Source of the DNA: Actinomycetota bacterium
GTDB lineage: Bacteria; Bacillota; Desulfotomaculia; Desulfotomaculales; Desulfocucumaceae
Reading direction: 5' to 3'
Length of the DNA stretch: 63,334 nucleotides
Assembly (NCBI GenBank): GCA_023475565.1
Contig: JAMCVT010000012.1
Location: forward strand, 1-63,334
Part shown: positions 1 through 63,334 of the stretch, piece after piece
Position numbering within the stretch: the first letter of the stretch is position 1
Layout of the letters: every line of letters begins with the position of its first letter
Program-made: the position numbers and the translations under genes
Notes under the pieces: generated by a model
The model's input: only the letters and a program-made list of their open reading frames with translations
Told to the model about the DNA's origin: nothing
Databases searched by the model: none

Positions 1-115
1 TTTGTAGCTCTTTGAGGAAAAACATAAAATTTTATCAAGATGCTCTTGTCCGATGGACAAATCTTTTACCCCAAGGTGGTAAACTTTTTCGTGATCACAG
101 TGGTAAACTTTTCGG
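1..115. mobile_element. possible end of an IS21-like insertion sequence (partial, at window edge)
   Basis: Two copies of GTGGTAAACTTTT (about 76-88 and 101-113), then CGGTTGACA; repeated terminal motifs are typical of IS21-family ends. No transposase in the window. Confidence 0.3.
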
Positions 116-292
116 TTGACAAAAACATGTGTGGCTATTTAACCATGTAAAGATACGGGGGAAACACTGGGGAAATCATGGGGAAAAAGTTGACTGAATT
201 TCCCCAAAGGATACCGAAGGGGAAACCTAGAGAACCTTATTACACAAGGCTTTCCGAATTTCGCCGAACGATACTTAATGGCTTTTCCCGGT

Positions 293-337
293 TTCGTAAT
301 GCGCAGGCCGCCGGTTCGAATCTGGCCACCAACTCCA
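293..337 (+). pseudogene. 3' portion of tRNA-Thr(CGT), anticodon loop to CCA; probable att site
   Basis: TTCGTAA loop, TGCGC, AGGCC variable region, T-arm GCCGG-TTCGAAT-CTGGC, acceptor 3' strand CACCAAC, T73, CCA. Upstream bases do not supply the 5' half. Confidence 0.7.
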
Positions 338-339
338 GA

Positions 340-387
340 GACAGCAAGGCCTCCGGTTTATATCCCGGAGGCCTTGCTGTCTTTTTT
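340..387 (+). terminator. Rho-independent terminator after the tRNA fragment
   Basis: Perfect 17-bp stem GACAGCAAGGCCTCCGG/CCGGAGGCCTTGCTGTC followed by TTTTTT. Confidence 0.85.
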
Positions 388-600
388 GTGCCATTTCTGT
401 GCCCAATCAAGGGTTGTTTTAACGTATAAGCGAAGAGGAGAGGTAGGGGCACAAGAAAGGGTAATCAAAAAAATCACACCAAAGCAGGAGGATACTATTT
501 GGTTAATAATGTAAAATTTAATATTGAAGGGGGTATTGCTTAACGCCACCGATGTTCTAAAGAATGGGGTAAATTTATAGATATTGTTGTTCACGTACCT

Positions 601-1044
601 CTAATACCTGGGCCTGCCCTTCTGCTCCCGGTAAAACTCCTCCACCCCGACCTCTTTCATACGGTCATTATACTCCCGCCACCTGGCTTCAAGGTTTGGC
701 GGGTACTGATTTCTGGTGCAGGGATACTCGCCGCACTGGTAGCAGAAGTCAACCCCTTTTTCTTTAAAGCAGTTTTTGGCCGCACAGAAAGGAAGTTGGG
801 AGCCTCCCGCCCGGCATCCCTTACAGCCGGCCTTCCCAAAAAAGTTTAAAATGTCTGTAAATGCAGGGTAGCTGTTCATAGCCGGAAACCTGTCGCCAAT
901 TTTTTCGGCCATTTTTTCAAAGCCTGTTAGAGCGCCGAGAAGATTTTTGCTCAGCCTGGCTATATCACCGTTGTCATGCATTGCGCAGCGGGAGCAGTCC
1001 AGCCCGCAGGGCGACAGATCCGCAAGTATTCTGCCATATTCCAT
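601..1044 (-). CDS. DUF3795-type cysteine-rich protein
   Basis: 147 aa; CGLDCSRCAMH...GCKGCRAGG...FCYQCGEYPC cysteine motifs. Confidence 0.7.
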   Translation of the reverse strand: MEYGRILADLSPCGLDCSRCAMHDNGDIARLSKNLLGALTGFEKMAEKIGDRFPAMNSYPAFTDILNFFGKAGCKGCRAGGSQLPFCAAKNCFKEKGVDFCYQCGEYPCTRNQYPPNLEARWREYNDRMKEVGVEEFYREQKGRPRY

Positions 1045-1102
1045 TTAACGCTACCTCCCTCACATATCATAAAGCCCCGGTTATCAGCCGGAGGCCTTGG
1101 TG

Positions 1103-1912
1103 TCAGCCGGTAAAGAAAAGGCGGCCTTGGGTATCCTCCCGGACATAGCTTGAAACAGCGTCCCGGTATGTGCGCTGCAGAATTATTTCCCTGCCCACCT
1201 CGCAGCCCCGGCAGGACAGATGCCCGGCCACAGTGTTTTCCGCCAGGTCAGGGTGGTTGTTCTGCTGGCTTAAATGGGCCAGGAAGACATGCATGGGGCC
1301 CTTCCGGGGGGCTTTTTCCAGCAGCCTGGCTGCGTCAAGGTTGGAGAGGTGGCCCAGGTTACTTATTATCCGCCTTTTCAGAAAATAGGGGTAGGGTCCG
1401 TTGTTCAGCATTTCAATATCGTGGTTTGCTTCCAGAACCACCGCGTCCGCGTTGGCCAGGGCCTCTTCCACGGGTCTGGTGACCACTCCCAGATCGGTCA
1501 CCACAGTGCACTTGCAGTGGCGGTAATAAAGGCAGAAGCCCACCGGGTCCGCAGCATCGTGGGAGATTTTGAAGGGCTCAATTCTAACTGCTCCTATGTC
1601 AAGGATGCCGGGCAGCTCCCTGCGCACCGCAGAGGGCAGGTTGTCCCGGAACCCAATCATCTCCCATGCTTTAGGGCGGGCGTAAACCGGTATTTTAAAT
1701 TTCCGGGAAAATACCTCCAGCCCCTTTATGTGATCGGAGTGCTCGTGGGTTACCAGGAGGGCATCCAGTTCCCCCGCCCCCACACCTATGCCTGCCAGGG
1801 AGCGCTCAATACGCCTGGCGCTGATGCCTGCGTCCACCAGTATCCTGGCGCCCCCTATGGCTATATATATGGAATTTCCGCTGCTTCCGCTGGCCAGAAC
1901 ATGAATTTGCAT
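1103..1912 (-). CDS. walJ: MBL-fold metallo-hydrolase, YycJ/WalJ-like
   Basis: MQIHVLASGSSGNSIYI...LLVTHEHSDHIKGLEV; internal ATG (MQIHV) preferred over the ORF-track start. Confidence 0.75.
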   Translation of the reverse strand: MQIHVLASGSSGNSIYIAIGGARILVDAGISARRIERSLAGIGVGAGELDALLVTHEHSDHIKGLEVFSRKFKIPVYARPKAWEMIGFRDNLPSAVRRELPGILDIGAVRIEPFKISHDAADPVGFCLYYRHCKCTVVTDLGVVTRPVEEALANADAVVLEANHDIEMLNNGPYPYFLKRRIISNLGHLSNLDAARLLEKAPRKGPMHVFLAHLSQQNNHPDLAENTVAGHLSCRGCEVGREIILQRTYRDAVSSYVREDTQGRLFFTG

Positions 1913-2020
1913 TTTATGAACCTTTCCAATGGCGTCTAAACACATATTAATTCCCTGCGTCAAATTCATTCCCCTTTAACAGTGCGGCTTTATTAAGGAT
2001 TTATTTCCATACCATTTAAT

Positions 2021-3331
2021 ATGGGACCGGGGTCTGTTTTTTCTCTTATCTTCATACTTTCTCACCCGGCAGGACATTCTAACTGCAGTAAATCTGGGGG
2101 GAGTGAAGTATGTTTGGTCGGTAGGGCACTGGTTTTACTTGCTGCGGTAATCTTGTTACTGACCGGGTCCCCGGGTCCGGGGACGGCCTCCGGAAAGATA
2201 ACCGGACCTCAGAACGATGTCTTTTTTCTTTACCAGCCGGGTTTTCCAGCCTCGGAGACGGCAAATTTCGGGAAGACCGGCACAGTACACGTGACTGCGG
2301 ATGCCGCGGTGCTGCTGGATGCCGACACCGGACAGGTCCTGTATGCTAAAAATCCTCACCAGAGAAGGCCCATTGCCAGCACCACCAAAATAATGACGGC
2401 GCTTTTGGCAATTGAGTGCGGTGATCTTGATGATATGGTCAGGGTAAGCCCCAGGGCGGCCGGGGTGGAAGGAAGCAGTATTTATCTGGGGGCCGGTGAA
2501 AAGCTTACTCTGGAGGAACTGGTATACGGTGCGCTGATGCATTCGGGCAATGATGCCTGTGTGGCTATAGCGGAGCACATAGCGCCCCGGGAGGATATTT
2601 TCGTCCAGTGGATGAACCGGAGGGCTGTTATGCTGGGGCTGAAAAACTCCACTTTTATGAATACCAACGGCCTGCCCCACAAGGATCATTTGTCCACCGC
2701 CTATGATCTGGCTGTAATAGCCAGAAAGGCCTTGCAAAATCCGGTTTTCAACCATATAGTTTCCACCAGAAATCATGTTATAAAGGGCCCTGGGGGACAG
2801 AGGCATTTAAGCAACACCAATCAGATGCTCTGGGGCTACAAGGGGGCCGACGGGGTAAAAACAGGCACCACCAGCGCGGCCGGCCGGTGTCTGGTGTCTT
2901 CGGCCAGCAGGGACGGGCGCAGGCAAATCGCCGTTGTACTGCACAGTGATGACCGCTATGGTGACTCTGTAAGGCTTCTTGATTATGGCTTTGCCGGTTT
3001 TAAAAATGAGGCGGTTGCCGTAAAAGGAGATCCTGCAGCCTATATAAAGGTGCGCGATGGGGTTGAGAGCCGGGTGTCCGCAGGCTGTGCCAGGGATGTT
3101 GTGGTAACGGTGCCCGTGGGTGGGGATAGCGGTGTGGAGAAAATAGTAAAAAAAGAGACTGAAATTACGGCCCCGGTAATGCCCGGACAGGTGACAGGCA
3201 GTCTATTGGTGCTGGTGAATGGTGAGCCTGCCGCCGGAGCGGACCTGACAGCAAATAAGGGAGTGGATAGGCTGCCGGCATACAGGCTGGTATACGACAG
3301 GATAAAGAAGCGGTTGCTTGATAGGCTGTAA
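2021..3331 (+). CDS. D-alanyl-D-alanine carboxypeptidase (DacF/DacB-like, S11)
   Basis: RRPIASTTKIMTALLAIE (SxxK), SGNDACVAIAEH, KTGTTSAAGRCL motifs. Confidence 0.9.
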   Translation: MGPGSVFSLIFILSHPAGHSNCSKSGGSEVCLVGRALVLLAAVILLLTGSPGPGTASGKITGPQNDVFFLYQPGFPASETANFGKTGTVHVTADAAVLLDADTGQVLYAKNPHQRRPIASTTKIMTALLAIECGDLDDMVRVSPRAAGVEGSSIYLGAGEKLTLEELVYGALMHSGNDACVAIAEHIAPREDIFVQWMNRRAVMLGLKNSTFMNTNGLPHKDHLSTAYDLAVIARKALQNPVFNHIVSTRNHVIKGPGGQRHLSNTNQMLWGYKGADGVKTGTTSAAGRCLVSSASRDGRRQIAVVLHSDDRYGDSVRLLDYGFAGFKNEAVAVKGDPAAYIKVRDGVESRVSAGCARDVVVTVPVGGDSGVEKIVKKETEITAPVMPGQVTGSLLVLVNGEPAAGADLTANKGVDRLPAYRLVYDRIKKRLLDRL

Positions 3332-3375
3332 CAATTTTCGGATTCCGGCTTCTGTGTTCGGACCGGTGGAATCAC

Positions 3376-4047
3376 CTATAAGCTGTAGATACCGTCTTCT
3401 TCGGAAACATCATATTTTCCCCTGTCCACATCCACGAAATGCCACCATTCCGTCACAGACGGGTGGAACCCGTTTTGGGTCATGATTTTTTCAAGGTACC
3501 GGGCGTTGGCCCCACGGGACGGGCTCACGTCGTTGTAGTTCCGGTCGGCACTGGGGCCGAATTCGTCAAAGCCGCTGGGCATTTCTATTTGTCTGCCCTG
3601 TGCGTCTGAAAGTGTAAGGTCAACGGCGCAGCCCCTGGAATGATCCGAATAACCTTTATGTGGATTGGCCACGAAACGGGAGTCAGGGTACTTTTCCCAC
3701 ATCTTCCACTGGACCTCCGGGGGCCTGTAGGCATCAAGTATTATCAGCCGGTATCCATCCCGGGCGGCCTCATCCGATACCCTTTTCAACTTGTCGGCAG
3801 TTCCTTTGCGCAGGTAGGCCACGGGACTGTTATAAAGTTTTTGGCCGGTGAAATTGTTTTTGGTGTAGTAGGCAAGTCTAATGTGCAACCCGGGGATATA
3901 TTCCTCCAGGTTGACATAATCCGTGTCTATGGGGGAGGGCAATTGGTATCCAATAGGTGTTCCGCTTTTCTCCCCGCATCCTCCAACATAAAGTGTCAAG
4001 CAGAATAAAGCAGCTATAAATGTGTATCTATATATATTATTTGTCAT
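3376..4047 (-). CDS. D-alanyl-D-alanine dipeptidase, VanX/DdpX-like M15 peptidase (lipoprotein)
   Basis: Lipobox-like N-terminus; ILDAYRPPEVQ, SDHSRGCAVDLTL, EWWHFVDV motifs. Confidence 0.88.
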   Translation of the reverse strand: MTNNIYRYTFIAALFCLTLYVGGCGEKSGTPIGYQLPSPIDTDYVNLEEYIPGLHIRLAYYTKNNFTGQKLYNSPVAYLRKGTADKLKRVSDEAARDGYRLIILDAYRPPEVQWKMWEKYPDSRFVANPHKGYSDHSRGCAVDLTLSDAQGRQIEMPSGFDEFGPSADRNYNDVSPSRGANARYLEKIMTQNGFHPSVTEWWHFVDVDRGKYDVSEEDGIYSL

Positions 4048-4294
4048 AATTAAACCTCCTTCCGCATATTGGCACTTTTCCTATAATTATTATAAGTGAT
4101 GGTGGTACACTATATCCGTTTGTGTTTTATGTTGCTTAGGGCAATTAGCCAGTCTACTGATAAATAAAAGGAGGACATTTTATAAATCACCTTAACCCTT
4201 TGGTGTGGCGGCTTTTGAGGGGACATCCACTAATTACCGTTGAACATAATATTATATTTAGTTATACTACTATAGCCGCTTAAATTACAAAGGA

Positions 4295-5017
4295 GTGATA
4301 AAAATGATGAACAATACTAAGTACCTGTGGACAAGAATTAAAATAAATTCAAGTCAATTATACAACCAGATTAAAAAAATAATGCTGTCAAAGAAACAAA
4401 TAATGTATCTCAACAAAATATCGCCATTTAATAGGATAAAACCGGTTTACGCGGTAATGGTGCTGGCTCTTGCGGCCGGGGCTGCCTTTGCCGGCCTGTC
4501 TCCCATAGGTAAAAGGCTGCCGGAGGAGAAATCTCCGGCCCAACTAAGCGTGTTTAATAATAAAAAAAGCAATGAAGGAAAGGAAAGCCCCTCCTGGTTA
4601 GCTGGGCGTTACAGGCAGGGATTCCGGCCGGAAACCGGCGCCACTGTGTCCAGGGGGGGAATTAGTCACGGTGACCGCTACCTGCTGGCCAGGGTAATAG
4701 AGGGTGAGGCTGCGGATGAGCCGATGAAGGGCAAGGTTGCTGTCGGGGCGGTAATACTGAATAGAACTGAGAGTAAGGATTTTCCCCATGACATCAGTCA
4801 GGTGGTCTATCAGCCTCTTGCTTTTGAAGCGGTCTCCAATGGCCAATATAACCGCCCACTGACACCGGAGGCCCTGAAGGCCGCAGATTTGGCCATGGAG
4901 GGGTGGGACCCCACCAGCGGGGCGCTCTATTACTGGAATCCTGCCAAGGCCAGCAGCGGCTGGATATGGCAGAGGCCTGTTACCATGCAGATAGGGCGGC
5001 ATGTTTTTGCCAGGTAG
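4295..5017 (+). CDS. SleB-like cell wall hydrolase (spore cortex lytic family)
   Basis: LARVIEGEAADEPMKGKVAVGAVILNR...AALKAADLAMEGWDPTSGALYYWNP-type signature of hydrolase_2. Confidence 0.88.
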   Translation: MIKMMNNTKYLWTRIKINSSQLYNQIKKIMLSKKQIMYLNKISPFNRIKPVYAVMVLALAAGAAFAGLSPIGKRLPEEKSPAQLSVFNNKKSNEGKESPSWLAGRYRQGFRPETGATVSRGGISHGDRYLLARVIEGEAADEPMKGKVAVGAVILNRTESKDFPHDISQVVYQPLAFEAVSNGQYNRPLTPEALKAADLAMEGWDPTSGALYYWNPAKASSGWIWQRPVTMQIGRHVFAR

Positions 5018-5255
5018 TGAACGCCCGGGCCTGGCCCGGGCGCTTGGCTTTAGTTGACTGGCCATAATATTTTGTGTAATTTTTATATCTGTTTAAGAAG
5101 CAGCTCTCCCTGTCATATTTTTTATGGTGATGTTAGAATATATCCAGATAAACACACCGTTACCGAAATATTAGTTTACATAATCAGTTCCGTGTTTAAC
5201 CGTAAGACTGTGCGATCGCAGGCTATTAAAATATATATTGTTAGGAGGTTGGAAT

Positions 5256-5447
5256 ATGCCGGTAATAATTTTTGAAGGGCCCAGGCTGACCAGGGAGCAA
5301 AAGGAAAAGCTGGTGAATGAATTTGCCTCAGCAGCCGCCCGTATTACAAACCTTTCACCCGAAAAATTTATCACTCTGATCAAGGAAAACAGTCCCGAGG
5401 ATGTTGGGGTGGGGACTCTGCTTTTGGCCGACACCCGGAAGGATTGA
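5256..5447 (+). CDS. 4-oxalocrotonate tautomerase family protein
   Basis: MPVIIFEGPRLTREQKEKLVNEF with N-terminal Pro; RBS TTAGGAGG. Confidence 0.8.
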   Translation: MPVIIFEGPRLTREQKEKLVNEFASAAARITNLSPEKFITLIKENSPEDVGVGTLLLADTRKD

Positions 5448-5475
5448 CCTTAAACGGGACAGTTCCGGCCTTTTA

Positions 5476-5512
5476 AACAGTACAGCCGCCGAAGGGCGGC
5501 TGTACTGTTTTC
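5476..5512 (+). terminator. Rho-independent terminator
   Basis: AACAGTACAGCCGCC-GAA-GGGCGGCTGTACTGTTTT. Confidence 0.8.
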
Positions 5513-5524
5513 CATTGGAATGAG

Positions 5525-5776
5525 CTACTGCAGCGGGGATTTTCTCTCGGCTATGAAACGGAGTGAGTCGGCTATGTCTTTGGCATAGAAAATAAAAGGG
5601 ATGGTTAGTGCTGCCGAAGCAATTGTAAGTAGCGCCAGATCCGTTCTGCCGACATCTTTTGAGAACACCCTATAACCCCCTTTTAAAATTAGCTTAACCC
5701 TCCTCTTATATAATATTGATGGTAAATAATCGCTTGAATTCCTTCTTGCCTTAAATAGTGAATCCGTTTTAGACAT
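5525..5776 (-). CDS. hypothetical small membrane protein
   Basis: 83 aa ORF with one hydrophobic segment; no recognised family. Confidence 0.4.
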   Translation of the reverse strand: MSKTDSLFKARRNSSDYLPSILYKRRVKLILKGGYRVFSKDVGRTDLALLTIASAALTIPFIFYAKDIADSLRFIAERKSPLQ

Positions 5777-5931
5777 AAAATATAGCCATTTGATACTGAT
5801 TTTGGGGTTTTTGCTATAAAATCATTGAGCCGTGTTAATTTTTATAGTATTTTATACTAAAATCAAATACATACGGGCTAACCATTTTTTTGTGTAAGAA
5901 AGGGGTCTAAATAGAGGATTTTCAGATAATA

Positions 5932-7830
5932 ATGAAACCCTTCAAATATCTTTACGGCTTGCAATATCCTGAGCTGATTGAAAAGAGAGGGTTGATAATG
6001 TTCAGCATGGATAATATATATGAATCTTTTCCACATCCTATTTTTATAGTCCGGGACAATGTCTTTTTACTGGTTAATCCGCAAATGGCTGGCCTCGTTG
6101 GTTGTTCCGTGAATGAGATTACCGGCAGGAACTTCTATGATTTTATTTATACAGAAGACCGGGAGCGGGTGGAAAAAGAAATATCTGTTTTCCCTGCCGC
6201 AAGAGAGGAATTCTACAGCTGGTTTAGAATTGTGTGCATTGATGGGAATATAAAAAATGTCCAGGTGAGTTTTTTTCCGGTTGAACACCAAGGTGGTCCG
6301 GCTTTACTTGTAAATGTGCTGGATATAGCAGGCAGGGGACACAAAAAAAATGGAATTAAGGCCATAAATTATTGGTTTGGCGCCAGAGTCAAAGAATTGG
6401 AAAAGAGAGTTGCTGACTTGGAAGTAGAATACAGCGTCCAAAAGGTGTATTTTCAGCAGCTTTTTCAGAATTCCCCCGAAGCCATAGCTTTACTGGACGG
6501 CAATGGGGCGTTTATGAATGTCAACAAGGGATTTCAAAAAGTTTTTCAATATAGTATTGATGAGATAAAAGGCTTCACGGCTAGCCGCTTTATTGTGCCG
6601 GACAGTCTCCATAAGGAGGAGGAAGCTTTTTTAAAGAGTGTTCTCGGGGGGCAGAACCTTAAAAAGGAGACCGCCAGACAGCGCAGGGATGGAAGCGAGG
6701 TAACCGTTTCAGTGCAGGGCATCCCCATAATAGTGAACAGCAAAAATGTTGGGGTCTATACTATATATACGGATATAACCGGGAGAAAGCAGGCGGAAGA
6801 ACAAATGGCGTATCTGAGCCGGCATGACTCCCTTACCGGACTGTATAACAGGGCATATTTTGAGGAAGAAATGACCAGGTTACAGTATGGCTACCTGTAT
6901 CCCATCAGTATAATACTCTGTGATGTGGACGGTCTGAAGTTTGTCAACGACGCCCTGGGCAATTATGCCGGGGATGCTTTGCTGGTTACCGTCGCCGCCA
7001 TTATAAAGGATTCTTTCCGGAGCGGAGACATAGTGTCCAGGGTGGGAGGAGACGAATTTGCCGTACTTCTGCCCGGGGGTGGAAGCAGCCTTGTGAAAAA
7101 AGCCTGCCGGAGGATACTGGCAGCGGTGGACCGGTACAACAGGAGCGGCCCCAGTTATCCGCTGAGCCTGTCGGTGGGGAGCGCCACCAGCGATGGTCCG
7201 GCCAGTATGGCCGAGTTATTCAGGGAAGCTGATCATAATATGTGCAGGGAGAAACTTCACCGCAGCCAGAGCGCCCGCAGCTCCATAGTCCAGACACTGA
7301 CCAAGGCCCTTGAGGCCAGGGATTTAATAACCGAGGGGCATGCAGACCGCCTGCAGGGCCTGGTGGACAGTCTGGCCAAAACCGCCGGACTGCCCCACAG
7401 CACCATTACAGACCTGCGGCTGCTGGCCCGCTTTCATGATATAGGCAAGGTGGGGATACCGGACCGTATACTGTTTAAGCCAGGTCCCCTTACCCTGGAG
7501 GAGTATACCGAGATGAAGCGGCACAGCGAGATTGGCTATCGCATCGCCCAGTCGGCGCCGGAACTTGCTCCTATTTCCGACTGGATTTTAAAGCACCACG
7601 AATGGTGGAACGGCCAGGGCTACCCCATTGGGCTAAAGGGAGACCAAATTCCACTGGAATGCCGCATTTTGTCCATTGCCGACACTTATGACGCCATGAC
7701 CAGCGATCGTCCCTACCGCAAGGCCATGACCTACGAGGCGGCCGTAGAAGAGCTGAAAAAGTGCTCCGGAACTCAGCTGGACCCTAATCTGATGCCATTT
7801 TTTCTAAAGGTAATCCGGGCTAAATGGTGA
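5932..7830 (+). CDS. PAS-PAS-GGDEF-HD-GYP cyclic-di-GMP signalling protein
   Basis: Two PAS-like segments, SRVGGDEFAVLL, HDIGKVGIPD, HHEWWNGQGYP. Confidence 0.92.
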   Translation: MKPFKYLYGLQYPELIEKRGLIMFSMDNIYESFPHPIFIVRDNVFLLVNPQMAGLVGCSVNEITGRNFYDFIYTEDRERVEKEISVFPAAREEFYSWFRIVCIDGNIKNVQVSFFPVEHQGGPALLVNVLDIAGRGHKKNGIKAINYWFGARVKELEKRVADLEVEYSVQKVYFQQLFQNSPEAIALLDGNGAFMNVNKGFQKVFQYSIDEIKGFTASRFIVPDSLHKEEEAFLKSVLGGQNLKKETARQRRDGSEVTVSVQGIPIIVNSKNVGVYTIYTDITGRKQAEEQMAYLSRHDSLTGLYNRAYFEEEMTRLQYGYLYPISIILCDVDGLKFVNDALGNYAGDALLVTVAAIIKDSFRSGDIVSRVGGDEFAVLLPGGGSSLVKKACRRILAAVDRYNRSGPSYPLSLSVGSATSDGPASMAELFREADHNMCREKLHRSQSARSSIVQTLTKALEARDLITEGHADRLQGLVDSLAKTAGLPHSTITDLRLLARFHDIGKVGIPDRILFKPGPLTLEEYTEMKRHSEIGYRIAQSAPELAPISDWILKHHEWWNGQGYPIGLKGDQIPLECRILSIADTYDAMTSDRPYRKAMTYEAAVEELKKCSGTQLDPNLMPFFLKVIRAKW

Positions 7831-7886
7831 AAGCAATAATAAAAGGCTGTCTGGGGATCATATAAAATAAAAACCGGAGTGATATT

Positions 7887-8102
7887 GTGGAAAAACTTGT
7901 CTTGCTGACCATATTTCTAAATGTCGCTGAGGCCTACATGATGAAGGGGCTGTTGGAAAGCGAGGGCATAGAGTCATTTGTTTTTGACGAAAGGGCTGCT
8001 GTCTACACCCCTCTGGTAGGCGGGGTCAGGCTTATGGTCAGGAATATCGACCTGGAAAGGGCCAAAGAAATAATTTGCCGGCAGGAAACCCCCATGTTGT
8101 AA
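7887..8102 (+). CDS. DUF2007-like putative signal-transducing protein
   Basis: LNVAEAYMMKGLLESEGIESFVFDE...GGVRLMVRNIDLERAKEII. Confidence 0.7.
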   Translation: MEKLVLLTIFLNVAEAYMMKGLLESEGIESFVFDERAAVYTPLVGGVRLMVRNIDLERAKEIICRQETPML

Positions 8103-8196
8103 GACTAAAGACCACAGAAGTTGCTATTGATCAGGTCTTCCATTCACCCAATCCTCCAGGGTTTCTTAATATTTTGGAAACGCCCTCTGCTGTATC

Positions 8197-8375
8197 ATAT
8201 CAGTACAGCAGTTCCCGGGCCGCCTTAAGAGTGTATTCGACATCTTCGGCGCTTATGTTGAGCACCTTATTCCCCTTTTTCCCGGCAGGGAAACCACCCC
8301 GGCAGCCGACAAACTGCCCTCTGTCCTCAGTACCACTATATTGGTGTGCACCAGGCTTATTGTGGGCACTATACG
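8197..8375 (-). pseudogene. frameshifted C-terminal remnant, possibly of a threonine-aldolase/PLP fold-type I protein
   Basis: One frame reads IVPTISLVHTNIVVLRTEGSLSAAGVVSLPGKRG, continuing after a 1-nt shift as GNKVLNISAEDVEYTLKAARELLY*. Confidence 0.3.
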
Positions 8376-8411
8376 ATAATATCAGCAATTAAAAAAATAG
8401 AAAATACCATA

Positions 8412-8459
8412 TTGACAAGGGAGAGGCTTTGTAATAAATTAAAGTCAAGGATGGTCAAA
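8412..8459 (+). promoter_or_regulatory. SigA-type promoter with overlapping CtsR-like operator
   Basis: TTGACA (8412-8417), 17 nt, TAAATT (8435-8440), then AGTCAAGGATGGTCAAA (8443-8459) vs CtsR consensus GGTCAAANANGGTCAAA. Confidence 0.6.
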
Positions 8460-8642
8460 GTTAAGGTCAGTAGGTTATAGGGGTCCCTGCTATTACTCCG
8501 GGAGGGAGATGAGAACTAAAAATACCGTTTGGCGGCAGTGTAAAATCAACTGATGGTCAAAAGAAAAAGCATACTGTGGCAAGGCGTGAATAATAATATT
8601 GGTTAACATAAAATTTTATCCCCTTAAGGAGGTTTTCTAGTA

Positions 8643-10576
8643 ATGGCTAAGACTGTAGGTATAGATCTGGGCACCACCAACTCAGTGGTATCCCTGATGG
8701 AAGGCGGAAAGCCGGCGGTGGTTATTAATTCCGAGGGGTCACGCACCACACCATCGGTGGTGGCCTTCAAAAAAGATGGTGAAAGGCTGGTGGGCCAGGT
8801 GGCCAGGCGCCAGTCGGTGCTAAATCCCGAAAACACACTTTACTCGGTGAAGCGCTTTATTGGCCGCCGCTACTCCGAGGCGGCCGAGGAGCTCCAGCTG
8901 GTTCCGTATAAGGTGGCGCCTGGCCCCAACGATGCCGTAAGGTTTGATATTAACGGGAAGCTGTACGCCCCGGAGGAAATTTCGGCCATGGTTTTGCGCA
9001 AGCTGGTGGACGATGCTTCCAAGTACCTTGGTGAGAAAATAACCGATGCGGTGATCACAGTGCCGGCGTACTTTAACGATGCCCAGAGGCAGGCCACCAA
9101 GGATGCGGGTAAAATAGCCGGACTCAATGTGCTGCGTATAATAAATGAGCCTACCGCCGCCGCACTGTCCTACGGGCTGGACAAAAAGGCCAATCAGACC
9201 ATACTGGTATTTGACCTGGGTGGCGGCACCTTCGATGTTTCCATACTGGAAGTTGGTGATGGGGTATTCGAGGTCAAGTCCACCAACGGGGACACTCACC
9301 TGGGCGGGGACAACTTCGATAAGGCTTTGGTGGACTGGATGGCCGGGGAATTTAAAAAGGATTACGGCTTGACCTGCGCAATGACAAGCAGGCCCTGCAA
9401 AGGCTTACCGAGGCGGCTGAAAAGGCCAAGATGGAGCTTTCCACCACCATGGAGACACAGATCAGCCTGCCCTTTATTACCGCCGGCGCCGCAGGTCCCA
9501 AACACCTGGAAATGAAGCTGGCCAGGGCCAAATTCAACGACCTGACCCAGCACCTGGTGGAGCGCTGCCGGGGACCGGTGCAGGCAGCTATTGCAGACGC
9601 CAGGCTTACTGAAAAGGATATTGATGAGGTAATACTGGTGGGCGGCTCAACCCGCATACCGGCGGTACAGGACCTGGTCCGCCGGCTTACCGGGGGCAAG
9701 GACCCCCACCAGGGAGTCAACCCTGACGAGGTGGTGGCCATTGGCGCCGCCATCCAGGGAGGAGTGCTGGCCGGAGAGGTTAAGGATGTGCTGCTTCTGG
9801 ATGTCACACCCCTCTCCCTGGGAGTGGAAACACTGGGTGGGGTTATGTCCAGGCTGATAGAAAGGAATACCACTATTCCGGTGCGCAGGAGCCAGGTGTA
9901 CACCACCGCGGAGGACAGCCAGCCGGCAGTGGATATCCACGTGCTGCAGGGCGAGCGGGAAATGGCCGGGGACAACCGCTCTCTGGGTCAGTTCAAGCTG
10001 GACGGAATACCGGCGGCCCCCAGGGGAATTCCCCAGGTTGAGGTAACCTTTGACATTGACGCCAACGGAATACTGAAGGTCAGCGCCCTGGACAAGGCTT
10101 CCGGGAAGGAGCAGACCATTACCATAAGCGGGTCCACCAGCCTGGATAAGGGTGAAATAGACCGTATGGTCCGTGACGCCGAGGTTAATGCCGGCCAGGA
10201 CAAACAGCGCAAGCAGGAGGTTGAGTCCCGCAATGAGGCCGATTCCCTGGCCTACCAGGTGGAAAGGCAGCTCAGGGACTTCGGGGATAAAGTGCCGGAT
10301 CACGAAAAGGCCCGCATAGATCAGCTGGTGGCCGACCTAAGGGCGGCCCTCAAGGAGAATGCCCCCATCGACCGCATCCGTGCGCTGCAAAGTGACCTGC
10401 AGCAGGCGGCCTACAGCCTGTCCCAGGCTGCTTACCAGCAGACCGAAGGGGCATCCGGCGGGTGCGCCGAAGGCACCTGCGGCCATGCAGGGGCTGGAGC
10501 CCAGGGCGCCCCTCCCTACGGAGGCCGGGGCCGGGAGGGTGACGACGTGGTGGATGCCGAGTACGAGGTGAGGTAA
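8643..10576 (+). pseudogene. dnaK: molecular chaperone DnaK, split by a 1-nt deletion near 9368
   Basis: [18 protein letters not shown]...EFKKDYG in one frame, [36 protein letters not shown]... in the next; complete DnaK if one base is restored. Confidence 0.9.
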
Positions 10577-10597
10577 ATCCCTTTTGGGGAGGAAATT

Positions 10598-10758
10598 ATG
10601 GAAAAGAAGCTGCCCTTTATCCCCATGAACACGAGGGGGCCGGTTATGTGGAGGGAACAGCTTTTCCTCCGGGCCATGTGGCCCAGGAGCTGCGCCGGGG
10701 CTACCGCTTTGGCGGGGAACTGCTGCGTCCGGCCGCCGTCAGGGTGGCCACAGGGTAG
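10598..10758 (+). pseudogene. grpE: truncated GrpE (C-terminal domain only), out of frame with its RBS/ATG by 1 nt
   Basis: Frame ending at TAG 10756-10758 reads EAALYPHEHEGAGYVEGTAFPPGHVAQELRRGYRFGGELLRPAAVRVATG*, a GrpE C-terminal signature; GGGGAGGAAATTATG upstream is out of frame. Confidence 0.75.
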
Positions 10759-10769
10759 GTGAATAATTA

Positions 10770-11761
10770 ATGGGTGTAAAATTTCAGGACTATTATCAGA
10801 CTCTCGGTGTGGGAAAAAAACGCCACCGAAAAGGAAATAAAGACGGCCTATCGCAAGCTGGCCCGCAAGTGGCACCCGGACCTGCACACCGATAAGGACA
10901 AGGCCGCCGCCGAGGAAAAATTTAAGCGTATAAATGAGGCCTATGAGGTCTTGAGTGATACGGAAAAAAGGTCCAAGTATGACCGTCTGGGAGCCAACTG
11001 GAGGGACGGGGACAATTTCAGGCCGCCACCTGAAACCGGGGGCTTTAACTTTAGTGCCGGGGGAGGGGCCGGTGCCAACGGCTTTAGCGACTTTTTTGAG
11101 ACGTTTTTCGGGGGGGGATCCTTTAACGGGGCGCCCCGGGGCGCCCGGAGGAGGTCTTCCCGGGGGACAGGATATTGAGAGTGACCTGGAAATCACCCTG
11201 GAAGAAGCCTACCGGGGTGGTGAAAAGGCACTGCAGCTGACGTCCCGGGAAGTGTGCCCGGCCTGCGGGGGCGACGGGATAAACAACAATTCCTTCTGCA
11301 CCCGCTGCGGGGGAACAGGATTCAACAGCGGGCTAAAAACACTGACTGTAAAGATACCGCCGGGGGTGCGGGAAGGAAGCCGCATACGCCTTAAGGGGCA
11401 GGGAGGCGCGGGCTTTAACGGCGGCGCCGGCGGAGACCTGTTCCTGAAGGTGAGGCTGCTGCCGCACCCGGTGTACCAGGTGCAGGGCAGCGACCTGGAG
11501 ACCGAAATTGTGATCAGGCCCGATCAGGCCGTGCTGGGCGATCAGGCCGATGTCCCCACCCTGGACGGCCCGGTGGCGGTTAGAATTCCCGCCGGAACCG
11601 GGACCGGGAAGCGCCTGCGCCTGCGGGGCAAGGGGCTGCCGGGCAGGGACGGGGCCCGGGGAGATCAGTATGTGCGCATCAAGATAGATATTCCCACCCA
11701 CCTGACCAGTGAAGAAGAACAGCTGTACCGGCGGCTTGCCGAACTGAGGAAAGGGGTGTGA
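10770..11761 (+). pseudogene. DnaJ/CbpA-like co-chaperone with two 1-nt insertions (about 10812 and 11160)
   Basis: [14 protein letters not shown] / [25 protein letters not shown]...[10 protein letters not shown] / [22 protein letters not shown]...CPACGGDGINNNSFCTRCGGTG...; three frames spliced by two indels. Confidence 0.85.
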
Positions 11762-12063
11762 GGGAATTGAATAAATTTTATATGGAAATATACCGCCATG
11801 CCCTTCCAACAGATGAGGAGGACGTTTGGATGAGTATTGACAGCCTGGATGCTCATCCCGATATAATTCAGGCTCTGGCCGATTTGGGCATAGTGGAGGT
11901 CCGCCGGGGGTATATGCCGGCCGGGCACGCTGTCCGGGTTGGGAAGCTCTTTCGGCTCAGGCGCGGCCTGGGGGTAAATCTTCCGGGAGCAGCCGTGATA
12001 TTGGATCTGCTTGAACGTGTGGAAATGCTTGAGGAAGAAATTGCCCGGCTGAAAAGGAGGTGA
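11758..12063 (+). CDS. CbpM/MerR-like chaperone modulator
   Basis: 101 aa after dnaJ; DSLDAHPDIIQALADLGIVEVRRG...LDLLERVEMLEEEIARLKRR. Confidence 0.65.
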   Translation: MRELNKFYMEIYRHALPTDEEDVWMSIDSLDAHPDIIQALADLGIVEVRRGYMPAGHAVRVGKLFRLRRGLGVNLPGAAVILDLLERVEMLEEEIARLKRR

Positions 12064-12096
12064 ATCCCGGTCTGAAAAAGCCGTCCGGGATTTTAT

Positions 12097-14703
12097 ATGG
12101 ATATAACCCGCTACACTCAAAAATCAAGGGACTCCCTGGCTTCTGCACAGCAGCTGGCGGCGGAGAAACACCACCAGGAAGTTACCGGTAAGCACCTGCT
12201 GTATACCCTGTTAACCCAGGAAAGGGGCATTGTTCCCCGCTTCCTGGATCACGCCGGGGTGAACACAGGGATACTTACCGCTAAGGTTTTCGACTTGCTG
12301 AAAAAAATACCCGTGGTAACGGGCTATGACGGCCCCCTGCAGATGGGCGCCGGGCTGGCCAGGGTGCTGGCCGGGGCGGAAAAGGAAGCCAGGGGGATGA
12401 AAGACGAGTATGTAAGTGTCGAGCACCTTCTCCTGGGCCTTTTGGAGGAGGGGGAGCCGGAGACCGTGGAGGTGCTGAAAAAGTCAGGTCTGTCCAGGGA
12501 TTCACTGCTTTCCTCTCTCAGGGCGGTGCGCGGCAGTCGGAGGGTTACCGGGGAAAACCCGGAGGAGACCTATGAGGCCCTTGAACGCTATGGGCGTGAC
12601 CTTACCAGGCTGGCCCTGGAGGGCAGGCTGGACCCGGTTATAGGCAGGGATAATGAGATAAGGAGAGTAATGGAAATACTCTCCAGGAGAACAAAAAACA
12701 ATCCGGTGCTTATCGGTGAGCCGGGGGTGGGCAAAACCGCCATTGTGGAGGGGCTGGCCCGGCGTATTGTGGCCGGAGACGTTCCCGAGGGACTTAAAGA
12801 AAAGCGCCTGATTGGGCTTGATATGGGCTCACTGCTGGCCGGGGCCAAGTACCGGGGCGAGTTTGAAGAGAGAATGAAGGCCGTCTTAAAGGATGTGCAG
12901 GAGTCCCAGGGAAGGATAATACTCTTTATTGATGAGCTGCACACTGTGGTGGGCGCCGGGGCAGCCGAAGGGGCTGTGGACGCCGGCAACCTGTTAAAGC
13001 CCATGCTTGCCCGGGGTGAGTTGAGGACCATCGGGGCCACCACCCTGGATGAGTACCGCAGGCATGTGGAAAAGGACGCCGCCCTGGAAAGGCGCTTCCA
13101 GCCGGTAATAGTAAAGCCTCCCTCGGTGGAGGACACCGTTTCCATTCTGCGGGGCCTTAAAGAGAGGTATGAGGTGCACCACGGTGTGCGCATACAGGAC
13201 AGCGCCCTGGTAGCTGCAGCCACCCTTTCCGACCGGTATATAGCTGACCGCTTTCTTCCGGACAAGGCCATTGACCTCATGGATGAGGCGGGGGCCAGGC
13301 TGCGCACTGAAATTGACAGCATGCCCGCGGACCTGGATGAGATTACCCGCCGCATTATGCAGCTGGAAATAGAGGAGGCTGCCCTGAACAGGGAGAAAGA
13401 CCAGGCCTCCCGGGACAGGCTGGAAAAAATAAAGGAGCAGCTGGCTAACCTACGCTCCGAGTCCGGCGCCTTAAAGGCCCAGTGGGAAACAGAGAAGCAG
13501 GCCATTTCCCGTGTCCGGGCGCTGAAAAAGGAAATAGAGGAAACCCGCCAGGAAATAGAAAGGGCCGAGCGGGATTATGACTTGAACCGTCTGGCGGAAC
13601 TGAAATACGGCCGGCTAAACGACCTGGAGAGAAGGCTTAAGGACGGGGAGGACGTGCTGGCCGAGAAGCAGAAGCACAGCATGGTTCTCAAAGAAGAGGT
13701 GGACGAGGAGGATATTGCCAGGGTAATCAGCCGGTGGACAGGAATACCGGTCAGCAGGCTGATGGAAGGGGAAAAGGAAAAGCTGGTGCACCTGGATGAT
13801 GAGCTGCACAGGAGGGTCATTGGCCAGGACGAGGCGGTGCGGGCGGTGGCTGACGCCGTGCTGCGCGCCAGGGCAGGCATAAAAGACCCCCACCGCCCCA
13901 TAGGCAGCTTTATCTTCCTGGGACCTACCGGAGTCGGGAAAACAGAACTGGCCCGGGCCTTGGCCCAGGCGCTTTTTGACGACGAGCGCAGCATGACCCG
14001 CCTGGACATGTCGGAATACATGGAAAAGCATACTGTGGCCCGCCTTATCGGGGCGCCCCCCGGCTACGTGGGCTACGAGGAGGGCGGCCAGCTGACCGAG
14101 GCGGTGCGCCGCAAGCCTTACTCGGTAATACTGCTGGATGAGATCGAAAAGGCTCACCAGGATGTATTCAACGTGCTGCTGCAGCTTCTGGATGACGGGA
14201 GGCTTACCGACGGGCAGGGCCGGACGGTGAACTTCCAGAATACAGTGGTAATTATGACCTCCAACCTGGGCAGCCAGGAGATACTGGCCCAGCAGGAAAG
14301 GGGAGGGGACTTTGATCAGATGAGGGAAAAGGTGCTGGGCATGCTCAGGCAGTATTTCCGCCCGGAATTTCTCAACCGGGTTGATGAGATAGTGGTGTTC
14401 CATGCCCTTAACCAGCTGCAGGTGAGAAAAATAGCCGGCCTTCTGCTGGAAAAACTGGGCGGAAGAGTCCAATCCGGCGCCGGCATAAGGCTGGAGTGGG
14501 ATGACAGCGCCCTCAACTACCTGGCCGGAGAGGGCTATGAACCTGCTTACGGGGCCAGGCCTTTAAAAAGGCTTATCCAGCAAAGAGTGGAAACACCGCT
14601 CAGCCGGATGATTGTTAAGGGAGAGCTGCTGCCCGGGGATGCAGTGGTGCTTGGCGGCCGGGACGGCGGCCTGGGGTTCGACATCAGGAAAGACGGCTTG
14701 TAG
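12097..14703 (+). CDS. clpB: ATP-dependent chaperone ClpB
   Basis: 868 aa; two AAA+ modules ([30 protein letters not shown]), coiled-coil middle domain. Confidence 0.95.
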
Positions 14704-14807
14704 GCACTGCTTTCGGTCGGGAGACAGGAGACAGGAGCTGTTAAAGCCTTGCTTTGAAAAGAGTTGCTGGATCGGGCCTGAATATAGAAATTGAGATGTG
14801 AAACAGT

Positions 14808-14834
14808 AAAACTGCTCCTTTGGGGGGCAGTTTT
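14808..14834. terminator. Rho-independent terminator
   Basis: AAAACTGCTCCTTTGGGGGGCAGTTTTA hairpin between convergent genes. Confidence 0.6.
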
Positions 14835-15213
14835 ATTTAACGCTTTTTTTTTCATTAAACCGGGTTACGGCCTCCAGTTCCTGAAGGACCTTTTCAGGAA
14901 TAAAGGGCTTCGGTATAAAACCTTTTGCCCCATATGCAATGGCCTCTTTGATCACAGGGTCCAGCTCCATGGCCGACACCATCACAATCCTGGCCGACGG
15001 GTCCCTGCTTTTTATTGTTTTTACTGCCTCAAGCCCGCTTATTCCGGGCATGGTTATATCCATAGTAACAACATCTGGCCGGGTTTCATTATAAAGATCT
15101 ACAGCCGCCTGTCCGTTTTCTGCCTCTCCAACCACTTCATGTCCCGCTTCCTCAACAATTCTACGCAGGCATGAACGCACAAAAAGGCTGTCATCAGCTA
15201 TAAGAATCCGCAT
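14833..15213 (-). CDS. CheY-like response regulator
   Basis: MRILIADDSLFVRSCLRRIV...DVVTMDITMPGISG...GAKGFIPKPF. Confidence 0.9.
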   Translation of the reverse strand: MRILIADDSLFVRSCLRRIVEEAGHEVVGEAENGQAAVDLYNETRPDVVTMDITMPGISGLEAVKTIKSRDPSARIVMVSAMELDPVIKEAIAYGAKGFIPKPFIPEKVLQELEAVTRFNEKKSVK

Positions 15214-15438
15214 GCAGAATACCTCAAAAGTTATTTTGCAAACATATATTTTATTTTAACATAGAGTACTTCATTATGAATGCACGAATGACCAAGAAGT
15301 CAAATTTTTACGGTCAAAAAACAAAATCCGGAGGCAGTCCGAAGGAACGTGTTGTATTATACAAAAAACCCCATGGTTGGACTTTTTACACAGTCCAGGT
15401 ATAATATTATCAGACTTTTATGGCGGCGGGGTGGTCAA

Positions 15439-15720
15439 ATGGTCATAGGTGTGCTGACCCTGGAACTGTTCATGGGAGAATGTTCATCCTTAAAAAGTAA
15501 GCGCAGAATTCTAAAAAGCCTTCTGGCCAGGATGAAATCACGTTTTAATGTTTCGGTGGCCGAGGTTGGCCTGCAGGATAAGTGGCAGCACTCTACCGTG
15601 GGGGTGACCTGTGTAACCAACGATGATTCCCACGCCCACCAGATGCTGGCGGCGGTTATTAAATATGTTGAAGCTGCCGGCACCGTTGAGATCCTGGACA
15701 TCCAGACCGAATTACTGTGA
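15439..15720 (+). CDS. DUF503 (YlxP-like) protein
   Basis: MVIGVLTLELFMGECSSLKSKRRILKSLLARMKSRFNVSVAEVG; internal ATG at 15439 preferred. Confidence 0.85.
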   Translation: MVIGVLTLELFMGECSSLKSKRRILKSLLARMKSRFNVSVAEVGLQDKWQHSTVGVTCVTNDDSHAHQMLAAVIKYVEAAGTVEILDIQTELL

Positions 15721-16611
15721 GTCGGCCTTTTCAGTTGACCCGGCCATGCTTCCCTTTAATTCGGCAGCCAGCATCCCGGCCAGTATGAGAATGCATCCGG
15801 CCAGCTGGCGGTAAGACAGTACCTCCCCGGCCAGCAGAAAAGCCCCCAGCCCGGCAAATACCGGCTCCATGGTAAAGATTATGGCGGTGTTGGTGGCAGA
15901 GGTATACTTCTGCACCCTGTTTTGAATAAGGAAGGCCAGCGATGTGGCCGGTATGGCGGTGATTAAAAGGGCTGTCCAGACCGGCCCTGTTATTGTGCCG
16001 GGCATGGTTTCCACGGACATGCCGGTCAGCAGGCTGATGGCCGAGACCGTTCCAATCTGAATAACAGTAAGCCTTATGGAACTATACCGGGCAGTGTATT
16101 TTCCCACCAGTAATATATGCCCGGCGAAGCAAACCGCGCAGAAAAAGACCAGCAGGTCACCGTAGTTAAGGGCCAGCGAATCGTTAAGGGAAAGCAGCGC
16201 CAGACCTGTCACCGAACACAGCACACCGGCGCACAGAAAAGCCGAAGGCAGGCGCCTGGACGAAAAGACAGCATACAGGGGGACCAGTATCACCGAAAGG
16301 CCGGTGATAAAGCCGGCATTGGCGGCCCCGGTATACTGCAGCCCCACCGTCTGAAAGGCGTATCCCCCAAAAAGGAAAAGTCCTATAAAGACTCCCGCTC
16401 CCAGTTCTTTTACCGATATTCCGGCCATGCGCCGTAAATATACTGCTAAAAGGAATAAGAACGCCACCGCGAACCTTATGGACAGAAAATAATAGGGGCC
16501 TATGTAGTCCAGGGCGTCTTTCACCACTACAAAGGTTATTCCCCAGATAAACGCCACGGCCAGCAGGGACAGATTTGCTTTATGGCGCCCCGCTATGTTA
16601 TAAGTTTCCAA
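15712..16611 (-). CDS. EamA/DMT-family transporter
   Basis: 299 aa, about 10 hydrophobic segments, two EamA-like repeats. Confidence 0.85.
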   Translation of the reverse strand: METYNIAGRHKANLSLLAVAFIWGITFVVVKDALDYIGPYYFLSIRFAVAFLFLLAVYLRRMAGISVKELGAGVFIGLFLFGGYAFQTVGLQYTGAANAGFITGLSVILVPLYAVFSSRRLPSAFLCAGVLCSVTGLALLSLNDSLALNYGDLLVFFCAVCFAGHILLVGKYTARYSSIRLTVIQIGTVSAISLLTGMSVETMPGTITGPVWTALLITAIPATSLAFLIQNRVQKYTSATNTAIIFTMEPVFAGLGAFLLAGEVLSYRQLAGCILILAGMLAAELKGSMAGSTEKADSQ

Positions 16612-16806
16612 ATATGGTTTCTCCTTTGAACATAAATCCTAAACATTTTCTCATAGTTTCGAAAAAGGTGTCAAGTTATATGGCAATGGGAATTAAAAAA
16701 TAATATACAGGAAGCAAATCTAGGCAGGATTTTTAATTTTTAAAGCGAAAAAGTTTAACTATGTTTAAATGCTTACGCCTTAATTTTAGTGTGGGGAGGT
16801 ATTTTA

Positions 16807-17634
16807 TTGAAGAAGTCCCTTAAGTTTCTGTTGGTGGGTCTGGTGATAGCAGCCCTGGCCGTTACTGCGGCAGGCTGCGGGGGCAGTAAGGAGGCGACCG
16901 GCGAAAAGAAGACTGAGCCTGCTGCCAAGAAAAAGGTTGTCTTTGCTTCGGACACCGCCTATGCTCCTTTTGAGTCCCTGGATCCACAAACCGGTAAATA
17001 TGTTGGATTTGACATCGACCTCATCAACGCCATCGCCGAGGTAGCCAACCTGGACATTCAGATTCAAAGCATGGGCTTTGATGGAATAATACCGGCTTTG
17101 GAGACTGCCAGTGTTGACGGGGCTGTATCAGCAATGAGCATAACCGAAGAGAGGAAGCAAAAGGTTAATTTCTCGGTGCCGTACTACCTTTCCGGCCAGA
17201 GTGTGGCTGTAAAGGCTGACAACAACGACATAAAGGGTTTTGACGACCTTAAAGGCAAGAGAATAGGAGTGCAGATTGCCACCACAGGGGCGAAAGAGGC
17301 CCGTACTGTTAAGGGAGCCCATGTATCAGATTATCCCACTATAAACGAGGCATTTCTGGCTCTCAAGAGTGGAGCGGTAGACGCAGTGGTGAACGACTTC
17401 CCGGTTAATGCGGAATTTGTTAAAAATAACAGCAAGGATGCAAAATTAGTTGGTGACCTTAGGACAAGCGAGCATTACGGAATTGCATTCCCCAAAAAGA
17501 ACACCGAGCTGCAGGATACCTTCAACAAGGCCCTTAAAACACTTAAGGAAAACGGCAAGTACGCCGAAATCTACAAGAAGTGGTTTGGCGCGGATCCTCC
17601 GGCCTATCTGCCCGGGGAGGCCCCGGCCAAATAA
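16807..17634 (+). CDS. amino-acid ABC transporter substrate-binding lipoprotein
   Basis: TTG start; lipobox TAAGCGG; FASDTAYAPFESLDPQTGKYVGFDIDL. Confidence 0.9.
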   Translation: MKKSLKFLLVGLVIAALAVTAAGCGGSKEATGEKKTEPAAKKKVVFASDTAYAPFESLDPQTGKYVGFDIDLINAIAEVANLDIQIQSMGFDGIIPALETASVDGAVSAMSITEERKQKVNFSVPYYLSGQSVAVKADNNDIKGFDDLKGKRIGVQIATTGAKEARTVKGAHVSDYPTINEAFLALKSGAVDAVVNDFPVNAEFVKNNSKDAKLVGDLRTSEHYGIAFPKKNTELQDTFNKALKTLKENGKYAEIYKKWFGADPPAYLPGEAPAK

Positions 17635-17665
17635 GTTATAGGGTAACCTGAATAATCTTATTAGA

Positions 17666-18436
17666 ATGTGCGTAACACATACAGTGTTACGCATATTTAA
17701 TGTTTTAGTCTATGTTGAGGTGGATATTTTGGAAGTTGTACTTAAAAACTATCCCCGGCTTCTTGAGGGAGCTTTGCTGACATTGGAGGTGACCCTGTTT
17801 TCAGTCGCTATTGGCTGTATTATAGGGTTGTTTATGGGGCTTTTGAGGCTTTCTGGGGCAAAGCCCTTAAGGCTGCTGGCCAGGGTGTATATTGATTTTT
17901 TCAGAGGAACTCCCCTTCTTGTTCAGATATTTATTATATACTACGGGCTTCCTATTCCACAGTGGTTTCGGGGCGGTCAGGCTTTACTGACAGCTCATTT
18001 TAACGTTCCGGATTTTATTTCCAGCTACATGCTGCCGGTTTTTCTGTCAGGAGTTATTGCCTGCAGCCTTAACAGCGGGGCTTATATAGCCGAGATTTTC
18101 CGGGCAGGGGTTCAGTCTATCGAAAAGGGTCAGGTGGAGGCGGCCAGGTCTCTGGGAATGACATCAAGCCAGGCAATGAGATTCGTGGTGCTTCCCCAGG
18201 CCTTTAAAAGGGTGGTTCCCCCGCTGGGCAACGAGTTTATTGCCATGCTTAAGGATACCTCCCTTCTTTCAGTCATCGGGTTTGCCGAATTACTCCGGCA
18301 GGGGCAGTTACTGGTTGGGCATTACTATGTCGCCTTTCCGATATATCTTGCCGTGGCCTTTATTTACCTGATTATGACATTCAGCTTCAGCCGCCTGGTG
18401 GACTTTACCGAGAGGAGGCTGAAAACAGGTGATTAG
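17666..18436 (+). CDS. polar amino-acid ABC transporter permease
   Basis: [16 protein letters not shown]..., [22 protein letters not shown] motif. Confidence 0.92.
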
Positions 18437-19151
18437 AGTTGAGGGACTGCATAAAGGTTTCGGCAGGCTAAAAGTGTTAAACGGAATCGACTGCCACGTT
18501 TCACCCCGGGAGGTGGTGGTGGTTATCGGCCCGTCCGGGTCTGGCAAAAGCACCTTTTTAAGGTGTATAAACATGCTGGAAGAGCCCACCGCCGGGAAGA
18601 TAAGTATTGACGGGGTATCCCTGCTGGATCCCAAGACCAATATAAATTCAGTCCGGGCGGAAGTGGGTATGGTTTTTCAGAGGTTTAATCTCTTTCCCCA
18701 CAAAACGGCACTGGAAAACATCTGCCTGGCCCCCCTGAAGGTAAAAAACATTTCCAAAGGGGACGCTGAGTCGTTAGGTCATAGCCTGTTGAAAAAGGTG
18801 GGCTTAAGTGACAAGGCCAATGTATACCCCGACCAGCTTTCCGGAGGGCAGCAGCAGAGAGTGGCCATTGCCAGGGCACTGGCCATGCAGCCCAAGGTTA
18901 TGCTCTTTGACGAGCCCACCTCGGCCCTTGATCCGGAAATGGTGGGGGAGGTGCTGGCTGTTATGAAGGACTTGGCCCGGGAGGGCATGACCATGGTGGT
19001 TGTCACTCACGAAATGGGATTTGCCAGGGAAGTGGGGGACAGGGTTATCTTTATGGATGAGGGCCTTATAGTGGAAGAGGGAACGCCTGATGAGCTTTTC
19101 CTGGAGCCCAGGAATAACAGGCTGAAATCCTTTCTGAGCAAGATTTTATAG
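18429..19151 (+). CDS. polar amino-acid ABC transporter ATPase (GlnQ-like)
   Basis: [41 protein letters not shown]. Confidence 0.95.
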
Positions 19152-19169
19152 AAAGACCTTTGTGCAGAT

Positions 19170-20054
19170 ATGAAGCAGGAACATTCAGGGGCCTTGCTGG
19201 TGATAATGTCGGCGGCCTGCTATGGCTTTATGGCCATCTTCGTAAAGTTTGCCTACGCTGGCCAGGCCAACCTGGCCACAGTGCTCTCGGGGAGGTTTGT
19301 GCTGGCCTCCCTTTTGCTCTGGCTGCTGGTGCTTGTCCGGAGGCAGGCCGCCGGCATCAGCCCTGGGGAACTGGGTTCTCTCTTCTTATTGAGCCTGGTG
19401 GGATACGGTATTTCCTCAACCTTATTCTTTGCCTCCCTCCTGTTTATACCTGCCTCCCTGGCTTCTATGATACTTTTTATCCACCCCGTGATGGTATCTC
19501 TTTACGAGCTGGCGGTCTACCGCTACCCCCTCTCTCTGAAAAAGGTATCAGCCCTGGCGCTGTCCACTGCGGGACTTATCTTTGTACTTGGGAATGTAGG
19601 CAGCGGGGTAAACATGCGGGGTGTTTTTCTAGCCCTGGGGGCGGCTCTGGCATACACGGTATACCTGTTGTACGGCAAAAAAGTGGTGGGCAGACACTCT
19701 CCGGTGGTGGTTACCGCTTACGTGCTTTCTTTTGCTGCAGTGGGCTTTACTGCCTGCGGGCTGGCCTCGGGAGGGATAAACCCCGGTTTGCCGGCTGCCA
19801 CCTGGCTTTGGATACTGGCTGTGGCCGTAATATCCACCTGCCTGGGCATTCTTTTTCTTTTCGCCGGACTTAAAAGGCTGGAAGCAGGCAGGGCTTCAAT
19901 AATCAGTACCCTTGAGGTTGTTGTCACGGTATGCTTTTCCGCTCTCCTCCTGGGTGAGTCCATGACTGTACTGCAGGCGGCGGGAGGGGCCATGATACTG
20001 GCCGGCATAATAATCCTCAGGATAGAGCCCGGCCGGGAGCAAATGCCTGGTTAA
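19170..20054 (+). CDS. EamA/DMT-family transporter
   Basis: 294 aa, 10 TM segments with EamA repeats. Confidence 0.85.
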   Translation: MKQEHSGALLVIMSAACYGFMAIFVKFAYAGQANLATVLSGRFVLASLLLWLLVLVRRQAAGISPGELGSLFLLSLVGYGISSTLFFASLLFIPASLASMILFIHPVMVSLYELAVYRYPLSLKKVSALALSTAGLIFVLGNVGSGVNMRGVFLALGAALAYTVYLLYGKKVVGRHSPVVVTAYVLSFAAVGFTACGLASGGINPGLPAATWLWILAVAVISTCLGILFLFAGLKRLEAGRASIISTLEVVVTVCFSALLLGESMTVLQAAGGAMILAGIIILRIEPGREQMPG

Positions 20055-20202
20055 TCTTTTATTTCCTGCATAGAATAGAACCGTTTAAACGACAGCTTAA
20101 AGGGTAGTGATTTTTTAACTGCCGGGGAAGGTAAATAAAAGGCTGGCAGCGAAAAAAGATGAAAGTGGTGTATGACAAATATAATGCCTGGAGGAGTTAA
20201 TA

Positions 20203-20931
20203 ATGGCGGACTCTATTGAATACCTTACTCCTATTTTTGTGGATGCCCACAATTTGCCTGACGCCTGGTTTCAGCTGCAAAAAAAATTATGGGAAATAGA
20301 CGCATACGAGTACCCTGTCGAATGGGGAAGTTACCCGGGACAGCTTAGAAGAGAATTTGATTTTGCCTGCTGCCGGATAAAACACCCGGGCTTAAGGCCG
20401 CTGTGTGACGAGATACCTCCGGGTCTCAGCATATCCCCGCCCACTACCATTGACAGAATAGAGGAATATTTTCAGACATACATCCTTGGTCCCGGCAAAG
20501 AGGATAATCAGAAATACACATACGGGGAGCGCATCTGTATACAGGTGGAGCACCTGATCAACAGCTTTAAAAGTCAGGGCTTCGGCCATGTAAAGTCCTG
20601 TATTGAGATAGCGCGCCCGGAAGACCTGGTGGATGGAAAGTCACAGCCCTGCCTCAGGCTGATTGACTCCAAGATAAGGAAAGACCGTATAGCCAACGTA
20701 TACAGGCTGCACTTTATTGTTTACTTCAGGGTATGGGATCTGTGGGGAGGTTTTCCCGAAAATCTGGGCGGGCTGCAGCTTTTTAAGGAGTGGCTGGTGG
20801 AGCAGATTGGACCCAACCCTAAAGACGGGCTGCCCCTGGAAGACGGTGAAATGATTGTAATGTCAAAAAGCCTTAACGTCCGGGAGCACATGTTTGAGCT
20901 GTCCAAGGCCAGGGTTTACAGCAGTAAATAA
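20203..20931 (+). CDS. divergent thymidylate-synthase-like protein
   Basis: QPCLRLIDSKIRKDRIANVYRLHFIVYFRVWDLWGGFPENLGGLQLFKEWL aligns by eye with the TS PC...RSxDxxxGLPFN core. Confidence 0.5.
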   Translation: MADSIEYLTPIFVDAHNLPDAWFQLQKKLWEIDAYEYPVEWGSYPGQLRREFDFACCRIKHPGLRPLCDEIPPGLSISPPTTIDRIEEYFQTYILGPGKEDNQKYTYGERICIQVEHLINSFKSQGFGHVKSCIEIARPEDLVDGKSQPCLRLIDSKIRKDRIANVYRLHFIVYFRVWDLWGGFPENLGGLQLFKEWLVEQIGPNPKDGLPLEDGEMIVMSKSLNVREHMFELSKARVYSSK

Positions 20932-21017
20932 AGAGCGGCGAATCAATTGATTTACATAAAACCATTAAAGGTGCAGATCCTTTTCTAACAAGGTGCGGCA
21001 CCTTTTTTTATAAATAG

Positions 21018-21177
21018 CCGTCAGCCGTCAGTTATCAGTCAACCAGTAATACATGGGGCAAAAAACTTCAAAGCCGTAATTTCATTCTCCCTGGTAGCCG
21101 CATATTTGCGGCCGGGAGGTCTGATTACTGACTGCTGATAGCTGACGGCTAGCCGCCCGGAGGGCGGCTTTTTTTTA
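21018..21177. repeat. inverted repeat ending in a terminator
   Basis: TAGCCGTCAGCCGTCAGTTATCAGTCAACCAGTAAT...ATTACTGACTGCTGATAGCTGACGGCTA, then AGCCGCCCGGAGGGCGGCTTTTTTTT. Confidence 0.75.
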
Positions 21178-21278
21178 TTTATAAGCATTGTTAATCTGAT
21201 ACGGTTCATCTATAAATCTTTTTTATGTTTTTGATAAATTAATTATATAACTACCCGGGTTGGATGTATAATATTTTC

Positions 21279-21374
21279 GGGAAGAAAGGGGATGGTCCCC
21301 CCACAGGCTGCAAACCTGCTGGCCGGCCTGTGATCCAGGCCGGGGTCCGGTTCGATTCCGACTTCTTCCCTCCA
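21279..21374 (+). tRNA. SelC-like (long variable arm, 8-bp acceptor) tRNA with GCA anticodon and U73: tRNA-Cys variant
   Basis: GGGAAGAA/TTCTTCCC acceptor (8 bp), D-arm GGGGA-TGG-TCCCC, anticodon arm CAGG-CTGCAAA-CCTG, variable arm CCGGCCTG-TGATC-CAGGCCGG, T-loop TTCGATT, T73, CCA; TATAAT at 21267-21272. Confidence 0.8.
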
Positions 21375-21408
21375 AAATATAAATTGTAATCTGAAAGGGG
21401 GCTGGTGT

Positions 21409-22497
21409 ATGAAAAACAAAAAACTACTGGTGGTGGTTACAGGAGGGGTGTTGGGTTTGCTGTCCGTGCTGCTCGTCAGGTATGGCAACCCTGCCAACAT
21501 GGGTTACTGCATAGCCTGTTTTTTAAGGGATATCAGCGGGGGGCTGGGTTTCCACAGGGCAGAAACAGTCCAGTACATGAGGCCTGAGATATTCGGGCTG
21601 ATCGCCGGGGCCTTCATAGCTGCACTTTTAACAAAGGAATACAGGCCGGTGGGCGGCTCCAGCCCCTTGGCCAGGTTTACCCTGGCTTTTAGCGGAATGC
21701 TGGGAATGCTGGTGTTCCTGGGATGTCCGGTAAGGGCGGTACTGAGGCTGGCCGGAGGGGATCTGAACGCCGGGGTTGGCATACTGGGCCTTATTGCGGG
21801 AGTTTTTATCGGCATACAGTTTCTGAACAGGGGATTCAGCCTTGGCCGGGCAGGGGGGCTGGCCTCCGTTAACGGTTATATATTTCCGGTGACAGCAATT
21901 ATTATATTGATATTAGTGCTTTCCGGCGCTACATACTTTTTCGCCGGTAAAAGCGGCCCCGGCTCCATGCATGCCCCGGTGATTATTTCCGCGGCTGCAG
22001 GTTTGGCTGTGGGTGTTATGGCGCAGCGTTCCCGCTTTTGCATGATAGGCGGGATTAGGGACTTCATTCTCTTCAGGGATACCCACCTTCTTTTAGGATT
22101 CCTATCACTTCTGGTGTTCGCCTTCCTCGGGAATCTTTTCGCAGGAGCTTTTAATCCCGGGTTTGCCGGGCAGCCCATAGCTCATACCGACGGCCTGTGG
22201 AACTTCCTGGGAATGACCCTGGCCGGCGCCGCGGCCACCATGCTGGGAGGCTGCCCGCTGAGGCAGATAATCGCAGCCAGCGAGGGCAACACTGATTGTG
22301 CCGTAACCATTATAGGCTTTATAGCAGGGGCAGCCTTTGCCCATAATTTCGGACTGGCGGCAGGCCCCAAGGGGGTTCCCCTGGCTGGGCAGTATGCCAC
22401 CATAATAGGTCTTGCGGTAGTGTTGGCAATAGGCTTTTTAGGAACCTGCAGAACAAGTTCGGTAAGCGGGGGTGTTGGATATGGACAAAACGGTTGA
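21409..22497 (+). CDS. yedE: YedE-type selenium/sulfur-metabolism membrane protein
   Basis: NPANMGYCIACFLRDISGGLGFHRAETVQYMRPEIFGL...GCPVRAVLRLAGGDLNAGVG...MAQRSRFCMIGGIRD. Confidence 0.88.
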   Translation: MKNKKLLVVVTGGVLGLLSVLLVRYGNPANMGYCIACFLRDISGGLGFHRAETVQYMRPEIFGLIAGAFIAALLTKEYRPVGGSSPLARFTLAFSGMLGMLVFLGCPVRAVLRLAGGDLNAGVGILGLIAGVFIGIQFLNRGFSLGRAGGLASVNGYIFPVTAIIILILVLSGATYFFAGKSGPGSMHAPVIISAAAGLAVGVMAQRSRFCMIGGIRDFILFRDTHLLLGFLSLLVFAFLGNLFAGAFNPGFAGQPIAHTDGLWNFLGMTLAGAAATMLGGCPLRQIIAASEGNTDCAVTIIGFIAGAAFAHNFGLAAGPKGVPLAGQYATIIGLAVVLAIGFLGTCRTSSVSGGVGYGQNG

Positions 22498-22693
22498 TGC
22501 CCGGGGACTTTTGTGCCCGGAACCGGTTCTTCTGGTGAAGAGGGAAATAGATAAAATGACTGGGGGAACGGTAAGGGTATTGGTTGACAACAGCGCCGCC
22601 AGGGAGAATGTAACCAGGATGGCCGAAAATTCAGGGTGGACTGTCAGCGCAGCCGCTGATGGAATAGAATTGATTCTTACCCTTAGCAGATAG
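22484..22693 (+). CDS. TusA/SirA-like sulfur carrier (YedF N-terminal-domain-like)
   Basis: MDKTVDARGLLCPEPVLLVKREIDKMTGGTVRVLVDNSAARENVTRMAE; CPxP motif; overlaps yedE. Confidence 0.85.
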   Translation, partial: DKTVDARGLLCPEPVLLVKREIDKMTGGTVRVLVDNSAARENVTRMAENSGWTVSAAADGIELILTLSR

Positions 22694-22790
22694 GACGCGG
22701 CCTTTTAATTCTCCGGCATATTCACCGGGCGGAGGTATATCGGCCCCACATTTCAAGCAAATCAAGGTGTCGGGCTTATTCATCAAGGAA

Positions 22791-22998
22791 GGGAATACCA
22801 GCCCCGTTGCTAACATTGCGGAGGCTATACCGGGTTTTGACGTAGAAGGCTGCAGAATGACGAGCCGCCTGCAGGACGCAGGCGGCAACCCGAGAGCCGC
22901 ACGGATGCGGCATTCGAGGGTGGTCGGCAGTTCGTTGCCTGCAAGTCTTAAAGCCGGTTTAGCACAGAGTACCCGTTGGCAATGGGGTTGGTATTCCA
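22791..22998. repeat. 208-bp element with imperfect terminal inverted repeats, MITE-like or structured
   Basis: GGGAATACCAGCCCCGTTGCTAAC (22791) and GTTGGCAATGGGGTTGGTATTCC (22975-22998); internal hairpin CCGCCTGCAGGACGCAGGCGG. Confidence 0.5.
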
Positions 22999-23510
22999 GG
23001 CCTGTCTTTCTATGCGATGCTGTTTTTTTACTGCTGAACGCCGTAGTTTTAACTCTCAAAAACGGAGGGTCAGTATAAAATTTTATTTCTTGACTTGGCT
23101 TGTATTTGTTTGAATGCCGGCTAAAAACATGGCGATATGCTGAACAGCACACCCCTGCACAAGGTCATTGGCCAGGTACCAGGCGCAAACATCCAGCTTG
23201 CAGATGCTTCCCGTGACAGGACAAACAAGAATGCTTTTTTCCGCCAATGCAATAGGCCCTCCTTTCGAAAAACAGAAGCTGTTCTATTTCTTCGACAATA
23301 AGGAGAGATCTTCCTATCTGATAGCGGTAAAAAGGGAAAAAAGGGAAAATTTTTAATATGTCATATCTCTGCACCTGGACATTTTTAAAATATTGAGAGC
23401 TTCCTCGGTGAGGGTGTCCGCATTGTTTACCGGATCTATAATTATTTACTAAAAAATAACAACAAATATTGTTGTATTTCGACTTTTCATGAAAGTAAAT
23501 ATTTAAAAAA

Positions 23511-23800
23511 CTACCCGACAAACAGCTGAACAAATATCTTGCCGTACAGCCCCCCGCTGACCACCCCTATACATATTTCCCTGAAGCTGCCGCTCAGTAT
23601 ATTTGCCCGGGCCGCCCTGGTCAGTTCTGTATTTATGGAAAGAGGCCTGGCTCCGTTTTTTTTGCGGGCTTCGTTAACCATGCCAAGCATTCTCTGTTCG
23701 TCCTCGTTTAGCCGGATATTTCCGGCGGCGGAAGGTGGCGGACCTGCGTGCTGCGGAGCTTCCCGGTGGCGGTGAGCTCAGTCCCTGACTGTTCACCATG
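23511..23800 (-). pseudogene. CAP/SCP-domain protein with central deletion and upstream frameshift
   Basis: Minus-strand frame NIRLNEDEQRMLGMVNEARKKNGARPLSINTELTRAARANILSGSFREICIGVVSGGLYGKIFVQLFVG*: CAP N-terminal helix joined to the C-terminal strand. Confidence 0.6.
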
Positions 23801-23873
23801 TCAACCCGTGTAAAGAAATTCGCATAAAATTCCCAGCCCCGGGAGATGTTAAACCCGTACAGGGGGTGATTAT

Positions 23874-24059
23874 ATGGTCAACACAGGCGATATCGCCGAG
23901 CTGAAAAGCTGTATTAACAACGCTCAAAATGTAATAATGGAAATGGGGCCGGTCATTGACCGGGTGGGGAGTCAGGAGGAAAAAGACAGGTTAAAAGAAC
24001 TTTCCGGTAAGATCGGTACCCTGCTGGAAGAGGCCAGCCAGAGGACCAGGGCCATTTAA
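23874..24059 (+). CDS. small hypothetical coiled-coil protein
   Basis: 61 aa with RBS AGGGGGTGA; terminator follows at 24062. Confidence 0.5.
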   Translation: MVNTGDIAELKSCINNAQNVIMEMGPVIDRVGSQEEKDRLKELSGKIGTLLEEASQRTRAI

Positions 24060-24061
24060 GA

Positions 24062-24083
24062 AACACCCCGTTCAGCGGGGTGT
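24062..24083 (+). terminator. Rho-independent terminator
   Basis: AACACCCCGTTCAGCGGGGTGTTTCT. Confidence 0.6.
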
Positions 24084-24113
24084 TTCTGCTTGAATTTTGG
24101 ACTTTTTGTTGAG

Positions 24114-24320
24114 TTATTTCATCTTGTACTGAGGCTCCTGCTGCTCAATGTAATTGACCCGCCCCTTCAGTGTCTTGCACATGCCTTCCAGCTGTTGGTT
24201 CATATCCGCAAACATCTGTTTTGCCCCCTGGTCCTGGGTTTCCAGAGAGAAGGTTTTAAGGTTTGCGGCAGCTCCTTCAAGGCTTGCCAGTGTTTGATGC
24301 ATCTTTACGCCTACTGTCAT
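24114..24320 (-). CDS. DUF1657-like protein
   Basis: MTVGVKMHQTLASLEGAAANLKTFSLETQDQGAKQMFADMNQQLEGM. Confidence 0.75.
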   Translation of the reverse strand: MTVGVKMHQTLASLEGAAANLKTFSLETQDQGAKQMFADMNQQLEGMCKTLKGRVNYIEQQEPQYKMK

Positions 24321-24461
24321 GACATTATCACCCCCTGTTTTTCCTCAGCTATTGTTACCCAAAAAAATAAAAATAAGCTGGAAAAACTGTGCAGGTACAG
24401 TATTTCGTCCGTTTTGTGCCCCGCGACAGTGGAGGTTGAATTGACACCATTAGCCCCTGCA

Positions 24462-26057
24462 TCAAAAACCTCCGGATGAATTCAACGTTTTTGACTCTGA
24501 GCCAGTTGCCGGCAGATAAAGCAGTCCCTTTTCATATACTTTATAGAGCGTCAGGCCGTTAATTTCTTTGGGCTTCCGGTACCAGAATTCTTTCCAGCTC
24601 CGGTCGGCCTCGGGCATGTGCCAGAGTATGCGGTCGGAGATAAACACTGCCCCCACATCGGCCCTTTTTTGGATCTCCGGGATCATATCCAGGCTATAGG
24701 GTATCTTGCAGGCGTAGCGGCCCCCGTACCAGCTGACATGGTGGCCCATGTCGGTGAGGACCACCTTGTTTTTGGGAACCCTGGAGGATATTTCATATAG
24801 TATATCCGAGTAAGTGGCCCTTTCGGGGGTGTGCTTTTCCGGGGGGCCGGGGCTGGTGTAATTATTAATAGAAAGCAAAAGGATGGCTGCTGCTGTGACG
24901 AGACCGGGGACTGCACCCAGATGGCGTAAACGGCTGAAAAGCAGGCTGGTAACTGTGTAAATTCCCCCCAGGGCAAAAATTATATAGAAGGGGGTGAAAA
25001 CAAGGAACAGCCTGGGGATGAAGTGTATAACCAGGAGGGCGGCCAGCTGGGTAATGCAGCACAGTACAATTAAAGGCCTTATGCCGGCTGCCCTTTTGCC
25101 GAGAGGAAGCAGCACAGATGCAAGAAATACTATAAAAACAGCTACCGAAACACCGTTTAGGTTCGGGCTGAGAAAGGAAGAGGTGTAGTCAGCCCAGTTG
25201 TAAGTAATTTTTTCTATAATTTCCCCGGGGTGGGTTTTAAAAAATTCCATTACGTTAACTTTGGTGGTAAACAGGTAGAGGCTGTAGTCCGGATAAACCG
25301 GTGTGAACATTACCGGCTCGTATTTTTGCAGTGAAAAAAGGGGGCTGCCGAAAATAACGGTGTTTCTTATAAACCAGGGCAGCGCTGTCAATATGAATCC
25401 TGCCAGCAGCCTGGAGGGGGGCAGTAAGCCCTCCCTGCGGTAGAACCATCTGAAAAGCAGAAAAAAGGGGATAAACACCAGGGCATTGTACCTGGCCAGG
25501 TAGAAAAGCCCCAAACCTATGCCGGAAAGCCAGTCACCGAAGCTGTTTTTGAGGGTTTTGGCCGAGACCAGAAGCACTGCCAGGGCCATAAGGAATATGG
25601 ACATGGACTCGGTCATCCCGGAGATGCTGTAGTAGAGCAGCTTTGGGGTGAGTGTGTATATAATCACCGACCCCGCCGCCACCAGTGTGCCGAACCACTG
25701 CCTGGCCAGCAGGAAAATAACCGGGCTGGCGGCGATAAAGAAAAAACCTGCACCCAGGGCCGAGGCCTCGTCGATGAAGCCGAATACTTTCTGGAATCCT
25801 GCCAGGGCCAGGGGCCAGAGAGGGGCTCTCCACATATCGGGCTGGGGAACCCCGTGGTGGGCAAGGCCCAGCGGGGTTATGTACTGGGAAATGAAGCCCT
25901 GACCCAGGGCCACATTCCGGGCAATTCCCGCATAGTCCATGGCGTCATTAAGGATAAGCCCGTTGAAATACCTCTGGTAGTACAGGTACCATACGCCGGC
26001 GGTGAATAGTACGGACACAAACAGACAGATTAATGTAAAGAAGTGTTCCCGTTTCAA
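24462..26057 (-). CDS. GT39/ArnT-like membrane glycosyltransferase
   Basis: 531 aa; YAGIARNVALGQGF...PLWPLALAGFQK, many TM segments. Confidence 0.75.
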   Translation of the reverse strand: MKREHFFTLICLFVSVLFTAGVWYLYYQRYFNGLILNDAMDYAGIARNVALGQGFISQYITPLGLAHHGVPQPDMWRAPLWPLALAGFQKVFGFIDEASALGAGFFFIAASPVIFLLARQWFGTLVAAGSVIIYTLTPKLLYYSISGMTESMSIFLMALAVLLVSAKTLKNSFGDWLSGIGLGLFYLARYNALVFIPFFLLFRWFYRREGLLPPSRLLAGFILTALPWFIRNTVIFGSPLFSLQKYEPVMFTPVYPDYSLYLFTTKVNVMEFFKTHPGEIIEKITYNWADYTSSFLSPNLNGVSVAVFIVFLASVLLPLGKRAAGIRPLIVLCCITQLAALLVIHFIPRLFLVFTPFYIIFALGGIYTVTSLLFSRLRHLGAVPGLVTAAAILLLSINNYTSPGPPEKHTPERATYSDILYEISSRVPKNKVVLTDMGHHVSWYGGRYACKIPYSLDMIPEIQKRADVGAVFISDRILWHMPEADRSWKEFWYRKPKEINGLTLYKVYEKGLLYLPATGSESKTLNSSGGF

Positions 26058-26183
26058 TAATAAAACCCTCTCAATACGATAAACTGTATTGGTAAAGTAT
26101 TACATTTTATCGTTTCTTAAAAGATATACTCTGCTAAATCTGATATAATATTAAGAAAGATATCCTGGGGAGGTAAATTTACT

Positions 26184-26390
26184 TTGAGTATAAAAGTAAA
26201 TGTAATTATTCAAAGAGAAGAAAACTGGTTTGTGGCAAAATGTATAGAGAATAGTGTAGCATCCCAGGGAAAAACCATTGAAGAAGCTCTCGAAAATCTT
26301 AGAGAAGCTTTAATTCTATATTTTGAAGGGGAGGTCCCGGAAATTGAGACAAGGCAAACTTTCCTTACAACCATAGAGGTAGCCATTTAA
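26184..26390 (+). CDS. hicB: HicB-like antitoxin
   Basis: WFVAKCIENSVASQGKTIEEALENLREALILYFE. Confidence 0.82.
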   Translation: MSIKVNVIIQREENWFVAKCIENSVASQGKTIEEALENLREALILYFEGEVPEIETRQTFLTTIEVAI

Positions 26391-26617
26391 TGGGATCCAA
26401 GTATCCGGTGCTTCCCCCCGACAAGATAATCAAAGTACTCATAAAGTTTGGTTTTGTCAGGGTTTCTCAAAGGGGCAGTCATGTTAAGTACAAGAAAGAC
26501 GGAATTCCCGCAAAAGTTGTAATTATTCCAATGCATTATGAAGTGGCGAAAGGAACACTGCAGAGTATTCTCGAACAGGCTGGTATGACACTGGAAGAAT
26601 TTCTAAACAACCTGTAA
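26390..26617 (+). CDS. hicA: HicA-like toxin
   Basis: DKIIKVLIKFGFVRVSQRGSHVKYKKDG...VIIPMHYEVAKGTLQSILEQAGMTLEEF. Confidence 0.85.
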   Translation: MGSKYPVLPPDKIIKVLIKFGFVRVSQRGSHVKYKKDGIPAKVVIIPMHYEVAKGTLQSILEQAGMTLEEFLNNL

Positions 26618-26669
26618 TTTGTTACATTAATACAATTTTTCTCTGTGTCCGAAAAATAATACCAGTGAG

Positions 26670-27032
26670 TTATTTCGCCAAAGTCCAAACTCCCGCCAGT
26701 ATTAATCCTGCTCCCATAAGATGAACCGGTGACAGGCTCTCCTTGAAAAATGCCGCCGAGGCAAGAAAAACCAGCAGAAAGCCGGCCCCGGTCATGATGG
26801 GGTAGGCTATGCTGAGGTTTATTTTGCTCAGTACAATGCTGTAAGCTGCCAGGGCCAGCCCGAAAAGGGCAACCCCCGTGATCAGAAGGGGGTTTTTTGC
26901 CGCCTGTATGAAGGCCTGCACCACCGCTCCCTGGTCGAGAATTATTGGGCTCTTTCTCATGGCGGCCTTGATCATTATATTAGCCCCGGCGTTTAATACA
27001 ATGGCTGCCAGCAGGACAAGGTAAATGCGCAT
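26670..27032 (-). CDS. SMR/EamA-like small multidrug-type transporter
   Basis: 120 aa, four TM segments, AYPIMTGAGFLLV. Confidence 0.75.
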   Translation of the reverse strand: MRIYLVLLAAIVLNAGANIMIKAAMRKSPIILDQGAVVQAFIQAAKNPLLITGVALFGLALAAYSIVLSKINLSIAYPIMTGAGFLLVFLASAAFFKESLSPVHLMGAGLILAGVWTLAK

Positions 27033-27253
27033 CTCTTCCTCCTTAGGGAAAGTAAGTTCTGTCGGAATTCAGACACCAGGGCCGTCAAAAGCGGCCACCT
27101 AAGAGAATGAAAATTTGGGGTCCTTATTAAGTCACAGAGGTCACAGAGATTTATGAGCCCCGCTTATAAGCTATATTTAACTTATAAGGAAGCTCAAAAC
27201 CATTCTGGCTTCTGACTCCTGACTCCCGACCGGAGGTATTACCCTTAAGCCGT

Positions 27254-28339
27254 TTAGTACTTCCTAAACAATTCCCCCCACCCGGTCCGGGAGAAGGAGG
27301 TGATCCTGTTCCGCCCTACTGTGGGATACCAGAAGAAATCATGATAGACATTGGAGGCGAAGGGGGCCCACACCATCAGGGGGCTGTGCAGCAGCAGTTT
27401 TTCGAAGGGCTTTAAAAAGCCCTTTCTGATCATCTGGTCCCCCCATATAACAAAGCTCCGGCTGGCCGTAAACTCAAAGTTTACCCCGCTTATATCGTCA
27501 CCCACCAGGTCTACATTCTCCATTCTGGCGTTCCCCAGGCCTTTTTCGTCGCACATCCTCAGGTAGGGAATGGACATGGGGTCCATTCCCATCATTTTTG
27601 CCGCCACTGCGTCTATGGCCACTGAGTCTCCCGAGGCCAGTATATAGTCTTTTATATGGGGAATCATGGTCCGGGGCCCGGCCCCGTCACCGGCCACCGT
27701 TCCGTCCATGACCGCGAAAATGCCGCTGTGGATTTCCTTTTGAAGGATCATCAGATCCACCAGTGTCTCATGCATGTATTTGTGGCAGTAATGCCTGACC
27801 TCTTTTAAAAGGCCTCCGAAGGAGTTTTTGATGGCCCCGGTAGTGATGCTGTGCCCGTGGGTTTTTACCGTGGGCAGGTGCAGAACATTTTTACCCAGGA
27901 ACATTTTGGGTATAAGTATTCCCTCGGGGAAAATACTGTCCAGCACCATAAGCTTTGCCTTTGGCTTGAATAAAACCCACTCAACCTCCGGCAGCGGGGT
28001 AAAGCCGAGGCCGTATTTATTCAGCACCGGCATCCACTTATTGTTTATGGCCCCCTTTAGGGGGTTGGTCACCACAGTTTTGTTTTCCACAGGGAAAAGG
28101 GATTCTTTGCTGTAGCCGTCGTCTATCAGTGTTTTAACCGCTCCTTCCAGCTGCCAGGGCTGGGAGGAGCAGGCCGGAAAATACTTGGTCCAGGAGAGGT
28201 TCAGCTTGATGACTGTATCCCGCTCCCGGGGCAGGAATCTGCTGTAATCCGCCAGATTCATCAGCTTGTGGTAATCTACCAATACGGCTGCAGGCGAAGT
28301 CTTTAGTACGGCAACTTTAGAACGCATTTTTACCTCCAT
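27254..28339 (-). CDS. DUF362-family protein
   Basis: VIKLNLSWTKYFPACSSQPWQLEGAVKTLID...NVLHLPTVKTHGHSITTGAIKNSFGGLL. Confidence 0.8.
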   Translation of the reverse strand: MEVKMRSKVAVLKTSPAAVLVDYHKLMNLADYSRFLPRERDTVIKLNLSWTKYFPACSSQPWQLEGAVKTLIDDGYSKESLFPVENKTVVTNPLKGAINNKWMPVLNKYGLGFTPLPEVEWVLFKPKAKLMVLDSIFPEGILIPKMFLGKNVLHLPTVKTHGHSITTGAIKNSFGGLLKEVRHYCHKYMHETLVDLMILQKEIHSGIFAVMDGTVAGDGAGPRTMIPHIKDYILASGDSVAIDAVAAKMMGMDPMSIPYLRMCDEKGLGNARMENVDLVGDDISGVNFEFTASRSFVIWGDQMIRKGFLKPFEKLLLHSPLMVWAPFASNVYHDFFWYPTVGRNRITSFSRTGWGELFRKY

Positions 28340-28404
28340 GTTTTCTTATACTGTCTCATTCTGGATTCTGACTTCTGGCTTCTGTATTCCGACCGCATAT
28401 TCAC

Positions 28405-29253
28405 TCAGTATAAGTTTATAAGCGATGCCCCCATCCAAAGCAGCAGGCTTATTTGCAGGGGGCGGTCCTTTATTACCGTCTCTTCGGGGCTACCCCCGGA
28501 ATTGTCCGCATAAACAAGATACAGGTAGCGGAAGAGGCCGAGAAGCACAAAGGGTACGGATAGGAAAGAACTCAGACTCTGGCCGTACTTAAAGGTATAA
28601 AGAAAATACGATACTATGGTTGATGTGGTTACTACAGATATCATCTGGTCCAGCAGAGGTAACGTGTACGAGTCCAGGGAGACCCTATGGCTGCTGGCGT
28701 TCCCTCCCAGTATTATTTTCTCGCTTCTCCTCTTGCCCAGGGCCAGGAAAAGGGCCAGGAAAAAGGTGCACATCACCGCCCAGGGGGAAAGATATATACT
28801 TATAACCTCTGTTCCGGCCACCACCCTGAGCACGAAACCCGTGGCGATGGTAAAGACATCAAGTATAATTATGTTCTTCAGGTAAAAAGAATAGAGTATC
28901 ATCAGGGCAAGATAAACCGTGGTGATAATACCCAGGGCCGGCGACAGGGCAAAGGCATAAATCAGTGCAGCTGCCGAAATAAGTGCCGCCGCCGTGGCCG
29001 CCCCCCCGGCAGAAATCAGTCCCGCAGCCAGAGGCCTGTTTTTTTTCTGGGGGTGGCGCCTGTCTTTTTCAATGTCAACTATATCATTAATAAGGTAAAC
29101 GGCGCCGCTGATCAGGCAGAACACCAGAAAGGCGGCGGTTACTTTGGCAAGCATGGAGATATTCAGAAGGTTCCCGGAAAAAACTATTCCCACAAAAACA
29201 AAAGAGTTCTTAATAAACTGCTTCGGCCGCATGGAAGTCAGGTAGTATAGCAA
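28405..29253 (-). CDS. UbiA-family prenyltransferase, decaprenyl-phosphate phosphoribosyltransferase-like
   Basis: MRPKQFIKNSFVFVGIVFSG...NDIVDIEKDRRHPQKKNRPLAAG. Confidence 0.8.
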   Translation of the reverse strand: MLYYLTSMRPKQFIKNSFVFVGIVFSGNLLNISMLAKVTAAFLVFCLISGAVYLINDIVDIEKDRRHPQKKNRPLAAGLISAGGAATAAALISAAALIYAFALSPALGIITTVYLALMILYSFYLKNIIILDVFTIATGFVLRVVAGTEVISIYLSPWAVMCTFFLALFLALGKRRSEKIILGGNASSHRVSLDSYTLPLLDQMISVVTTSTIVSYFLYTFKYGQSLSSFLSVPFVLLGLFRYLYLVYADNSGGSPEETVIKDRPLQISLLLWMGASLINLY

Positions 29254-29543
29254 TGCCCACAGCCTTTCCTTTTATAATTTATAAAGCTGGCATTTTTCAA
29301 AACAGACCGATTCTTTTTTTTTCGACGGAAAAGACAAAAGTCCTTTAACAGCCTAAGGGGCTTGAATTCCCGGGCAGGAGACGGGAGACTGCTCAGAAGT
29401 ATTGCTCCGGGTCGGGAGACGGGAGTTGTCCAAGCAGTCCTGATAAGCTACTCCGAGGTATCTGTGGCTAAAAAAACAGAGATCAGGCATTTATTGGCCT
29501 GTAAAACGGGCATGCAAAACTCCCGTCTCCTGACCGGTAAGCA

Positions 29544-30470
29544 GTGCCTGTAAGCAATCTCCTGACAGAATATGAATTTCAGTATAAGGATAATAATGCG
29601 GGCTGGAGGAGTGTGAAAAATTGTGGTAAAATGTTTGAAGGTTTAGATATAGCTTGTCAGACGGGATGTCTCCCGGACCGCGAAAAGCACAATGTGCCGG
29701 GTGCTCCGGCTGAAAGGTATGAGGATTTGAGGATAAAGCTTCTGGGGGCTTTCATTGACGGGCTGACCCTGGATCAGTTTGCAGAGCGGATAGCCTTTTT
29801 TATTGATAGATGCCGTTCCTGTTTTGTGATAACCCTTAATCCTGAATTGCTTTACCGGGCGCACCGTGAAAGGCTCCTGCTGGATATGGTAAACCGGGCT
29901 GATCTGGTTACTGCCGATGGTGTGGGAATAGTATGGGCCTCCCGGATTGCCGGGCAGCCTGTTCCGGAAAGAGTTACCGGAATCGACCTGATGATGAGGC
30001 TGCTGAATAGTGCGGCGGATCGTGGCTGGAGGGTGTTTTTCCTGGGCTCCTCCCCGGGTGTTGCGGCGTCAGCCGCTAAAAGGGCGGTTGAGTTGTTTCC
30101 GGGGATTCAGGTGGCCGGATCTTACCATGGCTTTTTTTCACAGGAACAAAGCCATGAGGTGGTAAATTTGATTGTGGACTCCTCACCCCAGCTCCTCCTG
30201 GTGGCGCTGGGCGCGCCACTGCAGGAGAAATGGATTGCAGGCAATTTAAGCTCTCTGGGGAATATCGCAGCCGTTGGTGTGGGAGGCAGCTTTGATGTTT
30301 TATCCGGCAATGTGCGGCGGGCGCCCCGGTGGATGGTGAGAATGAACCTGGAGTGGCTGGGGAGGCTCCTGCTGGAGCCCAGGCGCTGGAAACGCATGCT
30401 GGTGCTGCCCAAATTCATGCTGCTGGTGCTGGTGAAATATAAAATTGGCAAATATTTAGTCTCAAAATAG
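29544..30470 (+). CDS. WecG/TagA/CpsF glycosyltransferase
   Basis: VITLNPELLYRAHRERLLLDMVNRADLVTADGVGIVWASR...VGVGGSFDVLSGNVRRAPRWM; true start may be downstream. Confidence 0.9.
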   Translation: MPVSNLLTEYEFQYKDNNAGWRSVKNCGKMFEGLDIACQTGCLPDREKHNVPGAPAERYEDLRIKLLGAFIDGLTLDQFAERIAFFIDRCRSCFVITLNPELLYRAHRERLLLDMVNRADLVTADGVGIVWASRIAGQPVPERVTGIDLMMRLLNSAADRGWRVFFLGSSPGVAASAAKRAVELFPGIQVAGSYHGFFSQEQSHEVVNLIVDSSPQLLLVALGAPLQEKWIAGNLSSLGNIAAVGVGGSFDVLSGNVRRAPRWMVRMNLEWLGRLLLEPRRWKRMLVLPKFMLLVLVKYKIGKYLVSK

Positions 30471-30480
30471 TTTTAAAGGA

Positions 30481-30516
30481 AAGGGGACACACCCTTTGAG
30501 GGAATGTCCCCAACTG
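30481..30516. repeat. GGGGACA...TGTCCCC inverted repeat (REP-like)
   Basis: GGGGACACACCCTTTGAGGGAATGTCCCC; same motif class as 49041-49145. Confidence 0.5.
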
Positions 30517-30650
30517 GAGTACTCTAAATAACGGGTGAGAAGATACCCTAAACAGGCCTGGACTGACAAACACTGTGCGGCCTGGAAAGCATATAAGCCG
30601 GAAAGCCCGCTTGCCGGTCTCTGACACTGTTCTATCGGGGGATACTTAAA

Positions 30651-31772
30651 ATGCCCAGGGTAGTAATTTCCGGGTATCACGGTTTTAAAAACAACGGCGA
30701 TGAAGCCATGCTCTATGCCATGCTTAAGGCGCTGGATCAAAGAATTCAGGGCCTTGAGGTCGTTGTGCTGTCCAAAAATCCGGATGAGACCCAGAGATTT
30801 TTTGGCGTGAGGGCGGTACCCAGGCATGATTTGCGTTCCATTGTCGGAGAAATTCGCAGCGCCGACCTGCTTATCAGCGGGGGCGGAGGACTGCTGCAGG
30901 ATGTCACCGGCCCCAACAGCATTCTGTATTACCTTGGCATAGTATCCCTGGCCAAATTGATGAAAAAGCCTGTTTTCTTTTACGGGCAGGGAATAGGTCC
31001 GGTTAAAACCCTTTTGGGAAGGACAATGATGAGCCTGGTGGCCAACAGGGTGGATGTTATTACCGTCAGAGACCGGGAATCCAAGGATGAGCTCCGCAAT
31101 CTCGGGGTCGTCCGGCCGGTGGTGGATGTAACCGCCGATCCTGCCCTGGGTCTTGATACAGGCGAGATAGATCCCGGCCCGGGGATCGCTGTATTGAATA
31201 GCGCCGGCGTTCCCTCCGGGGGTGGTCTGGTAGGGGTTTCCGTGCGGGGCTGGAAGGGACAGAGCGCTTATAAAGCCGTAATAGCAAGGGCCTGTGATGA
31301 CTTGATAATGAAAGGCGGGAATGTGGTGTTCCTGCCCATGCACTATCCTGAGGATGTGGCTGTTAGCAAGGAAATAGCGGCCATGATGAAAAATAATCCC
31401 TTTATAGTAGAGAGGCAGCTTAATTTTAAAGATATGCTGTCATTAATGACGCAGACCAGCCTTATCATCGGTATGCGCCTCCATTTTCTTATCTTTGGGG
31501 CCCTTTTGAACATACCGATGGTGGGAATATCATATGACCCGAAGGTTGACAGGTTTCTCAGGCTGGCGGATATGCCTTCCGGTGGTTCGGTGGAGAACCT
31601 TGATTACCAGGAATTTTCCCGCTGTATAGAGAGTGTTTCTGAATCAGCCGGGGAATTGAAGGACAAGCTGGCGGGAAAGGTAGCTGCGCTAAGGCGGGAG
31701 TCTCTGCGCGGGGCTGACCTGGTAGCGGAGATTTTGGCTAAAAGAGCTAACCCAGGGTCAGGAGACTGCTAA
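30651..31772 (+). CDS. csaB: polysaccharide pyruvyl transferase CsaB
   Basis: VVISGYHGFKNNGDEAMLYAMLKAL...LISGGGGLLQDVTG...IGMRLHFLIFGA. Confidence 0.9.
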   Translation: MPRVVISGYHGFKNNGDEAMLYAMLKALDQRIQGLEVVVLSKNPDETQRFFGVRAVPRHDLRSIVGEIRSADLLISGGGGLLQDVTGPNSILYYLGIVSLAKLMKKPVFFYGQGIGPVKTLLGRTMMSLVANRVDVITVRDRESKDELRNLGVVRPVVDVTADPALGLDTGEIDPGPGIAVLNSAGVPSGGGLVGVSVRGWKGQSAYKAVIARACDDLIMKGGNVVFLPMHYPEDVAVSKEIAAMMKNNPFIVERQLNFKDMLSLMTQTSLIIGMRLHFLIFGALLNIPMVGISYDPKVDRFLRLADMPSGGSVENLDYQEFSRCIESVSESAGELKDKLAGKVAALRRESLRGADLVAEILAKRANPGSGDC

Positions 31773-31810
31773 GCCATTGGAACTTTTTTTTATTTGTTTC
31801 GTCATAAATA

Positions 31811-32296
31811 TTGGAGGGGCTATTTATGAAGTTGAAAAAGAACCGGATTTTTGTTATTATCGCGGTTTCTTTGGGAATATTGCTCCTGGGGTCGGCCCTG
31901 GCCGTGGCCGCAGGAGGTGAGCCCGGCAGCGTGGATGACCCCCTGGTGACGCGCAGCTTTGTGGAGTCACAGGTAAATTCCCTGGTTGCGGGAAGTGTTG
32001 ATGAGGCTGTAAAAGCATCTGCCGAGAAGTATACCAAATGGCAGGTGATGGATCTCGCCCCCGGCCAGCGGCTGGAGGGGAAAGCCGGGACCGAGCTGAT
32101 AGTGCGGGCCGGTAAAACGGTGCTGGTGGACCCGGTGGGAAGCGGTATTCCGGATGTAACCGCAGGAGCTAATATAACCGTGGGGAAGGTTTTGGCTCTT
32201 GATCATCTGTTGATTATACCGAGGACAGACGGGCGGGGCATAAAGGCCCTGTCAAAAACTATTGTGATGTACAGAGGAGAAGTTGAGGTCAAATAG
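31811..32296 (+). CDS. conserved secreted hypothetical protein
   Basis: Signal peptide, then 130 aa; no recognised family. Confidence 0.6.
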   Translation: MEGLFMKLKKNRIFVIIAVSLGILLLGSALAVAAGGEPGSVDDPLVTRSFVESQVNSLVAGSVDEAVKASAEKYTKWQVMDLAPGQRLEGKAGTELIVRAGKTVLVDPVGSGIPDVTAGANITVGKVLALDHLLIIPRTDGRGIKALSKTIVMYRGEVEVK

Positions 32297-32332
32297 CAGA
32301 ATTTAATCGGCTTCACTGAAAGAGGTGTTTTT

Positions 32333-33613
32333 TTGAGGAAGTCTGGATACAAACTTAGAAAAAGGGCCAGGCTGGTTTTTATTGTGGTCCTTGGGCTTAC
32401 CCTGCTAACGGGTGGGGGGCTGTATGCCCTGGGTTTTTTAGACGATTTACTTTACAATGCCGGAATTACCGATACCCTTCCGGAGTCCAAGGATGCCTCT
32501 GTGGACCGGATAAACATACTGGCGCTGGGTGTGGATGCCCGTAAGGGAGAGGATATGGCCCGGACCGATACAATGATGCTGTGTAGTGTGGACACCGAAA
32601 AAAATCTGATGTCGGTCCTTTCCATACCCCGGGATACCCGGGTGTATATACCCGGGCACGGATATGAAAAAATAAACAGCGCCACTCTTTACGGAGGCCC
32701 CGACCTGGCCATGGAGACGGTGTCGGACCTGCTGGGCATCCGGATAAACAAATACGTTATGACAAACTTCGAGGGGTTTGAGGATATAGTGGACTCCCTG
32801 GGCGGGGTAACCATAGACGTTAAGCAGAGAATGTACCACCACGATCCCCAGGACGGCGGGATATACACCATTGACCTCAGGCCGGGAATGCAGCGCCTTG
32901 ACGGCAAAAAGGCCCTTCAGTACGTTCGCTACCGGGAATATGCCCTGGGAGACATTGACCGGACCGAGCAGCAGCAAAAATTTATCACTGCCCTGGCCCG
33001 TGAGGTTCTGCAGCCTGCCAGCGTGGTTAAGCTGCCCTCCCTGGCCGTCAGTATATACAAGGCTGTGGACACAAACCTCAGCCTTTCCGAGATGACCAGG
33101 CTGGCCCAGTCCGCCCGTAAGCTGACCAATGCCAATATTGTATCCCAGACCCTTCCCGGAAAGTTTCTCAATCTTGACGGAGGAAGTTACTGGGAGGTAG
33201 ACCCCAGCCAGGCCCGTCTTGTTATTGCTGGAATTATGGAAGGGCGTGCCGCAGACAAGGTTGTGCTTGGTCAAACGACTATCAACACAGGTAGCGGGAC
33301 ATCTGAAGGTGTAGAATCCGGCGGGGTTATTCCCCCTCAATCCGGCCGGGAAAGCAATGTGAAGGATACTCCCGGTACCAGTGCGGTGCTGCCGGGAACG
33401 TATAGCGGATCCGGCAGTAAAGGGCTTTCGGGCGGCACTTCCGGGAGCAGCAGTAAGAAGGGCAGTACAGCCACCCAGCCTTCCACTGCCAAAACTCCCA
33501 AGAGTACCGGCGTAACCCAGCCGCCGGCTTCTATGATCGTTCCCGGAACTATACAGCAGGATGGGGAGGAGTCCGGAAGCGGGGTCAGTGTGACTATTAA
33601 GCCGAGAAGCTAG
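32333..33613 (+). CDS. LytR-CpsA-Psr (LCP) family protein
   Basis: ARTDTMMLCSVDTEKNLMSVLSIPRDTRVYIPG...YVRYREYALGDIDRTEQQQKFI; Ser/Gly/Thr-rich tail. Confidence 0.93.
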   Translation: MRKSGYKLRKRARLVFIVVLGLTLLTGGGLYALGFLDDLLYNAGITDTLPESKDASVDRINILALGVDARKGEDMARTDTMMLCSVDTEKNLMSVLSIPRDTRVYIPGHGYEKINSATLYGGPDLAMETVSDLLGIRINKYVMTNFEGFEDIVDSLGGVTIDVKQRMYHHDPQDGGIYTIDLRPGMQRLDGKKALQYVRYREYALGDIDRTEQQQKFITALAREVLQPASVVKLPSLAVSIYKAVDTNLSLSEMTRLAQSARKLTNANIVSQTLPGKFLNLDGGSYWEVDPSQARLVIAGIMEGRAADKVVLGQTTINTGSGTSEGVESGGVIPPQSGRESNVKDTPGTSAVLPGTYSGSGSKGLSGGTSGSSSKKGSTATQPSTAKTPKSTGVTQPPASMIVPGTIQQDGEESGSGVSVTIKPRS

Positions 33614-33749
33614 GATAAGCTACAGGGCCGGACTACCTGGTAGGAATTCAGAATTCAGAAGTCAGGAGTCAGAATAATTAAGGTAAAAGGGCTTGAATCC
33701 CTGGTCCAATAACAAGTCAGATTAGTTAATGCTTTTTATGCTTTATTGA

Positions 33750-33792
33750 AAACAGTAAGCCTGCAGCTGATTGCCGCAGGCTTACTGTTTTA
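33750..33792. terminator. bidirectional Rho-independent terminator
   Basis: AAACAGTAAGCCTGCAGCTGATTGCCGCAGGCTTACTGTTT. Confidence 0.8.
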
Positions 33793-33876
33793 TTCTTTTG
33801 TAATTAGAGCATAAGAGAAATACAATTAAATATTCTGGCTCCTGGTTCTTGGCTCCTGAATTCCGATCGGGAGTAA

Positions 33877-35419
33877 TTACTCTTTAGATGTCTTTTCAAT
33901 ATGTGGCAGGGACAGTAGAACTCCGGCCAGGAACCAGAAGTAGGTTGACATCATGGGAACCTCAAAGATGTTTTCCACGGAATTGTGCAGGGTTACCCCT
34001 AAAAGACCGGTAATCAGGGCGGCAGCCATTATTTTGAGACTTGGGCAGCTTATTTTTTTATAGGCGGCGTAACCATGCCTGAACACCTCGGCTATAACCC
34101 ACAATAGGGCCAGCAGGCCTAGGACGCCGCTCTCCACAAGTGTTTTAAGATAAAAATTATCCACGTACGTGCTCCCCGGCACCCTCCTGGCGGCCACCGC
34201 CCCTCCGAAGGTTCCGAAACCGGACCCCAGCACCGGGCTGTATAAAAATTTGTTGTAGCCCATCGTCCACAGCGCCAGGCGCCCGCCCCTGCTGCTGCTG
34301 GCCATATAGGCCGGGGAAAAAAGATATCCCAGGCGCGCCGCAATGCTGGGAACCAGATTTACGGCGGCTGCGGCGGCTGCGGCCAGTATCGCCAGCAGCC
34401 TGGGATTATACATCAGGCTGAATATGGCTGCAGATGCTCCGAAAGCGAGCCAGGCTCCCCGGGACCCGCTTAAAACAAGGCAGGCCAGTTGGGCAGTCAG
34501 GGCGGCCAGATAAATGCAGCGGTCCCGGCGGCTGATCGAGTTAAACATTTGGGCTGCGGTAACCGGAATAAAAAACAGCAGCAGGCTGCCCAGTACATTG
34601 GGGCTTTTTACTATTGAGTAGACTCTCGATACGTTTCCCTCGGCCTTGTCTACCCAGCTGTCAGGCGTGCTGATACCGGTCATATACTGATAAATCCCAT
34701 ACGCAGCCACCAGAAAGGCCGCTGCAATCATTCCTTTGACCAGGGCGTTAAACTGTCTGCGGTTGAGTATAAGATTGGATCCTACCAAGAACCATAACAT
34801 GTATTCCAGGTAGACCCTTAGCCCCTCTATGGCCAGGGAAATGTTAGGAGATCGCATGAGGAAAAGAAAAATGGCGACTCCCAGGTAGATTAAAAGCGGC
34901 ACCTCAAGTCCTGTATACCTGTAAGACAAACGGCCCCTGACAGCCATCTGAACCGGCCAGGCGGCTATTATGAATACCAGCAGCAACTCATCCCAGCTCC
35001 CGGAAAGGAAGGCAAAGGCTGGTATCTTTTTGAAAAGAAAATCCAACACCGGATAAAAAATGACCGGCCAGAGGGCTGTTTCCACCCTGGTAGCGGTTAT
35101 TGCCCTGATAATACGGCTTTGTAAGAAAACATGAGGGGCATTAATTTTGTATATAAGGCTTCCGGAAGCCGATTGCCGGACTATATTTCCCGCCGCAGCC
35201 AGCGGAGTCAGCAGTAGTGCTGCCAGTGCGGAGAACCACCGCAGTATGCAGGATCCCTTCATTGTCCCGGTTGATGTATATAGCGGTTGGGTACTTAACT
35301 TTTTTAAAATATAACTACCAGCCCCATAGTCTGCAGCTGTTCTGACTAAGGACTTTAAGGCCCTGAATGCGGTGCTGTTTGTTAATGTGCTGTCCAACGT
35401 CAATCGAACACCCCCCATG
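33877..35419 (-). CDS. O-antigen ligase-like membrane protein
   Basis: Multi-TM; GSRGAWLAFGAS, GSGFGTFGG...TYVDNFYLKTLVESGVLGL; start likely near MGGVRLTL. Confidence 0.85.
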
Positions 35420-35541
35420 ACGAAATTATTATACACTATACAAAGGAGCATATCCAGACCGTAGCCCCAGGGAAAAACTCCTTGTCGAACGACATTGAAA
35501 TTGATAAAATGGTTTAAGCAAGGCAAGGAGGCACTCTGAAG

Positions 35542-36693
35542 GTGAAGCGTTTGCGGGTTCTCCACGTTATTGGCGGGGGCGAATTCGGTGGAGCTGAACG
35601 GCATATTCTAAATCTTGCCACCGCCATGAAAAAAGAGATGGTGGAGGTGTCTGTGTGCTGTCTTTTTGCCGACCCCTTTGTTAAGGTGGCCAGGGAAGCC
35701 GGTATAAAGTCTCATTCGGTGCCCATGCGCCACAAAATGGACTTCGGGATTGTTACCAAGCTAAGGGACCTGATTATCGAAGAAAAAATTGATATAGTGC
35801 ACACCCACGGGGTCAGGGCCAACCTTGTAGGCCGCCTGGCGGCGCGGATGGCCGGGGTTGAAACCGTGGTAACCACCGTGCACAGCCTCCTGGCCCAGGA
35901 CTATCCGGATCTTTTCAGCAGGCTGGCCAACACTTTTATTGAAAGGGCTTCCAGGGGTCTGACCACTCATTTTATTGCTGTTTCCGGTGGTTTGCAAAAA
36001 GCCCTGGTGCAGCAGGGTATACCTGAAAAAAGGATAACTGTGATATATAATGGGCTCAATCCGGATTTTTTCAGGATAAAGGGCTCTGTAGGGCGTTGGC
36101 GCCAGAGTGCGGGCTTTAGCCCCGGTGTTCCCCTGGTGGCCATAGTGGGGCGTCTTCACCCTGTCAAGGGACACCTCTATTTTTTAAGGGCGGCAGCCGA
36201 AATTCTGAAGGAAAGAACCGATGTCCATTTCCTTGTGGTAGGGAGCGGGCCGGAAAGGGACAGTCTGGAAGATTATACCATGAAACTGGGTATTTCCGAT
36301 CATGTGACCTTTACCGGTTTTGTTTCAGATGTTTCGGAACTTATGCCCGACTTAAACCTTCTCATAGTGCCTTCCCTGTGGGAGGGATTCGGGCTTACCG
36401 CCCTGGAGGCCATGGCGGTGGGAGTCCCGGTGGTGGCCACCTCGGTGGGCGGGCTTCCGGAGATTGTTGATCACGGCACTACCGGACTTTTGGTTCCTCC
36501 GGCGGATGAGGCCGGCCTAACCAGGGGAATCGTCTGGATGCTGGACCATCCCCAGGAGGCGGTGGAAATGGCTGCTGCCGCCAAGGAAGTGGTGGAACAA
36601 AAATTTTCCGCCTCGGCCATGGCCAGGAGAACCGAGGACCTGTACTGGCGCCTTTTGGAAAAGGAGCAGGATGGGAAAAAGCTTCCTGATTAG
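35542..36693 (+). CDS. glycosyltransferase family 4
   Basis: GGGEFGGAERHILNLATAM...VPSLWEGFGLTALEAMAVGVPVVATSVGGLPEIV. Confidence 0.93.
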   Translation: MKRLRVLHVIGGGEFGGAERHILNLATAMKKEMVEVSVCCLFADPFVKVAREAGIKSHSVPMRHKMDFGIVTKLRDLIIEEKIDIVHTHGVRANLVGRLAARMAGVETVVTTVHSLLAQDYPDLFSRLANTFIERASRGLTTHFIAVSGGLQKALVQQGIPEKRITVIYNGLNPDFFRIKGSVGRWRQSAGFSPGVPLVAIVGRLHPVKGHLYFLRAAAEILKERTDVHFLVVGSGPERDSLEDYTMKLGISDHVTFTGFVSDVSELMPDLNLLIVPSLWEGFGLTALEAMAVGVPVVATSVGGLPEIVDHGTTGLLVPPADEAGLTRGIVWMLDHPQEAVEMAAAAKEVVEQKFSASAMARRTEDLYWRLLEKEQDGKKLPD

Positions 36694-36702
36694 GGGGAAT
36701 GA

Positions 36703-37887
36703 TTGTCAATGAAGGATCTGGCCGGCCGTGACATTATCTGTATAGGGCCGGTGGACTGGGAACCCATATGGAACCGCTCCCAGCAGCTGATGTCCAGGCT
36801 CCCCCACTCCAACCGGATACTGTATGTTGAGCCGCCCGCCACTCTGCTATCGGCCTTTAAGGACCGCAGCCTCTGGTTTAAATGGCGGCAGTGGGCCAGA
36901 GGGGCCAGGAAAAAAACTGAAAATATATACCTCTACTCACCGCCGGTGGTGCTGCCCTTCGGGTACATGTATCCCTGGGTCAACCGTATAAATCAGCGGT
37001 GGATTTTGCTTTTTACGGGGAGAATTGCCCGGAAGCTGGGTTTTAAGGGTCCCATTGTGTGGACGTACCTGCCCAATACCCTTAGGCTGGCGGAAGGCCT
37101 GAAACCTTCGGTGCTGGTGTATGACTGTGTGGACGAGCACTCGGAGTTTCCGGGGCTTGTTAAAAGGGAAGCGGTATTGGAAATGGAAAGGGATTTGCTG
37201 GGGCGGAGCGACCTGGTATTCACCACCGCCCCGGGACTTTACAGGGCCAAAAAGAAATATGCCCGAAATATATACCTTCTTCCCAATGCCGCCGATGTGG
37301 GGCACTTTGCCCTGGCGGAAAAGGAGGAAACTCCGGTCCCGGGTGAAATTGGCAGGCTTCCCCACCCTCTGCTGGGATTCATAGGGGTTATTCATGAGTG
37401 GATTGATCTGGACCTGATAGAATTTGTTGCCCGGTCAAGGCCCGGTTGGACCATTGCCATGATTGGCCCGGTGGGCCCGGGGATACGGGTGGACAGGCTG
37501 ACCGGCCTGCCCAATGTGCACTTTTTCGGACGGCAGGGCAGGGAAGAACTGCCCGGATACCTGAAAGCCTTTGATGTGTGCCTTAACCCCTTTAAGAAAA
37601 ATGTTCTCACCGACAGGGTGAGCCCTTTAAAGGTATACGAGTATCTGGCTTCGGGCCGGCCGGTGGTAAGCGTGGACATGCCCGGGGTGATGGAATTTAA
37701 AGAAATAATTGAAATAGCCGGAGATTATGATGGTTTCCTGGCTGCGGTGGACAGGGTTCTACAGACGGACAGCCCTGATAAAAAAAAGCTCCGCCTGAAA
37801 GTGGCGGCCAGGCACTCCTGGGAAAGCAGGGCAGCCTATATGTCCGAAAAGATAGTGGAGATAGAGGAGACAGGAGACAAAAAATAA
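36703..37887 (+). CDS. glycosyltransferase (GT1/GT4-like)
   Basis: LNPFKKNVLTDRVSPLKVYEYLASGRPVVSVDMPGV. Confidence 0.85.
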   Translation: MSMKDLAGRDIICIGPVDWEPIWNRSQQLMSRLPHSNRILYVEPPATLLSAFKDRSLWFKWRQWARGARKKTENIYLYSPPVVLPFGYMYPWVNRINQRWILLFTGRIARKLGFKGPIVWTYLPNTLRLAEGLKPSVLVYDCVDEHSEFPGLVKREAVLEMERDLLGRSDLVFTTAPGLYRAKKKYARNIYLLPNAADVGHFALAEKEETPVPGEIGRLPHPLLGFIGVIHEWIDLDLIEFVARSRPGWTIAMIGPVGPGIRVDRLTGLPNVHFFGRQGREELPGYLKAFDVCLNPFKKNVLTDRVSPLKVYEYLASGRPVVSVDMPGVMEFKEIIEIAGDYDGFLAAVDRVLQTDSPDKKKLRLKVAARHSWESRAAYMSEKIVEIEETGDKK

Positions 37888-37889
37888 AG

Positions 37890-37930
37890 AGGGCCGCCCC
37901 AAAACTCTACTTTTGGGACGGCCCCTTTTA
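37890..37930. terminator. Rho-independent terminator
   Basis: GGGCCGCCCCAAAACTCTACTTTTGGGACGGCCCCTTTT. Confidence 0.75.
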
Positions 37931-38013
37931 TTAAGCTCGCTATTTCTTTACCGACCTCAAAGCCGGGCATGCAAATCTCCCGTCTCCTGACCGGAGATAT
38001 TACCCTTTAGCTA

Positions 38014-38496
38014 TTACTCTTTCACTTCCAGCCTGATAATCGTCCCCTTGAACTCGTAATCCCTGGATTTTACATAATAGTCCTTGCCCACCCGGATTTC
38101 CTGCCCCCCCATGTTGATGCTGGCCGAGGACAGTGTGGTGGTCCCGGTGTTGGTTACATACACATCCTTAAGATAGGGGTCTGTTGATTCCACCCTCTGA
38201 CCCCTGGCGTCGACGTTTATTGAGTAGCCCGGCTTTATCTGTACATCTTTTACAGTCACGCCGGTATAGCTGTTGCCCGATACCATTTTGTCGCCCACCC
38301 TGATGGACTGGGCCAGATCCGGCCTGATGTGCTGGAGCATCACCTCAAACTCGACAGTGGCAGGCTTTCCCCCGGGCGCCTGGCGGCCGAATTTGTAATA
38401 AGCTCCCGTGGCCACCAGAATAATCACCAGTATTATAATAAGGTCTATTATATTGATCAGCCCGAAAATCTTTCCCTTGTCGTCAAGTAGCTTCAC
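38014..38496 (-). CDS. DUF4330-family protein
   Basis: MKLLDDKGKIFGLINIIDLIIILVIILVATGAYY. Confidence 0.75.
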   Translation of the reverse strand: MKLLDDKGKIFGLINIIDLIIILVIILVATGAYYKFGRQAPGGKPATVEFEVMLQHIRPDLAQSIRVGDKMVSGNSYTGVTVKDVQIKPGYSINVDARGQRVESTDPYLKDVYVTNTGTTTLSSASINMGGQEIRVGKDYYVKSRDYEFKGTIIRLEVKE

Positions 38497-38737
38497 CTTA
38501 AATATAATTCTCCTTCCATGTGTTTCTTTATGGATGCATATTGCGTTATTCCGGCAGTCTCACTAATAAAGTATAAAATTTTTTAAGGACAAGGTCAACG
38601 GAAGATGTTGTTCCGGACCGGTTTTCTCTTTGAAGGAAATTGCGGCTGCGGTATAGAAAAAACCTTTAGTGTTTTAAAAACGGCGGGCGGAGTATGAAAA
38701 TTGGCGAATGGTCAATAATCTTTCTCGGAGGTATTAA

Positions 38738-39172
38738 ATGGAAATAAGTGAGATTATGAAGGTAATTCCACACCGGTATCCTTTTCTTCTGGTGGACCGG
38801 ATTGACGAGCTGGAACCGGGCAAAAGGGCGGTAGGCATCAAAAATGTAAGCATAAATGAGCCTTTTTTTCAGGGACATTTCCCGGGGCACCCGGTTATGC
38901 CGGGGGTTCTGATAATTGAGTCAATGGCCCAGGTCGGCGCCGTTGCCCTGCTGTCCATGCCTGAAATGGGGAAAAAGCTGGCGCTGTTTGCCGGAATAGA
39001 CGGGGTTCGTTTCCGGAGACAGGTTGTGCCGGGGGACCAGCTGCAGCTGGAGGTTGAAATACTGAAGCTCAAAGGGCCTGTAGGAAAGGGCAGGGGAGTG
39101 GCCAGGGTGGGCGGGCAGCTTGCCGCCGAGGCCGAGCTTTTATTTGCGCTTCAGGATATGAAAAATGAATAA
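38738..39172 (+). CDS. fabZ: 3-hydroxyacyl-ACP dehydratase FabZ
   Basis: [20 protein letters not shown]...[23 protein letters not shown]. Confidence 0.95.
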
Positions 39173-39332
39173 ATAAGGCGAAATAGTACGTCTGGTGTAG
39201 ATATTGGAAGTTGTCCATATGATCGCGCTCTTATTGGTCAAGCCCACTTATTTTTTATGCTTTGTGAAATTGGTCTATAAGGTGTTAATATACACGTAGT
39301 ATGTCTATTCAAAGGTTTGGGGGTATTATAAC

Positions 39333-40415
39333 TTGAACCTGATTATAGCCCTTCTGGGGGCTTTCCTGCTGGCTCTGGTATTGACCCCGTGGGTCAGGTC
39401 AAAGGCTGTTGCCTGGGGTGCCGTAGATTATCCCAACCAGCGAAAGGTACATAGCGGGGTGATGCCCCGGCTGGGCGGACTGGTCATTTACACAGCTTTT
39501 GTGCCCCTTGCCCTGGTCGGTTCCTCATTTTCGATGCCTGTAATAGGTTTGGCCCTGGGGGCGACCCTGATTCTTTTCCTGGGGGTGGCTGATGACACCA
39601 GAGGCATTTCTCCCCGCGTCAAGCTGGCCGGCCAGACCCTGGCGGCCCTGGCAGTGGTGCCCTTTGGCGTAGAGGTTGGTTTTATAACCAACCCGTTTAA
39701 CAACGATCTGATTAATCTGGGAATGTTTGCTGTGCCTATAACAGTATTCTGGCTGGTGGCGGTGACCAATGCCGTGAACCTTATAGACGGCCTTGACGGC
39801 CTGGCGGGAGGGGTCTCCTGCATAGCCTCGCTGACCATGGCGGCGGTGGCCCTTACCCAGCTGAAGGTTTCAGGCATAAGCAGCCAGACTGATATTATAG
39901 CCCTGTCCCTTTTACTGGCGGCCTCCGTTCTTGGATTTATGAGATATAATTTTCACCCCGCCAGCATATTCCTGGGTGACTCCGGATCAATGCTCCTGGG
40001 TTTCAGCCTGGGGGTGATCTCTATTATGGGCCTTACCAAAAGCGCTACCGCCATATCGGTAATCATACCCATGGTGGTTATGGGAATACCCCTGCTGGAT
40101 ACAGTTTTCGCCATTGTGAGGCGCTTCCATGAGAACAGGCCCATCTTCCAGCCGGACAGGGAGCACCTGCACCATCAGCTGCTGGCCAGGGGGTTTTCCC
40201 ACCGCCAGGCGGTGCTGATGATTTATGCGGTCAGTCTGCTCATGGGAGCCAGCGCAGTTATTATGAATCTGCTTACCACCAACCAGGCCATGCTGCTTCT
40301 GGTGATACTGGCCACTTTTGCCCTGGTGGCGGCCAATAAAATAGGGGTTACCGGGTCTGGTATTAAAAAGACTCCCGGTAAGGGGAAATTGACAAAGCGG
40401 TCCTCAAATATTTAG
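39333..40415 (+). CDS. undecaprenyl-phosphate GlcNAc-1-phosphate transferase (TagO/WecA-like)
   Basis: NAVNLIDGLDGLAGG...FLGDSGSMLLGFSLG...DREHLHHQLLARG. Confidence 0.93.
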   Translation: MNLIIALLGAFLLALVLTPWVRSKAVAWGAVDYPNQRKVHSGVMPRLGGLVIYTAFVPLALVGSSFSMPVIGLALGATLILFLGVADDTRGISPRVKLAGQTLAALAVVPFGVEVGFITNPFNNDLINLGMFAVPITVFWLVAVTNAVNLIDGLDGLAGGVSCIASLTMAAVALTQLKVSGISSQTDIIALSLLLAASVLGFMRYNFHPASIFLGDSGSMLLGFSLGVISIMGLTKSATAISVIIPMVVMGIPLLDTVFAIVRRFHENRPIFQPDREHLHHQLLARGFSHRQAVLMIYAVSLLMGASAVIMNLLTTNQAMLLLVILATFALVAANKIGVTGSGIKKTPGKGKLTKRSSNI

Positions 40416-40526
40416 TCTTACAGGCACTGCTTTCAATCGGGATTTGATCATATTTGTGAAAACATGATCAAATCCCGAGACAGGATTGTAAAGATTTTGC
40501 ATAATACAAATAAGGAGGGATGCGGT

Positions 40527-41402
40527 ATGAAAATACGCAAGGCTGTCATTCCTGCCGCCGGTCTTGGAATAAGATTTTTGCCCGCTACCAAGGCGCAGCC
40601 CAAGGAAATGCTGCCCATTGTGGATATTCCCACCATACAGTACATAGTGGAAGAAGCTATTTCTTCAGGGATAGAGGACATACTTTTTATAACCGGAAGG
40701 TCAAAAAGGGCCATTGAGGATCACTTTGACAAGTCCCCGGACCTGGAGGCTTTGCTCAGGGAGAAAGGGAAAACTGATCTACTGGAATTGGTCAGGGACA
40801 TAAGCGAAATGGTGGACATTAACTATATTCGCCAGAAGGAGCCCAGAGGACTTGGTCATGCGGTGTACTGCGCCAGAAAATTTATCGGTGACGAGCCCTT
40901 TGCTGTCCTGTTGGGGGACGATTTGGTGAGGAGCAAGGAGCCCTGTTTACGGCAGCTTATAAACCTCTATGAAGAGACAGGGGCATCGGTAATTGCCGTG
41001 CAGGAGGTTCCTCCGGAGGATGTAGGTAAGTACGGTATTATTGATGCGGAAAGGGTTAAAGAATCGGTTTTCAGGGTAAAGAATTTGGTTGAGAAGCCAG
41101 CTCCTGAAAATGCTCCCTCCGGTCTGGGGGTAATAGGCAGGTACATAATTACACCCGGCATTTTCGACATTTTGGCCCGCACCGGCCCGGGTGCCGGCGG
41201 GGAGATTCAGCTGACCGATGCCCTGAAGGTGTTATGCCGCCAGGAATCCATGTTCGGCCTGGCCTTCAGGGGACAGAGGTATGACGTCGGTGACAAGCTG
41301 GGGTATCTCAAGGCAATGGTGGAATTTGCCCTGGACCGGCCCGGGCTGGCGGAAGAGTTCGGTGAGTACCTGAGAGATATTGTAAGAAGGCGGTATCAGT
41401 AA
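40527..41402 (+). CDS. galU: UTP-glucose-1-phosphate uridylyltransferase
   Basis: MKIRKAVIPAAGLGIRFLPATKAQPKEMLPIVDIPTIQYIVEEA. Confidence 0.95.
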   Translation: MKIRKAVIPAAGLGIRFLPATKAQPKEMLPIVDIPTIQYIVEEAISSGIEDILFITGRSKRAIEDHFDKSPDLEALLREKGKTDLLELVRDISEMVDINYIRQKEPRGLGHAVYCARKFIGDEPFAVLLGDDLVRSKEPCLRQLINLYEETGASVIAVQEVPPEDVGKYGIIDAERVKESVFRVKNLVEKPAPENAPSGLGVIGRYIITPGIFDILARTGPGAGGEIQLTDALKVLCRQESMFGLAFRGQRYDVGDKLGYLKAMVEFALDRPGLAEEFGEYLRDIVRRRYQ

Positions 41403-41516
41403 AAAAGAATATCAGCTTACCTGAAAGGTAAAACAGGGGAGGCCGGGAAGTTCCGGGCTCTTTTTCTTTGGAAAGTTTCAGGAAACTTCCCAGTATATAT
41501 GTACTGGGTGAGGGTA

Positions 41517-42419
41517 ATGAAGGTATTGGTAACCGGTGGGGCCGGCTTTATAGGAGCCCACTTGATAAGAACACTGCTGAAGTCAGGTTTTAAGGTGTCC
41601 GTTCTGGACAATCTCAGTACCGGAAAGTTAGAAAACATAAAACCAGAGGCAAAATTTTATGAAGGAGACCTTTTAGACAGGGACCTTGTTTATCAGTGTG
41701 TCAGCAGGGAGAGACCTGAGGTGGTAATTCACCTGGCAGCCCAGGCAAGTGTGCCTAAATCTCTGGAAGACCCTTCCGCCGATGCAAGTATCAATATATC
41801 AGGGTCTGTCAATCTTTTTGAAGCATCCAGGCATAGCGGCGCCAGAAAGGTCATTTATGCTTCCACCGCAGCTGTCTATGGCAGTCCCAGGTATTTGCCC
41901 CTTGATGAACAGCATCCTGTACAGCCTATTTCAGGGTACGGGCTGTCCAAATACACAGTAGAAAGGTACCTTTCTCTGTACAGGGATTTATACGGACTTG
42001 ATTATACTGTGCTTCGCTTTGCCAATGTGTATGGTCCCGGCCAGTCCTTCGCCGGAGAGGGGGGCGTGGTGGCAATTTTTCTGGACCGGATAATGAGGGG
42101 TGTGCAGCCGGTGATTCACGGTGACGGAAAGCAGACCAGGGACTTTATACATGTGTCGGATATTGTGAACGCAATTTTTTGTGCCCTGGAAAGAGGCAGC
42201 GGGGCCGTACTAAATATAGCCACCGGGCATCCGGCAAGCATTAACCGGCTGTTCCAAATTATAAAGAAGGAGACAGGCTATACAGGTGAGCCTGGCTTCA
42301 CCCTCCCCCGTCCGGGAGATATAAGGGAAAGCTGGTTCGACATAAAGAAAGCGAAAGTTGAGCTGGAATGGTCTCCCGCCATCAGACTGGAGCAGGGAAT
42401 AAAAACATGCTTATACTGA
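41517..42419 (+). CDS. NAD-dependent epimerase (UDP-glucose 4-epimerase-like)
   Basis: MKVLVTGGAGFIGAHLIRTLL...YGLSKYTVERYL. Confidence 0.9.
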   Translation: MKVLVTGGAGFIGAHLIRTLLKSGFKVSVLDNLSTGKLENIKPEAKFYEGDLLDRDLVYQCVSRERPEVVIHLAAQASVPKSLEDPSADASINISGSVNLFEASRHSGARKVIYASTAAVYGSPRYLPLDEQHPVQPISGYGLSKYTVERYLSLYRDLYGLDYTVLRFANVYGPGQSFAGEGGVVAIFLDRIMRGVQPVIHGDGKQTRDFIHVSDIVNAIFCALERGSGAVLNIATGHPASINRLFQIIKKETGYTGEPGFTLPRPGDIRESWFDIKKAKVELEWSPAIRLEQGIKTCLY

Positions 42420-42429
42420 AATTCTTATC

Positions 42430-42735
42430 GGTCGGAATACAGAATTCAGACACCCCGCCGCAAAGTGCGGCACCAAGGACAATGAAAATATGTGGCCGGG
42501 GAGTCCGGTTTTCAGTCCGGGCTTTGGTCCTCGGTTGAACCGGCTCTAAACTCGTCGCTTACGGAATGCCGACCGTCCTCGTACGTGCGTCCATGCACTA
42601 CTCGGACTGCGGCAGCGTCCTGCGGCCCGCTCGGCATTCCGTATGCTCTGTCGCCAAGAGCCGGGTAACAACCTGCGGAAAAGCTCCGGTCTGAAAGGTC
42701 CTCCTCCCCTTCGTACACCCGCATTTGGGTGGTCA
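42430..42735 (-). ncRNA. structured intergenic RNA candidate resembling HEARO/omega RNA, without IscB/IsrB ORF
   Basis: Minus strand: CCGGCTCTTGGCGACAGAGCATACGGAATGCCGA...GGACGCACGTACGAGGACGGTCGGCATTCCGTAAGCGACGAGTTTAGAGCCGG...AGGACCAAAGCCCGGACTG; nested stems TACGGAATGCCGA/TCGGCATTCCGTA and CCGGCTCT/AGAGCCGG. Confidence 0.4.
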
Positions 42736-42977
42736 GTATTTTCAGGGTAGAATTCAGAAGCCAGAATAGGCTGCCTAAAACGGCAACAAGGTAGAATGAA
42801 AATTCAGATCCTTTTTAAACAGCTTTATTTAATCTATAAGGAATGCCCAAACCATTCTGGATTCTGACTCCTGACTCCTGTATTCCGACCGCAGAGCAAT
42901 ACCCGTAAGCATATAGTAACACTTCCGGTTCTCCCCGCATATAATGGAATCCTAATATTTAAGGGGAGGACCGGATC

Positions 42978-43226
42978 ATGTTTAAAGTATCTGATCTTAG
43001 CAGGCGGGATTTTGTCAATCTGGCCGATGGATCAAAGCTGGGGGCTATAAAGGATGTTCATATAGACCCGGCCACCGGCACGGTCACCGCCTTTGTGCTT
43101 CAGGGCGCCCGGCGCTTCAGCCTGCTCTCCGCCGGGAGGGATGTGCTGCTGCCCTGGTCAAAAATAAAAAAAATAGGAGTCGACACCGTGCTGGTGGATT
43201 TGGAAACCTCTCACAGGCTGGGATAA
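42978..43226 (+). CDS. PRC-barrel protein, YlmC/YmxH-like
   Basis: FKVSDLSRRDFVNLADGSKLGAIKDVHIDPATGTVTAFVLQG. Confidence 0.85.
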   Translation: MFKVSDLSRRDFVNLADGSKLGAIKDVHIDPATGTVTAFVLQGARRFSLLSAGRDVLLPWSKIKKIGVDTVLVDLETSHRLG

Positions 43227-43335
43227 TACATTGTTTGACATAAACATGGGCGGGTGATAAAATTAAATGTGTTTTTTTCCCATCTCAGTGGGAAACCAGG
43301 CTGTAGGGGCATTTTTTCACAAGGGGGGTTTTTTT

Positions 43336-44526
43336 TTGGGCAGAAGACTTTTTACCTCGGAATCCGTCACTGAAGGTCATCCCGACAAGATAGCGGATCA
43401 GATTTCTGATGCCGTTCTTGATGGTATTATTGCCAAGGATCCCAATGCCAGGGTTGCCTGTGAAACCCTTTGTACCACCGGGCTGGTTATGGTGGCCGGG
43501 GAAATTACCACCCACTGCTATGTTGATATACCCAGGATTGTCAGGGAAACCATACGCTCCATCGGGTATACCAGGGCCAAGTACGGCTTTGACTGTGACA
43601 CTTGCTCGGTTATGACTTCCATAGACGAGCAGTCACCCGATATTGCCCTGGGGGTGGACAAAGCCCTGGAGGCAAAGGAAGGCCGGATGAACGACGATGA
43701 AATAGAGGCCATTGGCGCCGGCGACCAGGGGATGATGTTCGGCTACGCCTCCAATGAGACGGCAGAGCTTATGCCGCTGCCCATAGCCCTTGCCCACCGC
43801 CTGGCCCGGAAGCTGGCCGAGGTCAGAAAAATCCGGGAGCTGCCGTACCTTAGACCGGACGGCAAGGTTCAGGTGACTGTGGAGTATGATGGCACCAAAC
43901 CGGTAAGGCTTGACACAGTGGTTGTTTCAACACAGCACCACCCCAGAATGAGCCTGGAGGAGATACGTCAGGACATAATAGCCAGGGTGATTAAGCCGGT
44001 TCTCCCCGAAGGCCTGCTGGAAGACAGTGTCCGTTATTTTATCAATCCCACCGGAAGGTTCGTCATCGGCGGCCCCCAGGGGGACACGGGGCTTACCGGC
44101 AGGAAAATAATAGTTGACACATACGGCGGCATGGCCAGACACGGAGGGGGCGCCTTTTCCGGCAAAGACCCCACCAAGGTGGACCGCTCCGCCAGTTACG
44201 CTGCCCGCTATGTAGCCAAGAATATAGTGGCTGCGGGGTTGGCCGACCGCTGCGAGGTGCAGCTGGCTTACGCCATCGGTGTGGCCAGACCGGTCTCCGT
44301 AATGGTGGAAACCTTTAATACCGGCAGGGTGCCGGAAGATGTGCTTATAAAGCTGATCCAGGAACATTTTGATTTAAGGCCGGCAGGGATTATTAAGACC
44401 CTTGACCTGCGCCGCCCAATCTATCTCAAGACGGCTGCCTATGGCCATTTCGGCCGCACCGACGGGGATTTCCCCTGGGAAAAAACCGATAAGGCGGATA
44501 TTCTTAAAAAAGAAGCAGGGATTTAG
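43336..44526 (+). CDS. metK: S-adenosylmethionine synthetase
   Basis: TTG start; [27 protein letters not shown]...[12 protein letters not shown]...[17 protein letters not shown]. Confidence 0.96.
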
Positions 44527-44610
44527 GGATAGAATACAGGAGACAGGAGACAGGAGTAGACAAAGCATTCCTTATTCGCCTGAAAAAAATATAAAAGCAT
44601 TGGATAATTA

Positions 44611-44637
44611 CGCTGCCCTCCGGGGCGGCGTTTTATT
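44611..44637 (+). terminator. Rho-independent terminator
   Basis: CGCTGCCCTCCGGGGCGGCGTTTTATT after metK. Confidence 0.6.
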
Positions 44638-44793
44638 ATGCCCGGCTAAAGCTTAATCGTGCCTCAAAGTCGGGCATGTACACTCCTGTATTCTGTCTCC
44701 TGTCTCCTGACCTCAAAGAACAGCTTCTCCGGCGGAATCATTCACCCTTTGTTCCCGTTATTCATATTTTTAAGTAATACGGGGGTGATAGTT

Positions 44794-45180
44794 ATGGAGC
44801 TGTATATTATTACCACGGCTTTACTGGGCTGGCTGGCATATACACTGTACCTTATAGCCCTGCTGCTTAGAAAAGGGAGAGACGCTGCCGGGGGGACGGT
44901 TTGCGTATATATGGGAAACCAGGCCGATGTAGCCGAATGGTTTATCAGATCCATTTACAGAAGTGACGGTGTGCTTGCCGGCCGGCTGGATGTGGCTGTG
45001 GCCGTGGAGTGCCCGGGTGATGATACCGGCAGGATTGTCAGAATACTATCCGGTGAAAAGGAATTTAGTCTTTTTGAGGGCGCGGAACTGGCGAAGGTCT
45101 GTCCTTTGGTGCTGGATGTCAGGGGTATGGATAAAAAAGCTCTCCTGGTGGGGCCGCTAAATTGTATTATGAGCTGTTAG
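44794..45180 (+). CDS. hypothetical membrane-anchored protein
   Basis: MELYIITTALLGWLAYTLYLIALLLRKGRD; upstream in-frame part of the ORF lies in repeat DNA. Confidence 0.6.
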   Translation: MELYIITTALLGWLAYTLYLIALLLRKGRDAAGGTVCVYMGNQADVAEWFIRSIYRSDGVLAGRLDVAVAVECPGDDTGRIVRILSGEKEFSLFEGAELAKVCPLVLDVRGMDKKALLVGPLNCIMSC

Positions 45181-45244
45181 GCAGTAAGGAATCATATAGT
45201 CGGAGTATAATAAAAGAGGTAACTTTCCCCCTCTGTCGAAAATA

Positions 45245-47002
45245 TTGTCAGGGGGGGAAATTGCTTTTATGAACGGGACAGGCAGGAAGAGCTACATTCA
45301 TGCTGCATATTCCCTGGCGGTAACAGCGATAGGACTGGGGCTTCTAATTAAGCTTTTCGGTAGCCTGGACCTGGATAAATCCCGCGAGTATGCTGTACTT
45401 ATAGTGATGGGAATTATGGTTGAGTGGCTGGCTGTCAATTTTCCCCTGGGACGCCTTTCCGGAAGCTTTTCCTTAATGCTGGGCGCTCTTCTTATCTATA
45501 ACCCCGGCGCCTCGGCCTGGATAAGCTCGGTGGCTTTTTTTATCGGAAACGGAATTGCCGGCAGGGGTAATTCGGTCCGCACCTCAGTTTTTAACATGGC
45601 CCAGCAGGTTCTGGCCCTTTATGGGTCCGTTTTACTGTTCGGGGTCATCTGGAAAAGTAATTTGGACGGGGTTTTATGGTCGGGTCCGGCCGGCTTCCTT
45701 CAGCTTATTACACTTATAACGCTTTTTTTTGCCATAAACCATGCGCTGGTTTACCTTTACGCCTACCCCGGCAGGAAGGGCGCCAGGATGCACTCCTGGC
45801 AGAACACTCTAAAATGGGATATATTGAGTTATCTTTTCAGCGCCCCCTTTGGCATAGTGATGGCTGTCCTTTATCAGAAAACGGGTATCCTGGCGGCATT
45901 CCTTTTGTTCCTGCCCATTCTCACCGTCCAGTACATACTGGGCCTTTATGTGAGGTCTGAGCTGGTCAACAAGGAACTAAGGGCGGTATACGAGATAAAC
46001 AGGAAGCTGGGGTCCGGGGGGGATTTTCGTAAAATACCGGGACTGCTGCTCAGGGAGATGCGCAGGGCTATTTCTTTTCATACCGGTGTGGTTTACCTGT
46101 GGCAGGAAAAAACCCGTAAGTTCGTTGCGGCAGCTGCTTTCGGACCATACAGGAGTCAGTTGGAGAAGGGTTTTGTCAATCCCGGTGAAGGGTTCTGGGG
46201 CTGGGTGACAGGTAACGGGGAGGCCGAAATAGTTTTTGACTCCAAGATCGACCCCAGGGTAAAGAATGAACAGGGACTTCCCCAGGTCCTCAGGTCTCTC
46301 TTGGTTATTCCCCTGGTGGGGGAGGCTGGCACACTGGGCCTTATTATTGTGGGTGAGAAGAAAGCCATGGCGTTTACTGAGCAGGATTTAGCGGTGGCTA
46401 TGTCTCTTTGCGGGTCGCTGTCGGCAGCCCTTTCCGGGCGGGTGCTGGCGGAAAAGCTGGAAAGGTACGGCTCACGGGACCCCATGACCGGACTCTTAAA
46501 CAGGAGTTCTCTTTACCGCAGCGGGGTGCAGGCCTTCGAGGAAATAAAGTCCTCCGGAGAAGGGTGCGCTGCCCTTTTACTCATGGACATTGACATGCTG
46601 GAGCATATAAATGAGGGCTGGGGCCAGGAGTCCGGGGACAGGATGATTATTGAGCTGGCCCGGGTGGTCAAGTCACTGGAAATTCCGGGGGCCAGGGCGG
46701 GTCGTTTCGGTGACGACGAACTGGGGCTTATCCTTCCCGGATTTGATGAGCACAAGGCCGTGGAATTGGCCAATGAAATAAGGGACATCCTTTCGGATTA
46801 TACTTTTGCCAAGGAATACCCCCTGCTCAGGATAAAGGTCAGCATCGGAGCTGCTGCGGGAGGGCCTGAGGAGGTCTTTGACCAGTTGGTCATAAAGGCC
46901 GGCCAGGCCCTCAGGAAGGCCAAGAAAGACGGCCGGGACCGCGTTTTAGCAGCCTCGGAATTAAAGGGCCGGTATTCCGGAAGGGATAGTTGGCTTACTT
47001 GA
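45245..47002 (+). CDS. membrane GAF-GGDEF protein with degenerate GGDEF motif
   Basis: N-terminal TM region, GAF-like middle, SRDPMTGLLNRSSL...GRFGDDELGLILPG. Confidence 0.85.
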   Translation: MSGGEIAFMNGTGRKSYIHAAYSLAVTAIGLGLLIKLFGSLDLDKSREYAVLIVMGIMVEWLAVNFPLGRLSGSFSLMLGALLIYNPGASAWISSVAFFIGNGIAGRGNSVRTSVFNMAQQVLALYGSVLLFGVIWKSNLDGVLWSGPAGFLQLITLITLFFAINHALVYLYAYPGRKGARMHSWQNTLKWDILSYLFSAPFGIVMAVLYQKTGILAAFLLFLPILTVQYILGLYVRSELVNKELRAVYEINRKLGSGGDFRKIPGLLLREMRRAISFHTGVVYLWQEKTRKFVAAAAFGPYRSQLEKGFVNPGEGFWGWVTGNGEAEIVFDSKIDPRVKNEQGLPQVLRSLLVIPLVGEAGTLGLIIVGEKKAMAFTEQDLAVAMSLCGSLSAALSGRVLAEKLERYGSRDPMTGLLNRSSLYRSGVQAFEEIKSSGEGCAALLLMDIDMLEHINEGWGQESGDRMIIELARVVKSLEIPGARAGRFGDDELGLILPGFDEHKAVELANEIRDILSDYTFAKEYPLLRIKVSIGAAAGGPEEVFDQLVIKAGQALRKAKKDGRDRVLAASELKGRYSGRDSWLT

Positions 47003-47778
47003 AAACAATTGGAAATATGCTGGGCGGTTTTATTGACCTTCTTTTTCCTCCCCGCCGGGTGTGCCCGCTGTGTGGTAAATTCCAGGAGGATAAAAGAATA
47101 TGTGACAGCTGCCTGAACATGCTCGGAGAGTTCCGGGAAGAGCCGGTGTGTTACAAGTGCGGCAGGTTTTTTCATATCCCGGAGGGAGGTCAGGCCGGGG
47201 GAGGGCCGCAAGCCGCATACTGCCGGGACTGTCTCGGCGGGGGCCGCTTTTTTTTCATGGCCAGGGCGGCAGGTCCCTATGACGGTGATCTTAAAAGAGC
47301 GGTGCGGAGGCTCAAGTATAACGGCAGGCGTGAGCTGGCCGGTCACCTTTCCGGCATCATGTTTGACAGAATCAGCGCAAACCGGTATTACAACAGGGTG
47401 GAGATTATTACCCCGGTGCCCCTTTCCCCGGGAAGGCTCAGGCAAAGGGGATATAACCAGGCTGAACTGCTGGCTTTCGGGCTCTCCGGCAGGATGAAGG
47501 TTCCGGTGCTGCCTCTTTTGAAAAAAAACAGGGAAACTGCTCCGCAAACTTCCCTGGACAGGCCCGGGAGGGGTGAGAACCTCCGGGATGCCTTTACCCT
47601 TACCGGGGCAGGGGCTTTTAGGGGAAAAACAATACTGCTGGTTGATGATGTTGTCACCACCGGCGTCACTTTAAATACTGTTTCCGAGACCCTTGTCAGG
47701 GGCGGGGCGGGGGTGGTCCTGTGCATTGCGGCAGCAGCCGGCAGGACAGCCGCTGCCGGCGGGGAAAGATCATTTTAA
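46999..47778 (+). CDS. ComF-family phosphoribosyltransferase
   Basis: CPLCGKF...CDSCL, ILLVDDVVTTGVTLNT PRPP motif; start approximate. Confidence 0.92.
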   Translation: MKTIGNMLGGFIDLLFPPRRVCPLCGKFQEDKRICDSCLNMLGEFREEPVCYKCGRFFHIPEGGQAGGGPQAAYCRDCLGGGRFFFMARAAGPYDGDLKRAVRRLKYNGRRELAGHLSGIMFDRISANRYYNRVEIITPVPLSPGRLRQRGYNQAELLAFGLSGRMKVPVLPLLKKNRETAPQTSLDRPGRGENLRDAFTLTGAGAFRGKTILLVDDVVTTGVTLNTVSETLVRGGAGVVLCIAAAAGRTAAAGGERSF

Positions 47779-48056
47779 CTCTAAAAACCGTGTAACAGCA
47801 GTTTGATATCTGTAATGTTTGGGAATATTAAGCTAAAATACCTTTTATTATTATGCTGTGGCAAACGGCGCCGGTTTTTAAAGAAACGGTGTCCGGCGGC
47901 CGCCATGGAGTTGCCTCAAGGCAGTGATTTTACCGTGTTTTTTGTTCTGAAATTGATAATATTCGTGAATGCCGGGGCAATATTGCGACATTATATTTTC
48001 ATTATGGACAGGTTAACCACATATTAAAGCCTTTTTATCACCGGTTATTAACAGAC

Positions 48057-48090
48057 TTATCCACATTATCCACAATGGCTTGTTCCACAG
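48057..48090 (+). promoter_or_regulatory. DnaA-box cluster
   Basis: Two abutting consensus boxes TTATCCACA (48057-48065, 48066-48074), then TGTTCCACA. Confidence 0.55.
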
Positions 48091-48213
48091 GGGCCTTTTG
48101 GGGTTGGTTGTCTTCGACAGCCGTGTCAAAATGTTTCCCGTACTGGAAACACTTGACTTAGGCTAAAGATTGTGTTAACATTCAAGAACCCAGTTTTGAA
48201 TTTATTAGGAGGA

Positions 48214-48417
48214 ATGTTTGTGCAGGGTAAGGTAAAATGGTTTAGTGCAGCAAAAGGATACGGATTTATTGAGCGTGATGACGGGGGTGATGTTTTTGTT
48301 CACTTCTCGGCCATACAGGATGAAGGCTTCAAGACTCTCAACGAGGGAGAAAGAGTGGACTTTGACATAGTTGAAGGAGCTCGGGGGCCCCAGGCGGCCA
48401 ACGTTACAAAAATATAA
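48214..48417 (+). CDS. cold-shock protein
   Basis: [31 protein letters not shown]. Confidence 0.95.
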
Positions 48418-48425
48418 CAACCCTA

Positions 48426-48452
48426 CCCCAGTATAGCACTGGGGTTTTTTTA
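48426..48452 (+). terminator. Rho-independent terminator
   Basis: CCCCAGTATAGCACTGGGGTTTTTTTT. Confidence 0.8.
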
Positions 48453-48517
48453 AAAGGTTCCGGACTTATAACTTTCCCGGCTGTTATTAAAAAACGGCAT
48501 GAAAGGAGTGTTGCGGC

Positions 48518-49036
48518 ATGAAGGTGCAGATGAGGGGAAGGAATATTGAGATCACTGGAGCTTTGAAGGAATACGTGGAAAAGCGCCTCGGGAAGCTGGA
48601 TAAGTTTATTGACAACCTTGGAGATGCCCAGGTTACCCTGTCGGTTGAAAAGGATTTCCAACGTATTGAGGTAACCATTCCCATCAACGGTATGATATTG
48701 AGGGGTGAAGAAGCCACCGGTGATATGTATGCCTCCACCGACATGGTGGTGGAAAAACTCGAAAAACAGATAGAAAAACATAAAGGAAAACTGGTAAAGC
48801 GTGCCGGGAAGGGATCTGTGGACACAAAAAGAGCTGTCCAGCCAGAAGATGATGGTCCCAGGGTGGTCAGGACCAAGAGGTTTGCCATAAAGCCCATGGC
48901 TATCGACGAGGCCGTCCTGCAGATGAATTTGCTGGGCCACAGCTTTTTCGTATTCTCCAATGCGGAGACCGATCTGGTCAATGTGGTGTATAAGCGCAAA
49001 GACGGAAATTACGGGCTTATAGAGCCAACCTTTTAG
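48518..49036 (+). CDS. hpf: long-form ribosome hibernation promoting factor
   Basis: [30 protein letters not shown]...C-terminal [19 protein letters not shown]-like dimerisation domain. Confidence 0.93.
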
Positions 49037-49040
49037 CGGA

Positions 49041-49145
49041 ATGGGGACACACCTCCCTGATATGATTGGCTCCGGGGGTCGGAGGAATGTCCCCGATCGG
49101 GATGGACACACCTCCCTGATATGGGGGTCGGAGGAATGTCCCCGA
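49041..49145. repeat. tandem GGGACACACCTCCCTGATATG...GGAATGTCCCC REP-like element
   Basis: Two direct copies of GGACACACCTCCCTGATATG...GGGGGTCGGAGGAATGTCCCCGA. Confidence 0.65.
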
Positions 49146-49301
49146 AATGATGTGCTTTGTGTGGGGGCGCACTGCCGGTGCGCCCCCTGCTATTTTGAAC
49201 GTCCTTGCAATATACCCGGCTGCTCTGATAAAATCTTTTTGTGTCCGGTGATCTGGGCTGCTGCTAATAATCCCAGTTTTATGGAGATGGGTGATAATTT
49301 T

Positions 49302-51941
49302 ATGCTTGGTTTTATCCGGAATTTGCTTGATGACAATGCCCGGGAAGTAAAAAAGCTATCAAAATCAGTCTTCCAGATAAACGATCTGGAAGACCGGATG
49401 GACTCCCTTGCCGATGCAGATCTGGCCGGTATGACCGTCCAGTTTAAAGAAAAGCTGGACCGGGGCGCCTCCACTGACGATATACTTCCCGAGGCCTTTG
49501 CGGTGGTCAGGGAAGCCAGTAAGAGAGTGCTCAACATGCGCCATTTTGACGTTCAGCTTTTGGGCGGTATGGTTCTTCACCAGGGACGCATAGCCGAGAT
49601 GAAGACCGGTGAAGGTAAAACACTGGTGGCCACCCTGCCGGTTTATCTGAACGCGCTCACAGGCCGGGGTGTTCATGTGGTTACCGTCAACGATTACCTG
49701 GCCCGCCGTGACAGTGAGTGGATGGGACAGATATACAAATACCTGGGGCTGAGCGTGGGACTGATAGTCCACGGGCTTGACTGGAATGACCGAAGAAAGT
49801 CATATTGGTCCGATGTGACATACGGGACCAACAATGAATTCGGGTTTGACTATCTAAGGGATAACATGTCCGGCCACCCGGACCAGCTGGTCCAGAGAGA
49901 GGTACATTACGCCATTGTGGACGAGGTGGACAGTATACTCATCGATGAGGCCAGGACCCCTCTCATTATTTCGGGCCAGGCCGACAAGGCCAACGACCTG
50001 TACTATACCTTTGCCAGGGTTGTCCCAAGGCTCTCCAGGGAGGCCGACTATACAGTGGATGAGAAGGCCCACACGGTGGTAATTACCGAAGAGGGCGTGG
50101 CCAAGGTTGAAAAGATGCTGGGCATTAATAACCTGTATGATGACACCAACACTGAGCTGTACCACCACCTTATCCAGGCCCTTAAGGCCCACGGGCTGAT
50201 GAAAAGGGACAGGGACTACGTGGTCAAGGACGGCCAGGTGATTATAGTTGATGAATTCACCGGGCGGCTTATGTTCGGCAGAAGGTACAGCGAGGGCCTG
50301 CACCAGTCCATAGAGGCCAAGGAGGGTGTCAAGATAGAAAGGGAGTCCCAGACCCTGGCCACCATCACCTTCCAGAACTATTTCCGTATGTACGGGAAGC
50401 TTGCCGGCATGACGGGTACGGCGGCCACCGAGGAGGATGAATTCAGAAAGATTTATAACCTTGATGTGGTGGTTATACCCACCCACCGGCCCATGGTCAG
50501 GAAGGATATGCCCGATGTGGTGTTTAAGACTGAGCAGGCCAAGTTCAGGGCGGTGGTGGAAGAGATAGCCCAAAGGCATGCCGGTGGCCAGCCTGTCCTG
50601 GTGGGCACAATATCCATTGAGAAGTCGGAAGTTTTAAGCGATATGCTCAACAGAAAGGGAATAAACCACCAGGTGTTAAACGCCAAGCATCATGATAAGG
50701 AAGCAGAGATAGTGGCCCAGGCGGGCAGCCTCGGGGCGGTTACCATAGCCACCAACATGGCCGGGCGCGGCACCGACATACTGCTGGGAGGCAATCCGGA
50801 ATTTCTGGCTGCGTCCGAGCTGAAAAAGCAGGGCTTTGAATTAGAGGCGGGGTCCGAGCCCGGTGACAAATCCCTGTATGATAAGGTGTTGGACAAATAC
50901 AGGGCTTCCGTGGTAAATGATCACGACCGGGTGGTGGCCCTGGGGGGACTCCACATAATAGGCACGGAAAGGCACGAGAGCCGCAGGATTGACAATCAGC
51001 TGCGGGGCCGTTCCGGCCGCCAGGGGGACCCGGGGTCAACCCAGTTTTACAGCTCTATGGAGGATGACCTGATGAGGCTTTTCGGGTCCGACAACATCTC
51101 CAGCCTGATGGATAAATTGGGGATTGACGAGGATATGCCCATTGAGCACAACCTCATCTCCAGGTCTATAGAAACTGCCCAGAAAAGGGTGGAAAACAGG
51201 AACTTTGATATTCGCAAGCATGTGCTGCAGTATGACGATGTTATGAACCAGCAGAGGGAGCTTATATACAGGCAGAGACGCCAGGTGCTCACCGGTGAAA
51301 ACCTTAAAGAGATGATTGCCTCCATGATTGGGGAGGTGGTCGGCCGGACGGTTGACACCTACTGCCCCGAAGGGGTGCACCAGGAGGAGTGGGACCTCGA
51401 GGCTTTACTGGACCATGTTGAACAGGTGTTTATACCCGGCCACTCCATTTCTGCCGAAGACCTGGAGGATATGAACAGGGAGGCTCTGACCGAACACCTG
51501 CTGGATAAGTCCCTGGAGGCGTATGACAACAGAGAAAAAGAGCTGGGCGAGGAAAACATGCGGGAAGTGGAGCGGGTGGTCACCCTGCGGATAGTGGACG
51601 AAAGGTGGATGGACCACCTGGACGCCATGGACCAGCTCAGGGAGGGCATCGGGCTCAGGGCATACGGCCAGAAGGACCCCCTCATAGAGTACAAATTTGA
51701 GGGCTATGAGATGTTTAATAATATGATCGCATCCATACAGGAGGATGTGGTCAGATATATCTTCAGGGTGAATCTGGTCCACCAGGAGGAGCAGCCCAGG
51801 CAGAGGAACGTTGTGGAAAACCGTTACGCTGAAGAGGGATCAAAGCAGCCGGTCCGCAGAGAGGCCAAGGTTGGCCGCAACGACCCCTGCCCGTGCGGCA
51901 GCGGCAAGAAATATAAGAAGTGCTGCGGGCGGGAGCTTTAG
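49302..51941 (+). CDS. secA: preprotein translocase ATPase SecA
   Basis: [19 protein letters not shown]...[14 protein letters not shown]...C-terminal [13 protein letters not shown]. Confidence 0.96.
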
Positions 51942-52001
51942 CTTTGAGGCAATTCCGACCGCAGAGAGATACAGTATAAGAAGATGAAGGATGTGATTAA
52001 T

Positions 52002-53112
52002 ATGTACGCAGAACTCAAAAAAGATCTTGAGTCCCTGGAAAAGCGCATAGAAGATCTGAGGGTTTCTCTTTGACATTGCTGAAAAGGAGAAACAAATAAA
52101 TCTTCTTGAACAGAAAATGATGTCTGCCGGTTTCTGGGACAGCCAGGAGGAGGCTCAGAAAATAACCCAGAGCCTTTCCAACCTTAAGGAAAGGGTGGAC
52201 TCTTTCATAAGTCTCAGGAGCCTTTACGACGATACCGGGGTGCTGTTGGAACTGGGCCGGGAAGAGGATGACGGGCAGGTGGCCCTGGAGGTCCGGGAGG
52301 AGATTAAAAAACTGACCCGCCGGGTTGAAGACATGGAGCTGGAGGTTTTGCTGAGCGGCCCCTTTGACCGGGGCAGCGCCATCATATCCCTTCATGCCGG
52401 GGCGGGGGGCACCGAGGCCCAGGACTGGGTGGAAATGCTCATGCGCATGTACATGCGCTGGTCAGAGGACCATAATTTCAAAGTCAGTGTGGTGGATATG
52501 CTTCCCGGGGACGAGGCCGGGGTAAAGAGCGTTACAATGGAAATAGCCGGGCAGAATGTTTATGGCTACCTGCGGTCGGAGAAGGGAGTGCACCGGCTGG
52601 TTAGAATCTCGCCCTTCGATGCCGCCGGCCGGCGCCATACATCCTTTGCCTCTGCAGATGTGCTGCCCGTGGTCAGGGAAGACCTGGATGTCGAAATAAA
52701 CCCCGAGGACCTGAAGGTGGACACTTACCGCTCCGGGGGGGCCGGGGGCCAGCATGTCAATAAAACCGACTCGGCGGTGCGCATAACCCATTTGCCCAGC
52801 GGGATAGTGGTGCAGTGCCAGAGCGAAAGGTCTCAGATATCCAACCGTAATACCGCTATGAAACTCTTAAAGTCAAAGCTTTTGGACTTGGAGATGAAGA
52901 AGAAGGAGGCCGAGCTTGCCGCCATGCGGGGGGACCAGATGGAAATCGCCTGGGGCAGCCAGATAAGGTCCTATGTGTTTCACCCGTACAGCCTGGTTAA
53001 GGACCACCGCACAGGGGTGGAAATAGGGAATGTGAATGCAGTTATGGACGGTGATATAGACTCCTTCATCGCCTCGTTTCTGAAAGAGAGTGCCAAAACA
53101 GCTCACAGGTAA
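52002..53112 (+). CDS. prfB: peptide chain release factor 2 with programmed +1 frameshift at 52071
   Basis: MYAELKKDLESLEKRIEDLRVSL-TGA(52071-52073), +1 frame DIAEKEKQINLLEQK...; AGGG upstream of CTT TGA C; GGAGGQHVNK motif. Confidence 0.94.
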
Positions 53113-53281
53113 TACCTCCGGTCGGAATACAGAAGACAGGAGTCAGAATACAGAATTTTTTGCATGATGCACTCTGAGGACAGAGGCCAAATGACCCCAT
53201 AACCCTCAGTTTATCGCTAGCCCAAACCATTCCGGCTGCTGGCTGCTGGCTTCTGAATAATTCCGACAGTAGTAGAAATAC

Positions 53282-55114
53282 TTATAAGCTATTCTCCACC
53301 GTGTATATTTCCACCGGGTTTTCAAAGCCTCTCACCGGAACTGCGCCCAGTGGCCTGAAGGACCGGCCGGAGCGGCTGTGATCCAGTTGGCTGTACGTGC
53401 TCCCGCTGATTATTATTTGGGTTTTAAATTCCTTGTTCAAACTTTCCAGCCGGGAGGCCAGGTTTACATCCTCACCGATGACAGTGTAGTCCATTCTTTC
53501 AGGGCTTCCTATATTGCCTACCACCACATGGCCGGTACTTATGCCCACGCCTATCCCCAGGGTTACTTCCCCCTGCTCTTTCCATGCCCGGTTGAGGTTT
53601 TCAAGGGCTTCCAGCATTTCCAGGGCGGTTTGCATGGCCCTTTCGGCGTGATCGGGACAGGGAATGGGGGCTCCGAAAAAGGCCATTATGCCGTCTCCCA
53701 TATATTTATCCAGCGTTCCCCCGTTTTTAAAAATCACTGAGGTCATTTCCGTCAGGTACTGGTTAAGCTTAGCCACAACCTCCTCGGGGGGCCTGCGGTC
53801 GCTGAAGGAGGTAAATCCCCTTATGTCGGAAAAAAGCAGGGTGAGGTTTTCCCTTCTGCCTCCCAGGCCCATCATCTCGGGCCGGTCAAGCAGCTGGCTG
53901 ACCACCTGCGGTGAAACATAGCGGCCGAAAATCATCCTGGTTCTTCTCTTTTCCATCTGCTCCCGGACAAAATTTTCGGTGGTTATGCCTATATAAGTGA
54001 ATACTGTAAGGATGAGCGGGGCGGCCAAATCAATCCAGTATCTCTGGTAGAGCCAGAAAAGGTAGACTCCGGCGCTTAAAATAACCACTACGGCCAGGAA
54101 TCCTCCCAGGCCCACCCAGGGCCCACGCCTGTAGGTGGTCAGGAATGTTGTAACAGCTGCCAGGAATAGCACCATGAGGTTGACCGGCCACCCCGCCCTG
54201 TTGAAAAAGGTACCGGTAAGGAAGGTGTTTAGGGCGTTGGCGTGTATCTCCACCCCGTTGGTGGGCAGGCTTCCTTTCAATACCATGTTGCTCCTGGTAA
54301 AGGGAGTGTCGAAATAGTCGTGATCAAAGGCCGATGTGGGTCCCAGGAGAACAATGCTGTCCCGGAATGTTTCCGGCCCGTATTTGCCTTCCAGAACGTC
54401 CACGTAGCTGTATGTTTTGAATGTTCCCCCGGGCCCCCAGAAGTTTATCAGCCGGTATGGCTCCTTTGCGTCCAGCGGCAGGCTGAAGCCGTCGGGGCTT
54501 TTCACCGCACCGTTTTCCAGCACCAGCTTGTTCGGGTTTTTACCCTGGGAGGTAAGGGCAATGGCCAGACTGAATCCTGGTACCAGGTGGCCGTTAAAAT
54601 CCACAACCGGCATTATCCTCCTTACCGTGTTGTCCATATCGGTGTTCATGTTTATATGGCCCAGGTTCCCGCGGCTGGCCCTGATTAATTCCTTAATTGG
54701 AAGCACAGGGGTGGTGTTCACATAGCCTTCCCTGTCCCTTCCGAAACTGAAGGCGCAGGCCATCAGCACTCTCTTATGGCTCGCTATGGCCTCCGCCATG
54801 GCACTGTCCTCATCCGGCTGCCGGTAATTCTCAAACATCATGTCAAAGGCTACTATTTTTGCCTCGCTGAGTCTGTCCAGAATTTTAGCGTGATCTATTC
54901 TGGGGACAGGCTGGCCAAGTTTGGCATAAGACGGGTCGTCTATCCCTATTATAACTATTTGATCTCCAGGGGGTGACTGCCCCCTCAGATTGAACCAGGA
55001 GTCATATATAATATTTTCATACCTCTGAAATACCCCGATCATCGCCAGGGCCGTTACAAATATCCAGATGGAAAGGGCCACCCCATATCTGGACAAGTTT
55101 TCCCTGAAATTCAT
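53282..55114 (-). CDS. CHASE2-domain class III adenylate/guanylate cyclase
   Basis: N-terminal CHASE2-like region, TM segments, LLFSDIRGFTSFSD...GDGIMAFFGAP. Confidence 0.93.
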   Translation of the reverse strand: MNFRENLSRYGVALSIWIFVTALAMIGVFQRYENIIYDSWFNLRGQSPPGDQIVIIGIDDPSYAKLGQPVPRIDHAKILDRLSEAKIVAFDMMFENYRQPDEDSAMAEAIASHKRVLMACAFSFGRDREGYVNTTPVLPIKELIRASRGNLGHINMNTDMDNTVRRIMPVVDFNGHLVPGFSLAIALTSQGKNPNKLVLENGAVKSPDGFSLPLDAKEPYRLINFWGPGGTFKTYSYVDVLEGKYGPETFRDSIVLLGPTSAFDHDYFDTPFTRSNMVLKGSLPTNGVEIHANALNTFLTGTFFNRAGWPVNLMVLFLAAVTTFLTTYRRGPWVGLGGFLAVVVILSAGVYLFWLYQRYWIDLAAPLILTVFTYIGITTENFVREQMEKRRTRMIFGRYVSPQVVSQLLDRPEMMGLGGRRENLTLLFSDIRGFTSFSDRRPPEEVVAKLNQYLTEMTSVIFKNGGTLDKYMGDGIMAFFGAPIPCPDHAERAMQTALEMLEALENLNRAWKEQGEVTLGIGVGISTGHVVVGNIGSPERMDYTVIGEDVNLASRLESLNKEFKTQIIISGSTYSQLDHSRSGRSFRPLGAVPVRGFENPVEIYTVENSL

Positions 55115-55302
55115 AAAATCCCACCCCCGGTGACATATTCTAGTAAAATAATACTAAATCCTCTGACTCTGCCTTTCATAACAAAAAAAAGGAATATATT
55201 GCTTTAAAAAAGAAATATATTAGTGTATCAGGAAAGGAAAAGTTTTGTCAAAGTAATTACAGCCCCGGGCTTGGGAAATGATACTCATGGAATAACAGTG
55301 GG

Positions 55303-56169
55303 GTGCAAACTATGTTCCTGAGATTTTTTATGGAAATAGCCGGGGTTACCCTGGGGGTGCTGCTAACCGCCCTGGGGCTTGATGTTTTCCTTATTCCCAA
55401 TAAAATAGCGGCCGGTGGGGTAAGCGGCATTGCCACCGTGCTGCACTATCTGCTGAGTGTTCCGGTGGGCGTCACCATGCTGGTGCTGAACGTGCCTCTT
55501 TTTTTGATGGGATTGTACCGCCTGGGTTTGAGATTCGGCTTCAGGTCTCTTTACGGCACCATAAGCCTGTCCTTTTTTATTGATGCCCTGGACCCTTTTT
55601 TGCCTGTTCTCACCCACGATCCCCTGCTGGCCAGTATATTCGGAGGGGTCCTGGTGGGACTGGGGCTGGGACTTGTTTTTAAGTTCCGGGGAACCACCGG
55701 GGGCACCGACCTGGCGGCGGCGGTACTGAGAACATACACCGGGGCCAATGTGGGACAGCTTTTGTTTGTGGTGGATGCCGTGGTGGTTTTGGCGGCCGGA
55801 TTGGCCTTCAAATCGTGGGAGCTGGCCATGTACGCCCTTATTACTATCTTTGTGACGGCCTGGCTTATTGACCTGGTCCAGGAGGGCTTCAGCTACGCCA
55901 AAGCCTTTTTTATCATATCCGGCCATCCTGAAAGCATAGCCTTTGCTATCCTGCATGAGATGGACCGGGGGGCCACGGTACTGAGCGGGAAGGGCGCCTT
56001 TTCCGGGTCCGATAGGGATGTTCTGCTGGTGGTGGTCAACCGGGCAGAGGTAACCCGCCTCAAGGATTTGATACGAAGTATTGACAGCCGGGCCTTTGTT
56101 ATTCTTACCGACGCCCACGAGGTGCTGGGAGAGGGGTTCAAGCCCCTGGCCGTAAAAAATAATAAATAA
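55303..56169 (+). CDS. YitT-family membrane protein
   Basis: [19 protein letters not shown]...[15 protein letters not shown]...C-terminal DUF2179-like. Confidence 0.9.
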
Positions 56170-56191
56170 TTACATATATCGGAGGTTTTTC

Positions 56192-57028
56192 ATGGAAAAC
56201 AGCGAAAAAGAGCTGGCGGTGCTAAAAGCCGCGGCGAATGAAATCAGGCAGGACATCATAAGGATGCTGGGGACTGCCGGGTCCGGCCACCCGGGGGGGT
56301 CCCTCTCGGCCGCGGATATTGTAACGGCCCTTTATTTCAAGTTCCTGCGCATTGATCCGGAAAACCCTAAAAATCCGGACCGGGACCGCTTTATCCTTTC
56401 CAAGGGGCACGCCGCGCCGGTATTATACTCCGCGCTGGCCCAAAGGGGATATTTTAAGCGGGAGGAGCTGCTTACCCTGAGAAAACTGGGGAGCCGTCTG
56501 CAGGGGCACCCCGATATGAAAAAGCTCCCCGGTGTGGATATGTCCACCGGCTCCCTCGGGCAGGGGCTTTCTGCGGCCAACGGCATGGCCCTGGCCGGAA
56601 GGCTTGACTCTAAGGACTACAGGGTATATGTGCTGCTGGGGGATGGAGAAACACAGGAAGGGCAGGTTTGGGAGGCCGCCATGGCTTCCGCCCACTACAG
56701 GCTGGACAACCTTACCGCCTTTTTGGATCATAACAGGCTGCAGATAGACGGCCCCATTGAGGAAGTCATGTCTCCTGAGCCGCTGGCAGATAAATGGAGG
56801 GCTTTCGGCTGGGATGTGCAGGTAATTGACGGCCATGATATGAATCAAATACTGCAGGCTGTGGAAAGAGCCCTGACGGTTAAAGGAAAGCCCCAGATGA
56901 TTGTGGCGGAAACGGTGAAGGGCAAGGGAGTGTCATTCATGGAAAACCAGGCGGGGTGGCACGGTTCGACCCCCAACCAGGAACAAACCGAAAAGGCTCT
57001 GGCCGAGCTTTTGGCTAATAAGCTATAA
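56192..57028 (+). CDS. transketolase, N-terminal subunit
   Basis: [32 protein letters not shown]...[15 protein letters not shown]. Confidence 0.95.
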
Positions 57029-57076
57029 TAATTGATCAGGAGATAGCTTGCAGGTATAAAGAAGGAGAGGACCGTT

Positions 57077-58018
57077 ATGACTAAAAAAGTTGCCACCAGG
57101 GAGGCTTACGGCAGGGCCCTGGCAGAACTGGGAAAGAAAAATTCCGCTGTGGTTGTGCTGGATGCCGATCTTTCCAAATCCACCAAGACAGCAGATTTTG
57201 CCAAAGTTTTTCCGGACAGGTTTTTCAATATGGGTGTGGCCGAACAGAACCTTATGGGCACCGCGGCGGGGCTGGCTGCCGCCGGGAAGATAGCCTTTGC
57301 CAGCACCTTTGCCGTTTTTGCGGCGGGCAGGGCCTTTGACCAGATAAGAAACTCTGTGGCCTATAACAGACTTAATGTAAAAATAGCGGCCACTCATGCC
57401 GGGATCACTGTCGGGGAGGATGGTGGGTCCCACCAGGCCATAGAGGATATAGCCCTTATGAGAAGCCTCCCCAATATGACGGTGTTTGTTCCGGCGGACG
57501 AGGCTGAAACTGCAGGCGCCGTAGAGGCTGCCGCCCAAATGAACGGGCCGGTGTACATCAGGCTGGGCCGGGCCGGAGTGCCCCCCATCCACGGGGAGGG
57601 TTTTCGCTTTGAAACCGGCAAGGCGGTGGTGGTCAGGGAGGGAAGGGACGCAGCGGTAATAGCCACCGGCATAATGGTGACCGTTGCCCTTGAGGCTGCT
57701 GTAACCCTGGCCAAAGAGGGCATAGAGGTGAGGATAATAAGCATGCACACCATAAAGCCTCTGGACGTTAAAACAATAGTATCTGCAGCCAGGGAAACCG
57801 GGGCGCTGGTTACTGCCGAGGAGCACAGCGTTATAGGCGGCCTGGGGGGAGCGGTATCCGAGGCCGTGTGTGAAAATCATCCCGTGCCGCTTAAAAGACT
57901 GGGGATTCAGGATGAGTTCGGAGAATCCGGCAAACCCGACGAGCTGCTGGTAAAATTTGGCCTCACTGCCGCAGCCATAGCCGGCGCAGTCAGGGAAGTT
58001 GTAAAAAGAAAAGGATAA
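57077..58018 (+). CDS. transketolase, C-terminal subunit
   Basis: VVLDADLSKSTKT...NMGVAEQNLMGTAAGLAAAGK. Confidence 0.95.
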   Translation: MTKKVATREAYGRALAELGKKNSAVVVLDADLSKSTKTADFAKVFPDRFFNMGVAEQNLMGTAAGLAAAGKIAFASTFAVFAAGRAFDQIRNSVAYNRLNVKIAATHAGITVGEDGGSHQAIEDIALMRSLPNMTVFVPADEAETAGAVEAAAQMNGPVYIRLGRAGVPPIHGEGFRFETGKAVVVREGRDAAVIATGIMVTVALEAAVTLAKEGIEVRIISMHTIKPLDVKTIVSAARETGALVTAEEHSVIGGLGGAVSEAVCENHPVPLKRLGIQDEFGESGKPDELLVKFGLTAAAIAGAVREVVKRKG

Positions 58019-58027
58019 TTAATGCAC

Positions 58028-58062
58028 TAAAAAAGCAGGGGAATCACACCCCTGCTTTTTTA
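58028..58062. terminator. bidirectional Rho-independent terminator
   Basis: AAAAAAGCAGGGGAATCACACCCCTGCTTTTTTAA. Confidence 0.8.
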
Positions 58063-58143
58063 ATAGTAATGCCTGAACCATTCTGAATTCTGAATTCTGA
58101 CTCCTGTATTCCGACCGCATATGAATCTCAGTATAAGCTATTC

Positions 58144-60171
58144 CTATGTATCGGTTACCCTTATCTCCTTAACTTTGCCGCTGTCCAGGTATAGTTTTAC
58201 TTCCCATCCATTTCTGATATCGTCCAGTTCTTCTACATTATATGAGGATGATGACGTATCCCTGAAGGTGCAGCTGCTTTTCACGCTGAGGGTAAACTCA
58301 AGGCCGCTATCCTGCTCGATGGTTATCTCATCGCTGCCTTCATCCACCTCGGTAACGGTGCCTTCCACTATGACATCCTCATCGTCGTTTATTATTATTT
58401 TGGTTACCATGTCGTCCTCATCCATTTTGACAGTGACCTCGGCCCCGATCATTATGTCTTCCAGTTCAATATCGTCCCCGTCTTTGGTAATATCAGCATT
58501 TCTGTCCACTTCGTACCTGTTCGAGTCCACATATATGCGGGGGCTTGACCCTGTCTGAAGGTTGGTAACCTTTCCCGTAGCGCTGCTGACCTCGCTTCCA
58601 AGGGCGATTATTTCATCAATCTTTCCGTCGCTGCCTACCTCAAAGCTTATTTCTTCGCCAATGTCCAGGTCCTCAAGGCGAACACTGTCGTTTCCTTTTT
58701 CGATATCAGCCTGTATATCAACCTCGTATTCCTTCCTGTTGCCGTTCGTATCCCTTAAGGTGATGAAACCATAGAAGGAATCAACTCCCCTTATTTCCGC
58801 CTCCCTTGAGGTGAAATTTCCTGACCCTGAGCTGTCGGTTCTGGTTATTTCCCTGGCCTCCCCGCCAACCGAGGCAACCTTAACCCAGTCGCCTGTTTTG
58901 AGGCTGTTAAAAGACAGCTGGCCGGCACCGTCGATAATCTTAATGTCATTGGCCTGGACGGTAAATGACTTGCTTATTCCGGAAGAAGTTTCAACCGTAA
59001 AATACCCGCTGTAGATACTGGTTATTTCTCCTTCCGCCATTTCGGACGAAAGCACGCGGATATTATATATTTCGCTGTTTCGTAGGTTAACGGTCACGAA
59101 CTGTCCGTTTGTCAGGCTGGTCAGGGTCCCTGCGCCTGTCCCGGTGTTTACCGTCACTCCGGTGGAAAGGGGGTAAGTCTGTTCGCTGTATCCGATATCC
59201 CTTATCCTCAGGGAAGAGCTGCCTGTCATTACTATTTTTCCGGTCAGCTGGGTTTCGGTTGACGTGCCGGTGCTGCCGCCGGCGCTGGTTCCTTCAACAG
59301 CTTCCAGGTACCTTATTTTTGCATCACTGCCCACTATGGCCAGTACTTTTTCGCCGGCACTGAAGTCATCTCCGGTTGTTTCGGAGGTTCCCCTGTAATA
59401 TACGGTATCAGATCCCACAAGCCTGGGCATTTGCGTGCCGTCGGATTTATTAAGGGTGGCAATTCCGGTGGTTTTGTCTATCCCCGCAAGGGTGCCTTCT
59501 ATTATTCTGTCGCTGCCGTAATCAAACCAGCCGTTGACAGCCGTTTTCACCATGAGGGCGGCCATCTGGCCCCTTTTCATTATATCGTTGGGGCCGAACT
59601 CATTGCTGCCCTGGCCCTGCATTATATCATTCTGGGAGACGTCGGCCACGTATGGCCGGTAGGTAGTGGTTATCTTGTCAGCGTCGGCAAAGGTCAGCTT
59701 TGCGGGGTCGCCCTTTACCTTCAGCTTGTCCTGCAGGGCCACCGCCACCAGGGCGGCAACCTCCTGGCGGGTGATGGGGTTATTATACATCAACTGGCTG
59801 ACATAATCCTTGTGCAGAAGCCCTTTTTGGGTGGACAGCACAAGGTGGCCCTGCCCCCAGGTCATTCCTTTGGGGAGGGTGACGCCGCTATTCTTGTAAT
59901 CCATGTTCAGAGCCTGGCTTTCCAGGCCCATTCCCCGGATAATGATGGCTATTGCCTCCAGCCTGCTGATGGGGTCTTCGGGCTTGAATACGTTTCCGGG
60001 GTATCCTTTCATAAGATCCAGGGCGTATGATTCTTCCACCGCCTGCTTTGCCCAGTGGCTCTTGGTGTCCTTAAAACTGGCGGCGCCGGCGGGCAGCAGC
60101 GCGGGGGGAGAAAAAACAAGCGTTGACGCCAGGGCCAGTGTTATGGTACCGCTGATTATTCTTTTCTTCAT
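58144..60171 (-). CDS. S-layer homology (SLH) domain protein
   Basis: Signal peptide; FKDTKSHWAKQAVEESYALDLMKGYPGNVFKPEDPISRLEAIAI and further SLH-like repeats. Confidence 0.9.
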   Translation of the reverse strand: MKKRIISGTITLALASTLVFSPPALLPAGAASFKDTKSHWAKQAVEESYALDLMKGYPGNVFKPEDPISRLEAIAIIIRGMGLESQALNMDYKNSGVTLPKGMTWGQGHLVLSTQKGLLHKDYVSQLMYNNPITRQEVAALVAVALQDKLKVKGDPAKLTFADADKITTTYRPYVADVSQNDIMQGQGSNEFGPNDIMKRGQMAALMVKTAVNGWFDYGSDRIIEGTLAGIDKTTGIATLNKSDGTQMPRLVGSDTVYYRGTSETTGDDFSAGEKVLAIVGSDAKIRYLEAVEGTSAGGSTGTSTETQLTGKIVMTGSSSLRIRDIGYSEQTYPLSTGVTVNTGTGAGTLTSLTNGQFVTVNLRNSEIYNIRVLSSEMAEGEITSIYSGYFTVETSSGISKSFTVQANDIKIIDGAGQLSFNSLKTGDWVKVASVGGEAREITRTDSSGSGNFTSREAEIRGVDSFYGFITLRDTNGNRKEYEVDIQADIEKGNDSVRLEDLDIGEEISFEVGSDGKIDEIIALGSEVSSATGKVTNLQTGSSPRIYVDSNRYEVDRNADITKDGDDIELEDIMIGAEVTVKMDEDDMVTKIIINDDEDVIVEGTVTEVDEGSDEITIEQDSGLEFTLSVKSSCTFRDTSSSSYNVEELDDIRNGWEVKLYLDSGKVKEIRVTDT

Positions 60172-60415
60172 CTCAGCACCCTCCTGTTCTATTCCTGTCC
60201 TCTATTATTTAAAAGACGCTTCAACAGCCGATAATGTTTCAAATTTTTCCTGTTCATAATGCTTTTTCATTTCGCCAAAAAGGTTAAATTCCCTTTTTTA
60301 TTTATTTTATGGGTTGGAAAGGACTTCTTAGGGGGGCTGTCGAAATAGCTTATATCTTCAGGGTATCTACAGACGTTTGACGTTTTATATGCGCTGGCTG
60401 TAAACGAGGTGTGCA

Positions 60416-61102
60416 ATGATTAATCTGTATAACGTCACCAAGGTATATACCAACGGCGCCAAGGCACTAAATGATATTTCCCTGACCATTCAGAAAGGTG
60501 AGTTTGTTTTTCTGGTAGGACCCAGCGGCGCTGGGAAGACAACTCTGATAAAGGTTATTTTCAGGGAAGAGATTCCTACCAGGGGCCAGGTGCTTTTTAA
60601 CGGTAAAAATATATCCCGCTTTAAAGGAAGGGAAATCCCATATCTCAGAAGGAAGATAGGCATGGTATTCCAGGATTTCCGGCTTCTTCCGCAAAAAAGT
60701 GTGTACGAGAATGTTGCCTTTGCCCTGGAAGTTACCGGCGCGTCCGGAAAAATAATAAGGTCCAGGGTGCCGGAGGTTTTAAATCAGGTGGGCCTGGCGG
60801 ATAAGTCCAGGATGTTTCCCTCCCAGCTCTCCGGGGGTGAACAGCAGCGGGTTTGCATAGCCCGGGCAATTGTCAATAAACCCGCCCTGCTTATAGCCGA
60901 CGAGCCCACGGGCAACCTTGATCCCGACACCTCCTGGGAACTGATGAACCTCTTAAGTGAAATAAACAAGAATGACACCACCATTATAATGGCTACCCAC
61001 GCCAGGGAGATAGTGGACTCCATGAAGAGGCGGGTTATTGCCATGTCGGATGGCCGGGTCAGCCGCGACGAGGAAAGCGGGGTATACAGCAGTGAGCTTT
61101 AA
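60416..61102 (+). CDS. ftsE: cell division ATP-binding protein FtsE
   Basis: [48 protein letters not shown]. Confidence 0.94.
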
Positions 61103-61979
61103 CACCCTGTTCTATTACTGGCGGGAAGCTGTAAATTCCATTTTCCGGAACAGCTGGCTGTCCATAGCCTCGGTGGGAACAGTAGCAGTATCTCTTCTGA
61201 TACTGGGCTTTTTTACCCTGGCCGCGGTAAATGTGCGGGAGTTTACCCAGGGTATAGAGTCCGGGCTTGAAATAAGGGTTTATCTGAAGGATGGCGCCGC
61301 AAGGGAAAATGTAAACAAAATGCAGGCGCAAATAGCCGGCGTCCCCGGGGTTTCACTGGTTGATTTTGTATCCCGGGAACAGGCCCTGGAGGAAATGAAA
61401 GAAAATTTCGGAGGCCGGGGAGATATTCTGGAAGGCCTGGATAAAGACAACCCTCTGCCGGACAGCTTCAGGGTAAGGGCTGAGAATGCCGACAATATTC
61501 CCGATCTGGCCGGGCAGCTGATGGCTTTAAACGGGGTGGAACAGGTCATTTATGGGCACGGCCTGGTGGAAAAACTTGTTTCGGTTACCCGCTGGGCCAG
61601 GCTGACCGGCGCAATTATTCTGTGCTTCCTGTGCCTCGCGGCAATTTTTTTGATTTCCACCACCATTCGTATGTCCGTTTTTGCCAGGAGAAAAGAAATA
61701 GGCATAATGGTGCTGCTGGGAGCTACCAACTGGTTTGTCCGGTTTCCCTATTTGCTGGAGGGTATGATGCTGGGCCTGGTGGGTGCGGCGCTGGCAGGAA
61801 CGGTGGTGTATGCCGGCTACATGTCGCTGACCAGCCATATTACCCAGTCACTGCCCTTCATACACCCGGTCACGGACCGGCAGGTGCTGTTGCAGGTGAT
61901 GGGTGGAATGCTGGGTATAGGACTGCTCATAGGTGCTCTGGGCAGCAGCTTTTCTATAAGGAAGTACCTCAAAACCTGA
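61094..61979 (+). CDS. ftsX: cell division permease-like FtsX
   Basis: [41 protein letters not shown] start inferred. Confidence 0.92.
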
Positions 61980-62004
61980 TTTCCGTAAATGGGGGGATTG
62001 TCAG

Positions 62005-63135
62005 ATGACCGGGAGGTCAGGAAAACTATTATCACTTATAACCAGTGTTTTATTCGCGGTGTCTATGGTGGGGGCCGCTTACGGTGAAACATTGGAGGAC
62101 ATGCTTCAGGATACCCGGGAAAAGCTGACCGAGAAGCGTCAGCAGGTTGAAACAGGCAAACAGACTGTTAACAGCTATTCCTCTCAGGTCAGGCGTCTGG
62201 ACCAGACAATAGGCGCCAGCGAGCAGCAGATAAATGATCTGGGCCAAAACCTGGACATTTCCTTACAGGATTTAAAGCGGACCGAGTCTGATTTGAATAA
62301 AGCCAGAGATAGCTATGAGGAGAGCAACAAGATCTTCCGGCAGAGAGTGAGGGGCATGTATGCCTCAGGAAGTATAAGCTACCTGGAGGTTTTACTTGAG
62401 TCAAAGGATTTCGGTGACTTTGTAAACCGCACAGAAATGCTGCGCAGGATTATAAGCCGGGATGTTGATTTGATTAAGGAAATAGACCGGAAAAAACAGG
62501 ACCTGCAGAGCCGGAAGAGCAGCCTGGAGTCCAGAAGGGACCAGATCGCAGCGCTGATTAACATGCAGGAGTCAGCCCGGAGCGAGCTGAGGAGCCGCCA
62601 GTCCGAGAAGGTGGACCTGCTGGCCAGGGCACGGCAGGATTTAAACCGCTTTGAGTCCGAGGCTGATGAGCTGGAGCAGCAGGAGCAGGGAATAATCAAG
62701 GAGATGTTAAAGAATAAGACCAGCCAGACATCTCCCGTCAAGGGAACCGGCAGCTTTACCTGGCCTGTGCCGGGCCATAAGAATATATCCTCACCCTTTG
62801 GAAACAGGGTTCACCCGATACTTAAAACCACCAAGATGCATAACGGCATAGACATTCCCGCCCCCAGCGGGACCAGCGTTGTGGCGGCCCAGAGCGGAAC
62901 GGTAATTCAGGTAGGCTACATGAGCGGCTATGGGAAGGTTATCATGTTGGACCACGGAAATGGACTGACCACCCTTTATTCCCACCTCTCGGCCCAACTG
63001 GTGTCGGTGGGGTCGGAGGTGATCAAGGGTCAGGCTATCGGGAGGGTCGGCAGCACGGGTATGTCCACAGGGCCGCACCTTGATTTCTCGGTAAGGAAGA
63101 ACGGCACTCCGGTTAATCCAATGAATTACTTCTAG
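62005..63135 (+). CDS. EnvC-like M23 peptidase with coiled coil
   Basis: Signal peptide, long coiled coil, [35 protein letters not shown]. Confidence 0.92.
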
Positions 63136-63334
63136 GCTTAAAGGATTTAATTTTCGGTACTTAAACGGCATGCAGGACTTTTTCCTCTCTGCCGTTTTTT
63201 TATGCTTAAGCCGTACTATGTCAATAGCTTTTTTCAATAAAATTGACAATATTAAATTAACCTGTGTCATCTGTAAAATTTTAACATCAGCAACTTGCCG
63301 GGCACTTTAATAGATAATTCCATCAAACTCTTCA

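Follow-up and report, generated by a model that had tools for sequence, protein, structure and literature searches.

A class of tRNAs with a tRNA-Sec-like body and cysteine identity was reportedly named tRNA-ReC in the 2018 work of Vargas-Rodriguez et al., in which charging by CysRS is said to have been shown. These selC*-type tRNAs are thought to let the cell finish selenoproteins with Cys. The class, selC* tRNA-Cys, is described in reviews (PMC7609411; PMC11415595), together with a tested member from Desulfotomaculum nigrificans that carries a GCA anticodon and is reported to be delivered by SelB rather than EF-Tu and to insert Cys at UGA (PMC11415595). By our placement, from the Peptococcaceae bacteria BICA1-7 and BRH_c4a and Desulfotomaculum-type genera, D. 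nigrificans lies in the same bacterial class as the genome studied here. The window analysed, a stretch of 63,334 nt, contains a single tRNA gene (ARAGORN), at 21279..21374 on the + strand, and this tRNA is a member of the selC* tRNA-Cys family already known.

Like the selC* tRNA-Cys or tRNA-ReC described previously (Mukai et al., 2017; Vargas-Rodriguez et al., 2018), the window tRNA combines a tRNA-Sec-like body with U73 and GCA, has a single-base bulge in its T-arm, and occurs in a Sec-using anaerobe alongside a true tRNA-Sec and a canonical tRNA-Cys. It differs from the tRNA-ReC of the review in that a C is bulged in place of A51a and the T-stem has five pairs rather than four, and in that neither selB* nor cysS* lies beside it, their place being taken by yedE and a tusA-like gene. 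The selC* tRNAs of Desulfobacterales (UCA, A1:U72, with SelB* and CysRS*) belong to the same class and have the same inferred job; the window tRNA, in contrast, carries G1:C72 together with GCA, and its genome yielded neither a second SelB nor a second CysRS. With the GCA-bearing tRNA-Sec of Aeromonas salmonicida it has in common the tRNA-Sec body and the Cys anticodon, but U73 gives the window tRNA a Cys identity, and its genome has a UCA tRNA-Sec in addition. The body is also related to that of tRNA-ReU of Pelotomaculum, although the window tRNA keeps U73 and GCA. The YedE/YedF/LysR selenium genes, as they appear in the passages searched of Lin et al. (2015), are neighbours of selC* here and in other phyla.

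A tRNA-Sec body with cysteine identity

The gene (96 nt, class II) is recovered by ARAGORN, Rfam RF01852, a covariance model and alignment. Its layout is GGGAAGAA A GGGGATGGTCCCC CC ACAGG CTGCAAA CCTGCTGG ... GTCCGG TTCGATT CCGAC TTCTTCCC T CCA, with an 8-bp acceptor stem, a compact D-arm with a G/C-rich stem, a 7-bp anticodon stem with one bulge, a long variable arm (7–8 bp), a 5-bp T-stem with one bulge, anticodon GCA, U73 and an encoded CCA. ARAGORN calls it tRNA-Cys(gca), and the Rfam tRNA-Sec model RF01852 matches positions 21279–21370 with 48.6 bits, its gathering score being 47. Both calls are right, the body being that of tRNA-Sec and the identity that of tRNA-Cys. The first-pass annotation had described just such a class II tRNA carrying GCA and U73, with an 8-bp acceptor stem, a G/C D-stem and a long variable arm, and each of these features is borne out by ARAGORN, the Rfam model and the class alignment.

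Three other types of tRNA do not match this combination. Canonical tRNA-Sec has G73 and, in nearly all species, UCA, versus U73 and GCA here; canonical tRNA-Cys has a 7-bp acceptor stem and a short variable loop, versus 8 bp and a variable arm of 7–8 bp; and allo-tRNAs (8/4 or 9/3, Ser-type) have a 12-bp acceptor domain and SerRS-type identity, versus 13 bp plus a bulge and U73. The 8-bp acceptor stem, long variable arm and long anticodon stem are those of the selC*/tRNA-ReC body, and U73 with GCA is one of the two identity combinations of that class, the other having UCA.

Two features had been judged structurally odd in the first-pass annotation. The bulged C in the T-stem is real, but it is not an oddity: a bulge is the rule in the class, where the usual T-arm pattern is GU[N] followed by 3 bp (5 bp in total). 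The class description gives a 4-bp T-stem with a bulged A51a, whereas the window has C and 5 bp; the bulged base varies within the class and is missing in some members, and A51a has been called dispensable (PMC7609411). The supposed outer A-C pair of the anticodon stem is instead a conserved family feature, a 7-bp stem with one bulged base at position 43a. In the class alignment the pairs outside this bulge covary (A-U, G-U, G-C; C-G, U-A), and thus there is no A-C mismatch. Molecules of tRNA-Sec whose AT-stem has 12 bp commonly carry a bulge at 43a as well (PMC5330540).

The base of the T-stem in the window tRNA (G49-C65, U50-A64) is the same as in tRNA-Sec. This is the region read by elongation factors. 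Its 3' side is AC in all 10 tRNA-Sec and in 71 of 76 tRNA-Cys(gca), nearly all of these being selC*, while the canonical tRNA-Cys, unlike selC*, has GG at the T-stem base.

The family across the class

In an alignment of 42 relatives from the same class, 23 of the 32 pairs show compensatory changes on both sides. Pairing cells amount to 96.7% as against 84.5% in shuffles, the covariation score is 0.414 as against 0.183, and sliding or shuffling destroys the signal. The window tRNA is a real tRNA, with structure far beyond chance. U73 and CCA are invariant (42/42), and GCA occurs in nearly all members found. Near-identical copies in related genomes led us to reject sequence error.

The Rfam tRNA-Sec score did not separate selC* from tRNA-Ser or tRNA-Sec, and a pattern, then a covariance model, was used. 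The 42 aligned sequences were picked by a pattern that demanded U33 and GCA and missed members with C33, A33 or ACA, which the covariance model later recovered. Sixty-one of the 113 class genomes carry selC*, 60 by the covariance model built from the 42 sequences and one (G044) by the pattern search. One further candidate (locus L204) was rejected as a chance match.

Cysteine and selenocysteine machinery of the genome

The genome contains one intact canonical tRNA-Cys, one full copy of CysRS, selA followed directly by selB (one full copy of SelB), and a true tRNA-Sec with UCA and G73, so that, as with tRNA-ReC, selC* is found together with a true tRNA-Sec and the machinery for Sec. A search of the genome for a second CysRS or SelB (cysS*, selB*) found neither. 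Because canonical tRNA-Cys, CysRS, selA–selB and the UCA tRNA-Sec are all present, the genome uses selenocysteine and does not need selC* for ordinary Cys codons. The first-pass annotation had proposed looking for a canonical tRNA-Cys and a true selC elsewhere, and both are there. It had also expected charging with Cys and pointed to a SelC-like tRNA-Cys (selC*) in the literature; the reviews cited above describe that class, and structure, U73, GCA, the separate UCA tRNA-Sec and the single CysRS support the expectation. At L232 (G000:C135:17600-18000), there is also a canonical tRNA-Cys 3' half lacking its 5' half, like the attachment-site remnant of an integrated element. Among the other carriers of selC*, pattern and DNA searches found no canonical tRNA-Cys in G034 or G040; selC* might be the sole tRNA-Cys there, or the result may reflect divergence or assembly gaps.

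An apparent operon with yedE

The tRNA apparently heads a unit in which yedE and a tusA-like gene follow. The CCA end is followed after 34 nt by yedE (21409..22497, +), which encodes a 362-aa YedE-family putative selenium transporter (TIGR04112, 477.9 bits, cut-off 200; Pfam Sulf_transp). The end of yedE is overlapped by 17 nt by a tusA/sirA-like gene (22481..22693, +; Pfam TusA, 63.3 bits, cut-off 28.6), whose 70-aa product has as its best NCBIfam match the N-terminal part of YedF, below that model's cut-off. A possible −10 box, TATAAT, read from the sequence at 21267..21272 (+), ends 6 nt before the tRNA, with no good −35 seen upstream of it; of 84 selC* genes, 33 have a −10-like hexamer no more than 22 nt upstream, as against 5% of random places. 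By a consensus scan only, an intrinsic-terminator-like hairpin with a T run (21151..21169, +) parts the unit from the upstream gene, a second terminator-like hairpin lies at 20990-21004, and no promoter-like site is reported between the tRNA and yedE. We infer from this arrangement that selC* is co-transcribed with yedE.

Upstream, a 242-aa protein (20203-20931) has a weak match to methanogen-type thymidylate synthase (47.6 bits, below the cut-off of 174.55). Just before the terminator is a 25-nt inverted repeat (GCCGTCAG-type; 21015-21039 and 21127-21151, 87 nt apart) that resembles a small mobile or repetitive element.

Linkage to selenium genes in the class and beyond

The arrangement in the window recurs. 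Of the 69 selC* genes in the class, 22, spread over six families, are followed directly by yedE in the same orientation, where far fewer than one would be expected by chance, and the spacing is short and conserved (about 20–60 nt). One genome (G088) has a selC* before each of its two yedE copies, and some genomes (G022, G057, G085, G088) carry a free copy besides the yedE-linked one. About two thirds of the class selC* genes do not adjoin yedE, and across the 113 class genomes the presence of selC* is not correlated with that of yedE (47/14/41/11; Fisher p = 1). The association in the class is positional only, and not one of presence and absence.

Beyond the class, a scan of named genomes found selC* in Carboxydothermus, a Desulfosporosinus MAG, Syntrophomonadaceae, Actinomycetota (Solincola, Geothermincola, Aquicultor) and Nitrospirae. 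The tRNA lies between yedE and tusA (L245), is flanked by divergent yedE and yedF in Actinomycetota (L192), stands between lysR and yedF in Nitrospirae (L203), follows selD (L184), follows lysR with selD nearby (L243), or precedes cysS by 21 nt (L178). The YedF, SelD, CysRS, double-cubane reductase and 'selenium metabolism-associated LysR' (NF040786) assignments are all above the cut-offs of their family models. In the phylum sample SelA is present in every one of the 24 genomes with selC*, compared with 256 of 398 in the sample as a whole, a difference (p = 1.7e-5) computed with shared ancestry ignored. At further loci (L165/L246 in Carboxydothermus, L163 and L164) selC* directly precedes a double-cubane-cluster reductase gene (NF040772) and its activase, a linkage that may be a clue to selenium metabolism.

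The selenium neighbourhood of Lin et al. (2015) comprises, in the passages searched, YedE, SirA-like/YedF, a LysR subfamily and 2-hydroxyglutaryl-CoA dehydratase-type genes; those passages mention no tRNA. Nor did we find a selC*–yedE operon link in the reviews and other papers searched. The linkage of selC* with selenium genes across phyla may be new.

Proposed function

Neither this genomic context nor a mechanism of SelB delivery and Cys insertion at UGA was part of the first-pass annotation. We propose, with good though not full confidence, that the window tRNA is a Cys-for-Sec back-up, charged by CysRS, carried by SelB and placing Cys at UGA, within a selenium-shortage unit that includes yedE. 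U73 and GCA, both identity elements for CysRS, would most likely lead to charging with Cys by the cell's only CysRS. By analogy with the D. nigrificans relative, for which SelB delivery and Cys at UGA come from the literature, the charged tRNA would then be carried by SelB rather than EF-Tu and would put Cys at SECIS-marked UGA codons, the mispair of GCA with UGA being tolerated as reported for that member. Under selenium shortage expression of the selC*–yedE–tusA-like unit would be raised, the transporter bringing selenium in while selC* lets selenoprotein mRNAs be finished with Cys. A role in shortage is suggested because yedE rises on starvation in Methanococcus maripaludis (its mRNA by 5.3 log2 on selenium starvation) and is linked to selC* in an operon here; in that archaeon a LysR regulator controls a switch between Sec and Cys isoforms. 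Against this, M. maripaludis showed no clear defect in transport when yedE was deleted, and YedE has also been considered an exporter, as passages of Lin et al. (2015) have it. That selC* is linked to a putative selenium transporter, to YedF and SelD and to the selenium-type LysR regulator offers a testable answer to when and why such tRNAs are used, namely in selenium shortage. If this is true, bacteria would have their own version of the selenium-dependent switch between Sec and Cys known in methanogens, at the level of the tRNA and not of the gene.

The simplest competing account, that selC* is an extra Cys isoacceptor reading UGC and UGU via EF-Tu, its tRNA-Sec shape and selenium neighbours being historical, would explain the full Cys identity conferred by GCA and U73 and the many selC* genes that have no selenium neighbour. 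We regard it as unlikely, given that a 13-bp acceptor domain makes a poor EF-Tu substrate according to the literature, that the tested relative is reported not to use EF-Tu (PMC11415595), that the T-stem base follows tRNA-Sec, that a few members lack U33 or carry ACA, and that every carrier in the phylum sample has SelA. If the tRNA were instead a sink, holding free selenocysteine loaded by CysRS on an EF-Tu-barred tRNA and so keeping it from the proteome in selenium excess, YedE would serve as an exporter. That role has been proposed for YedE (in passages of Lin et al., 2015), CysRS can load Sec on tRNA-Cys according to the literature, and the link of selC* to yedE would fit; yet yedE is induced by starvation rather than excess in the sole organism measured (M. 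maripaludis), and at UGA codons the tRNA would still be used by SelB, which leaves this reading improbable.

The remaining accounts have, in our view, only a very slight chance of being correct. Charging by SerRS and SelA, with Sec placed at chosen Cys codons as in A. salmonicida, would fit the tRNA-Sec-type body that RF01852 matches and the long variable arm, which is the main element read by bacterial SerRS; however, U73 replaces G73, and the genome has a separate UCA tRNA-Sec with G73. Equally implausible is a purely cis-acting role, in which the tRNA, folded within the 5' leader of yedE mRNA, governs yedE apart from any decoding. The short, conserved tRNA–yedE spacing speaks for it, but more than half of the copies are solitary, one is placed after yedE, others are transcribed divergently from that gene, and the tRNA retains its identity elements and CCA.

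A broader extension of the back-up reading, which we put forward tentatively and which has perhaps slightly less than an even chance, is that selC* is a built-in part of a bacterial selenium-homeostasis regulon in several phyla. It would be co-transcribed with YedE and its partners, often beside a selenium-type LysR, so that one selenium signal sets both uptake and Cys-for-Sec at UGA. A few members might then have drifted towards UGA reading (ACA, via inosine) or away from normal decoding (by loss of U33).

Variant members

Two yedE-linked copies have the anticodon ACA instead of GCA (L235:2172-2268 in G057 and L237:3044-3139 in G088); with A34 converted to inosine, these could read UGA. U33, a near-universal base of the anticodon loop, is lost in several class selC* tRNAs, being C33 in L240, L087, L238, L090 and L080 and A33 in L086, and its loss speaks against ordinary elongation as the sole job of these members, as judged from their anticodon loops. 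One selC*-like tRNA (L088:4046-4141, in G061) has the anticodon UCA together with A73, which fits the tRNA-ReU reported for Pelotomaculum.
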